Of a stretch of 58,274 nt of DNA, positions 1-58,274 are shown piece by piece. The stretch is taken from assembly GCF_000428825.1 (NCBI RefSeq), contig NZ_AUAR01000023.1, positions 1 through 58,274 on the forward strand, given 5' to 3'. The notes beneath the pieces are model-generated. The model saw only the letters and a program-made list of their open reading frames with translations. It did no database searches and was not told the origin of the DNA. Numbering within the stretch: the stretch's first letter is position 1; each line of letters begins with the position of its first letter. The position numbers and the translations under genes are program-made. The DNA comes from Desulfomicrobium escambiense DSM 10707 (GTDB lineage: Bacteria > Desulfobacterota > Desulfovibrionia > Desulfovibrionales > Desulfomicrobiaceae).

Positions 1-60
1 GGCTGGGAGGAGGTCGAGGAAGGCGAAGTGGCCGAGTGGGAAGTGCACGAGAAACGCTGA
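1..60 (+). CDS. C-terminal end of an unidentified CDS (5' part outside window)
   Basis: The first frame is open from base 1 to a TGA at 58-60 and encodes 19 residues ending in WEVHEKR, rich in Glu. A good intrinsic terminator starts 23 bases after the stop, which supports this being the real end of a plus-strand gene. Too little is visible to name it. Confidence 0.5.
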   Translation, partial: GWEEVEEGEVAEWEVHEKR

Positions 61-82
61 GTCATCCTCCCCTCAAGACTCG

Positions 83-119
83 GGGCCGCGGTCCGTCGCC
101 TGACGGGCCGCGGCCCTTT
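83..119 (+). terminator. Intrinsic terminator after the truncated first gene
   Basis: A 15-bp stem (83-97 with 102-116, one G-T pair) closes a four-base loop and is followed by TTT. It separates the truncated gene from the nucleotidyltransferase unit. Confidence 0.7.
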
Positions 120-142
120 CCGTCAGGAAATGTCGCCGCGTC

Positions 143-171
143 TTGCCAATAAGGCTGGAACCTGCTAGAAA
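143..171 (+). promoter_or_regulatory. Candidate sigma70 promoter for the nucleotidyltransferase gene
   Basis: TTGCCA (143-148, 5/6 to the -35 consensus) is 17 bases from TAGAAA (166-171, 4/6 to the -10 consensus). It lies in a locally A+T-rich stretch between the terminator and the GTG start at 232. Inferred from sequence only. Confidence 0.4.
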
Positions 172-231
172 AATTCGTGTTTTTTTGGATAATGGCTTTT
201 TGCGCACCTTCAGCTGTACGACGGATGACGC

Positions 232-687
232 GTGAATCTTTTCGAGGAATTCGAGCAGCTTGTCAGGGAGTTTGAAGAAGAGAAGATCGGATACGTCGTG
301 GTCGGGGCCGTCGCGATGGCCTTCCACGCGGAACCGAGATTCACGCAGGATATCGATATTCTGCTCGAACCTGAAGATTTTGCGAAGATGAAAGGGATAC
401 TCGAGGTACACGGTTATATGGAATCGGCGCAGCCGTGGACGTTTCAGAGCACGCCTTTGACGCTCCGGCGATTCCTCAAGGTCGAAGGACGCGACCAGAT
501 GATCATGGATATCCTTCTGGCAGGAGACGCCAGACATCTGGAAATAATCCGCAACGCCCTCGAAGCTTCCGGCGAGGGATGCACCGTCAGGGTCGCCAGC
601 AGATCGGACCTCATCTGGCTCAAGAAACAAAGAGGTTCGCTGCAGGATCTGGCCGATATCGAGAGGCTGTCGGATGAAGGACGTTGA
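232..687 (+). CDS. Nucleotidyltransferase-fold protein (AbiEii/DUF6036-like)
   Basis: A 151-residue protein resembling the minimal nucleotidyltransferases found in toxin-antitoxin or abortive-infection modules. Visible motifs are VVGAVAMAFH (the usual GG/GS loop, here GA) followed by RFTQDIDILL, the paired acidic residues that bind metal in this fold. The C-terminal part (RSDLIWLKKQRGSLQDLADI) matches the usual end of the family, where the helix reads K-x-x-x-R-x-x-D-x-x-D. GTG at 232 is the only reasonable start. A micro-ORF overlaps the last 14 bases, suggesting translational coupling. Substrate unknown; family assignment by motif recognition, not by search. Confidence 0.75.
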   Translation: MNLFEEFEQLVREFEEEKIGYVVVGAVAMAFHAEPRFTQDIDILLEPEDFAKMKGILEVHGYMESAQPWTFQSTPLTLRRFLKVEGRDQMIMDILLAGDARHLEIIRNALEASGEGCTVRVASRSDLIWLKKQRGSLQDLADIERLSDEGR

Positions 688-853
688 AACCGTCATGAGA
701 CAGCTCAGCAACCTGTACGAGTTCAACAGAAGATTGAAGACGTTCAGGCTGCATGAGCCTCGCTCCGCCGATGTTCGGATTCCGAAGCAAGAGCAGAGCC
801 GTATTTCGCCGAGGCCCCCCCAGGGGTCGGACGCGGCCGACCCCGCGTCCTGA
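674..853 (+). CDS. Small ORF coupled to the nucleotidyltransferase
   Basis: ATG at 674 lies inside the end of the preceding gene (14-base overlap, +1 frame) and the frame runs to TGA at 851-853, 59 residues. The first 28 residues (MKDVETVMRQLSNLYEFNRR and on) look like an amphipathic helix. The rest (PRPPQGSDAADPAS) is low-complexity, as if the original gene had been truncated and read into intergenic DNA. It could be an antitoxin-like partner or a remnant of a longer second gene. It ends 3 bases before the convergent ECF gene. Confidence 0.4.
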   Translation: MKDVETVMRQLSNLYEFNRRLKTFRLHEPRSADVRIPKQEQSRISPRPPQGSDAADPAS

Positions 854-856
854 AGT

Positions 857-1354
857 TCAGATCATTCCCGTCTTTTTGAGGGCCTTGGCGGCGAAGAGGC
901 CGCCGACGGCGCCGCCGACGGCCTGGATCACGTTGGCCAGGATCTCGGCTGCCGCGCCCTGCAGGCCGATGTTGGGCATCAGCGTCTCCCCGATGAAATA
1001 CACGGCGATCATGGCCAGGCCGCCCAGGGCGAGCATGGCGTACTGCGTCGCGCCGCTGCGGCTTGCCGCCAGCGCGGCCAGGGCCCCTTCGGCGCCCTTG
1101 GCCAGGAAGGTCAGGGGGGCAAAGACGGCGAAACCGCTCAGGACGTCGGCCAGGGCCGAGCCCACGCCGCAGGCGGCCAGGGCCCAGAGCGCCCCCTGGC
1201 GCGGGTTCATGAAGCCCAGCACCAGGCCGCCGAAGACCACGGCCACGTCGCCGACGTTGAAGTAGCCCCGGCTGGGCAGGGGGATGCGCACGAAGAGGGT
1301 CGTCAGGCAGGCCAGGGCCGTGATGGACAGGGCGGCGATGCGGATATTTTTCAT
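857..1354 (-). CDS. ECF transporter S component (substrate-binding membrane protein)
   Basis: A 165-residue, almost entirely hydrophobic protein with about five to six membrane segments. The stretch RIPLPSRGYFNVGDVAVVFG followed by a Gly/Ala-rich helix is typical of the ECF riboflavin/thiazole-type S components (PF07155-like). These proteins bind a vitamin or similar micronutrient in the inner membrane and are toppled by the EcfT-ATPase module. It is the last gene of a four-gene operon and overlaps ecfT by 4 bases (ATGA). The substrate cannot be read from sequence, and no riboswitch was seen upstream of the operon. Confidence 0.8.
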   Translation of the reverse strand: MKNIRIAALSITALACLTTLFVRIPLPSRGYFNVGDVAVVFGGLVLGFMNPRQGALWALAACGVGSALADVLSGFAVFAPLTFLAKGAEGALAALAASRSGATQYAMLALGGLAMIAVYFIGETLMPNIGLQGAAAEILANVIQAVGGAVGGLFAAKALKKTGMI

Positions 1355-1947
1355 GGTTCCTTCCTCAGGTGACGGGTTCGGTGGTCAAAAAGCTCCAGGG
1401 TCTTCTCGGTCTGCTGGTAGATGCTGATGTAGGCGGCCACGATGACCCCGCAAAGCCGCAGGAACCTTCCGCTGCGGCGGCCGGCGAAGTGCGGCGTCAG
1501 GTCCATGAAGAAGCGGTAGCGGTGCAGCAGGGGCGTACATTTTTCCATGACGGCCTTCAAGACGATGGCGTTGCGGCGGGCCCCCGGACGCAGTGGCAGG
1601 CCCAAGATGTCGCGGAAGGTGATGGATTCCAGGCCGAGCTTCACGATCAAAAACGAGTTGGGGAAAACGAGGGCCTTGAGCAGGGAGTCGCTCAGCCAGT
1701 CTGTGCGGCCCATGAGGCCCGCCCATTGAAAGGCCGCTCCGAAGGCCAGCAGGGAGAGGACGAAGGGCAACACGAAGAGGATCGACCGCCCTGCGGAGCG
1801 CAGGCCGCCTCTCCACGCCGCGGCGGTGAGCAATATGGCCAGCAGTGCGGCCTGCAGCTCCATCCGCCCGTACCAGGGGCCGAAGACGAAGAGCCCGAAG
1901 AAGGCCGTCAGCAGGCCGAAAATCGTCAGCACTTTCAGGCCGGCCAC
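1351..1947 (-). CDS. ECF transporter transmembrane coupling protein (EcfT/CbiQ-like)
   Basis: A 198-residue membrane protein with several N-terminal hydrophobic helices (to about residue 110) followed by a basic cytoplasmic C-terminal region. That region contains RYRFFMDLTPHFAGRRSGR and a final RTRHLRKEP. EcfT normally couples the ATPases to the S component through Ala-Arg-X motifs in this region; here the family match is weak and the protein is shorter than the usual ~260 residues. It overlaps the upstream ATPase gene by 13 bases and the S-component gene by 4, so position supports the call as much as sequence does. Confidence 0.65.
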   Translation of the reverse strand: MAGLKVLTIFGLLTAFFGLFVFGPWYGRMELQAALLAILLTAAAWRGGLRSAGRSILFVLPFVLSLLAFGAAFQWAGLMGRTDWLSDSLLKALVFPNSFLIVKLGLESITFRDILGLPLRPGARRNAIVLKAVMEKCTPLLHRYRFFMDLTPHFAGRRSGRFLRLCGVIVAAYISIYQQTEKTLELFDHRTRHLRKEP

Positions 1948-2459
1948 AATCGCTCCAAGCCGAGGTGAACCTCCGGCCTTCCGGTGTCAGGACGCACGAA
2001 GGCCAACTCGAAGCCGCCCGGCAGGTCCGGCCTGACTTCCGGCCTCTCCAGGTGCGAGACCTGCACGACCCAGCCGAAACGTGACAGATTCAGGGCCGTG
2101 AACTGGGGGGCGGTCAGGTATTTGTCGAATTCGTCGAGAATGACGACCTCCCTGCAGCCGCCGGCCTCGATCCAGGCCGAGGCCAGGTCGGCCAGCCCCT
2201 GCGGCGCTTCGCGGCCCATCAGGGCCAGGGTGGCGCGCATGGTGTTCTGCTGCAGGTCCATGTCTTGGGCCAGGTACAGCAGGCAATGCCGGTCCCGCAG
2301 GTTCGGGATGAGTACGTGCTCCAGGAAGGTCGTCTTGCCCGCGCCGTTCTCCCCGCGCAGGCGCAGCCAACTGCCCCGCGGCAGCCGCAGGTCGCGGGCG
2401 AGCTCGTAGCGCAGGCCCGCGTGGGGGACGGGGTAGGTTCCGGCGGCGAGTTCAAGCAT
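1935..2459 (-). CDS. ECF ATPase subunit with Walker A/B but no signature motif
   Basis: A 174-residue ABC-type ATPase. Walker A is GENGAGKT (residues 36-43), the Q-loop glutamine lies in LYLAQD (Q65), Walker B is VVILDE (105-110) and the H-loop is VVQVSHLE (H136). The helical subdomain between Q-loop and Walker B is very short and has no LSGGQ-type signature. The usual length for EcfA is ~270 residues. The missing signature is present in the gene immediately upstream, which overlaps this one by 8 bases, so the two subunits can form one complete composite ATP site. The ATG at 2459 was used. Confidence 0.75.
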   Translation of the reverse strand: MLELAAGTYPVPHAGLRYELARDLRLPRGSWLRLRGENGAGKTTFLEHVLIPNLRDRHCLLYLAQDMDLQQNTMRATLALMGREAPQGLADLASAWIEAGGCREVVILDEFDKYLTAPQFTALNLSRFGWVVQVSHLERPEVRPDLPGGFELAFVRPDTGRPEVHLGLERLWPA

Positions 2460-2916
2460 GGCGGCCTGCCGGTTGCGGTACGTTCCCGACCAGGGTGAAG
2501 AGTCCGGCCTCGGGCAGGACGGTCGCGAAGCGGTCCAGGAGAAGCTCCCGGTTGCGCGGCGAGAGGGTTTCGAGGACGTGCACGAGCAGGATGCGCAGGG
2601 GCCGGCGCGGCAGCAGCGCCATGAGGGTCAGGCAGCAGATGATGGCCTGCTCCCCGCCGGAATAGGACGAGAGCAGCCGGCCGGGTTCGAGGCGGACGTC
2701 GAACAGGGCGCACTCCCGGCCGATGTCCGCGAGGGCTCCATCACCGGCGCCCAGGAGCAGGAGCTCGTCCTCTAGGGTAGTACCGACGAAGAGGTTGTGC
2801 ATGTCGATGACGCAGTGGTCGCGGCCATGCTCGGCCAGGGTCGAGGCGTTCACGGGCGTCCTGCGCTCTTCGGATTTGTTTTGCTTGACTGGCACGGGCG
2901 GTGATGCAATGGACAT
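2452..2916 (-). CDS. ECF ATPase subunit with signature motif but no Walker A
   Basis: Up to 154 residues, aligning only to the second half of an ABC ATPase. A Q-loop-like stretch (HNLFVGTTLEDELLLLG) is followed by a clear signature YSGGEQAI (residues 85-92). The Walker B position reads RILLVHVLETLS with both acidic residues lost, and the H-loop reads TLVGN. No P-loop exists in or before this frame, so it cannot hydrolyse ATP alone. The ATG at 2916 has a poorly spaced Shine-Dalgarno; a GTG at 2853, preceded by AGGA, may be the true start and would leave room for a promoter facing the divergent NUDIX gene. It is the first gene of the ECF operon. Confidence 0.65.
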   Translation of the reverse strand: MSIASPPVPVKQNKSEERRTPVNASTLAEHGRDHCVIDMHNLFVGTTLEDELLLLGAGDGALADIGRECALFDVRLEPGRLLSSYSGGEQAIICCLTLMALLPRRPLRILLVHVLETLSPRNRELLLDRFATVLPEAGLFTLVGNVPQPAGRHA

Positions 2917-2921
2917 GCTCC

Positions 2922-3371
2922 ATGATCAAATACAGTATCGAATGCTGGCTCTACAACGATCTCCAGGATCGCTTCCTGTTGCTGCGCTGTCCTGTGACGC
3001 ACCGTCATGATGAATACTGGCAGCCCGTGACCGGCGGCCGCAACGCCGAGGAACCCTGCGTCGAGGCCTGCCTGCGCGAAGTGGAGGAGGAGACGGGGGT
3101 GAAGCTCGCCGCGGAGATGCTCGAAACCGTCATCACGGAATTCTGCTTCTGCATTCCCGAGGCCCGCATCGAACTGCGCAAGCCCGTGTATCTGGCGCGA
3201 GTGCGCAGCGAAAAGGTCGTCCTCTCGTCCGAGCACATCGGCTACTACTGGTTCGACGCCGTGGACGTGGAGGGGCACCTGCACTGGGACTCCAACAAGG
3301 AATCCTTCCGTCAGGTCCTGGCCTTCACCCGCCGTCAGTTCGCTCCCGCCCCCAGCAATCCTTCCAGATAG
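2922..3371 (+). CDS. NUDIX hydrolase (NudB-like)
   Basis: A 149-residue protein with a canonical NUDIX box GX5EX7REVEEETGV (GRNAEEPCVEACLREVEEE within it), which coordinates magnesium to cleave nucleoside-diphosphate linkages. The opening IKYSIECWLYND and the motif YWQPVTGG resemble dihydroneopterin-triphosphate pyrophosphatase-type NUDIX enzymes, but substrate cannot be fixed. ATG 2922 is preferred over an in-frame GTG at 2901 because the protein then begins at the first beta strand. It is divergent from the ECF operon, and its last 37 bases overlap the convergent tlpA-like gene. Confidence 0.75.
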   Translation: MIKYSIECWLYNDLQDRFLLLRCPVTHRHDEYWQPVTGGRNAEEPCVEACLREVEEETGVKLAAEMLETVITEFCFCIPEARIELRKPVYLARVRSEKVVLSSEHIGYYWFDAVDVEGHLHWDSNKESFRQVLAFTRRQFAPAPSNPSR

Positions 3372-3901
3372 GCGACGATCTCGTCGCCGTCCCAGCGGGC
3401 CATGCCCGTGTGCCCGAAAACCACCCTGCCCTGGCGGTCGAAGATGTACGTCGTCGGCAGCCCTTCGGCCTGCAGCTCCGGCGGAACGGGCGGGTCGAAG
3501 ACGTACAGCGGCATGTCGAGTTCCCTGGACATCGGGTGGGCGCGCACTTCGTCCGCGGTCTCGGTGCTGATGCACAGCACCCGCAGGCCGTCGTTCCCCT
3601 CGAATTTCTTCCACAGGTTCCGCAGGTACGGCATCTCGGCCCGGCAGGGCGGGCACCACGTGGCCCAGAGGTTCACGACCACGACCTTGCCGCGCAGGTC
3701 CGCAAAGGACGTGGCGCGGCCGTCCAGGTCCGAGAAGGTCCCCTGCAGGTCGCCCAGGCGGGTCATGGCCGGGATTTCCGGTTGGCCGGCGTCGGCGTCC
3801 ACGAAACCGCCCATGATGACCAGGGCCGAAGCGGCTTCCAGCAGAAGCAGGGCGACGGCGGCGAAAAGGGCGCTTAGGGCCGGGTGTTTCGGGATATTCA
3901 T
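3335..3901 (-). CDS. TlpA/ResA-type membrane-anchored thioredoxin
   Basis: 188 residues: an N-terminal hydrophobic anchor (about 8-30), then a thioredoxin fold with the active site WCPPC (C83, C86) and a cis-Pro loop GLPTTYIFD. Such proteins reduce disulfides outside the inner membrane, for example apocytochrome c haem-binding cysteines or other secreted thiols. The start codon overlaps the stop of the pseudouridine synthase gene (ATGA), so the pair is probably co-translated. The role in cytochrome c maturation is inference; these organisms are cytochrome-rich. Confidence 0.88.
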   Translation of the reverse strand: MNIPKHPALSALFAAVALLLLEAASALVIMGGFVDADAGQPEIPAMTRLGDLQGTFSDLDGRATSFADLRGKVVVVNLWATWCPPCRAEMPYLRNLWKKFEGNDGLRVLCISTETADEVRAHPMSRELDMPLYVFDPPVPPELQAEGLPTTYIFDRQGRVVFGHTGMARWDGDEIVAYLEGLLGAGAN

Positions 3902-4668
3902 GCGGTTTCCCCGCCCTGGGTCAGGCCAAGGCTCGTCTTGAGGCTGCTGATTTCACCGGGGCTCAGGTGACGCCATTTCCCGGACGGCAGATCGCCCAGG
4001 GTCAATGGGCCCAGCCCCACCCGCTTGAGGCGCAGGATGGTCAGCCCGAGGTCGCGGCACATGCGCCGGATTTGACGGTTGATCCCCTGGCGTAGGGTCA
4101 TGCGCAGCAGGGTGCCGCCGCTGCGCAGCGTCCTCGCCTCGACATCGACCGGAGCCAGCGTTTCCCCTTCCTCAAGCCGCATGCCCCGGCGCATGACGTT
4201 CAGGGCATCCTCCGTCACGGCCTCGCGCACCAGCGCCTCGTAGAGCTTTGGGTGTTCGTGGCTGGGGTGGGTCAGGCGCAGGGTTACCTCGCCGTCGTTG
4301 GTCAGCAGCAGCAGCCCTTCGGACATGAAGTCCAGACGCCCTACGGGAAAGAGTCGAAGCCCGCGCAGTTCGCGCGGCAGCAGATCGAGGACCGTCTGAC
4401 GGCCCTGGGGGTCGCGGACCGTGGTCACCGTATGCGCGGGCTTGTGCAGCATGATGTACACGGGCTCCGCTCCCCGGCCCCCTCTCACGGGCTTGCCGTC
4501 GCAGGCCACCTCGTCCCTGCCGGGGACGACCCGCGTGCCGGGTTCGCGCTGGACCGCGCCGTTGACCTTCACCCGGCCGGCCTGGATCAGGGCGTCGGCC
4601 CCGCGGCGCGAGGCGATGCCGGCATCGGCCAGGTACTTGTTCAGACGCACTTCACTGTTTTCGGACAT
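3898..4668 (-). CDS. rluB: rRNA pseudouridine synthase, RsuA/RluB family
   Basis: 256 residues from ATG 4668. An S4 RNA-binding domain (RLNKYLADAGIASRRGADAL) is followed by the catalytic domain with GRLDFMSEGLLLLTNDG, where D113 is the catalytic aspartate, and the family's late motif GINRQIRRMC. These enzymes isomerise one uridine in rRNA (RluB: 23S U2605; RsuA: 16S U516). The single S4 domain and overall pattern fit RluB better, but the exact target is uncertain. A longer TTG-initiated reading was rejected because the S4 domain begins right after this ATG. Overlaps tlpA by 4 bases. Confidence 0.85.
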   Translation of the reverse strand: MSENSEVRLNKYLADAGIASRRGADALIQAGRVKVNGAVQREPGTRVVPGRDEVACDGKPVRGGRGAEPVYIMLHKPAHTVTTVRDPQGRQTVLDLLPRELRGLRLFPVGRLDFMSEGLLLLTNDGEVTLRLTHPSHEHPKLYEALVREAVTEDALNVMRRGMRLEEGETLAPVDVEARTLRSGGTLLRMTLRQGINRQIRRMCRDLGLTILRLKRVGLGPLTLGDLPSGKWRHLSPGEISSLKTSLGLTQGGETA

Positions 4669-4728
4669 GGGCGAAGCAATAGGGAGAAGCCTGCCGCAGG
4701 GCAAGCAAAAAGGCGTACGCCTGCCTGC

Positions 4729-5358
4729 TCAGTCCGTCTTTGCGGCGCGTTTCAGGTCGATATGCTCGGGTTCCTGATGCCGCCCGCCGCGCGTGATGCA
4801 CAGATCGTGGATGAGGCCGTTGGCGATGGAGTAGATCCAGCCGTGCAGGTAGAGCGAGCGGCCCCGGTCCCACGCCTTGCGCACGATGCTGTTCAGGGCC
4901 AGGTTGCGGACCTGCAGCTTGACGTTGAGTTCGCACATGTCGTCCAGGTTCGGGGTCCGGTTGCGCTCCATGAGGTCCTTCACGTTCTCCAGCCAGTGGG
5001 CCAGCAGGCCCGGCGTCTGGTCCTTGAGCACGGCATCGATGCCGCCGCAGCCGTAGTGGCCGCAGACGATGATGTGCTTCACCTTGAGCACGTCCACGGC
5101 GTACTGCAGGACGCACATGAGGTTGATGTCCGTGTTGATGACCTGGTTGGAGATGTTGCGGTGCACGAAGACCTCGCCCGGCATGACGCCGATGAGCTGG
5201 TCCGCGGGCACGCGGCTGTCGGAGCAGCCGATCCACAGGAACTTGGGCTTGTGCTGGCTTTCCAGCTTGCTGAAGAAGCCCGGGATGTTCTTTTCGACAT
5301 TCTGGGCCCAGATCCGGTTATTGTCGAGCAGCTTTGCTATTTCTTTCATGTCGCTCAT
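4729..5358 (-). CDS. can: Beta-class carbonic anhydrase
   Basis: 209 residues. The zinc site of beta-carbonic anhydrases is complete: CSDSR (C45, D47, R49) and HYGC (H101, C104), plus RNISNQV for the conserved dimer core. It interconverts CO2 and bicarbonate in the cytoplasm, useful to an organism that both fixes and releases CO2 during lactate/pyruvate oxidation or carboxylation. Length is typical of the E. coli Can type. ATG at 5358 is used; an in-frame ATG at 5349 with a GGA upstream is an alternative. Monocistronic, with the divergent radical SAM gene 273 bases away. Confidence 0.95.
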   Translation of the reverse strand: MSDMKEIAKLLDNNRIWAQNVEKNIPGFFSKLESQHKPKFLWIGCSDSRVPADQLIGVMPGEVFVHRNISNQVINTDINLMCVLQYAVDVLKVKHIIVCGHYGCGGIDAVLKDQTPGLLAHWLENVKDLMERNRTPNLDDMCELNVKLQVRNLALNSIVRKAWDRGRSLYLHGWIYSIANGLIHDLCITRGGRHQEPEHIDLKRAAKTD

Positions 5359-5631
5359 CCGTTGGGTGTTGGGGTTTGAGCTGATTGTTTACTCATTTTG
5401 TCCGGATCGCGCAATGCGTCTCCCGTACCCGGAAACGATCGGGGCGCGCGGGTGGACCAAAAGCTCGGGTTGGGCTAGACTGGCGGTCCGCCGGCCGGAA
5501 TCGTCGCCCTGTCCGGCAGCGCCGAACGCCATCCCGAAGGCCGGCGCAGCCCCCTCCACGCCTTTGCACCATGCTCCCTTCCGCCGGCATCGGGCGTGGA
5601 ACCCGTTCACTTCAATCCCTGTGAGGTTGCA

Positions 5632-7422
5632 ATGAACTTGGACAGTTCACGCTGGTGTGCGCGCACCTTCGCCGCGGAACACGCCGGCATCCTCGACGTG
5701 GTCAGGACCGCCGACGACCTCGACGCGGCGCGCAAGGCGCTCTACCTTTTCGTGACCGAGCGTCAGTATCTGATTCTTTTCGACGACCGCGAGCATACCG
5801 CCTTCGAGATGACCGTAGCCCGCGACTGTGCCCGCGTTCTGCGCGCGGTCCTGGCCAGAGGTTCCGACGCGCGGGCCGGCTTCAGTGTGGCCCAGGCCCT
5901 GTGGGACCTGGCCCGCGGCGTGGAGCGCCCGGACCTGAAGGCCGGCTTTTTCGCCGAGCTGTCGCACCTTTTTCACGGACTGAACGGCACCCCCCTGGGT
6001 GTAACCCCTGAACCCTCGACCCTGGACGAGGTCAGCGGGCGCGAGGCGGCCGTGGCCAGGTCCCTTGAACTCGACCGCATCTGGGAGGGCATCGCGCAGG
6101 CCATGGCGCGCTACGAATCGGGCCTTGAAGCGGCCTCTTTGGATCGGCGCAGGCAACGCAGACAGGAGCTCCAGACCCTGTTCAACGCATCGGACCCTGA
6201 GTGGGAGGACTGGCACTGGCAGGTGCGCAACATCATCGAGGACGCCGAAGGCCTGGCTGCGGCCGTCAACCTGCGCGATGACGAGCGCGCCGCCGTGGAG
6301 CGGGCGGTGCGGACGAAGCAGCCCTTCGGGATCACGCCGTATTACGCCTCCCTCATGGACAGCGACCCCGCGATCGGCCGCGACCGGGCCGTGCGCGCCC
6401 AGGTCATCCCACCGGCCTCCTACGTGGAGTGCATGGCCGTCCACGGCGACAGCCGGGCCGAGGTCTTCGACTTCATGCGCGAGGCCGACACGTCGCCCGT
6501 CGATCTCGTCACGCGGCGCTACCCGGCCATCGTCATCCTCAAGCCCTTCAACACCTGCCCGCAGATCTGCGTCTACTGCCAGCGCAACTGGGAGATCGAG
6601 CGGGCCATGGCGCCGGGGGCCATGGCGTCCCGGGCCGACCTGGAGCGCGCCGTGGGGTGGATCCGGCGGCACCCGGCCATCAAGGAGGTCCTGGTCACGG
6701 GCGGCGACCCGCTGGCCATGGGCGACGGGCCCCTAAAGCGCATCCTGAAAAGCGTCGCGGACATCCCCCACGTGGAACTCATCCGCATCGGCACGCGTAC
6801 GCCCGTGACCCTGCCCATGCGCATCACCTCGGATCTGGCCCGCATGGTCGGTTCCTTCCGCGAGCCGGGTGTGCGCGACGTCTGCCTGGTCACCCACGTG
6901 GAACATGTCTCGGAAGTGACGCCTGAGTTCGTGGCCGCCGTGGACAGGCTCAAACGGCAGGGGGTGAGCGTCTACAACCAGCTCGTCTTCACGTTTTACG
7001 TCTCCCGGCGTTTCGAGGCCGCGGCCCTGCGGCGCCTCCTGCGCAGATGCGGGGTGGAACCCTATTACACCTTCGCGCCCAAGGGCAAGGAGGAGACAGA
7101 AGCCTACCGCGTGCCCATCGCCCGCATCCTGCAGGAGCAGCAGGAGGAGGCGCGCCTGCTGCCGGGCATGCGCCGCACCGACGCGCCCGTCTTCAACGTG
7201 CCGGGCTTGGGCAAGAACCATCTGCGCGCCGCGCAGAACCGCGACGTGGTGTCCATCCTGCCCGACGGCTCGCGGGTCTACGAGTTCCACCCGTGGGAGA
7301 AGAACATCGTCGAGCGCGACTCCTACATCGGGCAGGACGTGCCGATACTGACGTACCTCGAACGCATGGCCGACTGCGGCGAGGACCCGGACGAGTATTC
7401 GAGCATCTGGTACTATTATTAG
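5632..7422 (+). CDS. KamA-family radical SAM aminomutase, probable glutamate 2,3-aminomutase
   Basis: 596 residues from ATG 5632 (GAGG six bases upstream). The radical SAM cluster motif is CPQICVYC (C309, C313, C316) and a PLP lysine lies in NVPGLGKN. In lysine 2,3-aminomutase two aspartates (D293, D330) hold the substrate amino group. Here the aligned positions read K484 (YYTFAPKGK) and N522 (VFNVPG), the Lys/Asn pair reported for clostridial glutamate 2,3-aminomutase. The likely product is beta-glutamate, a known compatible solute. About 185 N-terminal residues precede the region shared with lysine aminomutase (416 aa) and have no function I recognise. Family call firm, substrate call inferred. 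Confidence 0.8.
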   Translation: MNLDSSRWCARTFAAEHAGILDVVRTADDLDAARKALYLFVTERQYLILFDDREHTAFEMTVARDCARVLRAVLARGSDARAGFSVAQALWDLARGVERPDLKAGFFAELSHLFHGLNGTPLGVTPEPSTLDEVSGREAAVARSLELDRIWEGIAQAMARYESGLEAASLDRRRQRRQELQTLFNASDPEWEDWHWQVRNIIEDAEGLAAAVNLRDDERAAVERAVRTKQPFGITPYYASLMDSDPAIGRDRAVRAQVIPPASYVECMAVHGDSRAEVFDFMREADTSPVDLVTRRYPAIVILKPFNTCPQICVYCQRNWEIERAMAPGAMASRADLERAVGWIRRHPAIKEVLVTGGDPLAMGDGPLKRILKSVADIPHVELIRIGTRTPVTLPMRITSDLARMVGSFREPGVRDVCLVTHVEHVSEVTPEFVAAVDRLKRQGVSVYNQLVFTFYVSRRFEAAALRRLLRRCGVEPYYTFAPKGKEETEAYRVPIARILQEQQEEARLLPGMRRTDAPVFNVPGLGKNHLRAAQNRDVVSILPDGSRVYEFHPWEKNIVERDSYIGQDVPILTYLERMADCGEDPDEYSSIWYYY

Positions 7423-7426
7423 GGCG

Positions 7427-7455
7427 AAAAAAAGCCTCCCCGGTGAAGGGGAGGC
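7427..7455 (-). terminator. Intrinsic terminator of the liv operon
   Basis: On the minus strand an 8-bp stem (7434-7441 with 7448-7455) is followed by seven U. The A-run 7427-7433 on the plus strand makes this a minus-strand terminator, 83 bases after livK ends. Confidence 0.8.
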
Positions 7456-7537
7456 ATGAGGGTCCGATAACGGTACGGGGTTTTAACGTGGGCCTTGAAA
7501 GGCATGGATCCCCCGATGCGACCTGAACCCATCGACG

Positions 7538-8689
7538 CTATTCGGCCATGACGAACTTGCCGCCCTTGACCTGGACCATGACCATGGAGTCCACTCCCAG
7601 GCCGTTGTGGTCCTCGGGGGTCAGGTTGTAGATGCCCGATATTCCGACATAACCCTTTGTCTGCTCGATGGCCGCGCGCAGCGCCTCGGGCTCGGTGCCG
7701 GCCTTCTCGATGCCCTTGACGACGAGCATGATGGCGTCCCAAGCGTAGCCCGAGTGGGTGTTGATGGGGAACTGCTTGGCGTAGCCCTTCTCGGTGTAGA
7801 GCTTGATGAATTCCTGGATGACGGCCTTCTGCGGGTCCGTGTCCGGCAGTTCGTCCGCGACCATGAGCTTGGTGGCGGGCATGCGGTTGCCCTCGGAGGC
7901 CGGGCCGGCCAGTTCGACGTACTTGGGGTCCGGCAGGCCGTGGCACTGGAAGAGGGGCAGGTCGATGCCGAGCTGGGCCACGTTCTTGGCCGTGATGGCG
8001 CCGGCCGGGCCGGTGGTCCAGACCACGAGGGCCTGGGGCGCGGCGTTCTTGGCCTTGGTCAGCTGGGCGGTCATGTCCGTGTCGCGGGCGCCGAAGGATT
8101 CCTTGATGAGGATCTCTATGCCGAACTCGGGTCCGAGCTGCTCCATCCAGCGCAGGCCGTCCTTGCCGAAGCCGTCGTCGGCCGAGAGCAGGGCGATCTT
8201 GGTCAGCCCTTTGTCCTTCAAATAGGTGAAGAGACGCTTGACCGCGATTTCCGAGCGCTGGGGGGACTTGAAGACCCAGTCGAAGGGGCCGAACTTGCCG
8301 CCCATGATGACCGGGTCGCCGCCCACGGTCATGACCGTGGGCGTCTTGCCGTCGTGGACGATCTTTTTCACGTTCATGCCCGTGTCCGTCAGCGTCGGCC
8401 CGATGATGGCCACGACCTTGTCCTTGTGGATGAACTTGGTGGCGATATTGGCCGCCTTGGCCGGGTCGCCCTCGGTGTCGGCGACGATCAGCTCGATCTT
8501 CTTGCCGCCGATGCCGCCCTCGGCGTTGATCTTCTCCACGAGCATTTCCGCCACCAGCTTGCTCGGCGTGCCGATGAAGGACGCGCGGCCCGACAGGTCG
8601 AAGAACCCGCCCAGCTTGATGGTGTCCTCGGCCAGGGCCGGGGCGGCCAGCAGCATGAGGCCGGCCAGAAGTCCTATAATCCTGCGCAT
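7538..8689 (-). CDS. livK: Branched-chain/aryl-acid ABC transporter periplasmic binding protein
   Basis: 383 residues with a clear signal peptide (MRRIIGLLAGLMLLAAPALA, then EDTIKLGGFFDLSG). The Leu/Ile/Val-binding protein fold (Peripla_BP_6) is evident from IGPTLTDTG, LLSADDGFGKDGL and VKGIEKAG. It captures the substrate in the periplasm and delivers it to LivH/LivM. Good Shine-Dalgarno GAGGAGA before ATG 8689. It is the last gene of the liv operon, 52 bases after the livF-paaK fusion and just before the terminator. The neighbouring CoA-ligase domain suggests the ligand may be an aromatic acid rather than leucine; that is inference. Confidence 0.9.
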   Translation of the reverse strand: MRRIIGLLAGLMLLAAPALAEDTIKLGGFFDLSGRASFIGTPSKLVAEMLVEKINAEGGIGGKKIELIVADTEGDPAKAANIATKFIHKDKVVAIIGPTLTDTGMNVKKIVHDGKTPTVMTVGGDPVIMGGKFGPFDWVFKSPQRSEIAVKRLFTYLKDKGLTKIALLSADDGFGKDGLRWMEQLGPEFGIEILIKESFGARDTDMTAQLTKAKNAAPQALVVWTTGPAGAITAKNVAQLGIDLPLFQCHGLPDPKYVELAGPASEGNRMPATKLMVADELPDTDPQKAVIQEFIKLYTEKGYAKQFPINTHSGYAWDAIMLVVKGIEKAGTEPEALRAAIEQTKGYVGISGIYNLTPEDHNGLGVDSMVMVQVKGGKFVMAE

Positions 8690-8741
8690 GTCGTCTCTCC
8701 TCTGGAAAATGGTTGTTGCCGTTGTGGGAACGCCCTTGAAA

Positions 8742-10826
8742 TTACACGATCTCGTCCTGGATGCGGCTGTCGAAGACCCGCTGGCTCTTGCGCTCCGAGC
8801 GGGGGAGGCTGCCGTAGTCCACGATGTCCAGATCCACGGAAACCATGAGCTGTCGCTTGATCTGATGCACGGCCTCGTGGGCCATTTCCGGCGCGCGGGA
8901 CGCCCCTACGCCCTCGGCCCGCTCCACCACCAGGCGCAGGTTGTCGCGCCCGCCCTCGCCGCGGGTCAGGTGGATCTGGTACTCTGAGCCCAGTCCCGGC
9001 ACGGCCGAAAGGATGGTGTCGATGGAACTGGGGTAGATGTTCACGCCGCGGAACTTGATGGTGTCGTCGGAGCGGCCCTTGATGCGCGAGTGGCGGGGCA
9101 TGACGCTGCCGCAGGTGCAGGGGCCGGGGATGATGCGCGTGATGTCGCGGGTGCGGTAGCGGATGAGCGGGGCGCCCTCCTTGCACAGGGACGTGACGAC
9201 CATCTCGCCCCATTCGCCGTCGGGCAGGGGCGTGAGCGTCTCGGGGTCCAGGATCTCCAGGAGATAGTAGTCCGACCAGTAGTGGATGCAGTCGTGGTCC
9301 GGGCATTCGATGCCGACGCCTGGGCCGTAGAGCTCCGTCAGGCCGGTGATGTCGAAGAGTTCGGCCCCGCCGAAGAGCTCCGAGATCTTCTTGCGCATGG
9401 AGCGGCTGGAGCGTTCGGAGCCGTAGATGATCTTCTTCACGGCGATCTTGTCGGCGATGCCGCGCTTGTGGATCTCCTCTGCCATCAACAGGGCCATGGA
9501 GGCCGTGGAGCAGAAGACCGTGGACTGGAAGTCGAGCAGGAACTGGATCTGCATGTCGATGTTGCCCGGTCCCACAGGCACGGCCAGGGCCCCGACCCTC
9601 TCGCAGCCGAGCTGGAAGCCCATGCCTGCGGTCCACACGCCGTAGCCCACGGCGATCTGCACGCGGTCCAGGGGCGTGACGCCGGCCGTCTGGTAGCAAC
9701 GGGCGAACATGGAGATCCAGTCGTCGAGGTCCTTCTGGGTGTAGCACAGGACCTTGCGCTTGCCCGTGGTGCCGGAGCTTGCGTGCACGCGCACGAGCTG
9801 CTCGAAGGGCACGCTCTTCAGGGGGAACGGGTAGCCGTCGCGCAGGTCCTCGGTGGTGGTGAAGGGCAGGCGGCGCAGGTCGTCCAGGCTCTGGATTGCG
9901 TCGGGCGTGACGCCGGCGGCCTCGAGCTTGGCGCGGTATGCGGGCGAGCCTTCGTAGGCGTGGCGCACGGTCCACTGCAGCCCTTTGAGCTGGTGGGCCT
10001 GGAGGTCCTCGGCGGAGGCGAAGGCGGGCATGAAATCGGTCTGCATGGGTGTTTTCTCCAGTCGGATATTGGTCAGTCCGGCCGCGCCGAGGCGGCTGGC
10101 CGAGGGGTTGTCGTGGCTGGCCGCGCCGAGGAAGGCGGCGCGCAGGGCCGGGTCAAGGAGCAGGTCGCGGCTCTTGCCCTGTTCGACGATCCTGCCGCCG
10201 GCCAGCAGGAAGGCGGTGTCCGAGGCCGACAGGGCCCGGGCGGCGTTCTGTTCGACGACGAGGATGGTCGTGCCGGCGCGGGCCAGCTGGTGGATGATGG
10301 CGAAAATCTCGTCGGTGACGATGGGCGCCAGGCCCAGGCTCGGCTCGTCCAGGAGCAGCAGGCGGGGCCTCGCCATCAGCGCCCGGCCCATGGCCAGCAT
10401 CTGCTGTTCGCCGCCCGAAAGGGTGCCGGCCAGCTGTGCGCGGCGCTGGCTCAGCTTGGGGAAGCGGGCGAAGACCTCGTCCATGCGCCGTTTCTCCTCG
10501 GCCTTGGGCAGGCTCAGAGGGATGGCCCCGAGCTGGAGGTTCTCCAGGACCGGCAGGTCGGCGAAGACCTCGCGGCCTTCGGGCGACATGGCCAGCCCCA
10601 GGCGGACCATGCGCGCCGGCGTGGCGCCGGTCACGGGTTTGCCGTCGAGAAGGATCTCGCCGCCCGAGGGCTTGAGCAGACCCATGATGCACTTCAGAAG
10701 GGTGCTCTTGCCTGCGCCGTTGGCCCCGACCAGGGCCACGGTCTGCCCGGCCTCGACGGCCATGTCGATGCCGAAGAGGGCCTGGGCCGCGCCGTAGTGG
10801 GCCGTCAGATTTTTTATGGTCAGCAT
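8742..10826 (-). CDS. LivF ATPase fused to phenylacetate-CoA ligase (PaaK)
   Basis: One uninterrupted 694-residue frame. Residues ~1-238 are a complete LivF ABC ATPase: GANGAGKST, signature LSGGEQQMLAMGRAL, Walker B LLLLDEPSLGLAP, H-loop replaced by the Liv-type VVEQNA. A ~22-residue linker follows. Residues ~261-694 are a full-length PaaK-type aryl-CoA ligase: SSGTTGKRKV (ATP/AMP loop), GYGVWTAG, TELYGPG, and the hinge SDDTIKFRGVNIYPSS. PaaK activates phenylacetate or indoleacetate with ATP and CoA. An internal ATG (10046) has GGAG nine bases upstream, so a separate PaaK could also be made. Start at ATG 10826, overlapping livG stop by one base. Confidence 0.88.
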   Translation of the reverse strand: MLTIKNLTAHYGAAQALFGIDMAVEAGQTVALVGANGAGKSTLLKCIMGLLKPSGGEILLDGKPVTGATPARMVRLGLAMSPEGREVFADLPVLENLQLGAIPLSLPKAEEKRRMDEVFARFPKLSQRRAQLAGTLSGGEQQMLAMGRALMARPRLLLLDEPSLGLAPIVTDEIFAIIHQLARAGTTILVVEQNAARALSASDTAFLLAGGRIVEQGKSRDLLLDPALRAAFLGAASHDNPSASRLGAAGLTNIRLEKTPMQTDFMPAFASAEDLQAHQLKGLQWTVRHAYEGSPAYRAKLEAAGVTPDAIQSLDDLRRLPFTTTEDLRDGYPFPLKSVPFEQLVRVHASSGTTGKRKVLCYTQKDLDDWISMFARCYQTAGVTPLDRVQIAVGYGVWTAGMGFQLGCERVGALAVPVGPGNIDMQIQFLLDFQSTVFCSTASMALLMAEEIHKRGIADKIAVKKIIYGSERSSRSMRKKISELFGGAELFDITGLTELYGPGVGIECPDHDCIHYWSDYYLLEILDPETLTPLPDGEWGEMVVTSLCKEGAPLIRYRTRDITRIIPGPCTCGSVMPRHSRIKGRSDDTIKFRGVNIYPSSIDTILSAVPGLGSEYQIHLTRGEGGRDNLRLVVERAEGVGASRAPEMAHEAVHQIKRQLMVSVDLDIVDYGSLPRSERKSQRVFDSRIQDEIV

Positions 10827-11590
10827 CAGGCCGTGGCCTCCATTCGTCCGAGATAGGCTTCGAGCACCAGCGGGTTGCGGCGGACTTCGTCGGCCGTGCC
10901 CGTGGCGATGCATTTTCCGCTGTCGAGGACCACGACCAGGTCGGCGATGTTCATGACCAGGTCCATGTCGTGCTCCACCAGCAGGATGGTGTGTCCGGCC
11001 CGGCGCAGGTTGCGGAGCTGGTCGCCCACGGCGGCCGTCTCCTCGGCGTTGAGGCCGGCCACGGGTTCGTCCAGAAGCAGGAGCTTGGGGCGGCCGACGA
11101 TGGCCCGGGCCAGCTCCACGCGCTTCTTGTCGCCGTAAGCCAGGACCCCGGCCGGCCAGGAGGCCTTGTCGGCCAGTCCGAAGGCGTCCATGGCCTCCAG
11201 GGCCCGCAGCCGCAGTTGCCGTTCGCGGTGGCGCAGGTACGGCAGGCGCAGCATGGCCATGAGCATGGAGCCACCGGCCTCGCAGGTCAGGCCCGTGAGC
11301 ACGTTGTCCAGGACCGAGAGGCGCGGGAAGAGCCGCAGGTTCTGGAAGGTGCGGTGGATGCCCAGGCGCGTGACCTTGTGGGCCGGCAGCCCGGCGATGT
11401 CCGAGCCCTGGAAGAGGACGGCGCCGCTCGTGGGCGGGTTGACCCCCGTGATGCAGTTGATGAGCGTGCTCTTGCCCGCGCCGTTGGGACCGATGAGGGC
11501 CGTCAGGCGTCCCATGGGCGCGCCGAAGCTCACGTCCTGCAGGGCGGGCAGGCCGCCGAAATTCTTGCCTACGCCCTCAAGCCGCAGCAT
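10826..11590 (-). CDS. livG: Branched-chain amino acid ABC transporter ATPase LivG
   Basis: 254 residues: Walker A GPNGAGKST, Q-loop RTFQNLRLFP, signature region ending at ELARAIVGRP, Walker B LLLLDEPVAGLN and H-loop VEHDMDLVM. The signature itself is replaced by the LAYGDKKRVELA typical of LivG. It pairs with LivF to power LivHM in the inner membrane. GAGGAGG lies six bases before ATG 11590. It overlaps livM by 14 bases and touches livF. Confidence 0.93.
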   Translation of the reverse strand: MLRLEGVGKNFGGLPALQDVSFGAPMGRLTALIGPNGAGKSTLINCITGVNPPTSGAVLFQGSDIAGLPAHKVTRLGIHRTFQNLRLFPRLSVLDNVLTGLTCEAGGSMLMAMLRLPYLRHRERQLRLRALEAMDAFGLADKASWPAGVLAYGDKKRVELARAIVGRPKLLLLDEPVAGLNAEETAAVGDQLRNLRRAGHTILLVEHDMDLVMNIADLVVVLDSGKCIATGTADEVRRNPLVLEAYLGRMEATA

Positions 11591-12575
11591 GACCGCGCCT
11601 CCTCAGGGCCAGGCGGACCCGGACCATGTCCGTCAGGCCCGTGATCAGGCCCTGGGGCAGGAACATGAGGACCAGCACGAGGATGCCGCCGTGCACGAAG
11701 TCCTTGTAGGTGTCGAAGAACTCTACCCACTCGGGCATGAGCGTCAGGAAGGCTGCGCCGAAGACCGAGCCCCAGATGGAGCCCATGCCGCCGATGACGA
11801 CCATGATGACGAAGTCCGTGGAGGCGAAGATGCCGAAGGTGTCGGGACTGACGTAGGCGTAGCAGTGGGCGAAGAGGCTGCCGGCCAGGGAGGCCAGCAC
11901 GGCCGAAAGCACGAAGACCTTGACCTTGGTGGCCCGCGTGTCGACGCCCAGGCAGGCGGCGGCCGTTTCGTCCCCGGCCAGGGCGGCCATGCCCCGTCCC
12001 ACGCCGCTGCGCACGAGGTTCAGGCACAGCAGCAGGCAGGCCATGGCGAAGCTCCACAGCAGGTAGTGCAGGCTGACGGGGTCGTCGACGCTCGCGCCCG
12101 GCACCGAAAGGCTCGGGATGCCGGCGAAGCCGCTGGGTCCGCCCGTGACATCGTCCCACTGCAGCAGCACCGTGTGCACGACGTAGTTGAGGCCCAGCGT
12201 GGCCATGGCCAGGTAGTGGCCCGAGAGGCGCAGCACCGGGATGCCCACGGCCAGGGCCACCACGGCCACGAGGGCGGCGACCAGGAACATGGCGGACCAG
12301 GGTGGCAGTCCGAAGGTCACGGTGGCCACGGCCGAACCGTAGGCGCCCAGGCCGAAGAAGGCCGCGTGGCCGAGGGATATCTGGCCCGTGTAGCCGATGA
12401 ACAGGTTCAGGCCCAGGACCACGATGGCGTTGATGGCGATGAGGTTGGTCAGGCCCAGGGTGTAGGGGTTGTCCTCGACGAGGGGGAAGAGCAGCAGTGC
12501 CGCGGCCATGAGCGTCACTGCCAGGCCGGTGCGGTGGAGGGTCAGGAAGTAGAGGAACTGTTGTCTGCCGGTCAT
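11577..12575 (-). CDS. livM: Branched-chain amino acid ABC transporter permease LivM
   Basis: 332 residues with about nine membrane segments and the LivM hallmarks GYTGQISLGHAAFFGLGAY and GGMGSIWGSVFGAAFLTL. It forms the inner-membrane channel with LivH. AAGGAT five bases before ATG 12575. The gene overlaps livG by 14 bases but is separated from livH by 307 bases containing a palindromic element, so its expression may depend on read-through from livH or on a local promoter. Confidence 0.92.
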   Translation of the reverse strand: MTGRQQFLYFLTLHRTGLAVTLMAAALLLFPLVEDNPYTLGLTNLIAINAIVVLGLNLFIGYTGQISLGHAAFFGLGAYGSAVATVTFGLPPWSAMFLVAALVAVVALAVGIPVLRLSGHYLAMATLGLNYVVHTVLLQWDDVTGGPSGFAGIPSLSVPGASVDDPVSLHYLLWSFAMACLLLCLNLVRSGVGRGMAALAGDETAAACLGVDTRATKVKVFVLSAVLASLAGSLFAHCYAYVSPDTFGIFASTDFVIMVVIGGMGSIWGSVFGAAFLTLMPEWVEFFDTYKDFVHGGILVLVLMFLPQGLITGLTDMVRVRLALRRRGHAAA

Positions 12576-12882
12576 GGAAATCCTTATTGCCGGTCATCGG
12601 CCGGGTGGGCCGTCGGGTGCGGCGGTGCCGGGAAAGTATAATCGATTTGGCCGGGGGTAAAGTCCGGAGATGCTTGTTCTATGGAGAAGGACCCAGCCTG
12701 CCGAGGAATGTTGTGCGTTTACTCTCAGTTTGCCGGACCGGGTTCTGTCGGGAAGAAAAGGCATGGATTCCCGCGAAGGCGGGAATCCATCTTCAAACTT
12801 CCGACAGAACGGATCTGCTGCAGGCGCACGGCTGCAAGTTCAATAACAATGGGCTAAAAACGAACCGCGACCTGAGGTTGAT
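12576..12882. other. 307-base gap between livH and livM
   Basis: No gene is supported here. The stretch holds the nested palindrome at 12742-12810 and A+T-richer flanks. A gap this long is unusual between two subunits of one permease and suggests the palindrome was inserted into the operon, or that it is an mRNA-processing or attenuation site. Confidence 0.6.
12742..12810. repeat. Nested palindromic element with ATTCCC-N8-GGGAAT core
   Basis: An outer inverted repeat (12742-12754 with 12798-12810; GTTCTGTCGG and CCGACAGAAC) encloses a perfect 12-bp inner hairpin (12763-12774 with 12779-12790, loop GAAG). The inner core is nearly the same as the one at 23936-23977. Both look like copies of a small dispersed palindromic (REP- or MITE-like) element. 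The core pattern equals the neisserial dRS3 consensus, probably by parallel use of the same palindrome. Confidence 0.75.
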
Positions 12883-13743
12883 CTATTTTCCCAGCAACCC
12901 CTTGGGCCTGACGAAGAGCACCAGCAGCAGGACCACGAAGGCCACCACGTCCTTGTAGGCGCTGGATATGTATCCGGCCGAGAGGGATTCCAGGAGCCCC
13001 AGGCCCAGGCCGCCGAGGATGGCTCCGGGGAAGGAGCCGAAGCCGCCGAGGATGGCGGCGGCGAAGCCCTTGAGGCCCAGGAGCACGCCTACGTCGTAGT
13101 TGAGGGTGGTGATGGGCGTGACGAGCACCCCAGCCAGGCCGCCCAGAGCGCCGGCGATGGCGTAGCTCGTCAGGCGGATGCGCCCCGTGCTGATGCCGAC
13201 CACGGCCGCGGCAGTGGGATTGGAGGCCACGGCGCGCATGGACAGGCCCAGGGGCGTACGGTGGAAGAACCAGGTCAGCACGGCGATGGCGACCACGGTC
13301 AGCCCCAGGATCCACAGGGCCTGGGGCAGGACGCTGGCGCCCAGGATCTGCACGGGCACGTCGGGGGTCAGGGGCGGCAGGGCCATGCGGTTCTTGCCCC
13401 AGACCATTTTGATGACGCCGCGCACGATGATGGACAGCCCGACGGTCAGGAAGATGAGGACCAGATGGTTGTCCGAGCGGGCCGGGCGCAGGCCGAAACG
13501 CTCCACAAGCATGGCCGCCAGGGCGACCAGGAGCACGGCCAGGCCCAGGGCCGGAACCGTGGGCAGGCCCAGGGCGAAGAGGGCCGAGAACATGAACATG
13601 CCGCCCAGGGTGACGAAGTCCACCTGGATGAAGTTGACGATGCCCATGGTGTTGCTGACCACGCAGAAACCCAGGGCGATAAGGGCGTAAATGGCGCCCC
13701 CGGTCAGGCCGCCGAAAACGAATTGCAGGAGATCGGTATGCAA
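12883..13743 (-). CDS. livH: Branched-chain amino acid ABC transporter permease LivH
   Basis: 286 residues from TTG 13743, with about eight membrane segments and the LivH marks GGAIYALIALGF, NTMGIVNFIQVDF and GGFGSFPGAILGGLGLGL. TTG is preferred because GGAG lies five bases upstream and the protein then begins where LivH homologues begin; an in-frame ATG at 13779 would add 12 residues but has no Shine-Dalgarno. First gene of the liv operon; partner permease LivM follows after a 307-base gap. Confidence 0.9.
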   Translation of the reverse strand: MHTDLLQFVFGGLTGGAIYALIALGFCVVSNTMGIVNFIQVDFVTLGGMFMFSALFALGLPTVPALGLAVLLVALAAMLVERFGLRPARSDNHLVLIFLTVGLSIIVRGVIKMVWGKNRMALPPLTPDVPVQILGASVLPQALWILGLTVVAIAVLTWFFHRTPLGLSMRAVASNPTAAAVVGISTGRIRLTSYAIAGALGGLAGVLVTPITTLNYDVGVLLGLKGFAAAILGGFGSFPGAILGGLGLGLLESLSAGYISSAYKDVVAFVVLLLVLFVRPKGLLGK

Positions 13744-13940
13744 GGTGGCTCCAACTGCTTGATATGCGGTACTATGCATGCGTAGTCGAGACGGTCGGGA
13801 ATTTCAAGGACGGGAGCCTCCCTGCCTTTGCGTCCGTTCGCATCCTGATCGGCTCAGAGCCGACGGGTGGCGCTTGCGGTACGCATCCAGGCGGTTGCCT
13901 GGGACGCCTGCCGTCGGCCGCGTCCGCCATCTCTCAGACG

Positions 13941-13971
13941 AAAAAAAAGGCGGCCCCTATGCGGAGCCGCC
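13941..13971 (-). terminator. Intrinsic terminator of the VWA-OmpA gene
   Basis: A 9-bp G+C stem (13949-13957 with 13963-13971, one mismatch) is followed on the minus strand by eight U (A-run 13941-13948). It lies 26 bases after the stop at 13997. Confidence 0.75.
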
Positions 13972-13996
13972 ATATTTTCCGTCTCGTGGAGCCGGA

Positions 13997-15124
13997 TTAC
14001 TTCTTCTTGTACACGCCCTTCAGCACGGCCTCGATGCGGCGGTTTTCGGCGCGGCCGGCGTCGGTGTCGTTGCTGGCCACGGGCTTGGACTCGCCGAAGC
14101 CCACTGCCGTGATCTTGGAGCCGTCCATGCCGAGCTTCTTGACCAGGTACTCACGCACGCTGTTCGCGCGGCGCTGGGACAGCTTCTGGTTGTATTCGTC
14201 GGTGCCCTTGGAGTCGGTGTGGCCGTCGATCTCGACGGAAACGCCGGGGTACTGCTGCATGAAGGCGGCGAAGTCGGCCAGTTCCTGGTGGTACTGGGGC
14301 TTGATGTCGGACTTGTCGAAGTCGAAGTTGACCTTCAGCTTCACGACCATGGGGATCGGGCAGCCGGCGGCGTCGACGGCCAGGCCGGCGGCGGTGCCGG
14401 GGCAGGTGTCCTTGCAGTTGCCGACGCCGTCGCCGTCGTCGTCCAGGGCGCAGGGATCGGCCGGGGCGGAGGCCTCGTCGTAGAACACGGCCTTGACGAA
14501 CTTCTTCATGGCGGCGTCATCGGCCAGCTGGGCGGCGGAAGCGCCGACACCGCAGGACTTCAGGGCGGTGATGTCGTCCAGCAGCTTCTGGTTGCCGCCC
14601 ACAGTGTCGGCGAAGCTGATGGTGTGGAAGCAGACGTTGTACTTTTCGGCCAGGGCGGCGGCGACCTTCAGGGAGCCTTCGCCGGCGTTTTCCTGGCCGT
14701 CGGACAGGATGATCACGGCGTTGCGGCCGGAAGCGCCCTGCAGGGCGGGCTCAAGAGCCTTGAGGCCGACACCCAGAGGGGTCGGGTTGGCGCCGATCAG
14801 AGTCGGGACCTTGGCCACGGAGGCGCCGTAGGAGGCGACGGCGAAGGGGGCCAGGGCCTGGATTTCGCCGGCCGGGGCGGCGGTGTTCAGGCCGCCGTTG
14901 TAGCCCAGTTCCGGGATCATGGCGTTCATGCGCTCCAGCAGGGCCTTGGCCAGGACGATCTTCTTGTCCTTGGTGCCGACGTACTTGTCATCCATGGAAC
15001 CGGAACGGTCGACCAGGATGATGAAATTGTCGACTTTCTTCACGAGGTTCTGGGCCGCCATCGAGGCGGTGGCCACTGACAGGGCCAGCAGCAGGCTCAA
15101 CAGGATCAGGGTGCATTTTCTCAT
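13997..15124 (-). CDS. Secreted VWA-OmpA protein (peptidoglycan-binding)
   Basis: 375 residues. Signal peptide (about 1-23), then a von Willebrand factor A domain with MIDAS loop DRSGS (D39-S43) and IILSDGQENAGEG. A short acidic thrombospondin-type-3 calcium repeat (DPCALDDDGDGVGNCKDTCP) leads to an OmpA-like C-terminal domain with NFDFDKSDIKP, GHTDSKGTDEYNQKLSQRRA and GFGESKP that grips peptidoglycan. It is exported, probably outer-membrane or periplasmic. GAGGAG precedes ATG 15124; a longer open frame upstream has no signal peptide and was rejected. Its function is unknown; it might bind a metal or ligand and anchor it to the wall. Confidence 0.88.
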   Translation of the reverse strand: MRKCTLILLSLLLALSVATASMAAQNLVKKVDNFIILVDRSGSMDDKYVGTKDKKIVLAKALLERMNAMIPELGYNGGLNTAAPAGEIQALAPFAVASYGASVAKVPTLIGANPTPLGVGLKALEPALQGASGRNAVIILSDGQENAGEGSLKVAAALAEKYNVCFHTISFADTVGGNQKLLDDITALKSCGVGASAAQLADDAAMKKFVKAVFYDEASAPADPCALDDDGDGVGNCKDTCPGTAAGLAVDAAGCPIPMVVKLKVNFDFDKSDIKPQYHQELADFAAFMQQYPGVSVEIDGHTDSKGTDEYNQKLSQRRANSVREYLVKKLGMDGSKITAVGFGESKPVASNDTDAGRAENRRIEAVLKGVYKKK

Positions 15125-15363
15125 AATTCTCGACTCCTCAGGTTGATATGTGATCTCGTAATGGACGAAATGCTCAAAACGTTTGATCTCTATAACAAAA
15201 TAAGCGCTACTGACGAGTATAATTTTTGATTGTTCGTATTTATCGGAAAAGATTGAAAATTTAAGGAATGCCCAGGGGTTGGGGATGGCGGCAGGCTCAG
15301 GTCGATTTGCCGAACGCCGCGACGCTGGCGCGGTATTTGCCATTGATTTCAGCAGACTTTGTT

Positions 15364-16977
15364 TCAGCGAGGAGCGTATAGGTCCGATTCGAGTCTGTCC
15401 AGTTGTCTGCATCTGAGCGAGTGCGCCCCGGAAAGAGTCTCAAGCAGGCATGACTGCGGGTCTTTGTCCGTATCCACAGGCAGGTACGCGTCTGCGGGCG
15501 CAGGCTCGAACGCCTCGTAGCTGCGGAGCATGTCGTCGAGGTGGTGCAGCCGTGCGTCGGATGCCCCGCAGGAGCCTTCCCGCCTTGCCAGGCGGAGCCG
15601 CAGGGTTTCGACTGCGCAGGCGCAGTGAACGAAGACGATGCCGACCCTGAGGTCTGCGGCCAGCTCCGCGGCCGCCTGCCGCCACCTGCTTTCGGAGAAG
15701 GTCGCGTCCAGGGCCACGGATGAGCCGTTCCTGAGGTGTTCCTGGGCGAGATTGAGGAGCCTGGCGTAGACGCGTCCGCGCAACAGCGGCCGGTACAGCC
15801 CCGTGTTGAAGGGCGCCACGGAGTCTGCGGGTGTGCCCGGGTCTTCCTTTCTCACGGCGTCGGACGAAAAGACGGGCATGAACAGTGCCGACGCGGTACG
15901 CTCGGCCAGGGTCGACTTGCCCGAGGCCGGGAGGCCGCAGAAGACCCACAGCGTCGGTCGTCCGAAGGACAGGGCGTAGCGGAAGGCCAGGTTCAGGTAG
16001 GTTCGGACCTCGCTTTGCAGAAGGGCGCGGTGACGGTCGTCCGCCTGGGCCATGGACATGCAGGCGACCTTCAGCCTGACCAGGGCGCGGTATGCGGCGT
16101 AAAAATCCAGCAGCGCATAGACTTCGGGGTCGGAAGCCGCACGGGCATAGAATGCGACGAGTCTGCGGGCGGCCTCGGCAAATCCCAGACGATCCAGGTC
16201 CATGCTCAGGAAGGCCAGGTCAAGGGCCGTGTCGCCGTAGCGGAAGCGGTCGTTGAATTCGATGCAGTCGATGATCTGGATGCCATCGTGAAAATAGACG
16301 TGGTCGACGCGCAGGTCCCCGTGGCCGTCCCTGATCCTTCCGCTGCGCACGCGGTGCCGGAAGAGGTCGTGGTGGTCCTTCCAGAACGCGCGGCTGACTT
16401 GCCGGATAAACTCCCATTTTTCAATGTCCAGAAGCCCGGAGGCATATGGCCCGATCTGCTCGAAGTTCTCCTCCATGTTGAAGCGGATGAGTTCCGGGTC
16501 GCCGAAGCCATCTATGTCCGGGCTGCGCAGGGCGCCGGCGTGGAAGGTCGCCAGGACCCGTCCGAGGGCCTCCAGCCGGTCGTCCGTGAAACATCCGGAT
16601 TCCAGGAGGTGCGCCAGGTTCGCCTCTTCGGGCAACTGCCGCATCTTCACCGCGTACTCGACGACGCGTCCTCCGGGCCCGAAGGACAGCCTGCCCCGGT
16701 CGTCCTCGTGGATGCCGACCACTCCGGCATAGACGCCGGAACTCAGGCGGCCGTTGAGTTCCGCCTCGCGCCGGCAGAATCGCCTGCGCTCCGCGAGTTT
16801 TCTGAAGTCAAGGAAGCCGAGGCTCTTGGGTTTCTTCAGCTTGTAGACCCACTGTCCGGTCAGGAGGACCGCGGAAATGTGCGTCTGTCTGATTTCGATC
16901 CGGGACACGTCGTGGGGGTAGAAGGCAGGATCGGACATGGCCCGCAGGATCGCGTCGAGTCTGGAAGGCGAAGTCAT
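15364..16977 (-). CDS. Aminoglycoside-phosphotransferase-like / P-loop kinase fusion
   Basis: 537 residues from ATG 16977 (GGGAG six bases upstream). The N-terminal ~330 residues are a phosphotransferase-like fold: HGDLRVDHVYF is the catalytic loop and IIDCIEFNDRFRYGDTALDL supplies the metal-binding part. The C-terminal ~190 residues are a P-loop kinase of the zeta-toxin/AAA_33 type with GLPASGKST (about 347-355) and DATFS. This two-domain arrangement (COG2187 plus COG0645) is known but its substrate is not; it is often annotated as gluconate-kinase- or aminoglycoside-kinase-like. Monocistronic and divergent from the GGDEF-EAL gene, 220 bases apart. Confidence 0.85.
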   Translation of the reverse strand: MTSPSRLDAILRAMSDPAFYPHDVSRIEIRQTHISAVLLTGQWVYKLKKPKSLGFLDFRKLAERRRFCRREAELNGRLSSGVYAGVVGIHEDDRGRLSFGPGGRVVEYAVKMRQLPEEANLAHLLESGCFTDDRLEALGRVLATFHAGALRSPDIDGFGDPELIRFNMEENFEQIGPYASGLLDIEKWEFIRQVSRAFWKDHHDLFRHRVRSGRIRDGHGDLRVDHVYFHDGIQIIDCIEFNDRFRYGDTALDLAFLSMDLDRLGFAEAARRLVAFYARAASDPEVYALLDFYAAYRALVRLKVACMSMAQADDRHRALLQSEVRTYLNLAFRYALSFGRPTLWVFCGLPASGKSTLAERTASALFMPVFSSDAVRKEDPGTPADSVAPFNTGLYRPLLRGRVYARLLNLAQEHLRNGSSVALDATFSESRWRQAAAELAADLRVGIVFVHCACAVETLRLRLARREGSCGASDARLHHLDDMLRSYEAFEPAPADAYLPVDTDKDPQSCLLETLSGAHSLRCRQLDRLESDLYAPR

Positions 16978-17077
16978 GGCTGTCTCCCTTTGGGGCATGG
17001 CATGGATGACGCTTCCAAGGTACCACAAATCCCGCCGTGCGCAAAATCTTTAACGCCTTGACTCGTATTGCGGCTAT

Positions 17078-17106
17078 TTGACAGTGCTGCGCCCAGCGTG
17101 CATAGG
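17078..17106 (+). promoter_or_regulatory. Candidate promoter for the GGDEF-EAL gene
   Basis: A perfect -35 TTGACA (17078-17083) is 17 bases from CATAGG (17101-17106, only 3/6 to consensus). It sits 92 bases before the chosen ATG in the divergent intergenic region. Weak -10, so low confidence. Confidence 0.3.
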
Positions 17107-17197
17107 CTGTTCGATTATCGTTCCAAGGGTGGGCGAAAAATCCGGTGGTACGAGATTTTCGTTGCCCGTTCGGCACGTTGAAATTACTGTCATACAT

Positions 17198-20100
17198 ATG
17201 TCCTACAGCCCGTTCGCCAGCCTGCGCATCCGCACGACCATCGTCCTGACCGCAATTTTTACGGCCATAGGGCTGGCCTGCGTGCTCATGGCCGGACTCA
17301 TCATTTCCGACCGCGTCGACGGCTTCGAGCGGGAACTGGCCGCGGCCAACGTCCGCCGTGCCCGCAACGCCCTGCAGCAGGACATGAACAAGGTCGATGC
17401 CCTGCTCAAGGACTGGGCGTGGTGGGACGACACGTATGCCTTCATGGCGGAGCCGACGGACGCGTACCTGGCCAGCAACGTCACCCCGGACGTGTTCCGC
17501 AATCAGCGGCTGAACTCCATGATCTTCGTTTCCGTTCACGGGGAAATTCTGCACGCGTCTTTCAAGGACTCCGAAAGCGGCGAATTCGGCGACTCCGTGC
17601 CGGGCCTCATCCGGTATGTCCAGGATGCCGTTCGGGTGAGCGCCGCCGGAAACGCAGCAGGAGGCCGCACCGCCGTGGCCCATATCGACGGAAAACTCTG
17701 GATAGTCGGCAGCAAAACCGTCCTCACCTCCCAAGAGAGCGGGCCGTCCAGGGGATGGCTATGGATGATCCAGGAAATCGACACGCCGTACCTGCTCGAA
17801 TTGAAGCGTCGCACGGAGCTCGATCTGCGTCTGACGGTCGCATCCGAGAGGGCTCTGCCCGAGGTCATGCGTCCGCTGCACGGGGATTCTACAGCCTTCG
17901 ACAAGGCCGTGGTCGTTCCGGAGCAGTCGAGGATCTGGAGCGGCCTGCTGATCCCCGACGCCGCCGGCGGGGAACCAATCGCCATCATCGCCAACGCCCC
18001 GCGGGAACTCGCGGTGTATGTCAGTTCGGCCATGAGAAACAGCCTGGCCGTGGTCATCTTTTTCGGAGTCGTCGGCTTTTTCGCCGGCCTCTTCTTCCTC
18101 GACAAAAGTATTCTTTCCCGACTCGCGGACCTGCGTTCGCGTTTGGTGCGGGACGCCCCGGACGCGCAGATCTGCGCTCTGGACGCCCGTTGCGACGAGA
18201 TCGACCAATTGAGCATGATCACGGACGCGGCGTTCAGGTCCGTGCGTGAGAACGAGCGTTTCCTGACCGAGGTCCTGGCCGCCCTCAAGGTCGGAGTGAT
18301 GCTCATCCGCAAACGGGACAAGGTCATCGTCATCGCCAACCGTTACGCCTGCGAACTCATCGGCAAGACCGAGGAAGAGGTTCTGGGCAAGTCCTGCCAC
18401 AAGTTCGTCTGTCCCACGGAATCGGGAAAATGTCCGGTCATCGACCTTGGCCAGGTCTGCGACAACTCCCGGCGGGTGCTGATCGGCCCTGACGGGGAGC
18501 GGATCGACATCCTCAAGTCCGCCACCACCGTGACGCGCAACGTCGAGGAGTACCTCCTGGAGACGTTTTTGGACATCCGGGAGATGGAGCAGACGCGGCG
18601 GTTGCTGGAACAGTCCGAAGCCCGTTACCGCGCCATATTCATGAACACCGGGACGCCCGGCATCCTGATTAACGATGACACGACCATCGCCGTGGCCAAC
18701 ACGGAGTTCCTCCATCTGGTCGGTGCCACGGAAGAGGACGTGGCCGCGCACCCGTCCTGGATGCGCTTCTTCGTGGAGGAGGACGCCCGCCGCATGCTGA
18801 ATTACCACGTCCGGCGCCGCGAGAGCGAGGATTCGGCCCCGCGGTCCTACGAAGCCCGGCTTCTCGATGCCGCCGGCGGCATGCATTTCGTGCGCGTCAC
18901 TGTGGCCCTCATCCCGCGCACGAAGCAGTCCATCGCCTTCTTTCTCGATATCACCGACATGCGCCGCGCCGAGGCCAAACTGCAGGAGCTGGCCTATGCC
19001 GACGCCCTGACGGGGCTGCCGAACCGGTTGTGCGCCCTGGAGCGTCTCTCGCGGACGCTGGAGAGCCTGCTGCCCCATTCCGGCAGCCTGGCCGTGCTGC
19101 TCCTGGATCTCGACGACTTCAAGATCGTCAACGATTCCTGGGGTCACGCCGCCGGCGACGTGGTCCTCATGGAGGTCGGACAGCGTCTGACCTCCGTCCT
19201 GACAACGTCGGAAATGGTCGGGAGGCTCGGCGGCGACGAGTTCATCATCGTTTCGGCCGTGGGCGCCGGGGAGGAGGATTGGGCCGACCTGGCCAGGCGC
19301 CTGATCGAATCCCTGAACAAGCCCTTCCATCTCGAAGACTCGGAAATCCATCTCGGCGTCAGCGTCGGCATCGCCGTCTTCCCCCGGGACGGGGAGACGG
19401 CCGGCCAGCTGGTGCGGTGCGCGGACCTGGCCATGTATCACTCCAAATCCGCGGGCAAGAGCATGTTCCAGTTCCACTCCCCGGAACTGACCCTGCACGT
19501 GCAGCAGCGCATGGAGATCGAGCGGGAATTGCGCCTGGCCCTGGACGCGGGGGAGATCGAGGCCTTCTACCAGCCCATCATCGACCTGGAGAGCGGCCGC
19601 ATCGTCGGGGCCGAGGCCCTGGCTCGCTGGCGCAAGCACGACGGGACGCTGATTCCGCCAGCGGCGTTCATCCCCGTGGCCGAACAGACGAACCTCGTCA
19701 CCGACATCGACCTCGTCGTGCTCTCCCAGGCCTGCCGCCAGGCGCGGTTCTGGAGCGACGAGGGGCTCGGCGACCTGCGCGTCTCGTGCAACATTTCCGC
19801 CCGCCATTTCCAGCGCGGCAACCTGCTGTCCGACGTGCGCAGAATCCTGGACGCAAGCGGCCTGCCGGCCGTGCGCCTGACCCTCGAGGTCACGGAGACG
19901 GTCTACATGGAGAACATCGACCAGGCCCGGACGATCCTCGACTCCCTGCGCAGCCTGGGGGTGTCCACGGCCTTGGACGATTTCGGGACGGGGTATTCGT
20001 CCCTGTCCTACGTGCGGTCCCTGCATTTCGACGTGCTCAAGATCGACCGGGCCTTCGTCAAGAATCTGCCCGATGAGTCTTCCCTGGCCCTGGTGCGCGC

Positions 20101-20281
20101 CATGCTCGGCATCGCCGACAGCCTCGGCATCACGCCCCTGGCCGAGGGCATGGAGAACACCGGCCAGTTCAACCTGCTCAAGTCCCTGGGCTGCCGCTTC
20201 GGGCAGGGCTACCTGTTCTCGCCCCCGGTCCCGGCGGACACGTTTGTGGGCCTGCTCGAACGCCAGGCCCCGGCGGATTGA
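17198..20281 (+). CDS. CHASE4-PAS-PAS-GGDEF-EAL c-di-GMP turnover protein
   Basis: 1027 residues. Two membrane helices (about 10-33 and 275-305) bracket a periplasmic CHASE4 sensor (DWAWWDDTYAFM near 70). Two PAS-like domains follow (about 355-480 and 485-600), the first with a CHKFVCPTESGKCPV cysteine cluster. GGDEF is intact at 678-682 and EAL at 806-808 with DDFGTGYSS, NISARHF, LEVTE and LKIDRAF, so both cyclase and phosphodiesterase could work. The usual inhibitory RxxD site before GGDEF reads TTSE, so product inhibition of the cyclase is unlikely. ATG 17198 was chosen as the start before the first membrane helix; no strong Shine-Dalgarno is seen. A PilZ receptor is encoded at 33640. Confidence 0.9.
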   Translation: MSYSPFASLRIRTTIVLTAIFTAIGLACVLMAGLIISDRVDGFERELAAANVRRARNALQQDMNKVDALLKDWAWWDDTYAFMAEPTDAYLASNVTPDVFRNQRLNSMIFVSVHGEILHASFKDSESGEFGDSVPGLIRYVQDAVRVSAAGNAAGGRTAVAHIDGKLWIVGSKTVLTSQESGPSRGWLWMIQEIDTPYLLELKRRTELDLRLTVASERALPEVMRPLHGDSTAFDKAVVVPEQSRIWSGLLIPDAAGGEPIAIIANAPRELAVYVSSAMRNSLAVVIFFGVVGFFAGLFFLDKSILSRLADLRSRLVRDAPDAQICALDARCDEIDQLSMITDAAFRSVRENERFLTEVLAALKVGVMLIRKRDKVIVIANRYACELIGKTEEEVLGKSCHKFVCPTESGKCPVIDLGQVCDNSRRVLIGPDGERIDILKSATTVTRNVEEYLLETFLDIREMEQTRRLLEQSEARYRAIFMNTGTPGILINDDTTIAVANTEFLHLVGATEEDVAAHPSWMRFFVEEDARRMLNYHVRRRESEDSAPRSYEARLLDAAGGMHFVRVTVALIPRTKQSIAFFLDITDMRRAEAKLQELAYADALTGLPNRLCALERLSRTLESLLPHSGSLAVLLLDLDDFKIVNDSWGHAAGDVVLMEVGQRLTSVLTTSEMVGRLGGDEFIIVSAVGAGEEDWADLARRLIESLNKPFHLEDSEIHLGVSVGIAVFPRDGETAGQLVRCADLAMYHSKSAGKSMFQFHSPELTLHVQQRMEIERELRLALDAGEIEAFYQPIIDLESGRIVGAEALARWRKHDGTLIPPAAFIPVAEQTNLVTDIDLVVLSQACRQARFWSDEGLGDLRVSCNISARHFQRGNLLSDVRRILDASGLPAVRLTLEVTETVYMENIDQARTILDSLRSLGVSTALDDFGTGYSSLSYVRSLHFDVLKIDRAFVKNLPDESSLALVRAMLGIADSLGITPLAEGMENTGQFNLLKSLGCRFGQGYLFSPPVPADTFVGLLERQAPAD

Positions 20282-20282
20282 A

Positions 20283-21092
20283 TCAGGTCGAGCGCCGCAT
20301 CCATTCCAGCGCCTCATCGAACACGTCTTTCGAGTGCAGCATGGCCACATGGCTCACGGGCCGCGTCTGCCGCTCCTCCCAGTCCTGCAGCCCGCAGCGC
20401 AGGGCGGAATTGGGCATGACCATATTGTCGGCCGGGGAATAGAGGGCCAGGCAGCGCACGCCGGCCGGCGTCGGCAAGGCCGCGATCCGCGTCACGGTTT
20501 CGCCCCCGTAGGCCAGGTAGCGGCCCAGGGAGGACAGAGCGAAGGGGGAAAGCTTGCTGCCCCCGTAGGGCGTGCCGAGGGTGACCAGCGTGCGGATGCG
20601 CGGGTCCGGCATCTGGGCCAGGGCGCAGCGCAGCAGCAGGCCGCCCAGGCTGTGCCCGACGAGGTGCACCGGCCGTTCGGGGTTTTCTGCCAGAATTTTC
20701 GTCAGGTATGTCGTAAGGCCGGCGACGGTCTCATCCCACTGCACGGCCCAACTGGGGTAGCCGAAGCAGGCCGTGCCGAAGCCCTTGGCGCGCAGCCTGT
20801 GCCGAAACAGAATCCAGGCCCCCGGGTTGTGGAAGAGCCCGTGAACCAGAACGACCAGCGGGCGGCCCTGCGTCGGCTTGGACCACAGGCCGGGCCACAG
20901 GCCCAGGGGGTGCAGGGCGACGATGGCCAGTTCGCTGGCCGCGCTGCGCAGGGCCGTCCGCCCGGCCATGGCCAGGAAGGGCGCAAGCGGCTGTCCCGAC
21001 TGGTTCGTTTCCTCGTAGCAATAGAGGGTGTAGGTCAGGAGGGTGACGAAGCCGACGAAGCCGACCAGGGCGAGGAGCAGGAAGGTGATCAC
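20283..21092 (-). CDS. Membrane-anchored alpha/beta hydrolase (lipase-like)
   Basis: 269 residues from GTG 21092, which overlaps the mutY stop (GTGA). An N-terminal membrane helix (about 2-22) is followed by an alpha/beta-hydrolase domain: LVVLVHGLFHNPG (oxyanion loop), GHSLGG (nucleophile serine), ADNMVMP (acid region) and SHVAML (catalytic His). It resembles triacylglycerol lipase/acetyltransferase-like proteins of the PGAP1/EstA type. Substrate unknown. Coupled to mutY but no functional link is apparent; it converges on the GGDEF-EAL gene with one base between stops. Confidence 0.8.
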   Translation of the reverse strand: MITFLLLALVGFVGFVTLLTYTLYCYEETNQSGQPLAPFLAMAGRTALRSAASELAIVALHPLGLWPGLWSKPTQGRPLVVLVHGLFHNPGAWILFRHRLRAKGFGTACFGYPSWAVQWDETVAGLTTYLTKILAENPERPVHLVGHSLGGLLLRCALAQMPDPRIRTLVTLGTPYGGSKLSPFALSSLGRYLAYGGETVTRIAALPTPAGVRCLALYSPADNMVMPNSALRCGLQDWEERQTRPVSHVAMLHSKDVFDEALEWMRRST

Positions 21093-22273
21093 GGCCGCAC
21101 CCCCGCCAGAAACTTCGCGTCCGCGTCGAGATGCCTGACGAGCTTGCGGTGCCCGGCCGGGAAGGCCAGGGCCCTGATCTGCGCCCACGTGGCCCAGCGG
21201 TGCTCCTGGGCGGCGCGCAGCTCCAGTTCGGCGGGGTCCGAGAGCAGGGTCACGGCGTAGGCGTACAGGGTCACACGGTACCTCGTGAAGGAATGCTTGA
21301 ACGAGCCGATGGGCTCGGGGTGGTTGACGGCCAGGCCCGTCTCCTCCAGATATTCGCGGATGACGGCCTGCTGGGGGCTTTCGCCGTCCTCGACGATGCC
21401 GCCCGGGAATTCCCACAGGTTGGCCCAGATGTCGTCGGGCATCCGTTTCTGGGCCAGGACGAGCCCGTCGTGGACGAGCACACCCGTGGCCATGGTCAGG
21501 TAGACGGGCTGCGGAGCCGCCGCCGTGACCGGCCTGTCCTCCTGCACGCCGAGGGCCCTGGCCTGGCACCATCCGGCCAGGGGGCAGGCGGCGCAGGCCG
21601 GGTTGCGGGGCGCGCAGACCAGACTGCCCAGTTCCATCATGGCCTGGTTGAAGTCCCGCGCCCGACCGGGGGGCAGCAGGGCGGAGCAGCGGCTCTCGAT
21701 CTCGGCCCTGGCCTGTCGGGACTTGACGGGAACGTCGATATCGTACAGGCGGCTGGCGACCCGCTCGACGTTGGCGTCGATGACGCAGACGTCGCGGCCG
21801 AAGGCGATGCTGGCCACGGCCCGGGCCGTGTAGGGGCCCACCCCGGGCAGGGACTGCAGGCCCTCCACCGTGTCGGGCAGCCGTCCGCCGAGGCGCTCCC
21901 GGACCTCGCGAGCCGCCTTGTGCAGGTTGCGCGCCCGGGAGTAGTAGCCCAGGCCCTCCCAGTGCTTCATGACTTCGTCCTCGTGGGCCTCGGCCAGGGC
22001 CGCCACGTCAGGGAAGCGCTCCATCCAGCGCTCGAAGTAGGCCACGCCCCGCTCCATCTGGGTCTGCTGGAGCATGATCTCCGAAACCCAGACGTGGTAG
22101 GGCTCGTACGTGCGGCGCCAGGGCAGGTCGCGGCGGTGGCGCGAGAACCAGTCGAGAAGGGCGTCGGCGAGGCCCTCTTTGGGCGCTTCCGCCGACGGTC
22201 GGGTGGGTGTCATGGTGGTGTCCGTCTGCTGGTTGAGGCTGCTCATGATTTTGTTCGGGAAACGGTTCGGCAT
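21089..22273 (-). CDS. mutY: A/G-specific adenine DNA glycosylase MutY
   Basis: 394 residues from ATG 22273. The helix-hairpin-helix LPGVGPYTARAVASIAFG precedes the catalytic Asp region CVIDANVERV. Four cysteines in CAPRNPACAACPLAGWC bind the 4Fe-4S cluster. The C-terminal NUDIX-like domain (GGIVEDGESPQQAVIREYLE) recognises 8-oxoguanine opposite adenine. MutY removes A from A:8-oxoG pairs in the cytoplasm. The N-terminus is uncertain: ATGs at 22273, 22246 and 22213 are all possible. The bases upstream to 22396 abut the divergent glycosyltransferase start. A mutT-like gene lies at 25962. Confidence 0.93.
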   Translation of the reverse strand: MPNRFPNKIMSSLNQQTDTTMTPTRPSAEAPKEGLADALLDWFSRHRRDLPWRRTYEPYHVWVSEIMLQQTQMERGVAYFERWMERFPDVAALAEAHEDEVMKHWEGLGYYSRARNLHKAAREVRERLGGRLPDTVEGLQSLPGVGPYTARAVASIAFGRDVCVIDANVERVASRLYDIDVPVKSRQARAEIESRCSALLPPGRARDFNQAMMELGSLVCAPRNPACAACPLAGWCQARALGVQEDRPVTAAAPQPVYLTMATGVLVHDGLVLAQKRMPDDIWANLWEFPGGIVEDGESPQQAVIREYLEETGLAVNHPEPIGSFKHSFTRYRVTLYAYAVTLLSDPAELELRAAQEHRWATWAQIRALAFPAGHRKLVRHLDADAKFLAGVRP

Positions 22274-22395
22274 GTGGCCTGCTTCGGTCAGCGCCTCGGG
22301 TGCTGTCAAGACCGGCATGGAGGGGATGGGAGAATGTCGTCGATGAGCCTCTTGCGCCCCGCGGTCTGGCGGGTGGCTCCGTCGGGGGGCGCGCA

Positions 22396-23397
22396 ATGAT
22401 CTCCGTGGTGCTGCCGTGCTTCAACGCCGAGGCGGGCCTGGCCCGGTGCATGGAGAGCCTGCTGGACCAGAGCTGGAGGGACTTCGAGATCGTGGCCGTG
22501 AACGACGGCTCTTCGGACTCGACCCTCGACGTACTGCGGGACTTTGCGGCCCGCGACGGCCGCGTGCGCGTCTTCGACCGCCCCCACGGCGGGGTGGTGC
22601 AGGCCATGAATTTCGGGCTCGAACAGTGCCGCGGGGAATACGTGGCGCGCATGGACGCCGACGATGTCTGCCTGCCGGAACGTCTGGCGCTGCAGAAGGC
22701 GCATCTGGATCGCCATCCGCACATTGGCCTCGTGGGCGGGCGGGTGCGCTTCGGCGGGGACCCGGTGGCCGGGCGCGGCTACAAGGCGTACGTGGACTGG
22801 ACCAACACCCTGGTCGCCGAGGAGGACATCCGTCTGCACCGCTTCGTCGAATCGCCCCTGGCCAATCCCAGCGCCATGTTCCGCAAAGAGCTTGTCAGCC
22901 GTCACGGGGCGTTTTATGACGGCCCGTTTCCCGAAGACTACGAATTTCTTCTACGCTGGATGGACGCGGGCGTGCGCATGGACAAGGTGCCCGAGGACGT
23001 GCTGGTCTGGAACGACCCGCCGACCCGCCTGACCCGCAACGACCCGCGCTACGACCCCGACGCCTTCCACCGCGTCAAGTCGGGCTATCTGGCCGGATGG
23101 CTCAGGGCGCGCGGCGTCGACCGGGTTTCGGTCGTGGGCGGCGGCCGCGTGACCAGACGGCGCGCCCTGATGCTCGAAGAGCACGGCGTGAATATCGAAC
23201 GCTGGCTCGAGGTCGACCCGGACAAGATCGGCCAGACCGCCAGCGGCCGCCCGGTCTGCTCCTGGCACGACCTGGGGGCGCCGGACGGCGAGTTCCTGCT
23301 GTCGTACGTCGGCAACCGCGGGGCCGGGACCCGCATCGCCAGGGAGCTCGCTGAGCGCGGTTGGCGCATGGGAACGCATTTTCTGCTGGCCGCGTGA
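22396..23397 (+). CDS. GT2 glycosyltransferase with C-terminal PglD-like domain
   Basis: 333 residues. The GT-A fold is evident from ISVVLPCFNAEAGLARCMES, VNDGSSDSTLDVL and the metal-binding MDADDVCLPERL. After about residue 230 the sequence becomes LRARGVDRVSVVGGGRVTRR with a later SYVGNRGAGTRIARELAERG. This resembles the small nucleotide-binding N-terminal domain of PglD-type sugar acyltransferases and is unusual on a GT2 enzyme. Donor and acceptor sugars are unknown. GGGG precedes ATG 22396. Monocistronic or linked to the small acidic protein 39 bases downstream. Confidence 0.85.
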   Translation: MISVVLPCFNAEAGLARCMESLLDQSWRDFEIVAVNDGSSDSTLDVLRDFAARDGRVRVFDRPHGGVVQAMNFGLEQCRGEYVARMDADDVCLPERLALQKAHLDRHPHIGLVGGRVRFGGDPVAGRGYKAYVDWTNTLVAEEDIRLHRFVESPLANPSAMFRKELVSRHGAFYDGPFPEDYEFLLRWMDAGVRMDKVPEDVLVWNDPPTRLTRNDPRYDPDAFHRVKSGYLAGWLRARGVDRVSVVGGGRVTRRRALMLEEHGVNIERWLEVDPDKIGQTASGRPVCSWHDLGAPDGEFLLSYVGNRGAGTRIARELAERGWRMGTHFLLAA

Positions 23398-23436
23398 GGG
23401 CCGGCATCACACAGTCACCCCAGGAGGTGAGGCATT

Positions 23437-23859
23437 ATGGATATGATCAAGTTCGCCAAGGATATGGAGACGGTGCTGCGCAAGGTGGCCACGGAATTCG
23501 AACCCATTTCCGAACCGGCCGAGGACGGCGCCCTGTGGGGCTTCGAACTGGGCGAGGACGCCAGCGGCTTCCTGTCCCTGGAATCCAACCAGGGCACCCT
23601 CGACGTGCCTACGGTGACGGTGTCCCTGTCCCTGGGCTCCATCGAGGAAATCAGCAAGGAGGACCTCATGGACCTCCTGACCATCAACGGCGATCTTCTG
23701 GGCGCGTCCCTGACCATCACGCCGCCCCTGGGCGAGGAGCAGGAGGAGTTCCTCATGCTGCAGACCAAGTTCGTGGCCACGGAGTTCTCCGAGGACATGT
23801 TCAACAAGTCCGTGACCTCGCTCATGACCCAGATGTCCATCTTCTTCGAGTCGGAGTAG
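23437..23859 (+). CDS. Small acidic protein of unknown function
   Basis: 140 residues, strongly acidic, with a consensus Shine-Dalgarno (AGGAGGT about nine bases before ATG 23437), so it is probably well translated. Alternating strands and helices (FELGEDASGFLSLESNQG, LMDLLTINGDLLGASLTITP) give a pattern reminiscent of type III secretion chaperone or YbjN-like folds, but no motif proves it. No signal peptide or membrane helix. Possible roles include chaperoning or binding a partner; none is supported by the neighbours. Confidence 0.75.
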   Translation: MDMIKFAKDMETVLRKVATEFEPISEPAEDGALWGFELGEDASGFLSLESNQGTLDVPTVTVSLSLGSIEEISKEDLMDLLTINGDLLGASLTITPPLGEEQEEFLMLQTKFVATEFSEDMFNKSVTSLMTQMSIFFESE

Positions 23860-23935
23860 TCCGGGACCTGAACGCAGCCGGAGAACCTCGCCGGAACGGG
23901 CGGAAAGCCGCCGCACCATGACGATGAGGGCGGTC

Positions 23936-23977
23936 CGAGTCCATGGGTTCCCGCTTTCGCGGGAATCCATGGACTCG
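23936..23977. repeat. Perfect-armed palindromic element, second copy
   Basis: Nineteen-base arms (23936-23954 with 23959-23977, one mismatch) close a TTTC loop. The core GTTCCCGC...GCGGGAATCC matches the inner hairpin of the element at 12742-12810. It lies between the acidic-protein gene and the ABC-F gene, 42 bases before the ABC-F start, where it could act as a transcript-stabilising or attenuating hairpin. Confidence 0.75.
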
Positions 23978-24018
23978 TCATGCCGCGACCTTGCACAACA
24001 GCCAACCGCATCAGACCA

Positions 24019-25965
24019 ATGTCCAAAATCACAGTCCAAGCCGTTTCCAAGGCCTATTCCGGCGTCGACCTCTTCCAAGGCCTGTCCATGGAGGTCCATG
24101 CCGGGACGCGCCTCGCCCTCGTCGGACCCAACGGGTGCGGCAAGTCCACGCTGCTCAAGATCATGGCCGGCGACATCTCGCCAGACTCGGGCAAGGTGAC
24201 CGTCCCCAAGGGCTCACAGATCGGCTTCGTGCAGCAGGAGTTGGGCGGGGCCGACCTGTCCAAGACCCTGCACGACTTCGTGCTGGAGGTCCTGCCGTCC
24301 TGGAACGAGTTCTGGCAAGAATGGCGCGCCGCCCTGGACGCCGGCGACGACGCGGCCCTGGTGCGCCTGCACCAGCGCCAGGAGGAACTGGAGCATCAGT
24401 ACGGGTACAACCCCGAGCACCGCGCCCACGCCATTCTTTCGGGCCTGGGCTTTTCGCAGGCTGCCTTCCCGCGCCCCGTGGGCGAGCTGAGCGGCGGCTG
24501 GCGCGAACGGGCCAAGCTGGCCCGCGTGCTGGTGGCCGGGGCCGACATCCTCTTCCTCGACGAGCCGACCAACCATCTCGACCTGGAAGCGGTGGAGTGG
24601 CTCGAATCGTACGTCCTGGGCTTTCCCGGCGTGCTGGTCTTCGTGGCCCACGACCGTTATTTCCTGGACCGCTGCGCCAACAAGGTGCTTTTCCTGGGCG
24701 GGGAGAAGCCCGTGCTGCGCGACGGCAACTTCTCGCAGTTCCTGGAGTGGAGCGCCGAGCGCAGCGAACAGGCCCGCCGCCAGGCCGACAAGCTGCGCAC
24801 CGAGATCGGCCGCAAGCAGGCCTTCGTGGACCGCTTCAAGGCCAAGGCAACCAAGGCCAGGCAAGCCCAGAGCCGCATGGGGCAGATCAGCAAGCTGCAG
24901 AGCGAGCTGGAAACCCTGACTCCCGAAGTCCGCAGCAGAAGTTTGTCCTTTTCCTGGCCCGAGCCCGAGCGCGGCAACCAGACCGTGCTCTCGGCCGTGG
25001 ACCTGTCCTTCTCCTTCCCCGACGCGCCCCTGTTCTCCGACCTGAACTTCAACATCTACCGCGGCCAGCGCATCGGCCTGGTGGGGCCCAACGGCCGCGG
25101 CAAGTCGACCCTCATCAAGCTCATCACCGGCCAGCTCCAGCCCACGGGAGGGCGGATCGTCACGGGGTCGAGCATCGTGACGGGCTATTTCAGCCAGCAC
25201 CAGACCGACATCGTGCGGCCGGCCTTCACCGTCATTTCCGAGATCAGGCGCCTGGCCGCGCCCCAGGCTTCGGACCTTCAGCTCAAGAGCGCCCTGGGCC
25301 TGTTCATGCTCGGCGAGCGCTACTGGGAGAAGAAGGTCGAGGAGTTGAGCGGCGGCGAGAAGAACCGGCTGGTCTTGAGTACCCTATTCCTGAGCCGCGC
25401 CAACTTCCTCATCCTCGACGAGCCGACCAACCACCTGGACATGGAGAGCCGCGAGGCCCTCATGGACGCCCTTTCGGCCTACACGGGCACCATGCTCGTG
25501 GTGGCCCACGACCGCTACCTCCTGTCGGAAGTGGTGAGCGAGATATGGGAGCTCACCCCCCACGGCATCGAGGTGCACAACTGCGGTTTCGACGAATACC
25601 ACGCCCGCAAGAAGGAGCGGGATGCCCAGACCGAGCGCGTCCTGCCCGAGGACGTCAAGGCCGTGCGCCAGGAGCAGAAGCAGAAGAAGCGGGAGGAGGC
25701 GGAGCTGCGTAACCGCATCTACCAGCAGCTGCGGCCCCTGAAGAAGAAGTTCGAGAAGCTCGAGGCGGAGCTGGAGTCCAACCTGTCCGAACAGGAGGAA
25801 CTGGAGACGCGCCTGGCCGACCCGGCCACCTACGAGGACCAGAACCTGTCGCGGGAGCTCGGGCAGAAGTTTTCGGCCCTGCAGTCCCGGGCCGAGGACA
25901 TCATGTCGGACCTGGCCTACCTGGAGAAGGAAATGCAGGAACTCGAACTGCAGAGGGATGCGTGA
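24019..25965 (+). CDS. ABC-F family ATPase (YheS/Uup-like)
   Basis: 648 residues with two ABC domains and no membrane segments. Walker A GPNGCGKST and GPNGRGKST, signatures LSGGWRERAKLARVL and LSGGEKNRLVLS, Walker B LFLDEPTNHLD and LILDEPTNHLD. The inter-domain linker FVDRFKAKATKARQAQSRM is YheS-like, and the C-terminal ~100 residues form a charged coiled coil. ABC-F proteins bind the ribosomal E site and modulate elongation or antibiotic release. Start at ATG 24019; no strong Shine-Dalgarno. Four-base overlap (GTGA) with the mutT-like gene. Confidence 0.92.
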   Translation: MSKITVQAVSKAYSGVDLFQGLSMEVHAGTRLALVGPNGCGKSTLLKIMAGDISPDSGKVTVPKGSQIGFVQQELGGADLSKTLHDFVLEVLPSWNEFWQEWRAALDAGDDAALVRLHQRQEELEHQYGYNPEHRAHAILSGLGFSQAAFPRPVGELSGGWRERAKLARVLVAGADILFLDEPTNHLDLEAVEWLESYVLGFPGVLVFVAHDRYFLDRCANKVLFLGGEKPVLRDGNFSQFLEWSAERSEQARRQADKLRTEIGRKQAFVDRFKAKATKARQAQSRMGQISKLQSELETLTPEVRSRSLSFSWPEPERGNQTVLSAVDLSFSFPDAPLFSDLNFNIYRGQRIGLVGPNGRGKSTLIKLITGQLQPTGGRIVTGSSIVTGYFSQHQTDIVRPAFTVISEIRRLAAPQASDLQLKSALGLFMLGERYWEKKVEELSGGEKNRLVLSTLFLSRANFLILDEPTNHLDMESREALMDALSAYTGTMLVVAHDRYLLSEVVSEIWELTPHGIEVHNCGFDEYHARKKERDAQTERVLPEDVKAVRQEQKQKKREEAELRNRIYQQLRPLKKKFEKLEAELESNLSEQEELETRLADPATYEDQNLSRELGQKFSALQSRAEDIMSDLAYLEKEMQELELQRDA

Positions 25966-26366
25966 CGCACGACCCAGTCCTCGTCGTGGCCGGCGTAATT
26001 GTCCGCGACAGCCGCTTCCTGGCGGCCAGACGCTCGGAGACCATGGCCTGGGCCGGTTTTTGGGAATTTCCCGGAGGCAAGGTTGAGCCGGGCGAGACCC
26101 TGGCCGAGGCGCTGAAGCGGGAACTCCATGAGGAACTTTCCATTGCAATAGATGCTTTTTCCCTCTGGAAAGTAAAGGAAAAAAAGGTTACAGGGGGTGC
26201 AATTCGGCTGTTCTTCCATCTGGTGACGGAATTTTCCGGCACACCAACGCCCAGGGAAGGGCAGGAATTGGCCTGGCTCACCTGTGAAGAGGCGAAGGAT
26301 TACACCTTTCTGCCGGTCGACGCGGAGGTTCTGGCCGAACTTTCCGGCTGTCTGCAAACACGGTGA
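25962..26366 (+). CDS. MutT-like NUDIX hydrolase (8-oxo-dGTP diphosphatase type)
   Basis: 134 residues from GTG 25962. The opening VVAGVIVRDSRFLAARRSE, WEFPGG and NUDIX box GKVEPGETLAEALKRELHEE fit MutT, which cleans oxidised dGTP from the pool. The glycine that normally ends the box (EExG) is serine here (EELSI), a mild deviation. Translationally coupled to the ABC-F gene. Genome-protection role is shared with mutY at 21089, but the two are not in one operon. Confidence 0.85.
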   Translation: MTHDPVLVVAGVIVRDSRFLAARRSETMAWAGFWEFPGGKVEPGETLAEALKRELHEELSIAIDAFSLWKVKEKKVTGGAIRLFFHLVTEFSGTPTPREGQELAWLTCEEAKDYTFLPVDAEVLAELSGCLQTR

Positions 26367-26432
26367 AGCTCACCGGGATTCAAGGCGACGCAGGATTGCA
26401 TCTTATTCCGACTCAATTTCCGGAGGACGTTC

Positions 26433-27638
26433 ATGCCTATCTTCATTTACAGGGCGAAATCGCGCGCCGGCAGATCGGTCAAGGGTGATCTCGACGCCCC
26501 GGCCCTCGAATTTGCCGAGAACATACTGAGACGCAAAGGCTACTCCGACATCAAGGTCAAGCCGAAGCCCAAGGATCTGTTGGAGGGCACCTTTCTGGAG
26601 GGCCGCGTCGCGGACCGCGACATGGTCGTCTTCAGCCGCCAGTTCGCCACCATGATCAACGCCGGCGTGCCCATCCTGCAGGCCCTGCAGATCATGTGCG
26701 AGCAGACCGAGAACCCCAAGCTCAGGCGCAAGCTCTACAACATCCGCAACGACATCGAGGGCGGCAGTTCCCTCTATGAGGGGCTCAAAAAGCACCCCGA
26801 CGTGTTCGACGCCCTCTACTCCAACATGGTCAACGCCGGCGAGACGGGCGGCATCCTGGACCAGGTGCTCCTGCGCCTGGCCGACTACATCGAAAAGGCC
26901 GCCAAGCTGAAGGCCAAGATCAAGGGCGCCATGATCTACCCCAGCGTGGTCGTGACCGTGGCCGTGGCGGTCATCGCGGTCATCCTCATCTTCGTCATCC
27001 CGACCTTCGAGATGATGTTCCGCGAGGCGGGCAGCGCCCTGCCGCTGCCGACGCAGATCGTCATCGCCATGAGCAATTTCGTCATCAACAACTTCCTGCT
27101 GCTGCTGGGCTTCATCGTCGCCTTCATCGTCGGCTTCAAGTTCTTCTACAAGTGGGAGAAGGGCCAGGTTCTCGTCGACCGCTGGGTCCTGTTCCTGCCG
27201 GTTTTCGGGCCGCTGCTCAGGAAGGCCGCCGTGGCCAAGTTCAGCCGCACCCTGTCGACCATGGTCTCAAGCGGCGTGCCCATCCTGAACGCCCTGGACA
27301 TCGTCTCGCGCACCTCGGGCAACAAGACCGTTGAGAAGGGCGTGCTGGAGGCCAAGAAGTCCATCGCCGAAGGCCAGAGCTTGGCCGAGCCCCTGGAGGA
27401 GACCGGCGTGTTCCCGCCCATGGTCATCCACATGATCTCCATCGGCGAGACAACGGGCGCCCTGGACTCCATGCTCAGCAAGATCGCCGACTTCTACGAC
27501 GACGAGGTCGACGTGGCCGTCGAGGCCCTGACCTCCCTCATCGAGCCCATCATGATCGTCTTCCTGGGCGTGGTGGTCGGCGGCCTGGTCATCAGCATGT
27601 ACCTGCCCATCTTCTCCATCGCCGAGACGGTGGCGTAA
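26433..27638 (+). CDS. pilC: Type IV pilus / type II secretion inner-membrane protein (PilC/GspF)
   Basis: 401 residues. Two T2SSF repeats are visible: FSRQFATMINAGVPILQALQ and later FSRTLSTMVSSGVPILNALD, each followed by a membrane region (about 170-195, 220-240 and 370-395). The N-terminal YRAKSRAGRSVKGDLDAP is typical of PilC. It forms the inner-membrane platform for pilus assembly. GGAGG precedes ATG 26433. No pilB, pilT, pilin or secretin gene is in the window, so it is an isolated gene here; the closest functional neighbour is metF, which follows by 17 bases. Confidence 0.9.
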   Translation: MPIFIYRAKSRAGRSVKGDLDAPALEFAENILRRKGYSDIKVKPKPKDLLEGTFLEGRVADRDMVVFSRQFATMINAGVPILQALQIMCEQTENPKLRRKLYNIRNDIEGGSSLYEGLKKHPDVFDALYSNMVNAGETGGILDQVLLRLADYIEKAAKLKAKIKGAMIYPSVVVTVAVAVIAVILIFVIPTFEMMFREAGSALPLPTQIVIAMSNFVINNFLLLLGFIVAFIVGFKFFYKWEKGQVLVDRWVLFLPVFGPLLRKAAVAKFSRTLSTMVSSGVPILNALDIVSRTSGNKTVEKGVLEAKKSIAEGQSLAEPLEETGVFPPMVIHMISIGETTGALDSMLSKIADFYDDEVDVAVEALTSLIEPIMIVFLGVVVGGLVISMYLPIFSIAETVA

Positions 27639-27655
27639 CTTCTCAAGGAGATTCA

Positions 27656-28543
27656 GTGCGCATCGCAGATCTGCTCCGGCGACAGGAACCCTTCCTGTCG
27701 CTGGAGTTCTTTCCCCCCAAGGACCGGGCGCAATGGCCCGGTTTTTTTGACGTCGTCAGACAGCTGAAGGTCCTGGACCCGCTGTTCTGCTCCGTGACCT
27801 ACGGGGCCGGCGGGAGCACCCAGCACAACACCCTCGAGATCGTGACCCGCATGAAGCAGGAATACGGCCTCGAACCCCTGGCCCACCTGACCTGCGTGGG
27901 CGCCGACCGCGGCCGCCTCGGCGCCTTCCTGCAGGGGCTGCGCGAAGCCGGGGTGGACAACGTCCTGGCCCTGCGCGGCGACCCGCCCAAGGGCGAGACG
28001 GAGTTTAGGCCCGACAGCGACGAGTTCCGCCACGGCAACGACCTGGTCTGCCACATCCGCAGCGAGTTCGGGAGCCTGAGCGTCGGCGTGGCCGGGTATC
28101 CCGAGAAGCACCCGGAGGCCGTCAGCCCGGAGGCCGATCTCGAACACCTGCGCCGCAAGGTGGCCTGCGGCGCCGACTTCGTCATCACCCAGCTTTTCTT
28201 CGACAACGACCACTATTTCAATTTCGTGGACCGGGCCCGCGAGGCCGGCATCGACGTGCCCATCATCCCCGGCGTCCTGCCCGTGCAGAACCTGGCGGCC
28301 CTGAAGCGCATGCTGGCCTTCTGCGGCGCCACCGTGCCCGCGGGCTACATGCGGGATTTGGAGCATGTGCAGGAGGTCTACGGCGACAGCGGGGTGCGGG
28401 GCCTGGGCCTCGGGTACGCCAGGAGCCAGGTCCGAAATCTGCTTGACCGGGGGGCCCCTGGCGTGCATCTGTACACTCTCAATAAAGCCGATACCTGCCT
28501 GGAAATCTGGAAGGATTTCGCCGGCAGGCAAGGACGGCGGTAA
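27656..28543 (+). CDS. metF: Methylenetetrahydrofolate reductase
   Basis: 295 residues from GTG 27656 (AAGGAG six bases upstream). The FAD-barrel marks LSLEFFPPK, VTYGAGGS, NVLALRGDPP, GADFVITQLFFDND and PIIPGVLPV are all present. It reduces 5,10-methylene-THF to 5-methyl-THF for methionine synthesis or, in the Wood-Ljungdahl direction, the reverse. Two hairpins, the second followed by T7, lie within codons 9-31 (listed separately). It follows pilC by 17 bases and precedes asd by 18, so it likely belongs to an amino-acid operon. Confidence 0.94.
   Translation: MRIADLLRRQEPFLSLEFFPPKDRAQWPGFFDVVRQLKVLDPLFCSVTYGAGGSTQHNTLEIVTRMKQEYGLEPLAHLTCVGADRGRLGAFLQGLREAGVDNVLALRGDPPKGETEFRPDSDEFRHGNDLVCHIRSEFGSLSVGVAGYPEKHPEAVSPEADLEHLRRKVACGADFVITQLFFDNDHYFNFVDRAREAGIDVPIIPGVLPVQNLAALKRMLAFCGATVPAGYMRDLEHVQEVYGDSGVRGLGLGYARSQVRNLLDRGAPGVHLYTLNKADTCLEIWKDFAGRQGRR
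27681..27748 (+). promoter_or_regulatory. Tandem hairpins with U-tract inside the metF 5' coding region
   Basis: Hairpin 1 is a perfect 8-bp stem (27681-27688 with 27692-27699, loop CCC). Hairpin 2 is a 7-bp stem (27723-27729 with 27736-27742, six-base loop) followed by T7 (27742-27748), the layout of an intrinsic terminator. Both are inside translated sequence, so translation would normally mask them. They could abort transcription when metF translation initiation is slow. Function inferred. Confidence 0.45.
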
Positions 28544-28561
28544 CCATATTCGGAGGCGACG

Positions 28562-29587
<1,026 letters not shown>

Positions 29588-29609
29588 AACCGCCGTTTCC
29601 CGCCGACTT

Positions 29610-29648
29610 CACGCCCCAACCGGAAACGGCTTGGGGCGTGTTTTCTTT
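29610..29648 (+). terminator. Intrinsic terminator after asd
   Basis: A perfect 10-bp stem (29610-29619 with 29631-29640) is followed by TTTTCTTT. It ends the metF-asd unit, and the next gene has its own Shine-Dalgarno downstream. Confidence 0.85.
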
Positions 29649-29678
29649 GGGGCGGAACTTTTCGATCCGGAGGTGGAG

Positions 29679-30626
29679 ATGATCGAAATCGGAAACGAAG
29701 AGCTTTATTGGGAACGCGTTCGGACGCTGCCCCGTCCCGGCGAGGAGAATTTCCTGGCCTTCTACGATCACCGTCTGGGGGCGGTCTTCACCAACCCCAG
29801 GCTCATGCTCATCCCCCTGGACGACCATCTGGTCCACCGCGGCGACGGGGTCTTCGAGGCCATGCGCTTCGAGGATGGCGCCATCTACCAGCTGGACGAG
29901 CATGTGGGCCGTCTCATGCGCTCGGCGGCGGCCATCGACCTGCCCTGTCCCGTGGGCCCGGAGGTCCTGGCGGAACTGGTCCGTCAGGTCTGCGTCGTCA
30001 GCGCCGCGGCGGAGGGCAATGTCCTGGTCTTTCTGGGCAGGGGGCCCGGCGGGTTCACCCTGGACACCCGGGAATGCCCCGAGTCGAGCCTCTACGTCGT
30101 GGTCAAGCGCTTCCCGCGCAAGTCCGAGTCCTTCTGGGAGGACGGCGTCAGCGCCGTGCGCACGCGCATCCCGGCCAAGCAGGGCTGGATGTCCCAGATC
30201 AAGAGCGTCAACTACCTGCCCAACGTGCTCATGAAGAAGGACGCCATCGAGCAGGGCGCCGACTATCCCCTGTGCTTCGACGACGAGGGCTTCCTGGCCG
30301 AAGGTTCCACCGAGAACGCGGTGCTGGTCGACCGGGACGGGGTGTTCGTGGTGCCCGAACTGCGCAACGCCCTCATGGGCACGACCCTCAAGCGGGCCAT
30401 GAACCTGGCGGCCGGTTTCGTGCCGGTGGCCACGCGGCCCGTGCCCGAGGACGAGTTGTACGGCTGCCGCGAGATCATCCTGCTGGGCACGAGCATCGAC
30501 GCGGTCAGCGTGGTGCGCTACAACGGGCGGGTCGTCGCCGACGGCAGGCCCGGCCCCGTGAGCCGGCGCCTGCGCGAACTGCTGGTGGCCGACCGCAAGG
30601 CCCACGGCCAGCCCCTGCAGGGGTAA
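29679..30626 (+). CDS. Class IV PLP aminotransferase (branched-chain or ADC-lyase type)
   Basis: 315 residues from ATG 29679 (GGAGG five bases upstream). DDHLVHRGDGVFEAMR, the PLP lysine K175 in IKSVNYLPNV, EGSTENAVLV and LGTSIDAVSV are class IV marks shared by branched-chain aminotransferase, D-amino-acid aminotransferase and 4-amino-4-deoxychorismate lyase. The sequence does not decide between these; no ilv or pab gene is adjacent. A longer reading from TTG 29631 was rejected because it would begin inside the asd terminator. Confidence 0.85.
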   Translation: MIEIGNEELYWERVRTLPRPGEENFLAFYDHRLGAVFTNPRLMLIPLDDHLVHRGDGVFEAMRFEDGAIYQLDEHVGRLMRSAAAIDLPCPVGPEVLAELVRQVCVVSAAAEGNVLVFLGRGPGGFTLDTRECPESSLYVVVKRFPRKSESFWEDGVSAVRTRIPAKQGWMSQIKSVNYLPNVLMKKDAIEQGADYPLCFDDEGFLAEGSTENAVLVDRDGVFVVPELRNALMGTTLKRAMNLAAGFVPVATRPVPEDELYGCREIILLGTSIDAVSVVRYNGRVVADGRPGPVSRRLRELLVADRKAHGQPLQG

Positions 30627-30731
30627 TGCTTGCGGTTGCGGCTACCGGCGCACGAAATGAAACCTCAACTCCTTTGAAGATGAGGCGGCAGGCATGCCGT
30701 CTCCAATGTTCATTGCTTCGCTTGGTGCCTT

Positions 30732-31826
30732 ATGACGCAGCGCTCCATATGTTTTTTCAACACGAATCGGGCTTGGGGTGGGGGAGAACAATGGTATTTC
30801 GCCCACGCCCGGCTGTTCGCCAAGCGGGGCTGGCGGGTGAGCGCAGTGACGCACTCTTCCTCCGTGCTCGGTGACAGGTTGGCAGCATACCCAGACATCT
30901 CCGTGCTGCGCGTGCCCGTGGCGAATCTGAGTTTTCTCAATCCGTTGAAAGTGGCTCGCATTGCGGATTTTCTGAGGAGAAATCGGGTCGAGAGCGTGAT
31001 TCTGGCTTTGCCGTCGGACCTCAAATGTGGGGGAATTGCTGCACGGCTCGCCGGCACCAATGATATCATCTTCAGGCGAGGCCTCGCCCTGCCGACGAAA
31101 AACACCGTTTTCAACCGGTTTCTCTTCCGGCATGTCCTGACGAAGCTGCTCTGCAATTCGGAGCATACCCGGCACATGGTGCTTTCCGAAAACTCTGCCT
31201 TGGTTTCCGCCGACAGAACCTTTGTCGTACACAATGGATTGGATCTCCCGCAGTTCGATGCGTCTTCTGCCGAACCTCTGGTCCCCAAGCTTCCTCAGCG
31301 CGTCGTAATCGGGAGCGCGGGGAGACTGACGGCTCAGAAAGGACACCGCTATCTGTTGGAGGCCATTGCCATCCTGCGGGGGAGGGGGCTTGATTGCACC
31401 CTTCTTCTGGCCGGCATCGGCGAATTGGAACAGGAACTCAGGCAGCAAACCGCAGATCTCGGCCTGGGGGATTGTGTGCATTTTGTGGGTTTTGTCGACG
31501 AGATGAAGCGATTTTATTCCTCCATTGACATCTTTGCGTTGCCTTCCTTGTGGGAGGGATTCGGGTATGTTTTGACCGAGGCCATGAGCATGTGTCTGCC
31601 GGTTGTGGCTTTTGCGGTCAGCAACATCCCGGAGGTGGTCGTTGATAGGGAAACCGGTCTGCTTGTGCCCGGCGGGAGCGTTGCGGCTTTTGCCGACGCC
31701 CTGGAAGCTCTCGTGCTTGATCCTGACCTCAGAAATCGTTTAGGGCATGCGGGGAGGGCCAGGGTTGAGTCGCACTTTACCTTGGCAAAGACATTTGAAG
31801 AATTAGAGGACGTTTTGTCGGTGTAA
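30732..31826 (+). CDS. GT4 family glycosyltransferase
   Basis: 364 residues. The N-terminal acceptor half begins SICFFNTNRAWGGGEQWYFA; the C-terminal donor half contains GSAGRLTAQKGHRYLLEA, LPSLWEGFGYVLTEAM and IPEVVVDRETGLLVPGGS, the GT4 E-x7-E region. It probably adds a sugar to a lipid-linked or surface glycan. Codon use is visibly A+T-richer than its neighbours, and it stands alone between unrelated genes without a clear Shine-Dalgarno, both compatible with horizontal acquisition. Confidence 0.88.
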   Translation: MTQRSICFFNTNRAWGGGEQWYFAHARLFAKRGWRVSAVTHSSSVLGDRLAAYPDISVLRVPVANLSFLNPLKVARIADFLRRNRVESVILALPSDLKCGGIAARLAGTNDIIFRRGLALPTKNTVFNRFLFRHVLTKLLCNSEHTRHMVLSENSALVSADRTFVVHNGLDLPQFDASSAEPLVPKLPQRVVIGSAGRLTAQKGHRYLLEAIAILRGRGLDCTLLLAGIGELEQELRQQTADLGLGDCVHFVGFVDEMKRFYSSIDIFALPSLWEGFGYVLTEAMSMCLPVVAFAVSNIPEVVVDRETGLLVPGGSVAAFADALEALVLDPDLRNRLGHAGRARVESHFTLAKTFEELEDVLSV

Positions 31827-31925
31827 AACTCGGCTTGGGTCTTTGCCCTGTTTTCGAGTCCGACGCAGATTTGATGAACGATCACGAAGCCCCGTTCGCT
31901 GAACTCTTTTTTCCTGAGGTTCCCC

Positions 31926-33566
31926 ATGGCCAAATCAGCACACGAAACCGAATGGTTCCTGCCCGAGGACCAGCGCAAGGCGCTCGGCGAATATCTGCGT
32001 GAATTCAAGGAGACCGTGCCCGTCCACCTTTTCATCAAGCCTGGTCAGAATGACGCCTACGCGGATTTTGCACGCAAGCTCATGCAGGACCTGGTCCGGC
32101 TGACGGACAAGGTCACCCTGCACCTGCACGAGGACGAGGCCGCGGCCAACGAGAAGCACGGCGTCACGCGCTTCCCGACCCTACTCATCGACCCGGAGCG
32201 CTATTCCATCCGCTTCACCGGGGCCCCGGCCGGCGAGGAGGGGCAGGCCTTCCTGCACGCCCTGATGATGGTCTCCACCAGGCACAGCTTCCTGTCGGAG
32301 AAATCGAAGGAGCTTCTGGGCGGACTGGGGGAGAAGCGGGTGGTCAAGGTCTTCGTCAGCCCGACCTGCCCCTACTGTCCGGGCCAGTGCGTCAACGCCA
32401 TCAAGGCCGCCGTGGAGCGGCCCGACCTGATCGCCGTCGAATGCGTTGAGACGGGTGAAAACCCCGACTACGCCGAGGAATATTCCGTGGGCTCCATCCC
32501 GCATACGGTCTACAACGAAAATCTGTCCACCGTGGGCCTTGAGCCTGAGCCGTCCTTCGTGGCTCAACTCGTCACCCTGCAAGCCGCTCGTGAACACGCC
32601 CATGAGGCCGGCGAAGCCGCCGGGCAGGGCGTGAGCTACCACGACCTTGTCATCATCGGTTCGGGTCCGGCCGGGCTCACGGCCGGCATCTATGCCAAGC
32701 GCGCCGGGCTTGACGCCGTGGTCCTGGAGAAGGGCATCGTCGGCGGGCAGGTCAGCATCACGCCCGAGGTCGAGAACTATCCGGGCTTCGTCAACATCGG
32801 CGGAAAGATGCTCATGGACATGATCCATGAGCAGGCCAAGCAGTACGTCGATGTGGTCACGGGGCAGAAGGTCGAGGAGATCAAGATAGGCCGCAATCTC
32901 GAGGTCTATACCCAGGACAGGGTCTATGTGGCCGACGCGGTCGTCTACGCCGCCGGCGCGTCCTGGAAGAAGCTCGGCGTGCCCGGCGAGGATCGCTTCA
33001 TGAGCAAGGGCGTGTCCTTTTGCGCGTCCTGCGACGGGTTCATGTTCAAGGGTAAAAAGGTGGCGGTGGTCGGCGGAGGCAACACGGCCCTGACCGACGC
33101 CCTGCACCTGAAGAACCTCGGGGTGGACGTGATGATCGTGCACCGCCGCGAGGGCTTCCGGGCCGAGCAGCATCTGGTGGATTCCATGCTGCGCGAGGAG
33201 ATCCCGGTGCGCTGGAACACGGTGGTCGAGGAGATCGGCGGAGACAAGACGCTTGAGTACATCGCCGTGCGGGACGTGAAGACGGGCGACACGGAGCGCG
33301 TCAAGGTGGACGGCGTCTTCCTGGCCATCGGCATCGTGCCCAACGTCGAGGCCGTGTCCCACCTCGGCCTGGCCCTGGAGCCCGGCGGCTATATCCGGGT
33401 CGACAGGATGGGGCGAACCAGCCTGTCCCGGCTCTACGCGGCCGGAGACATAACCGGGGGCGTGCAGCAGATCGTGACCGCGGTCAGCGAAGGGGCCTCG
33501 GCGGCCATGGCCGTGTTCGAGGATCTGACCAGGCGCAAGGCCGAACAGGCCGCTCGCCCGAAATGA
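31926..33566 (+). CDS. AhpF-like disulfide reductase (thioredoxin-fold pair plus TrxR)
   Basis: 546 residues. Two N-terminal thioredoxin folds: the first has no cysteine pair, the second has CPYC (C148, C151). A low-high-potential FAD/NAD(P)H reductase follows with GSGPAGLTAG (FAD), VVGGGNTALTDAL (NAD(P)H) and redox pair CASC (C366, C369; CATC is the common form), ending YAAGDITGG. The arrangement matches AhpF and protein-disulfide-reductase/TrxR fusions, which pass electrons from NAD(P)H through CPYC to a peroxiredoxin or other partner. No ahpC-like gene is adjacent, so the partner is elsewhere. GAGG precedes ATG 31926. Confidence 0.9.
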   Translation: MAKSAHETEWFLPEDQRKALGEYLREFKETVPVHLFIKPGQNDAYADFARKLMQDLVRLTDKVTLHLHEDEAAANEKHGVTRFPTLLIDPERYSIRFTGAPAGEEGQAFLHALMMVSTRHSFLSEKSKELLGGLGEKRVVKVFVSPTCPYCPGQCVNAIKAAVERPDLIAVECVETGENPDYAEEYSVGSIPHTVYNENLSTVGLEPEPSFVAQLVTLQAAREHAHEAGEAAGQGVSYHDLVIIGSGPAGLTAGIYAKRAGLDAVVLEKGIVGGQVSITPEVENYPGFVNIGGKMLMDMIHEQAKQYVDVVTGQKVEEIKIGRNLEVYTQDRVYVADAVVYAAGASWKKLGVPGEDRFMSKGVSFCASCDGFMFKGKKVAVVGGGNTALTDALHLKNLGVDVMIVHRREGFRAEQHLVDSMLREEIPVRWNTVVEEIGGDKTLEYIAVRDVKTGDTERVKVDGVFLAIGIVPNVEAVSHLGLALEPGGYIRVDRMGRTSLSRLYAAGDITGGVQQIVTAVSEGASAAMAVFEDLTRRKAEQAARPK

Positions 33567-33581
33567 AGGGAGCCCCGTAGG

Positions 33582-33631
33582 GCCCTCCAAAAACGAACCG
33601 CCGCTTCCGCGGCGGTTCGTTTTTGGAGGGC
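33582..33631. terminator. Bidirectional terminator between convergent genes
   Basis: A perfect 23-bp stem (33582-33604 with 33609-33631) with a TTCC loop carries AAAAA and TTTTT on its two arms, so it can end both the disulfide reductase transcript and the PilZ transcript. Confidence 0.9.
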
Positions 33632-33639
33632 GGGGGCGT

Positions 33640-33969
33640 TCACGCCATGGACAGGTAGCGCAGCCCGACGCCGTAATGCCTGTCGAATTCGGGCAGGTTT
33701 TTTTTCCAGATGACCTTGGCGTAGTAGCATCTTCGCGGGACGTTCTCGTCGCCCCACATTTTGTCGTCGCCGTCTTCGAGGACCTCGATGAGCAGGTTCG
33801 CCCCGAGTTTGGGCGGGGGGAACTTGAGTTCGAGGTACATTCCCGTGCTGCTGAAGTTGAACATCCGGGCCGGCTGGTATTCCTCATGGCCGCCGATGGA
33901 ATACCGCACGACCGCCTGATGCGGCACCCGCCCCTTCTTCCGCTGATCGGCCGTGTTCCCGCGTTTCAT
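33640..33969 (-). CDS. PilZ domain c-di-GMP receptor
   Basis: 109 residues, a single PilZ domain. The c-di-GMP contacts are present: RKKGR near residues 10-14 and the (D/N)xSxxG motif as NFSSTG (38-43). The C-terminal KVIWKKNLPEFDRHYGVGLRY fits the barrel end. It probably senses c-di-GMP made or destroyed by proteins such as the one at 17198 and acts on motility, adhesion or exopolysaccharide through an unknown partner. Convergent with the disulfide reductase across the shared terminator. Confidence 0.87.
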   Translation of the reverse strand: MKRGNTADQRKKGRVPHQAVVRYSIGGHEEYQPARMFNFSSTGMYLELKFPPPKLGANLLIEVLEDGDDKMWGDENVPRRCYYAKVIWKKNLPEFDRHYGVGLRYLSMA

Positions 33970-34204
33970 GTTGACCTCGCTGTTCCGCGCATCGATGCGA
34001 CTCGGCTGTGCGCACCATTCCAGACGACCTCGAAAATGAAACTATTGTGCCATATTTGAAATAAATAATTTTCCCAGCATATTGAGGTGTTTTCGTCGGT
34101 ATCGGATAGGGTCAGTGGTGCGCAATAATCCGTATTTTCCGGACAAAAATGTCCCGTTCGGCGGTTCGGGGGCGGGTTTCGAGACGGTGGCGGGAGAGGC
34201 AGCG

Positions 34205-34229
34205 CCGGACAGGCTGTCCGAAATTTCGG
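34205..34229. repeat. Adjacent palindromes downstream of tilS
   Basis: CGGACA/TGTCCG (34206-34220) overlaps the perfect 12-base palindrome CCGAAATTTCGG (34218-34229). They lie 6-30 bases beyond the tilS stop in the 265-base gap to the PilZ gene. No U-run follows, so a terminator is not proven; a protein-binding site is possible. The rest of the gap is A+T-rich and shows no gene. Confidence 0.35.
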
Positions 34230-34234
34230 GATTG

Positions 34235-35233
34235 TCAGATGCGTTCGCGCAGGGAAAAGCGGATGCCGCCCGACTCCACGCAGGCGACCTTGTCGCCGGG
34301 GAACTGAATCTGTCGCCCCAGCTTTCCTCCCTCCCAGGCCCGGTCCAGGAGAAGGAGATGGGCGGCCAGGGCCTGCCCCGGACCCATGCCGTCGAGGACA
34401 TGCTTGTAGAGACGCAGGCGCTGGGCCGGATGGACTTCCAGAAAGCGGGATTCAAGGAGGCCGCCGGTCCGGGCTGGCAGCCCCGCGAGCCTTTCGTTCC
34501 AATAGTCCTCGTCGATGCGGGCCAGGGTCCAGACCTGCCGGAGCGTCTTCGACAGGGCGGGGTTCTCCCGACGCAGCAGGGGCAGGACGTCGCTTCGAAT
34601 GCGGTTGCGGGTGCGGTCCGCCGAGTCATTGCTGCGGTCTTCCCGCCATGGGGCCCCGAGGGTTTCGAGGAGGCTCCGCAGTTCGTCTTTTTCCCAGTCG
34701 AGCAGGGGCCGCAGAAGGCGGCGCGCCGAATCCGCGCCCGTCATGCCGCCGAGCCCCGGCCAACCCGTGCCACGCACGAGGCGCATGAGGATGTCCTCGG
34801 CCAGGTCGTCGGCATGGTGGGCCGTGGCCACGAAATCCGCACCGCGTCCGGCCCGGACCGACTCCAGAAATGCGTAGCGCAGGTTGCGGGCGCATTCCTC
34901 CAGACCGGGTCCGCCGGGACGCATGGCCGAGGGCACATCCAGTCGGGCCGTCTCCAACGGAACGCCGAGCCTGGAACAGGTTGCTCGGGCGTGTTCGAGT
35001 TCCTCGTCGGATTCCGGGCGCAGGCCGTGATGGGCGTGGGCGGCCGTGAGCGTCAGCCCGAGGGGCCGGGACAGCAGATGCAGGAGGTGCAGGAGAGCCG
35101 TGGAGTCCAGGCCCGTAGAATAGGCCACGACCAGGTTCTTCCCCCGGACCTCGACGCCGAGGCTGTCCCTGCAGAAGCGCGGAAGGCCCAGGCAGCGCCG
35201 GGCCAGGGAGCGGGGGAGGTCCTGCAGACGCAC
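34235..35233 (-). CDS. tilS: tRNA(Ile)-lysidine synthetase
   Basis: 332 residues from GTG 35233 (GAGG seven bases upstream). The PP-loop VVAYSTGLDSTALLHL (STGLDS at 39-44) binds ATP, and HAHHGLRPESDEE, ATAHHADDLAEDILMRL and RNRIRSDVLPLLRRENP are TilS marks. It adenylates C34 of the AUA-reading isoleucine tRNA and attaches lysine, an essential step. Shorter than the E. coli enzyme (432 aa), lacking most of the C-terminal domain, as in many bacteria. Last gene of the haem operon. Confidence 0.92.
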   Translation of the reverse strand: MRLQDLPRSLARRCLGLPRFCRDSLGVEVRGKNLVVAYSTGLDSTALLHLLHLLSRPLGLTLTAAHAHHGLRPESDEELEHARATCSRLGVPLETARLDVPSAMRPGGPGLEECARNLRYAFLESVRAGRGADFVATAHHADDLAEDILMRLVRGTGWPGLGGMTGADSARRLLRPLLDWEKDELRSLLETLGAPWREDRSNDSADRTRNRIRSDVLPLLRRENPALSKTLRQVWTLARIDEDYWNERLAGLPARTGGLLESRFLEVHPAQRLRLYKHVLDGMGPGQALAAHLLLLDRAWEGGKLGRQIQFPGDKVACVESGGIRFSLRERI

Positions 35234-35241
35234 GGGTTGCC

Positions 35242-35574
35242 TCAGAGGGGGATGTTCAGGTCTTTGAGCAGGTTTTCCAGATAGGAGATCATGTGCTCCT
35301 GCTGTTCGGGCGTGGCGTAGGCGATGCAGGCGCAGCGCAGGATGCGCTTGGCGCGCACGAGCAGTTCGAGCTTGACCCAGTCGCGGCCCGTCTCCACGGC
35401 CATGTAGAAGGGGCCGCACTGGGGCGCGTGCTCCTGCTGCAGAGGGGTCAGGAGCCTGGGGGGCAGGTTGAAGTGATAGAGGTGCTCGATGCTCTGCAGC
35501 TCCTGCTCCTTGAGCCAGTTTTCGAGCTTCTCCATGTCCTGCGGCGTGATTTCTTCGATGAGGAAGGAGCGCAT
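35242..35574 (-). CDS. Conserved-looking protein of unknown function in the haem operon
   Basis: 110 residues from ATG 35574, soluble, with FLIEEITPQDMEKLENWLKE and a cysteine pair in RILRCACIAYATPEQQ. It sits 11 bases after hemA and 8 before tilS, so it is certainly co-transcribed with them. No motif I recognise; the tight spacing suggests a real gene rather than a chance frame. Longer upstream frame overlapping hemA was rejected. Confidence 0.75.
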   Translation of the reverse strand: MRSFLIEEITPQDMEKLENWLKEQELQSIEHLYHFNLPPRLLTPLQQEHAPQCGPFYMAVETGRDWVKLELLVRAKRILRCACIAYATPEQQEHMISYLENLLKDLNIPL

Positions 35575-35585
35575 GCTATGGGTCC

Positions 35586-36908
35586 TTATTTGCCGCCGCC
35601 CTTGCGGTCCAGGTGGGCCTCTGCGGGGACGGTTTCCCCGTCCAGGTTGAAGATGCGGCGGGCGTTGTGGATGAATCGCTGGGCCGAGCCTTCCTCCTGG
35701 GATCGGCGTTTGAGGTAGCTGATGGGTTCGTGGTAGATCTTGTGGCACAGGGACAGGGCCAGTCGTTCGAGGACGGCCACCATCTGCGGGTCCGGGTCGG
35801 GCCCGAGCTGCTTGATGGACTTGCGCAGCTCCTTGCGGGCGATGCGCTCGCCCTGGTCGAGCAGGGCGACGATGGTCGGCTGCAGGGCCAGCCCGTCGCG
35901 CCAGCGCATGAAGGCCCCGACCTCCTCGGCCACGATGCCGTGGGCCTTGTTGGCCTCCTGCTGGCGACCGGCCAGGTTCTCCTCGACCACTTCCTTCAGG
36001 TCGTCGATGTCGTAGAGGTAGACGTTGTCGAGGCCGTTGATGTCCGGGTCAATGTCGCGGGGCACGGCGATGTCGATGAAGAAGATGGGCCGGTTGCGGC
36101 GCAGGCGCAGGACCTCCTTCATGTCCTTGGCGCGGATGATGGCCGTGGGCGAGCCCGTGGAACTGATGACGATGTCCGTCTCAAGCAAAGCCTGGTGCAG
36201 TTCCTCGAAGGGCATGGACCGGCCGTTGAACTGCTTGGCCAGTTCCACGGCGCGGGCCTGGGTGCGGTTGACCACGGTGATGTCGCGAACGCCGGCCGAG
36301 AGCAGGTGCGTGGCGGCCAGCTCGGCCATCTCGCCGGCGCCGATCAGCAGGGCCCGGTGGTTGGTCAGGTCCGAGAATATCTTGCGGGCCAGCTCAACGG
36401 CCGCGTAGCTGATGGACACGGCGCTGGAGGCGATGGCCGTCTCGGTGCGGACCCGCTTGGCCACGGAAAAGGCCTTGTGCAGGAGGCGGTTGACGATGAC
36501 CCTGGCCGCGCCGTTTTCCACGGCCTTGCGGTAGGCGGTCTTGAGCTGCCCCAGGATCTGCGGTTCGCCCAAGATCATGGAATCCAGGCTCGACGCCACG
36601 GTGAAGAGGTGGTCCACGGCCTTGTCGCCGACGTGGCAGTAGGTGTGGTTCTCCAGGTCGGCCTGGGGCTGTCCGCAGTGGTCGGCCCAGAAGCGCAGCA
36701 CCTTGGAGCGGACGTCGCCCGCGCTGTCGCCGACCACGAGGAACTCCACGCGGTTGCAGGTCGAGAGGATCATGGCTTCGGACACGGCGCCCGTGTCACT
36801 GACCAGCCCAGTGGCCGCAGGATCGCAGTCGGTCAGGGCGAAACGCTCCCGGATGTCCACGCCAGCGGTCTTGTGATTGAGTCCGACGAGATAGATTTCC
36901 TGATTCAT
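35586..36908 (-). CDS. hemA: Glutamyl-tRNA reductase
   Basis: 440 residues. Catalytic cysteine C51 lies in LSTCNRVEF; the NADPH domain has LLIGAGEMAELAATHLL and STGSPTAII, and the C-terminal dimerisation helix follows. It reduces Glu-tRNA(Glu) to glutamate-1-semialdehyde, the first committed step of the C5 tetrapyrrole route that feeds haem, sirohaem (needed for sulfite reductase) and cobamides. Second-last of the biosynthetic block sirC-ccsA-hemA; 25 bases after ccsA. Confidence 0.96.
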   Translation of the reverse strand: MNQEIYLVGLNHKTAGVDIRERFALTDCDPAATGLVSDTGAVSEAMILSTCNRVEFLVVGDSAGDVRSKVLRFWADHCGQPQADLENHTYCHVGDKAVDHLFTVASSLDSMILGEPQILGQLKTAYRKAVENGAARVIVNRLLHKAFSVAKRVRTETAIASSAVSISYAAVELARKIFSDLTNHRALLIGAGEMAELAATHLLSAGVRDITVVNRTQARAVELAKQFNGRSMPFEELHQALLETDIVISSTGSPTAIIRAKDMKEVLRLRRNRPIFFIDIAVPRDIDPDINGLDNVYLYDIDDLKEVVEENLAGRQQEANKAHGIVAEEVGAFMRWRDGLALQPTIVALLDQGERIARKELRKSIKQLGPDPDPQMVAVLERLALSLCHKIYHEPISYLKRRSQEEGSAQRFIHNARRIFNLDGETVPAEAHLDRKGGGK

Positions 36909-36933
36909 GTTCGGTTGCGGTCTTTCCTGATGA

Positions 36934-37761
36934 TTACGGGCGGAAACTGTGGTGCGTGGGCAGCAGGAAGTTGACCCCGACCAGAGACACGAGACACAGC
37001 GCGAAGAGGACGATGGCCATCCTGGCCGGCTTGCGGCCCCGCCAGCCCAGGGCCGTGCGCTGGTGGAAGAGCACGGCGAAGATGATCCAGATGACGATGG
37101 TGATGAGTTCCTTGGGGTCCCAGCTGATGATCTTCTTCCAGGTGAAGGAGGCCCACAGGAAGCCGGACATGACGCTTATGGTGTAGAGCGGGAATCCGAC
37201 GGACACGGCCCAGTGGTTGGCGCGGTCGAAGGTTTCCAGGGATGGGAGGTCCTTGGAGAAGCCGGGCATCTTGGCCTTGGTCTTGATGATCTTTTCCAGG
37301 TGCAGGTAGGCCACGCCGGCACCGAAGGCCATGGTGATGAGGCCCAGGGAGACGAAGATGGTGCCCACGTGCAGACTGAACCACAGGGCGCTGAAATGCT
37401 CGGGCACGGCCAGGACCTGGGTGCGCACGGCCAGGGACGAGGAAAAGAGGACCAGGGCCAGGGGGGCGGTGATCATGGCCAGGAAGTCGTGCTTGAGGCG
37501 CCGCCACAGGACGAAGAAGATGAGGACCACGAACCAGGCCAGCAGGCTCATGTAGAACTGGCCTTGCTGAAGGTTTACGGCGCCGATCTCGATGAAACGG
37601 ACCCCGAGGTCCACGGTGTGCAGGGCGAAGGCGGCCACGGAGGTCCAGACGGCCGTTTTCTTCAGGATCGGCCGTCGCAGGACCAAGCCCAGCGGGTAGC
37701 TGACGGAGCCGGTCAGGTAAAGGAGCGCAATGAGCAGGTCAAACAGTCGGGATGCAGTCAT
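36934..37761 (-). CDS. ccsA: CcsA/HemX-family cytochrome assembly membrane protein
   Basis: 275 residues with eight membrane segments. The haem-handling motif appears as WDPKELITIVIWIIF, typical of CcsA/HemX (WWD-like) proteins, with conserved histidines between helices (HVGTIFVSLG, HQRTALGW). In other bacteria HemX next to hemA controls HemA levels, while CcsA exports haem for cytochrome c; position next to hemA makes either role possible. ATG 37761 overlaps sirC by 23 bases. Confidence 0.85.
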   Translation of the reverse strand: MTASRLFDLLIALLYLTGSVSYPLGLVLRRPILKKTAVWTSVAAFALHTVDLGVRFIEIGAVNLQQGQFYMSLLAWFVVLIFFVLWRRLKHDFLAMITAPLALVLFSSSLAVRTQVLAVPEHFSALWFSLHVGTIFVSLGLITMAFGAGVAYLHLEKIIKTKAKMPGFSKDLPSLETFDRANHWAVSVGFPLYTISVMSGFLWASFTWKKIISWDPKELITIVIWIIFAVLFHQRTALGWRGRKPARMAIVLFALCLVSLVGVNFLLPTHHSFRP

Positions 37762-38428
37762 CGCACCATTCTCCGATTCTGGGGTGCAGGGGGGCGGGCA
37801 GCACGGCCCGGAGCAGTTCCAGGCATGCGTCCCGGTCCTCGGCCTTGATCAGCGACGCCAGGGGGGAGGTGGCCAGAGCCCTGAAAACCTCCCGGTTCTC
37901 GTTGCTGGGGCGGCTCAGCTCCAGCATGGCCGCCCTGATGACGGCCAGAAGCCTGGTCAGGGCTTCGTACTCCTCTCCGTACCTGGCCTCGATATCCTGG
38001 CGGATGACCCGTGACAGAGCCGGGCTCGCGCCGCCCGTGGACACGGTGATGGTCAGGTCCCCGCGCGTGATGCTGGCCGGCAGGACGAAGCTGCCCGCCT
38101 CTGGGGCGTCTGTCATGTTGCACAGCACGCCGTTTTGCCGGCAGACCTCGCCGACCCGGGCGTTGACTTCGCGGCTGGAGGTGCAGGCGAAAACGAGCTG
38201 CGCGCCCTGCGCGTCCGACTCGGCGAAGGGGCGTCGTTCATACGTCAAGTTGCCGTGGCTGGCAAGGAGGGCCGCCAGCTCGGGGCCGGGTTCGGCCGGG
38301 TCCACGACGGTCACGGCGGCCGGGGAGCAGGGCAACAGTCCCTGGACCTTGCGCAGGCCCACCTCGCCGCCGCCGACCACCAGACAGCGCATTCCCATCA
38401 GATCGAGGAGCAGGGGGTAATATCGCAT
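37739..38428 (-). CDS. sirC: Precorrin-2 dehydrogenase / sirohydrochlorin ferrochelatase-like protein
   Basis: 229 residues. The N-terminal Rossmann motif CLVVGGGEVGLRKVQGLL, ACTSSREVNARV, and the CysG N-terminal/Met8 mark NMTDAPEAGSFVLPASITRG followed by VSTGGASPALSR are clear. It oxidises precorrin-2 to sirohydrochlorin with NAD+ and may insert iron to make sirohaem, the cofactor of dissimilatory sulfite reductase. First gene of the minus-strand tetrapyrrole operon; 116 bases separate it from the divergent GT9 gene. Confidence 0.92.
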   Translation of the reverse strand: MRYYPLLLDLMGMRCLVVGGGEVGLRKVQGLLPCSPAAVTVVDPAEPGPELAALLASHGNLTYERRPFAESDAQGAQLVFACTSSREVNARVGEVCRQNGVLCNMTDAPEAGSFVLPASITRGDLTITVSTGGASPALSRVIRQDIEARYGEEYEALTRLLAVIRAAMLELSRPSNENREVFRALATSPLASLIKAEDRDACLELLRAVLPAPLHPRIGEWCDDCIPTV

Positions 38429-38544
38429 GCAGGCCGTCTAGCAGAGGCGGAGCCACTTGTCCAAGGGCGTCGGGCAGCGGGTCGAGAGGGCCTGATAATC
38501 CGGGGAGTTCTGGACTTTTTCCGGATTTTCCCGGATGAGGGGGT

Positions 38545-39801
38545 ATGAACCCGCTCGACCCGGGGGCTCCCGCCGGCCCCGACTTCCTCGTCATCCAGCT
38601 GGCCCGATTCGGGGACCTGATCCAGACCAAGCGGCTCGTGGCCTCGCTGCAGAGCCAAGGGCGGGTGCACCTGCTCGTGGATCGTTCCCTGGCCGATCTG
38701 GCCCGGCTGGCCTTCCCCGGCGTCACGGTCCACGGCCTGGCCGCCCACGGCACCCACGGGCCGGACATCCTGCCCCGGGTGCACGACGACCTGGAAGGAC
38801 TTGCGTCCACCGGGTTCCACCGCGTCTACAACCTCAATTTCTCCGGCATGAACTTCGCCCTGGCGTCCATGTTCCCGGCCCACGCGGTGCGCGGCTACCG
38901 GCAGGAGGCGGGGCAGAGATTCATGGATGCCTGGCCTTCGCAGGTCATGCGCTGGACGCGGTCGCGGGCGCTGACCGGCCTCAATCTCGTGGACGTCTGG
39001 GGATTGTACGCCGATGAGCCCCTGCCGCCCGACTGCGTCAACCCTCCGGCCAGGCCGCGCGGCGGCGGGCTCGGCGTGGTCATGGCCGGGCAGAACGCCC
39101 GGCGCTCCCTGCCGGCGCAGGTGCTGGCGCCCCTGGTCCAGGCGGCCATGGGCCGCGCGGGAAAGGGGGCCATCACGCTGCTCGGGGCCGGGGCGGAACG
39201 GCGGGTAGCCAAAGAGCTGACGGCCCTGTTGCCGGGGTCCTTGCGCGGGCAGGTCCGGGACCTGGTGGGCAGGACGGACTGGCGCGAGCTTGTGGACGTA
39301 GTGGGCGGTCTGGACCTGGTCCTGACTCCCGACACGGGCACCATGCATTTGGCCGCCCATCTCGGCGTGCCCGTCATGGCCTTTTTTCTGTCCTCGGCCT
39401 GGTGCCACGAGACGGGCCCCTACGGTCTGGGGCACCATGTGCTGCAGGCCACGACCGACTGCGCCCCCTGCCTGGAGACGGCCCCGTGTCCCCACGACAT
39501 CGCCTGCCGGCGGGTTTTTAGCGACCCCGCGGTCCTGCGCCGCGTCAGCGGACGGACAACGGGGGAGATGCCCGGCGGGTGCGCCCTCATGGCCGGCGGC
39601 TTCGACGGGCTGGGCGCGACCTTCACGGCCGTGGCCGGGGATGACGCCGGAGCGGGGCGGAGGCGGGCCTTCAGGGCCATGGCCGCGGCTTGCGCCGGGG
39701 TGCCGTTGCCCGGGGCCGGGGAACGCGCGGCGGATGAATCCTGGATGATGGAGAGGGACTGGATGCTGCCCCAAACACTGCGAGGTCGGGCCCATGAATG
39801 A
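38545..39801 (+). CDS. GT9 (heptosyltransferase-like) glycosyltransferase
   Basis: 418 residues. GT9 marks are VIQLARFGDLIQTKRLVASL at the start and the donor-binding LVLTPDTGTMHLAAHLGVPV with FFLSSAWCHETGPYG. An extra cysteine-rich stretch (DCAPCLETAPCPHDIACRRV) follows. In lipopolysaccharide synthesis such enzymes add heptose; the neighbouring CgeB-like gene suggests a shared surface-glycan or flagellin-modification role, which is inference. Overlaps the next gene by 8 bases. Confidence 0.86.
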   Translation: MNPLDPGAPAGPDFLVIQLARFGDLIQTKRLVASLQSQGRVHLLVDRSLADLARLAFPGVTVHGLAAHGTHGPDILPRVHDDLEGLASTGFHRVYNLNFSGMNFALASMFPAHAVRGYRQEAGQRFMDAWPSQVMRWTRSRALTGLNLVDVWGLYADEPLPPDCVNPPARPRGGGLGVVMAGQNARRSLPAQVLAPLVQAAMGRAGKGAITLLGAGAERRVAKELTALLPGSLRGQVRDLVGRTDWRELVDVVGGLDLVLTPDTGTMHLAAHLGVPVMAFFLSSAWCHETGPYGLGHHVLQATTDCAPCLETAPCPHDIACRRVFSDPAVLRRVSGRTTGEMPGGCALMAGGFDGLGATFTAVAGDDAGAGRRRAFRAMAAACAGVPLPGAGERAADESWMMERDWMLPQTLRGRAHE

Positions 39802-41074
39802 GAGCCGGCGAATCCTGCTGGTGCTGCCCATGTACGGAGGCTCCCTGCCCGTCGGCAGGTACTGCGAAAACGCCCTGCGCGAGCTCGGGCACATGGTCGA
39901 GACCTTCGAGGCCCCCGGTTTTTACGGCGCCTTCTCGGCCCTGAAGACCCTTCGCGTGGGCACAGACCGCCTGGACTACCTGGAGAACAGCTTCCTGCAG
40001 GTCGTGTCCCAGGCCGTGCTGGCCAAGGTCGAGGCCTTCGCCCCGGACCTGGTTCTGGCCATGGCCCAGGCCCCGCTTTCGAGGCAGGCCCTCAGGCGCC
40101 TGCGGCGGGACAAGGTGGCCACGGCCATGTGGTTCGTCGAGGACCACGAGGTGTTCCCCTACTGGCAGGCCTTCGCGCCCCTGTACGACCTTTTCGCCGT
40201 CATCCAGAAGGGGGACTTCCCGCGCAAGCTGGCCGAGGCCGGGCAGCCCAACTCCATTTACCTGCCCATGGCGGCGGACCCGTCCGTGCACCACCCGTTG
40301 GAACTTTCGCCGGTTGAGCGTCGGCGCTACGGCAGCGAGCTGTCCTTCGTGGGCGCGGGCTACCCCAACCGCCGCCTGGCGTTCAGGCAGCTGGCCGGAT
40401 TCGATCTGCGGATCTGGGGCAACGACTGGGACGGGGAGACGGTGTTGGCGCCGTTCCTGCAGCGTCAGGGCGAGCGCATCGAGACCGACGAGGTGGTCAA
40501 GATCTTCAACGCCTCGGCCATCAACCTGAACCTGCATTCCTCGGTGCGGCCCGGAGTGCTGGTCGGCGACGGGGACTTCGTCAACCCGCGCACCTTCGAA
40601 CTGGCCGCCTGCGGGGCCTTCCAGCTCGTCGACCGGCGCGGCCTGTTGTCGGAGCTTTTCGACGAGGGCGAACTGGCCCTCTTTTCGGACATGGAGGAGC
40701 TGCTGCGGGCCATCGAACATTTCCGCGCCCATCCCGGGGAACGGGCCGCAGTGGCGCAGCGAGGCAGGGCGCGGGTCCTGGCCGAACACACCTACTCCCA
40801 CCGCATGCGCACCCTGCTGCAGCACGCCGAAGCCCTCATGCCGGAACGGGCGGCCCGGCCTTCGCAGTGGCGGGAGGAGATACCTGAGGGCCTGAGGGAC
40901 CAGTTCGACGCCCTCCTGTCACGGTTGGGACTGTCCCCAACGGTTGCTTTCGACGATCTGGTCTGGGCCGTGCGCAGCCGCCAGGGCGAACTGGACCGTC
41001 TGGAGACGGCCATCCTCTTTCTGGACGAGTGGAAGAAACAGTATTCCGGCGAGCGCCCCGGCAAGGAAGGCTAA
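39794..41074 (+). CDS. CgeB-family glycosyltransferase
   Basis: 426 residues. Begins RILLVLPMYGGSLPVGRYCE; the GT-B donor half has SELSFVGAGYPNRRLAF, IWGNDW, FNASAINLNLHSSVRPG and FVNPRTFELAACGAFQLVD, all typical of the CgeB/Glyco_trans_1_2 group. The C-terminal ~70 residues are an extra helical tail. Co-translated with the GT9 gene (8-base overlap); together they probably extend the same glycan. Ends 77 bases before psd. Confidence 0.86.
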   Translation: MNESRRILLVLPMYGGSLPVGRYCENALRELGHMVETFEAPGFYGAFSALKTLRVGTDRLDYLENSFLQVVSQAVLAKVEAFAPDLVLAMAQAPLSRQALRRLRRDKVATAMWFVEDHEVFPYWQAFAPLYDLFAVIQKGDFPRKLAEAGQPNSIYLPMAADPSVHHPLELSPVERRRYGSELSFVGAGYPNRRLAFRQLAGFDLRIWGNDWDGETVLAPFLQRQGERIETDEVVKIFNASAINLNLHSSVRPGVLVGDGDFVNPRTFELAACGAFQLVDRRGLLSELFDEGELALFSDMEELLRAIEHFRAHPGERAAVAQRGRARVLAEHTYSHRMRTLLQHAEALMPERAARPSQWREEIPEGLRDQFDALLSRLGLSPTVAFDDLVWAVRSRQGELDRLETAILFLDEWKKQYSGERPGKEG

Positions 41075-41151
41075 ATTAGCGCTTGCCTCGCGTTAAGCCC
41101 AGCGGTACAAATTCAGGTTCCTTACGCGCATCAGATAATTTCGGAGTTTTC

Positions 41152-41796
41152 ATGCATAAGCCATCCATCGGCCTCTCCCTGGAGGGGATGCCCTTCATCT
41201 TCCTGACCACGGTCGCCACCCTGACCTTCGCCATCCTGGACTGCTGGTTCATGGCCACGCTGCTCCTGGTGGTTCTCTTCCTGGTCCTCAACTTCTTCCG
41301 CGACCCCGAGCGCGTCGTGCCCCAGGAGCCCGGAGTGGCCGTGTCCCCGGCCGACGGCAAGGTCATCAAGGTCGAGACCATGCGCGACCCCTTGACGGGC
41401 GAGGACCGCACGGCCGTGTGCGTGTTCATGAACGTCTTCAACGTCCACGTGAACCGCATGCCCGTGGCCGGCCGCATCGCGCGCATTTCCTACTTCGGCG
41501 GCAAATTCATCAACGCCTCCTTCGACAAGGCTTCCGAGGACAACGAGCGCAACTCCGTGCTGGTGGAGGATGCCGATGGGAAGACCTGGACGGTGGTCCA
41601 GATCGCCGGGCTCATCGCGCGCCGCATCATCTGCTGGGCCGAGGAGGGCGACAGCCTGGCCCGTGGTCAGCGATTCGGACTGATCAAGTTCGGTTCCAGA
41701 GTTGACCTTTACCTGCCGAGTGACTATGAGTCGGTCGTCCGCATCGGAGAAAAGGTCTTCGCCGGCCAGAGCATTCTGGCCCGGAAAAAGCGGTAG
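41152..41796 (+). CDS. psd: Phosphatidylserine decarboxylase
   Basis: 214 residues from ATG 41152 (GGAG six bases upstream). Two N-terminal hydrophobic helices, then FFRDPERVVP, VSPADGKVIK, MNVFNVHVNRMP and the self-cleavage site KFGSRVDLY, where the serine of GS becomes the pyruvoyl group. This is the short soluble-domain type common outside Enterobacteria. It makes phosphatidylethanolamine at the inner membrane from the product of PssA, encoded next. Confidence 0.95.
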   Translation: MHKPSIGLSLEGMPFIFLTTVATLTFAILDCWFMATLLLVVLFLVLNFFRDPERVVPQEPGVAVSPADGKVIKVETMRDPLTGEDRTAVCVFMNVFNVHVNRMPVAGRIARISYFGGKFINASFDKASEDNERNSVLVEDADGKTWTVVQIAGLIARRIICWAEEGDSLARGQRFGLIKFGSRVDLYLPSDYESVVRIGEKVFAGQSILARKKR

Positions 41797-41816
41797 AAAC
41801 AATTTTTCAGGATACG

Positions 41817-42575
41817 ATGGACCACCCAAAGCCCAAGCACAAGGGGTACTACCTGCTCCCCAACATGATGACCATGGCCAGCCTGCTGACCGGGTTCATG
41901 GGCATTTTGTGGTCCATAGACGGCCGTTTCGAGATGGCGGCCGTAGCCATCATCGTCAGCTGCGTCTTCGACGGGCTCGACGGCAAGCTGGCCCGCCTGA
42001 CCAACTCCGCCTCAGACTTCGGCGTGCAGCTGGACTCCCTGGTCGACCTCGTCGCCTTCGGCGTCGGGCCGGCGGTGATGATCCACCAATGGTGCACCCA
42101 CGAGTTCGGGCGCCTGGGCATCATGGCCTCCTTTCTGGTCATGGCCTGCGGGGCTCTGCGCCTGGCGCGCTTCAACATCCAGACGGGCAAGATCAGCAAG
42201 AAGTTCTTCATCGGCCTGCCCATTCCTGCCGCGGCCTGCACCTTGGCCACCTTCGTCCTGTTCTCTTCGTACATCCCCGAGACCATGGTCGACTGGATTC
42301 CCCGGATCACCCTGGTTCTGGCCTTTCTCGTGTCCATCCTGATGGTCAGCAACGTCCGCTACGCGTCCTTCAAGGACGCCGAGGTCATCCGCGCTCATCG
42401 CTTCAGCGCCACGGTCACGGCCCTGCTGGTCTTCGTTTTGGTCGCCTCCGAGCCGAAGCTCCTGAGCTTCGTCTTCTTCATCTGCTACATCATTTCCGGC
42501 CTCATCTACTCCTACTTCATTCTGCCCCTACGCGGTAAATCCTTCCTACGAGAGTCTTCTCACAAGATCTCGTAA
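41817..42575 (+). CDS. pssA: CDP-diacylglycerol-serine O-phosphatidyltransferase
   Basis: 252 residues with about eight membrane segments. The CDP-alcohol phosphotransferase motif DG-x2-AR-x8-G-x3-D-x3-D is complete (DGLDGKLARLTNSASDFG then LDSLVD). It condenses serine with CDP-diacylglycerol to phosphatidylserine, the substrate of Psd. 20 bases after psd; the two form one phospholipid unit. A 118-base A+T-rich leader separates it from leuA. Confidence 0.95.
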   Translation: MDHPKPKHKGYYLLPNMMTMASLLTGFMGILWSIDGRFEMAAVAIIVSCVFDGLDGKLARLTNSASDFGVQLDSLVDLVAFGVGPAVMIHQWCTHEFGRLGIMASFLVMACGALRLARFNIQTGKISKKFFIGLPIPAAACTLATFVLFSSYIPETMVDWIPRITLVLAFLVSILMVSNVRYASFKDAEVIRAHRFSATVTALLVFVLVASEPKLLSFVFFICYIISGLIYSYFILPLRGKSFLRESSHKIS

Positions 42576-42693
42576 AGGAACACGCAACCCCCTCAGCATC
42601 GTTTGCAGGAAACGGCAATTCAGGGCGCACCAGCCGCCCATGAATAGTATTTATCATCAATCGATTATAAATTATTGAAAAAGGAGAACAGCC

Positions 42694-44226
42694 ATGTCCG
42701 ACAGAATTTTCATTTTCGACACGACCTTGCGCGACGGCGAGCAGTCTCCGGGCGCGACCATGAACGGTAGCGAAAAGGTGCGTCTGGCGCGCCAGCTGGA
42801 GAATCTGGGCGTCGACATCATAGAGGCCGGCTTTCCGGCGGCCAGCCAGGGCGATTTCGAGGCCGTGCAGGCGATCGCAGCGGCCGTGCAGAACTGCCAG
42901 GTGGCCGGGCTGTGCCGGGCCCTGCCCGCGGACATCGACCGCGCCTGGGAGGCCGTCCGGGGCAACCCGCAGGCGCGCATCCACACCTTCCTGGCCACCT
43001 CTGACATCCACATGAAGTACAAGCTGCGCAAGGAGCGGCACCAGGTGCTGGAGATGGCCGAGGCCGCGGTCAAGTACGCCGTGTCCAAGACGTCCAACGT
43101 CGAGTTCTCGGCAGAGGACGCCTCCCGTTCCGACTGGGCCTTCCTGGCCCAGGTCTTCGAGCGCGTCATCGCGGCCGGGGCGACGACCATCAACGTGCCC
43201 GACACCGTGGGCTACACCCAGCCCCAGGAGTTCGCGGAACTCATCAAGTATCTGCTCGAAAACGTGAAGAACAGCCACAAGGCCGTCTTCTCCGTGCACT
43301 GCCACAACGACCTGGGCCTGGCCACGGCCAACACCCTGGCGGCTCTGAAGGCCGGGGCGCGGCAGGCCGAGGTGACCCTGAGCGGCATCGGCGAGCGCGC
43401 CGGCAACGCGGCGCTCGAAGAAGTGGTCATGTCCATGGACGTGCGCAAAGACTTCTACCAGCTGACCACGAACATCAAGAAGGAGCAGATTTTTCCGTCG
43501 ACCCGGCTCTTGTCTTTGATCATCGGTCAGCCTATACCACCCTACAAATCGATTATCGGTTCTAACGCCTTCGCCCACGAGTCCGGCATTCATCAGGACG
43601 GCGTGCTCAAGAACCGCCAGACCTACGAGATCATGACGCCCGAGTCCGTGGGCCGCAAGGAAGAGGACATGGTGCTGGGCAAGCATTCGGGCCGGGCCGC
43701 CTTCGACAAGCGCCTGAAGGACCTGGGCTACCGCCTGGACGAGGAGCAGCTGGGCATCGTCTTCACCGCCATGAAGAAGCTGGCGGACCGCAAGAAGGAG
43801 ATTTTCGTCGAGGATCTCGAAGCCGTGGTGCTGGACGAGATCTTCCGCATCCCGGACAAGTACCGGCTGGAGTACCTGAGCGCCATCAGCGGCAACATGG
43901 CCATTCCCAACGCGGTGGTCAAAATGTACGTGGATGGTGAGGAGCGCATCCTGTCGGACTTCGGCACGGGTCCCATCGACGCCGTGTTCAACACCATCGG
44001 CAAGGTTGTGGGCCGCAGCCCCAAGCTGGTCCGCTACGCCGTCAACGCCATCACCGGCGGCACCGACGCACAGGGCGAGGTGACCGTCAAGATTGAAGAG
44101 AATGGAAGAACCTCGGTGGGCCGCGCATCCGACGCGGACATCATCGTGGCCAGCGCCAAGGCGTACCTGAACGCCCTGAACCGCCTGGCCAAAAGACAGG
44201 AGGATACGATATGCGACAGACTTTAG
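42694..44226 (+). CDS. leuA: 2-Isopropylmalate synthase
   Basis: 510 residues. The HMGL-like barrel begins [13 protein letters not shown] (residues 8-20) and carries [20 protein letters not shown] and [16 protein letters not shown]. The C-terminal LeuA dimer domain (about 390-500) is the site of leucine feedback inhibition. It condenses acetyl-CoA with 2-oxoisovalerate, the first committed step to leucine. AAGGAG precedes ATG 42694. The leader 42576-42693 is A+T-rich and likely holds the promoter, but no Leu-codon leader peptide is obvious. Overlaps leuC by 16 bases. Confidence 0.96.
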
Positions 44227-45470
44227 CCCAGAAGATACTGCAGCGCCACACGGACCAGCCCATCACGGCCGACGGACAGATCGTCCAGTGCCGCGTGTCC
44301 CTGGTCCTGGCCAACGATATCACGGCGCCCCTGGCCATCAAGTCCATCCGCGGCATGGGCGTGAAGCAGGTCTTCGACAAGGACAAGGTGGCCCTTGTCT
44401 GCGACCACTTCACCCCGAACAAGGACATCGACTCGGCCGAGCAGGTCAAAGTCGTGCGCGACTTCGCCCGCGAGATGGACATCACGCACTACTACGAGGG
44501 CGGCAACGTCGGCGTGGAGCACGCCATCCTGCCCGAGTACGGCCTGGTGGGCCCCGGTGACATCATTGTCGGCGCCGACAGCCACACCTGCACCTACGGC
44601 GGCCTGGGCGCCTTCGCCACGGGCCTGGGCAGCACGGACGTGGCCGCGGCCATGGCCCTGGGCGAGACGTGGTTCAAGGTGCCCGAGACCATCCGCGTCA
44701 ACTTCACGGGCAAGCTGCCCGAGCACGTGGGCGGCAAGGACCTCATCCTCTTCACCATCGGCCAGACCGGCGTGGCCGGGGCCCTGTACAAGGCCCTGGA
44801 GTTCGGCGGCGAGGTCATCGATGATTTGTCCGTCGAAGCGCGCATGACCATGGCCAACATGGCCATCGAGGCCGGCGGCAAGGTCGGGCTCTTCGCGGCC
44901 GACGCCAAGACCCTCGAATACTGCCGGGCCCACGGCCGAGACGGGGACGAGCCTATCGCCGCCGACCACGGAGCGGCCTACTGGAAGGAAATGACCTTCG
45001 ACGTGTCGTCCTTCTCGCCGCAGATCGCCTGTCCGCACCTGCCGGACAACGTCAAGCCCGTGGAGGAAGTCTCGGACATCCGTGTGGACCAGGTGGTGCT
45101 CGGCTCTTGCACCAACGGCCGCATCAGCGACCTGCGCGAGGCGGCGGCCATCATCAAGGGCCGCAAGGTGGCCAAGGGCGTGCGCTTCATCGTCATCCCG
45201 GCCTCTCCCGGGGCCTATTCCATGGCCCTGGACGAAGGCCTGCTGCGCATCTTCCTCGACGCCGGGGCCATCATCAGCCCGCCGACCTGCGGGCCGTGTC
45301 TGGGCGGCCACATGGGCATCCTGGCCGGCGGCGAGCGCTGCCTGGCCACGACGAACCGCAACTTCAAGGGCCGCATGGGCAGCCTGAAGTCCGAGGTCTA
45401 CCTGGCCAATCCGGCGGTGGCCGCGGCCACGGCCGTGACCGGCCTCATCACGCACCCGGGCAAACTGTAG
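44211..45470 (+). CDS. leuC: 3-Isopropylmalate dehydratase large subunit
   Basis: 419 residues, the short archaeal/deltaproteobacterial type. Aconitase-fold marks are GADSHTCTYGGLGAFATGLG, VVLGSCTNGRISDLR and SPPTCGPCLGGHMG, where three cysteines hold the 4Fe-4S cluster. With LeuD it isomerises 2-isopropylmalate to 3-isopropylmalate. Start inside leuA and nine bases before leuD point to coupled translation. Confidence 0.96.
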   Translation: MRQTLAQKILQRHTDQPITADGQIVQCRVSLVLANDITAPLAIKSIRGMGVKQVFDKDKVALVCDHFTPNKDIDSAEQVKVVRDFAREMDITHYYEGGNVGVEHAILPEYGLVGPGDIIVGADSHTCTYGGLGAFATGLGSTDVAAAMALGETWFKVPETIRVNFTGKLPEHVGGKDLILFTIGQTGVAGALYKALEFGGEVIDDLSVEARMTMANMAIEAGGKVGLFAADAKTLEYCRAHGRDGDEPIAADHGAAYWKEMTFDVSSFSPQIACPHLPDNVKPVEEVSDIRVDQVVLGSCTNGRISDLREAAAIIKGRKVAKGVRFIVIPASPGAYSMALDEGLLRIFLDAGAIISPPTCGPCLGGHMGILAGGERCLATTNRNFKGRMGSLKSEVYLANPAVAAATAVTGLITHPGKL

Positions 45471-45479
45471 GAGGACGCC

Positions 45480-45974
45480 ATGACATTCAAGGGAAAGACC
45501 CACGTGGTGGGTGACCATATCGACACGGACGCCATCATCCCGGCCAGGTTCCTGGTCACGGCCGACACGGCCGAGCTGGGCAAAAACTGCTTCGAGGGCC
45601 TGGAGGAGGGCTGGGTCAAGCGCGTCACCCCCGGCGACATCCTGGTGGCCGGGGAGAACTTCGGCTGCGGCTCGTCGCGCGAGCACGCGCCCCTGGCCAT
45701 CATCGGCGCGGGCATGCCGGTAGTGCTGGCCAAGAGCTACGCGCGCATCTTCTATCGCAACGCCTTCAACATGGGCCTGCTGCTCCTGGAACTGGGCGAC
45801 GACATCGCCCGCATCAAGGACGGCGACGAACTGGAGATCGACGTGGCTGCCGGGAAGATCGCCAACCTGACCAGCGGCGAGACCATCGGCTTCAACCCGG
45901 TCCCGAAATTCATGATGGACATGCTGTCCGGCGGCGGCCTGGTCGAGTACGTCAAACGCAAGGTCGCGCAGTAG
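45480..45974 (+). CDS. leuD: 3-Isopropylmalate dehydratase small subunit
   Basis: 164 residues. [15 protein letters not shown] and [18 protein letters not shown] are the swivel-domain marks that complete the LeuC active site. GGAGG seven bases before ATG 45480. The short length matches the LeuC type encoded upstream. A 126-base gap with a hairpin repeat separates it from leuB. Confidence 0.96.
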
Positions 45975-46020
45975 ACCCGTTCGGCACGACTGCCGCGAGC
46001 ACCGGATTTCCCCATCCCAC

Positions 46021-46066
46021 CCCCATGAAAGGGGTGCAGGGGGCGTGCCCCCTGCCCGCCGGAGGC
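46021..46066. repeat. G+C-rich hairpin repeat between leuD and leuB
   Basis: CCCC(46021-46024)/GGGG(46031-46034) is followed by the palindrome GCAGGGGGC/GCCCCCTGC (46036-46044 with 46047-46055) and CCGCCGGAGGC. I recognise this as similar to a hairpin repeat common between genes in Desulfovibrio genomes. It may stabilise or process the leu mRNA. No U-run, so not an intrinsic terminator. Confidence 0.55.
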
Positions 46067-46100
46067 ATGCCTTAATATATTCGCATCAACGGAGTTCTCA

Positions 46101-47174
46101 ATGAACATGAAGATATGCCTCATGCCCGGCGACGGCATAGGCCCTGAAATAGTGACCCAGGCCGTGAAGGTGCTGGAGAGGGTGGCCGCGAAATTCGGCC
46201 ACACGGTGGAAACGGAGACGGTCCTCATCGGCGGCGCGGCCATCGACGCCGTGGGCGAGCCGCTGCCCGCGGCAACGGTGGCGGCCTGCAAGGCTGCGGA
46301 CGCGGTGCTGCTGGGGGCCGTGGGCGGCCCGAAGTGGGACACCATCGACCCGGCCATCCGGCCTGAGAAGGGGCTCCTGGGCATCCGCAAGGCGCTCGGG
46401 CTGTTCGCCAACCTGCGTCCGGCGGCGCTGTTCCCGGAACTGGCGGCGGCGTCGTACCTGCGTCCCGACATCGTGCGCCAGGGGCTGGACATCATGGTCG
46501 TGCGCGAACTGACGGGCGGCGCCTATTTCGGCGAGCCCAGGGGCGAGACCGTGGTGAACGGCGAGCGCGCGGCCTTCAACACCATGATCTACTCCGAGTC
46601 CGAGGTGGAGCGCATCGTGCGCGTGGCCTGCGAGATCGCGCGCAAGCGCGGCAAGCGCCTGTGCTCGGTGGACAAGGCCAACGTGCTCGACGTGTCGCGG
46701 CTGTGGCGCGAGGTGGCCATCCGCACTGCGGCGGAGTTTCCGGACGTGGAGCTGTCGCACATGTACGTGGACAACGCGGCCATGCAGCTCATCCGCGACC
46801 CCTCGCAGTTCGACGTCATCGTGACCGAGAACCTGTTCGGCGACATCCTGTCGGACGAGGCCTCGATCATCACGGGCTCCATCGGCATGCTGCCCTCGGC
46901 GTCCATGGGATCGGGCGGCCCGGCCCTGTTCGAGCCCATTCACGGCTCGGCGCCGGACATCGCCGGCAAGGACGTGGCCAACCCGCTGGCGACCATCCTG
47001 TCCGTGGCCATGATGCTCAGATTCTCCTTCGGCCTGGAGGCCGAGGCCGCTGCCATCGACGCGGCGGTCAAGGGCGTGCTGGCCAGGGGCTACCGCACCG
47101 GCGACATCTTTGTCGGCGAGGGCACGAAGGTCGGCTGCACGGAGATGGGCAGGCTGGTGGCGGACGCCGTCTGA
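46101..47174 (+). CDS. leuB: 3-Isopropylmalate dehydrogenase
   Basis: 357 residues. [30 protein letters not shown], the substrate loop [14 protein letters not shown], and [16 protein letters not shown] are all conserved. It oxidatively decarboxylates 3-isopropylmalate with NAD+ to 2-oxoisocaproate, the last specific step to leucine before transamination (possibly by the class IV enzyme at 29679). GGAG precedes ATG 46101. Strong terminator 50 bases after the stop. Confidence 0.96.
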
Positions 47175-47224
47175 ACTTCGCGGGGCGCGGCCTGTTGTGC
47201 AACGCCCTGAAATATGGAAATGTC

Positions 47225-47257
47225 GGGCAGGTCATGCGTGACCTGCCCATTTTTTTT
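47225..47257 (+). terminator. Intrinsic terminator of the leu operon
   Basis: A perfect 10-bp stem (47225-47234 with 47239-47248) with TGCG loop is followed by A and eight T. It ends leuACDB; the next gene starts only 15 bases later with its own Shine-Dalgarno. Confidence 0.92.
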
Positions 47258-47271
47258 GCAAGGAGCCCCAT

Positions 47272-47985
47272 GTGATCGAGGAACTGCTGGCGGAGAACGG
47301 CATCGAGCCGGACATTGACGACGACGCCCTTGGCGAGGCCTACGACCGCTGCCCGGCGGTGAACAAGTCGGTCATCAAGAACGCCGTGGCCTTTGCCTGG
47401 GCCCTGGCCCAGGAGGGGAGCGAGCCGGTGACGGAAACGCGGCGTTTCGCCCACGTGGACCGCACGGTCGGCCACGAGCGGCTGGACTGGGCCTTCTTCG
47501 CCGTGGACCAGCGCCGCTTCCCGCTGACGGCCGTGTTTTCGGCCATGGTCCAGGCCCTGGCGGCGCGGGTGGACAGCCTCGTGGTCCATGTGAGCGGTCC
47601 GGTCACGGACGCGCTGCTATTCGGCTGCGACCTGCTCTCGGCGAACCAGATATTCACCCGTGAGCCCGGCCCGATCCTGCAGCTTCTGAGCGGCACCGGA
47701 GAGGGCGTGTGCATCGACCTGGCCGGAATCGCCATCGACCATCACCGCGTCGTGCGGCCCGATCCGCAGGCCTACGGCGTGGCTCTGGAACTGCCGGACA
47801 GCGAGTATGTCCAGGCCTACCGGGCCGTGACGGCCGAGACCGCGGTCCAGGGGCGGCCGTACATCGCGTACGGCGGCGAGGCCGGAGCGGCGCCCGTGGT
47901 CGTGGCCGAACGCTTTCTGGGCTGCTGGCTGTGGGACGTCATTACCCCGCAGACGTTCCGGCGCACCATCACGACATTCTTCTAA
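47272..47985 (+). CDS. Unknown protein encoded between leuB and the second EF-G
   Basis: 237 residues from GTG 47272 (AGGAG six bases upstream). Soluble, acidic N-terminus (MIEELLAENGIEPDIDDDAL). Notable stretches are ALAARVDSLVVHVSGPVTDA, FGCDLLSANQIFTREPGP and the C-terminal FLGCWLWDVITPQ. No P-loop, DXD or cysteine-cluster motif is visible and I do not recognise the family. Only 15 bases separate it from the EF-G paralogue, so the two are probably one unit transcribed by read-through or from a promoter within the leu 3' region. Confidence 0.7.
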   Translation: MIEELLAENGIEPDIDDDALGEAYDRCPAVNKSVIKNAVAFAWALAQEGSEPVTETRRFAHVDRTVGHERLDWAFFAVDQRRFPLTAVFSAMVQALAARVDSLVVHVSGPVTDALLFGCDLLSANQIFTREPGPILQLLSGTGEGVCIDLAGIAIDHHRVVRPDPQAYGVALELPDSEYVQAYRAVTAETAVQGRPYIAYGGEAGAAPVVVAERFLGCWLWDVITPQTFRRTITTFF

Positions 47986-48000
47986 CCCCTTCGCGCACCC

Positions 48001-49998
48001 ATGAAGAAACACGACATCTCGCGCAACATCGGCATCATCGCCCACATCGACGCCGGAAAGACGACCCTCACCGAGCGGCTGCTCTTCTATTCGCACAAGA
48101 TCCACAAGCTCGGCGAGGTCCACGACGGCGCCGCGACCATGGACTACCTCGAAGAGGAGCAGAAGCGCGGCATCACCATCACTTCGGCCTGCACGACCAT
48201 CCAGTGGCACGGCACGCGCATCAACATCATCGACACGCCGGGCCACGTGGACTTCAACGTCGAGGTGGAGCGGGCCCTGCGCGTCTGCGACGGGGCCGTG
48301 GTGGTCTTCTGCGGCGTGAACGGCATCGAATCCCAGAGCGAGACGGTCTGGCGGCAGGCGCGCAAGTACGGGCTGCCGCGGCTCGTCTTCATCAACAAGA
48401 CGGATCGGCCCGGCGCGGACTACTGGCGCGTGGTCGGCGACATCGGCGACAGGCTCGGCGTGCGGCCCGTGCCCGTGACGGTGCCGTCCCTGGCCGTGGA
48501 GGGCGGGGTGCTGCATCTGCTGCGCGGATTGGTGCTGACCTTCGACCCGACCGATCAGGGCTCGACGGTGCACGAGCAGGAACCGCGCGGGGCGGACGCG
48601 GAGCAGCTGGAGGCCAGGCGGCGCGAGTTCATCGAGACCCTGGCCGACCTCGACGACGCGGTCATGGAGAAATACCTGGGCGAGGAGGATCTGGGCGACG
48701 AGGATCTGCGCGCGGCCCTGCGCCGGGTGACGCTCTCGGGCCAGGCCGTGCCGGTCTACTGCGGCAGTGCGCTGAAGAATATCGGCGTGCAGCCGCTGAT
48801 GAACGGCGTGACGCATTTCCTGCCCTCGCCCGAGGAGTCCCAGTCCCATGCGCGGGTGCTGGCGCGGATGGAGGAGGCGGGCGTCAAGGACGACCAGTTC
48901 GTGGGCTTCGTCTTCAAGGTCCTGTTCGAGGGCGCGCACAAGAAGATCTTCCTGCGTGTCTACAACGGCCGCGTGGCCGAGAACAGCGCGGTCTGGAACT
49001 CGCGCCTGGAACGCTTCGAGAAGATCCATAAGCTCTACACGGTCCACGCCAACCGCTTTGAGCCCATCCCCGAGGCGCGGGGCGGCGAGATCGTGCTGGC
49101 CACGGGCCTCAAGGAGTGCGTGACGGGCGACACGCTGTTCACGGGCAAGTCGGATCTGCGGCTGGAGAATATCGACGTCCTGCAGCCGGTGCTGAACGTG
49201 GCCCTGGTTCCGGGCAGCGCCAGCGATACGGACAAACTTCAAGCGTTGCTTGAGAGATATTGCATCGAGGACCCGACCCTGCGCTCCTTCACCGACGAGG
49301 ACACGGACCAGCTCATCGTGGCCGGCCTGGGCGAGCTGCACCTGGAGGTGGTGCTGGAGCGTCTACGCAAGGAGAGCGGGGTGGCCTTCCGCTACGGCAA
49401 CCCGCAGGTCATCTTTCGCGAGACCGTCGAGGCCGCGGCCGAGGCCGAAGGCACGTGCCGAAAGCTCATCGCCGACAACCTGCATCGCGCCCTGGTGCGC
49501 CTGTCCGTACAGCCGCGGGAACGCGGGGCGGGCAACGCGGTGGTCTCGGACGTCCCGGCTGGCAACATGGCCAATATCGCCCTCAAGGCCATGGAGGACG
49601 CCCTGCAGGCCGGGGCGGCCCACGGCTGCGTTGTGGCCGACGCCGAGGCCCGGCTCCTGGCCGTGTCGCCCTTCGAGGACGGCCTGACGGAACTCGGTGT
49701 GCGCATGGCCGCCCTGGAGGCCATGAAGACTGCCCTCTCCCAGGCCTCGCCGGTCCTGCTGGAGCCCATCATGAGCGTGGAACTGCGCATGCCTCCGGAA
49801 TACGTCGGCGACTGCGTCAACCTCCTGGGCGCCAAGAACGCGCGCATCCTGGACGTGCGCACGGGCGACTTCGACTCCGGCATCACGGCCATGGCCCCCA
49901 TGCGCCAGCTCTTCGGTTTCTCGACGGAACTCAGGTCCCGCACCAAGGGCAAGGCCTTCTATTCGCTGGTCTTCAGCAAATACGACGTGGTGGGGTGA
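48001..49998 (+). CDS. Second translation elongation factor G (EF-G paralogue)
   Basis: 665 residues, slightly shorter than canonical EF-G (~690). G1 AHIDAGKT (14-21), G2 RGITITSA, G3 DTPGHVDF and G4 NKTDRPGAD (canonical EF-G has NKMD) are present, and domains II-V follow with GELHLEVVLERL. It is away from the rps/tuf cluster, so it is probably the accessory copy. Such paralogues can serve translocation under stress or ribosome recycling. Bidirectional terminator follows. Confidence 0.9.
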   Translation: MKKHDISRNIGIIAHIDAGKTTLTERLLFYSHKIHKLGEVHDGAATMDYLEEEQKRGITITSACTTIQWHGTRINIIDTPGHVDFNVEVERALRVCDGAVVVFCGVNGIESQSETVWRQARKYGLPRLVFINKTDRPGADYWRVVGDIGDRLGVRPVPVTVPSLAVEGGVLHLLRGLVLTFDPTDQGSTVHEQEPRGADAEQLEARRREFIETLADLDDAVMEKYLGEEDLGDEDLRAALRRVTLSGQAVPVYCGSALKNIGVQPLMNGVTHFLPSPEESQSHARVLARMEEAGVKDDQFVGFVFKVLFEGAHKKIFLRVYNGRVAENSAVWNSRLERFEKIHKLYTVHANRFEPIPEARGGEIVLATGLKECVTGDTLFTGKSDLRLENIDVLQPVLNVALVPGSASDTDKLQALLERYCIEDPTLRSFTDEDTDQLIVAGLGELHLEVVLERLRKESGVAFRYGNPQVIFRETVEAAAEAEGTCRKLIADNLHRALVRLSVQPRERGAGNAVVSDVPAGNMANIALKAMEDALQAGAAHGCVVADAEARLLAVSPFEDGLTELGVRMAALEAMKTALSQASPVLLEPIMSVELRMPPEYVGDCVNLLGAKNARILDVRTGDFDSGITAMAPMRQLFGFSTELRSRTKGKAFYSLVFSKYDVVG

Positions 49999-50016
49999 CC
50001 TGCGGCGCTTGCCCAA

Positions 50017-50060
50017 AAAAATGAAGCCCCCGAGTCCGTAGACCCGGGGGCTTCATTTTT
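50017..50060. terminator. Bidirectional terminator between the EF-G paralogue and the rhodanese gene
   Basis: A 16-bp stem (50017-50032 with 50045-50060) with A-run on the left arm and T-run on the right arm can stop transcription from both sides. Confidence 0.9.
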
Positions 50061-50078
50061 AGCTGACCAAGGGATGGG

Positions 50079-50603
50079 CTACTTCACTTCTTCCACAGGA
50101 AATCCTGCGCCCTTCCAGCCGAAGATGCCGCCGGGGAAGCGGTAGACGTTCTTGTAGCCGAGCTTCTTGGCCCAGACCGCGCCGTTGTGGCTACGGGTGC
50201 ATTTGACGAAGCCGCAGTAGACGATGACCGGCTTGTCCTTGTCGGGCCCCAGCAGGGCTTCGAAGTCGGCCTGGGTCTTGCCGTCGGTCTCCTTGGCGTC
50301 CCACTCCTTCATGTCCGGGATGGGGAAGAGGAACTGCACCGCGCCGGGCACGTGCTCCTTCTTGTAGCTGTCCGCGTAGGGCATGGTGTCGACGATGACC
50401 ATGTCCTTGCCTTCGTCCATCATCTTCTTCAGCTCGGCGGCCGTGACCAGGTCGTAGCCTCCGGCGGCTGTGTCGCGCACCAGCTTCACGGCTTCGGTTT
50501 CCTTGGTGGCTTCGGCCTCGAACTTGGAGTCGAAAAGGGCGAAGGACGGGTTGGCGAGAAATGTGACAAGCAGGACAACCACGGGAACGAGAACTTTTTT
50601 CAT
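50079..50603 (-). CDS. Periplasmic rhodanese-domain protein
   Basis: 174 residues. Signal peptide (MKKVLVPVVVLLVTFLANPS to about 23), then a single rhodanese domain: MVIVDTMPYADSYKKEHVPG, active loop YCGFVKCTRSHNGA with two cysteines, and YRFPGGIFGWKGAGFPV. It probably carries sulfane sulfur or forms a disulfide outside the cytoplasm. ATG 50603 overlaps the MauE-like stop (ATGA); an ATG two codons earlier (50609) is also possible. The pair is probably one functional unit. Confidence 0.88.
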   Translation of the reverse strand: MKKVLVPVVVLLVTFLANPSFALFDSKFEAEATKETEAVKLVRDTAAGGYDLVTAAELKKMMDEGKDMVIVDTMPYADSYKKEHVPGAVQFLFPIPDMKEWDAKETDGKTQADFEALLGPDKDKPVIVYCGFVKCTRSHNGAVWAKKLGYKNVYRFPGGIFGWKGAGFPVEEVK

Positions 50604-51103
50604 GCGCATTCTTCCTTCCAGATAAGAGTTTTGACGGACTGGTATTTCGAGGCGAAGGAGACCGGGCGCATGCCCAGGAACCAACGCCACGCGTACAGTA
50701 CGGCCGCGCAGGCCAGCATGAGGAGATCGCGGCGCAGGGCGCTGCGGATTCCTGAGAAGGCTTCGGCCTCGGGATCGCCGGGACCGTAGCAGCCGCAATC
50801 GATGTCGAGCCCCATGTGCAGGCCCCAGGCGAGTACGGCGATGAAGACGAGGAGCATGAGGGTGATGAGGCCTAGGCTCCCGCGGATGTCGAAGATGAGG
50901 GCCACTGCCCCGAGGATTTCGAGCACCGGCAGGACGAAGGCCGCCGGCAGGACCAGAAAGCCCGGCAGGATGCCGAAGGCGTCGACGGTCGCCGCGAAGG
51001 TCATGGGGTTCTGGATCTTGATGGCTCCGGCAGTCAAAAAGGCCAGGGCGAGCCCCATGCGGACTGCGGAGTAGGAGAATGATTTCCAGGTAATGGAGAG
51101 CAT
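50600..51103 (-). CDS. MauE/DoxX-like membrane protein
   Basis: 167 residues with four membrane helices. FLTAGAIKIQNPMTFA and LEILGAVALIFD match the DoxX/MauE core, and DIDCGCYGPGDPEAEA is the conserved cysteine loop of MauE-type proteins, which resemble quinone-linked disulfide oxidoreductases. ATG 51103 is preferred to a longer reading from 51157. Coupled by a four-base overlap to the rhodanese gene, suggesting it handles the rhodanese cysteines or their sulfur. Confidence 0.8.
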   Translation of the reverse strand: MLSITWKSFSYSAVRMGLALAFLTAGAIKIQNPMTFAATVDAFGILPGFLVLPAAFVLPVLEILGAVALIFDIRGSLGLITLMLLVFIAVLAWGLHMGLDIDCGCYGPGDPEAEAFSGIRSALRRDLLMLACAAVLYAWRWFLGMRPVSFASKYQSVKTLIWKEECA

Positions 51104-51169
51104 GGAATACTCTCTGGCTTTTGGCAGTCCAGAGGTCAAATCGTTATTCCGGATCAAATCAAGCCAAAG

Positions 51170-51898
51170 TTATTGATAATTTTGATGCTGGCTCTGACGC
51201 TCTGCGGGCGGGGCGAGGGGAATGGGCGGAACGCCGGGCGCAAAGGCGCAGGGAGCGTGAAACACGGTCCACTGGCGCCCGTAGGGGTGAAATAGGCCCA
51301 GCTGGCTGGCATGCAGCAGGAGACCCGCGGGGTCGGCGTCCCCATCCGGGCCGTAGAGGTTGTCGCCCACGATGGGGTGACCGAGGCTGGCCATGTGCAC
51401 CCGAAGCTGGTGCGAGCGTCCGGTGTGGGGCAGCAGGAGGACCAGGGTGGTCCGCGTGTCGCGTTGGAGCACGCGGTATTCCGTCAGGGCCGGCTTGCCG
51501 GTGGCATGGCAGACCATCTGCCGGGGGCGGTTGGGCCAGTCGCAGACCAGCGGCAGGTCCACGACGCCTTCATCCGGAGTGATGGAGCCTTCGACCCGTG
51601 CCAGGTAGGTCTTGCGCGTCAGCCGTTCCTGGAACTGTCGGCGCAGCTCGGACTCGGCCTTGCGTCGCGTGGCCACGACGAGGACGCCTGAGGTGCCCAG
51701 GTCCAGCCGGTGCACGGCCTGGGCGGCGGGGTGCAGCTCCCGCACCCGGGTCAGGGCCGAGTCGAAGAGCTCCGGGGTGCGGCCCGGCACGGACAACAGG
51801 CCGCCGGGCTTGTTGAGGACGACCATGTCCCGGTCCTCGTGGATGATGACCAGCCGCGGCTCGGTCGGCGGTTCGTAGCGCAGGGGGGCGAGGGTCAT
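51170..51898 (-). CDS. RluA-family pseudouridine synthase
   Basis: 242 residues without an S4 domain. The catalytic motif HRLDLGTSGVLVVA, the substrate region RLTRKTYLARVEG and HTGRSHQLRVHMASLGHPI are RluA marks. RluA proper modifies 23S U746 and tRNA U32; the exact target here is unknown. The C-terminal tail (PIPLAPPAERQSQHQNYQ) is proline-rich. Ends the minus-strand group; 3 bases after the binding-protein gene. Confidence 0.88.
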   Translation of the reverse strand: MTLAPLRYEPPTEPRLVIIHEDRDMVVLNKPGGLLSVPGRTPELFDSALTRVRELHPAAQAVHRLDLGTSGVLVVATRRKAESELRRQFQERLTRKTYLARVEGSITPDEGVVDLPLVCDWPNRPRQMVCHATGKPALTEYRVLQRDTRTTLVLLLPHTGRSHQLRVHMASLGHPIVGDNLYGPDGDADPAGLLLHASQLGLFHPYGRQWTVFHAPCAFAPGVPPIPLAPPAERQSQHQNYQ

Positions 51899-51900
51899 GG

Positions 51901-52677
51901 TCAGGGCTTGGGGGCGCCCAGCGCGTCCTGGTCGGTCAGGTCGGCGATGGCGGCGTTGATGCGTTGGAGGGTGCTGTCGGGAACGCTCTTGGTGAAAATG
52001 AGGTAGCGCAGGTTACCCGCCGGGATGTCCTGCATGGTCAGAGTGGTGAACCGGACTGCGTCAACCTCGGCCAGCCGCAGCAGGGTCGGGACTTCCTCGG
52101 GGGCCACGAGCATGTAGGCGGCGCGCCCCTGCAGAATCAGCTTCGGCAGGACTTTTTGGGAGGACGATACGGTCAGGCTGCGCACCAGAATCTCTTTTTG
52201 CATGCGGTCGACGGCTTCGCCGTAGGAGAACGAGGCCACCTGGGCCATGATCAGGGACCGATCGGCCAAGACGTCCCGCAGGGTGGTGTGGCGGCTGAAC
52301 AGGTGCGTCTTGTCGGTTGTGGTCAGCAGGACCAGGGGCTGGTCGCGGTAGATGGGCAGGCTGAACGTGGCGAAGGTTTCGCGTTCGGGCGTCTTGAACC
52401 AGCCGATGGAGCACGTGGGGCCGCTGTCGGTGCGGAGTTCTTCCATGATCCGGTTCGGGGGGTGTTGGCTGAAGGACGCCGGAATCCCGGCCCGGTCGAG
52501 AATCTGCCTGGTCAGGCCAAGCAGGAAACCCCGCGGCTGCCCGTTTTCGGTCCAGTAATAGGGCGGGCGTTCGAGGTAGACCACGTGCAGGTCGGTGGCG
52601 TTGGCGGCTGCGGCCGGAGTCGCCAGGAGGCTGCCGAGCAGGACGAAGAGGACGAGAAGCGCCCGCCGCCTGGTCAT
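51901..52677 (-). CDS. Periplasmic substrate-binding protein (SBP_bac_3-like), orphan
   Basis: 258 residues. Signal peptide (about 1-25, ATPAAAANA), then a family-3 solute-binding fold: LHVVYLERPPYYWTENGQP, GFLLGLTRQILDRAG, CSIGWFKTPERETFATFSLP. No permease or ATPase gene accompanies it; such orphans may instead feed a sensor. ATG 52677 overlaps the stop of the upstream gene (ATGA); the longer open frame lacks a signal peptide. Confidence 0.82.
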   Translation of the reverse strand: MTRRRALLVLFVLLGSLLATPAAAANATDLHVVYLERPPYYWTENGQPRGFLLGLTRQILDRAGIPASFSQHPPNRIMEELRTDSGPTCSIGWFKTPERETFATFSLPIYRDQPLVLLTTTDKTHLFSRHTTLRDVLADRSLIMAQVASFSYGEAVDRMQKEILVRSLTVSSSQKVLPKLILQGRAAYMLVAPEEVPTLLRLAEVDAVRFTTLTMQDIPAGNLRYLIFTKSVPDSTLQRINAAIADLTDQDALGAPKP

Positions 52678-53375
52678 TGCAGACCTTCCGGCGGTTCGTG
52701 CACCCCGAACTGGTCTAGCTGCCAGCCCACGTCCTTGCCGATCATCCGCCGTTTGCGCACGGTGATCCACCAAAGTCCCTTCCACTGCCAGCCCGGGATG
52801 GACCTGACGTAGCGCGCCTGCCGTTCCAGGGCGGCGCAGATGAGGTCCAAGGTCTCCTCGGGCCTGTCCTGGGGTTCGAGGCCCGTGCGGCGTTCCAGCG
52901 TGGCGCGCCCCGCATGATGAGCCTCCAGAAGCTGCGGCAGCGTCAAGCCCGGAAAGGCCTGCACGAAGGCGCCGGGGACCGTGGGCAGGGTGTGGGCGTC
53001 GGGGGCGTTGGTCGTGGTCACGCCGGTCTTGTCGTCGTAGATGGTCACCAGTTCGAGGAAATGCTTGCCCAGGCCATGGTAGAAGACCAGATAGGTCTTT
53101 TCGGCGGCATTCTTCCAGGTCTTGCAGAACAGGGACTGGTCCTTGTCGGCGATGCGGAAGTCGAACATGACGTCCTCGGCGAAGCCGTGGTCCGCCGCCC
53201 AGTCCGACGCCTGGCGCAGGGGCTGCCGCACGTCCTGGTCAACCGGGACATGGGAGCGGGGAACCATGCGTTCCTTGGGGGAGGACAGGGCGTCGACGGT
53301 GACTTTCATGATCTTGGTCGAAAGGTACCACACGGCCGTCATGACTGCCAGCAGCAGAACAGGAAATGCCATCAT
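52674..53375 (-). CDS. Membrane-anchored protein of unknown function
   Basis: 233 residues. An N-terminal hydrophobic helix (about 2-20) precedes a soluble domain with VMFDFRIADKDQSLFCKTWK, LVFYHGLGKHFLELVTIYDD and a C-terminal KGLWWITVRKRRMIGKDVGW. No recognised motif. GGAGGT eight bases before ATG 53375. Co-translated with the orphan binding protein, so it may be its membrane partner; inference from context only. Confidence 0.7.
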   Translation of the reverse strand: MMAFPVLLLAVMTAVWYLSTKIMKVTVDALSSPKERMVPRSHVPVDQDVRQPLRQASDWAADHGFAEDVMFDFRIADKDQSLFCKTWKNAAEKTYLVFYHGLGKHFLELVTIYDDKTGVTTTNAPDAHTLPTVPGAFVQAFPGLTLPQLLEAHHAGRATLERRTGLEPQDRPEETLDLICAALERQARYVRSIPGWQWKGLWWITVRKRRMIGKDVGWQLDQFGVHEPPEGLQ

Positions 53376-53412
53376 TTTTGCCTACCTCCGCCATGGGGAG
53401 CGGACTGCGTTT

Positions 53413-54057
53413 TCATGAAACCTTCTCCAGTGCGTCCAACTCTTGGGTGACCAGGGGCAGGATGCCGTCGACGATGCGCGCCACGCCCGCGGCGTTGGGG
53501 TGCAGGCCGTCGTCCAGGACCAGGGACGGGTCGCGGACCACGCCTTCGAGGAAGAAGGGGTAGAGGGGCAGGTCATGCTCCTCGGCCAGTTCGGGGAAAA
53601 CGTCGTCGAACTGTTTGCGATATTCGAGTCCCCAATTGACCGGAGCGCGCATCCCGGCCAGAATGATCCTGGCCCCGGCCTCCTGGCATTGCCTGATCAT
53701 GGCGTCGAGATTGTCTCGCATGCGTACGGGATCCAGGCCGCGCAGTCCGTCATTGGCCCCGAGTTCAAGCACCACGAGGTGGGGTTTGTCCTCCAGGGAC
53801 CAGGCCAGACGCGCCAGGCCGCCGGCCGTGGTGTCGCCCGACACGCCCGCGTTGGTCACGCGCACGTCGCGGCCCATGTCGCGCAGGCGCCGCTCCAGTT
53901 GGGCGGCGAAGGACTGGTCGGCGGGCAGGCCGTAGCCCGCCGTGAGGCTGTCGCCGAAGGCGAGAATGTGCATTGTCGTATCTCCGTGAACGAGCCCGGC
54001 CGGGCTGGCGAGAAGCAGCGCGGCCATGAGGATATGTCGAATGAGCTTGGATGCCAT
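53413..54057 (-). CDS. tesA: Periplasmic lysophospholipase/arylesterase TesA-like
   Basis: 214 residues. Signal peptide (about 1-25), then SGNH/GDSL hydrolase blocks: FGDSLTAGYG (catalytic S37), NAGVSGDTTAGGL, LELGANDGLRG and DGLHPN with the catalytic Asp-His. It cleaves acyl esters in the periplasm. GAGGG lies six bases before ATG 54057. Divergent from ybbA with overlapping start codons, the same gene neighbourhood as tesA-ybbA-ybbP in E. coli. Confidence 0.93.
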   Translation of the reverse strand: MASKLIRHILMAALLLASPAGLVHGDTTMHILAFGDSLTAGYGLPADQSFAAQLERRLRDMGRDVRVTNAGVSGDTTAGGLARLAWSLEDKPHLVVLELGANDGLRGLDPVRMRDNLDAMIRQCQEAGARIILAGMRAPVNWGLEYRKQFDDVFPELAEEHDLPLYPFFLEGVVRDPSLVLDDGLHPNAAGVARIVDGILPLVTQELDALEKVS

Positions 54058-54730
54058 GAATGTTCCCTCGGTTGTGCTTGAGGACGTCCACCTGACGCTA
54101 ACCGCCGGTTCGGGGCCGGTCAACATCCTGAACGGGGTCAGCCTGACGGTGGGGCAGGGCGAGACCCTGGCCGTGGTCGGGCCGTCGGGTTCGGGCAAGA
54201 CGACCATGCTCATGCTCCTGGCCGGTCTGGAACGGCCGACCTCGGGCGCGGTGCGCATGGCCGGTAAGGACCTCACGGCCATGGGCGAGGACGAGCTGGC
54301 GCGCTTTCGGCGCGAGAACCTGGGCATCGTCTTTCAGGCCTTCCACCTCATCCCGACCATGACGGCCCTGGAGAACGCAGCGCTGCCGCTTGAGTTCGCC
54401 CACCATCCCGACGCCAGGCGCCAGGCCCTGGACGCTCTGGAGCAGGTGGGCCTGGGTCACCGCGCCGGCCACTACCCCTCGCAGCTTTCGGGCGGTGAGC
54501 AGCAGCGCGTGGCCCTGGCCCGGGCCTTCGCGCCGCGGCCGCGCATCATCCTGGCCGACGAGCCCACGGGCAACCTGGACGAGGGCACGGGCGCGCGGGT
54601 CATGGAGCTTCTTTTCAAGATGCAGGCCGAGGAAAAGGCCACGCTGGTGCTGGTGACCCACGACCGGAATCTGGCCGGGCGCTGCGGCCGCACGGCGTCC
54701 ATGCACTCGGGCCGCATGGAGGAGCGATGA
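54056..54730 (+). CDS. ybbA: ABC transporter ATPase YbbA-like
   Basis: 224 residues. Walker A GPSGSGKT (42-49), Q-loop IVFQAFHLIPTMTALEN, signature QLSGGEQQRVALARA, Walker B IILADEPTGNLDE, H-loop LVTHDRNLAG: a LolD/MacB-type subunit. Start at ATG 54056 with GGA upstream; in-frame ATGs at 54041 and 54026 lie inside tesA. Four-base overlap with ybbP. Probably extracts or moves lipids or hydrophobic molecules between membranes together with TesA. Confidence 0.93.
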   Translation: MNVPSVVLEDVHLTLTAGSGPVNILNGVSLTVGQGETLAVVGPSGSGKTTMLMLLAGLERPTSGAVRMAGKDLTAMGEDELARFRRENLGIVFQAFHLIPTMTALENAALPLEFAHHPDARRQALDALEQVGLGHRAGHYPSQLSGGEQQRVALARAFAPRPRIILADEPTGNLDEGTGARVMELLFKMQAEEKATLVLVTHDRNLAGRCGRTASMHSGRMEER

Positions 54731-57243
54731 GCGGCCGGGACTGGCTCGTGGCCCTGAACCTCTGCCGCCGCGAGCTACGCGGTGGCCTGCGGGGCTTCGG
54801 CGTGTTCCTGGGCTGCCTCTTCCTGGGCGTGCTGGCCATCAGTGCCGTGGGCTCCCTGGGGCGGGCCCTGGAGGCCGGGCTGGCGGCCGACGCCAAGGCC
54901 ATCCTCGGCGGGGACGTGAGCGTCAGTCTGACCTCCCGCGACCTGAGCCCGGTCGAGGCCGATTTTCTGCGCGGCTTCGGAGAACTGGCCCGGACCCTGT
55001 CCACGCGGACCATGGCCCGCGCGGGCGACAAGGCCGTTCTGGTCGAGCTCAAGGGCGTCGACGCCCTCTATCCCCTGTACGGGCGCATGGAAATCGAGGG
55101 CGGGGGCGTGCTTCAGGAACTCCTGCCCGAGCGCGGCGGGCTGCCCGGCGCCGTGGCCGACCGGGACCTTTTGGCAAGGCTGGGTCTGGCTGTGGGCGAC
55201 GAGGTGGCCGTGGGCGAGGCCCGCTTCCAGGTGCGCGGCGTGATCCTGCGCGAGCCGGACCGGGTCATGGAATTCTTTTCCCTGGGGCCGCGCCTCATGG
55301 TCGGGGTCGAAGGGTTCGGGGGCACGGGCCTGTCCGGGGCCGGAAGCCTCTTCCGCACCGAGTACCTGCTGCGGCTCCCGGGCCGCGACGCCTCGCAGAC
55401 GGCCGAGGCCATCCGCGCCGCCTACCCCGAGTCGGGCTGGCGGGTGCGCGACTTCAACCGCGCCGCGCCGCGCATCAGCACGGTCCTGGAGCGTCTGCGC
55501 GTGGACCTGACCCTGGTCGGCCTGGGCGCGCTGCTGGTCGGCGGCCTGGGCATCGCCGGCGGCGTGCGCGGCTACCTGGGCGGGCGCCTGGCGCACATGG
55601 CGGCCATGAAGTGCATGGGCGGGCCGGTGCGCGTGCTCTTCGCCTCCTACCTCATGCAGGTCCTTTTCCTGGGGGCCGTGGGGGCCCTGGCCGGCATGGC
55701 CGGCGGGAGCCTCGTGCCGTGGCTCGGCGCCCGGTTCTTCGCCGACATCCTGCCCATCCAGGCGCGTGGCGGCCTGTACGCGGCCCCGCTGATCCAGGCC
55801 GCGCTCTTCGGCCTGGTCACGACCCTGGCCTTCTCCATGCCCCCGCTTTTCCGTGCGGTCATGGTCAGCCCGTCCGGCATCTTCCGCGGCTACATCTCGG
55901 CCGACATGGGCCGCATGCCCCGCGCGGCGGTCCTGCCCACGGCCGCGGCCTTCGCCCTGCTTGCGGCCATGGTCTTCCAGTTCGCCGGCAACACCCGGCT
56001 CGCGGCCTGGTTCGTGGGCGGGACCATCGGCGCGTGGCTGCTGTTCAAGGGTCTGGCCCGGGCCATCCGCTGGCTGGCAGGCAAGGCCCCGCGCCTGCCG
56101 TGGGCGAGCTGGCGCATCGGCGTGGCCAATATCCACCGTCCGGGATCGCCGGGCGTGAGCCTGGTGTTCGCCCTGGGCTTCGGGCTCACGGCGCTGGTGG
56201 CCGTGGTCATGGTCAACGTCAGCCTGACACGGGCGTTGACGGCCGAACTGGCCCAGGAAGCCCCGGCCTTCTTCTTCATGGATATCCGTCCCGATCAGGT
56301 CGGGGATTTCCGCGCCATGGTCGAGGGCACGCCCGGCGTGACAAGGCTCGACCTGCGGCCCATGATCCGCGGCCGCATCGTGCGCATCGCAGGCACCCCC
56401 GTGGAGAACGCCACGGTGTCCGAGGAGGTGTCCTGGGCCGTGCGCGGGGACCGCGGGCTGTCCTGGAGCGAGGAGTTCCCGGCCGGCAGCACGCTCCTGC
56501 GCGGGACGTGGTGGGGCAAGGGCTACGACGGTCCTCCGCTCATCTCCCTGACCTCGGATCTGGCCGAGGGCTTCGGCGTGGACGTGGGCGACACCCTGAC
56601 GGTCAACGTCCTGGGCCGCAACATCACGGGCACCATATCGAACATCCGCGAGGTCAACTGGCGGACCCTGGCCATGCAGTTCGCCATCGTCTTCTCGCCC
56701 GGCACCCTGGACCGGGCCCCGCAGACGTGGCTCGGCGCGGCCTACGGCCATGGCGGCGAGGACGGCCTCTTCGCCCGCGTCACGTCGGCCTACCCCGAGG
56801 TGGCCGTGGTCACCATCCGCGAGGTACTGGACAACGCGGCCATGCTCATGCGGCGCACGGCGAGCATCTTCCAGGTCATGGCCGGCGTGGCCCTGCTTGT
56901 GGGCTTCCTGGTCCTGGCCGGGGCCTTCTCGGCCGACCAGCACCGGCGCATCTACGACAGCGTCATCTACAAGGTCTGCGGCGCCACCCGCCGCGACATC
57001 CTGGCCATCCTCGTGGCCGAGTTCTCCCTGGCCGGCCTCTTCACGGGCCTGGGCAGCCTGATCCTGGGCACGGTCACGGCCTGGGGCGTGGTCCAGGGCC
57101 TGCTGAAGATGCAGTTCACCCCGGACCTGCCCACGGGCCTTCTGACCGTGCTGACCGGAGTGGCCATCTCCCTGGCCATGGGTCTCCTGGGCACCTGGCG
57201 GGTATTGGGAAAGAAGGCCGCGCCGTTTCTGCGCAACGAATAG
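54727..57243 (+). CDS. ybbP: FtsX-family ABC permease YbbP-like
   Basis: 838 residues. An N-terminal helix and periplasmic domain lead to three helices (FtsX motif GGLGIAGGVRGYLGGRLAHM), further helices about 360-440, a second periplasmic domain, and a final FtsX block ILAILVAEFSLAGLFTGLGS. The double FtsX layout and ten or so helices fit YbbP. ATG 54727 overlaps ybbA. Works with YbbA and probably TesA at the inner membrane. Followed by a terminator. Confidence 0.92.
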   Translation: MSGRDWLVALNLCRRELRGGLRGFGVFLGCLFLGVLAISAVGSLGRALEAGLAADAKAILGGDVSVSLTSRDLSPVEADFLRGFGELARTLSTRTMARAGDKAVLVELKGVDALYPLYGRMEIEGGGVLQELLPERGGLPGAVADRDLLARLGLAVGDEVAVGEARFQVRGVILREPDRVMEFFSLGPRLMVGVEGFGGTGLSGAGSLFRTEYLLRLPGRDASQTAEAIRAAYPESGWRVRDFNRAAPRISTVLERLRVDLTLVGLGALLVGGLGIAGGVRGYLGGRLAHMAAMKCMGGPVRVLFASYLMQVLFLGAVGALAGMAGGSLVPWLGARFFADILPIQARGGLYAAPLIQAALFGLVTTLAFSMPPLFRAVMVSPSGIFRGYISADMGRMPRAAVLPTAAAFALLAAMVFQFAGNTRLAAWFVGGTIGAWLLFKGLARAIRWLAGKAPRLPWASWRIGVANIHRPGSPGVSLVFALGFGLTALVAVVMVNVSLTRALTAELAQEAPAFFFMDIRPDQVGDFRAMVEGTPGVTRLDLRPMIRGRIVRIAGTPVENATVSEEVSWAVRGDRGLSWSEEFPAGSTLLRGTWWGKGYDGPPLISLTSDLAEGFGVDVGDTLTVNVLGRNITGTISNIREVNWRTLAMQFAIVFSPGTLDRAPQTWLGAAYGHGGEDGLFARVTSAYPEVAVVTIREVLDNAAMLMRRTASIFQVMAGVALLVGFLVLAGAFSADQHRRIYDSVIYKVCGATRRDILAILVAEFSLAGLFTGLGSLILGTVTAWGVVQGLLKMQFTPDLPTGLLTVLTGVAISLAMGLLGTWRVLGKKAAPFLRNE

Positions 57244-57245
57244 CA

Positions 57246-57284
57246 AACGCCCTGCCGGGTCGGGTCCGGCAGGGCGTTATTGTT
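57246..57284 (+). terminator. Intrinsic terminator after ybbP
   Basis: A perfect 13-bp stem (57246-57258 with 57266-57278) is followed by a short T-rich tail (ATTGTT). It starts three bases after the ybbP stop. Confidence 0.75.
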
Positions 57285-57447
57285 CCTTCGATGCGTTCGC
57301 GTGCAGTATCCGCCGCCGATGTTGGAGTGCACGCCCGCAAACCGGACCTGCTTCAGGCGCTGGCGGCAGGCCCCGTCCCGCTTCCTCTACACGCAGGGAT
57401 CGAAAGCCCGGCGGCGCTCGACGATGGCCAGGTACATCGCGCCTCTG

Positions 57448-58274
57448 TCATGTGCCGCCCCGCCTGTTCCTGCTCAGGAGAATCGGGGGGAAATCGGTGG
57501 CGGGAAGCCATTTCACATCTGAATAGATGATGAAATCCCCACCTTTGCCGTGCTTTTCTCTGTATTGACGAAAATCGTGATTGAAGACGTGAAATACAGG
57601 CTCGTTGATCAGGAGGATGTGTGCGCCGACCAGGGATGTGTTGGCAGACAGACGGGAGATCATCTCGGCTTTTCCCAAAGCCTTGCTCTTGGTCCAGCAG
57701 CCGAGGGGCTGGACAATTGTATCGAATTCATAAACATCCTTCAGGTATACACCTATATGCTCGATGATGAATAATTCCATGTACTTGTCGCGATGTACGT
57801 GACCGACGACCGCCAGTTGCACCATTCCTCTCCCGATTGCTCCGTAAAAGTCGTCGATTGTGTCTGTAAGTTTGCCGAAGTGTTTTGTCTGTATCTGGCT
57901 GTCGCATTCAGTTCTCGGGCCTTCATGGAGGTATTTCCTAGTCTTGGAGTTGCTTCTGGCTACACGTAACGTTTCAGTTTTACTTCAAGTGCCTCCGCAG
58001 ATGCTTTTGTTGAATAATTATTTATTATGCTGGCGTATGTTTCCGCGAAGCGATTGAATTGAAGAGCCCAATCCATGGTTACAATCTCATCGTCGTAATG
58101 TTGTGATGGTATGGAGGTCGGATAACGATCGTATGTATCTCTCAAGTCATCGTGCAATGCAAAAGCGTCTCCTTGAAACCATCTCTCCATGAGCTTCGGT
58201 GCGACGACCCATCCCATATTGCGCATCACTCCCGGCAAATCAGTCAGTTTCAGTCTGTCTATTTCAATTATTTT
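57448..58274 (-). pseudogene. Frameshifted DUF6402-like gene, 5' end beyond the window
   Basis: Two adjacent minus-strand frames look like one protein. The upstream part runs from the window edge to a TAG at 57960 (LPGVMRNMGWVVAPKLMERW, later DDEIVTMDWALQFNRFAET). The downstream part is open in another frame from about 57985 to 57448 (HFGKLTDTIDDFYGAIGRG, IGVYLKDVYEFD, REKHGKGGDFIIYSDVKW). A one-base loss near 57960 would join them. The pattern recalls DUF6402 proteins, whose role is unknown; I am only moderately sure. Codon use is A+T-richer than the rest of the window, suggesting acquired DNA. A translation restart at ATG 57825 could still make a C-terminal fragment. Confidence 0.6.

Follow-up and report, generated by a model that had tools for sequence, protein, structure and literature searches.

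Two complementary half-ATPases with the motifs of a single composite ATP site in a putative ECF-type importer operon of Desulfomicrobium

A four-gene operon of Desulfomicrobium escambiense DSM 10707 is likely to encode a dedicated ECF-type importer in which the pair of ATPases has been reduced, in a complementary manner, to one composite ATP site. The operon lies in the window, by which we mean the whole stretch of 58,274 nucleotides that was analysed (contig NZ_AUAR01000023.1, positions 1 to 58,274). The reading rests on sequence comparison and on predicted structures of single chains; there is no model of the complex and no experiment behind it.

Results

The four genes are closely packed on the minus strand between positions 857 and 2916, in the order subunit 1, subunit 2, EcfT-like gene and S-component gene. 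Subunit 1 (2452..2853, minus strand, 133 aa from a GTG start) corresponds to the back part of EcfA and is a half-ATPase that has the signature and no P-loop. Subunit 2 (1935..2459, minus strand, 174 aa) is a half-ATPase that has the P-loop and no signature, and the two ORFs share an 8-base overlap. They are followed by a hydrophobic EcfT-like protein (1351..1947, minus strand, 198 aa), the C-terminal part of which weakly resembles the coupling-helix region of EcfT, and by an S-component (857..1354, minus strand, 165 aa) matching PF07155 with 74.5 bits against a cut-off of 26.7. A divergent NUDIX hydrolase gene (2922..3371, plus strand) is a neighbour outside the transporter. A riboswitch search of positions 1-6000 of the window returned a single sub-threshold and unrelated match, with no TPP riboswitch near the module, and a promoter and terminator scan gave no signal clearly over chance level.

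The initial annotation, made from the sequence alone, had described a four-gene overlapping ECF operon, which was upheld in part: the S-component is firm, and the EcfT-like gene remains unrecognised. It had also given subunit 1 a length of 154 residues, and this failed. The upper start of subunit 1, ATG 2916, is doubtful because it stands only 5 bases from the ATG of the divergent NUDIX gene at 2922 (itself our choice of start codon), because 8 of the 22 relatives have their nearest subunit 1 start codon 16-22 residues deeper into the gene, and because in G007 an in-frame TAA sits between both candidate starts. The ATG start is common to two close relatives (L028 and L029). A start at GTG 2853, giving about 133 aa, is the better supported and probably the correct one.

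The motifs of an ABC ATPase are divided between the two subunits. Subunit 2 carries Walker A, GENGAGKT (2331..2354, minus strand), in which G36, N38, G39, G41 and K42 are invariant among 22 aligned sequences. The Q-loop residues Gln65-Asp66 (2262..2267), the LDE of Walker B with the catalytic Glu (L108 D109 E110; 2130..2138) and the H-loop His136 (2052..2054), all on the minus strand, are likewise invariant in 22/22, as are the columns E47, L78, W96, D112 and V134. Outside this alignment, subunit 2 of G620 reads MDE instead of LDE. Subunit 1 carries the signature YSGGEQ (2647..2664, minus strand), whose S65, G66 and G67 are invariant in 23/23 aligned sequences together with L21, E30 and S98. 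Ser98 occupies the D-loop position in a stretch (2554..2592, minus strand) that includes the lost Walker B strand, where subunit 1 reads ILLVHV and EcfA reads LLLDEP. The Walker B Asp-Glu is replaced by VH in the subunit 1 of the window. By eye, NN, VR, RN and others stand there in relatives, and no conserved His is seen at the H-loop position of subunit 1.

The same division was found when motifs were counted by genome. Subunit 1 has [YF]SGG in 26/26 carrier genomes and the P-loop pattern in 0/26; subunit 2 has G.NG.GK[ST] in 26/26 and the signature pattern [LFY]SGG[QEM] in 0/26. One locus set was taken for each genome, and the subunit 2 of G009, split over two contigs, brings the rows to 27. 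An SGG triplet occurs in subunit 2 of G480, but not within the signature pattern. These results show that the motifs of a composite site made of the subunit 2 core and the subunit 1 signature are complete and invariant, the joining of the two chains in a heterodimer being inferred. They show also that the alternate site is without both contributions, subunit 1 having neither P-loop nor Walker B acids and subunit 2 having no signature. Three claims of the initial annotation therefore held: that the motifs are split over two overlapping ATPase ORFs (in the sequence and in all 26 carriers), that subunit 2 has 174 residues with Walker A, Q-loop, Walker B and H-loop and no signature, and that Walker B and H-loop of subunit 1 are degenerate. 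Its further claim, that exactly one active site can be formed, is supported by the invariant one-site motifs, with the ATP-bound heterodimer still inferred and only single-chain predictions at hand.

A comparison with ABC/EcfA profiles, which the initial annotation had proposed as a check, was made on a template of 11 ATPases of the phylum that adjoin EcfT genes and were chosen by their Walker A and signature patterns. Both subunits align to it: subunit 1 to columns 84-187 of 267 with the signatures matched (hhalign probability 93%), and subunit 2 to columns 26-197 (98%), where Walker A, the Q-loop, Walker B and the H-loop all coincide with those of the template. The spacing from Walker A to the Walker B Asp is 72-75 residues in 22/22 subunit 2 sequences, as against 127 in 7/11 template sequences, the only ones in which the patterns located all motifs; between these motifs subunit 2 is short of 52-55 residues. 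It is without most of the helical subdomain, and subunit 1 keeps that subdomain, so that the deletions in the two subunits are complementary.

In searches of PDB sequences the subunit 1 profile matched EcfA1 (4huq_B, residues 90-196) with E 0.001, and SMC proteins, aligned over a shorter stretch, scored slightly higher (best 2.6e-4). Pfam assigned no family to the subunit 1 of the window; the 23 members gave weak matches alone (SMC_N in 3, ABC_tran in 1, best E 0.03). For the subunit 2 of the window only sub-threshold matches were obtained, AAA_22 and ABC_tran leading. Matches of subunit 1 to TAL effectors in the PDB (best E 2e-8) were made up of many tiny repeat matches, none of which passed alone, and were rejected as chance.

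AlphaFold2 monomer models, each built from the alignment of the subunit concerned, had a mean pLDDT of 91.2 for subunit 1 and 92.1 for subunit 2, and were compared with the PDB chains ranked top by Foldseek. Subunit 2 matched ABC ATPases over its whole length (Z 12.2, 161 residues, rmsd 3.9; 158 residues, rmsd 3.0) and EcfA-A' 4hlu_A with Z 10.4; two RecA-type helicases likewise matched it, with Z 10.5. The best match of subunit 1 was a putative CbiO (2pjz; Z 8.7, rmsd 3.6, 123 residues), and lower ranks were held by PhnK, EcfA, MalK and the Rad50 C-lobe (1f2u_D, Z 7.5, 95 residues). All 50 structural rows of subunit 1 are ones that we take to be ABC-type, in part from their titles. A Z of about 8 might nevertheless be reached through a mere common arrangement. 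Judged by these structural matches, both model structures meet the criterion of an ABC-type ATPase fold, which remains a prediction.

The query with subunit 2 matched 19 of 101 genomes, and the query with subunit 1, run separately, gave the identical 19. These are 16 genomes of the genus (our own included) and three of the six others in the family, that is, 19 of the 22 Desulfomicrobiaceae. None of the remaining 79 genomes matched, of which at least 17 belong to the same order. The strict co-occurrence foreseen for the pair thus held, and its occurrence throughout Desulfovibrionales was borne out only in part. A contig search gave nine loci, five being contigs of the known 19 genomes and four coming from Desulfobacterales or Deltaproteobacteria MAGs. 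A profile of the EcfT-like protein matched 1 of 395 genomes of the phylum (our own) and, among 194 relatives of the MAG G480, 7 genomes, all with the split and three of them new; these three of the 26 carriers were located by the EcfT-like gene alone. The carriers thus number 26, namely 19 Desulfomicrobiaceae and seven that we call Desulfobacterales-type, of which two bear the name Desulfobacterales and two are titled Deltaproteobacteria. It can be seen that the module belongs to Desulfomicrobiaceae and to some Desulfobacterales-type genomes, and not to Desulfovibrionales at large.

In 26/26 carriers the split pair is adjacent, in order and accompanied by the EcfT-like gene, and the S-component is present wherever the contig reaches; such module genes as are present lie on a single strand in constant order. 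The contig of G481 stops before the S-component, and the module of G009 is spread over two contigs. The genes of subunits 1 and 2 overlap by 8 bases in 16/16 genomes of the genus, and in the remaining ten carriers they range from an overlap of 20 to a gap of 62, the distance being taken from where the profile match begins. Full-length relatives, which would have refuted the split, were looked for: neither a natural fusion nor a full-length version of the ATPase was found in the 26 carrier genomes (EcfT-like profile, 395 + 194 genomes). When the four window genes were compared with six or seven relatives each, dN/dS was 0.07-0.35 where dS was defined (26 of 27 pairs), with 0.16-0.35 for the two ATPase subunits, which shows purifying selection on the module genes. 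A frameshift or assembly error, the other refutation that had been named, was rejected on the conservation of the split in every carrier and on this selection.

Only some of the criteria of ECF transporters are met by the module. The S-component is of a known family. The criterion of two ATPases that both carry the full set of Walker A, signature and Walker B fails, the motifs being split in all 26 carriers. The EcfT-like protein of the window falls in no Pfam family, and among 20 members none matches CbiQ (PF02361) and none has the Ala-Arg-Gly motif (searched in residues after 120), so that both EcfT criteria fail; the one PF02361 match of our own genome is located elsewhere than the module. 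A profile of 28 EcfT sequences aligns weakly, through its coupling-helix end, to residues 153-187 of the EcfT-like protein; the probability is 3.8% and E is 0.011, as compared with a probability of 0.2% for the S-component, used as a control. Arg190, conserved in at least 90% of the members, stands just beyond the end of this alignment at residue 187; if the weak alignment is extended by eye, it comes near the EcfT Arg. The AxxxA motif, as defined for S-component docking (PMC11109136), was found in helix 1 of 2/17 S-components (first 40 residues) and is absent from that of the window, so this criterion is not met either. Neither the EcfT-like nor the S-component profile had a match among PDB sequences. 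Identity of the third gene with EcfT is therefore no more than a possibility that rests on position and on the weak coupling-helix similarity. The module would act like an ECF transporter, and strict membership is not shown; we withhold it because the EcfT-like gene fails the CbiQ and Ala-Arg-Gly criteria and because so few S-components have the helix-1 AxxxA. Nor does the pair, with about 133 and 174 aa, meet the criterion of a heterodimeric ABC protein with two full-length nucleotide-binding domains.

The initial annotation had left the substrate unknown, and context now points to HMP, the pyrimidine of thiamin, or to a closely related compound, an inference for which the odds seem balanced. 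The operon of L064 opens with a TPP riboswitch (84.3 bits); downstream, all on that strand, come genes for an ATPase, a permease and an SsuA-like binding protein and then the four module genes. The best models for the upstream trio are taurine, SaoP and sulfonate, all under their cut-offs; because the riboswitch heads the operon, the trio may be inferred to be a thiamin-precursor transporter. CytX (TIGR02358, over the cut-off in both cases) is the next long ORF, divergent and adjoining the module, in L051 and L054. TPP riboswitches occur also in L053 and L054, which makes three matches in 16 loci searched; thiamin-related neighbours are thus seen in some relatives only.

ThiC (PF01964) was found in 0/7 Desulfobacterales-type carriers versus 122/187 non-carriers among the 194 relatives (one-sided p 0.0008). 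The test has no correction for kinship, no completeness figures are given for the 194 relatives, and two genome sets were taken as one. Within Desulfomicrobiaceae 20 genomes were searched, G008 and G009 being excluded as incomplete. ThiC is present in 11/17 carriers (in one as a fragment) and missing from 6, our own genome included, and present in 2/3 non-carriers; there was no clear association between ThiC and the module in these 20 genomes. Our own genome has two TPP elements, one slightly under the cut-off, beside ThiG-like and ThiM/ThiE-like genes (names assigned by eye from translations). Since these genes stand at TPP elements and ThiC is absent, the organism appears capable of synthesising the thiazole half and dependent on an external supply of the pyrimidine. 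The NUDIX gene adjoins the module in 18/19 Desulfomicrobiaceae carriers and was not found beside any of the seven Desulfobacterales-type modules. Among NCBIfam models it comes closest to dihydroneopterin triphosphate diphosphatase, with 47.7 bits, far under the cut-off of 103.

Discussion

In canonical ECF motors, the coupling helices are displaced and the S-component is set free when the ATPases close (PMC10368641). In the mechanism that we propose, subunit 2 would contribute P-loop, Q-loop, Walker B, catalytic Glu and switch His, and subunit 1 would contribute the signature, which with its helical subdomain would cap the gamma-phosphate, as well as the D-loop Ser. A single ATP would close a 1:1 heterodimer, closure would shift the coupling helices of the EcfT-like protein so that the S-component is released, and hydrolysis at the sole site would reset the motor. 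Heterodimer, one-ATP cycle and coupling, like the cargo, are inferred; we consider the 1:1 heterodimer with one ATP the most economical reading. A bolder reading, towards which we lean by a small margin, is that of an ABC-type motor in which a second ATP site can never be assembled, a single-ATP engine driving an ECF-type importer that predates the split between Desulfomicrobiaceae and the Desulfobacterales-type genomes or has spread between them.

A different stoichiometry would restore an ordinary two-site motor: in a 2:2 assembly, subunit 1 would be the detached helical subdomain of subunit 2, and two composite sites would be formed. That most of this subdomain is missing from subunit 2 and kept by subunit 1 speaks for this, as does the resemblance of subunit 1 to the Rad50 C-lobe, which is expressed separately. 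However, subunit 2 already owns the Walker B and H-loop strands and the pre-Walker B helix, so that subunit 1 would duplicate core strands, and the single EcfT-like gene and single S gene of each operon would suit a 1:1 pair. The 2:2 assembly is thus improbable, and it cannot be excluded. Less probable still is a pair that binds ATP without hydrolysing it, or an ATP-gated regulator, with transport not driven by ATP. It could be argued from the loss of the second site and from the crippling effect of catalytic Glu changes in either canonical ECF subunit (PMC10368641), but Glu110, His136, the Q-loop and the signature are invariant, and binding alone would not obviously need them. As both halves miss motifs typical of EcfA proteins, they might also be taken for decayed remnants of a normal EcfA gene, or for products of a frameshift or assembly error. 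This can practically be ruled out, given the identical split in 26/26 genomes from two groups, the purifying selection and the confident folds.

The cargo leaves more room for doubt. A one-site ECF-like motor might carry something other than thiamin precursors, for example a pterin or a nucleotide-like compound. In its favour are the divergent NudB-like NUDIX gene beside nearly all Desulfomicrobiaceae carriers, with its sub-threshold match to a pterin-pathway enzyme, and the retention of ThiC by 11 of the 17 Desulfomicrobiaceae carriers searched. Against it stand the riboswitch, CytX and ThiC pattern of the Desulfobacterales-type genomes and the absence of NUDIX beside all seven of them. On balance we would place this alternative a little below an even chance.

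ECF transporters with a dedicated S-component are known as group I. The module resembles such systems (EcfA-EcfA'-EcfT-S) in its two ABC-type ATPases, membrane scaffold and PF07155 S-component, and in the alignment of both subunits in register to EcfA-type ATPases. It differs in that each ATPase carries half of the motifs, giving one ATP site, and in that the scaffold is not recognised as EcfT and lacks Ala-Arg-Gly, with the helix-1 AxxxA mostly absent. ABC heterodimers with one degenerate site exist, and with TM287/288, CFTR and TAP the window pair shares one competent and one incompetent site. The domains of these proteins are full length, and their weak site keeps a P-loop and binds ATP; in contrast, one subunit of the window pair physically lacks its P-loop region, and its partner lacks the signature. 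Degenerate-site heterodimers are therefore already known with full-length domains, and it is the two complementary partial subunits that set the window pair apart. No description of a comparable split ATPase was found in the open-access literature searched, by titles and the beginnings of abstracts, subscription ECF papers being outside the search. Rad50 and SMC proteins offer a further likeness, since their signature-bearing C-lobe is a separate fold and subunit 1 has SMC and Rad50 matches. The lobes of Rad50 complete one domain, the C-lobe completing the domain of another chain, whereas subunit 2 of the window already possesses a full core.

The number of ATP sites required by an ABC motor is a long-standing question. 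When the catalytic Glu of either ATPase was changed in the ECF motor of Lactobacillus delbrueckii, growth in vivo was severely impaired; once purified, the mutant motors had no ATPase activity over background and did not transport folate (PMC10368641). Because each single Glu mutant is crippled, canonical ECF motors appear to need both sites. If our reading is true, an importer in which only one site can be built would show that closing the dimer with one ATP can suffice, and it would be a clear exception to the canonical motors. It would also offer a minimal system in which every motif is present once, so that mutations are unambiguous and the two-site requirement becomes testable. In addition, the module may explain the supply of thiamin pyrimidine in sulfate reducers without ThiC.

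Related S-components were also traced, and 7 other genomes of 198 have them at E 1e-8. Their loci, of roughly 3.5 kb each, gave no match to the subunit 1, subunit 2 or EcfT-like profiles. Four of the 7 S-components stand beside a gene taken by eye for gltX.

Neighboring genes, thiamin genes and related S-components

A NUDIX hydrolase gene (window 2922-3371) is divergent from subunit 1, with 5 bases between its ATG and the subunit 1 start chosen in the initial annotation. It adjoins the module in 18 of the 19 Desulfomicrobiaceae carriers, and its NudB-like match was sub-threshold. A small nucleotidyltransferase-like gene is located at window 232-687; its NTP_transf_5 match scored 32.8 bits against a cut-off of 31.2, while an AbiEii match was sub-threshold. 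When 27 loci were searched, many of them too short to show this gene, it was observed beside the module only in one of them, L046. By eye alone, without database search, the long ORF at window 5596-7422 resembles a lysine 2,3-aminomutase-type radical SAM protein.

No ThiC was found in the source genome (PF01964 search; genome completeness 100), the TPP elements of which are adjoined by ThiG-like and ThiM/ThiE-like genes. From the absence of ThiC despite these genes, the organism is predicted to be a thiamin pyrimidine auxotroph.

PF07155 S-components related to that of the module were observed at seven loci from other genomes (L103-L109). Within the loci read, neither the split ATPases nor the EcfT-like protein had a match nearby, and it is possible that these S-components share a different ECF module. 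In four of the loci, a gltX-like gene adjoins the S-component.
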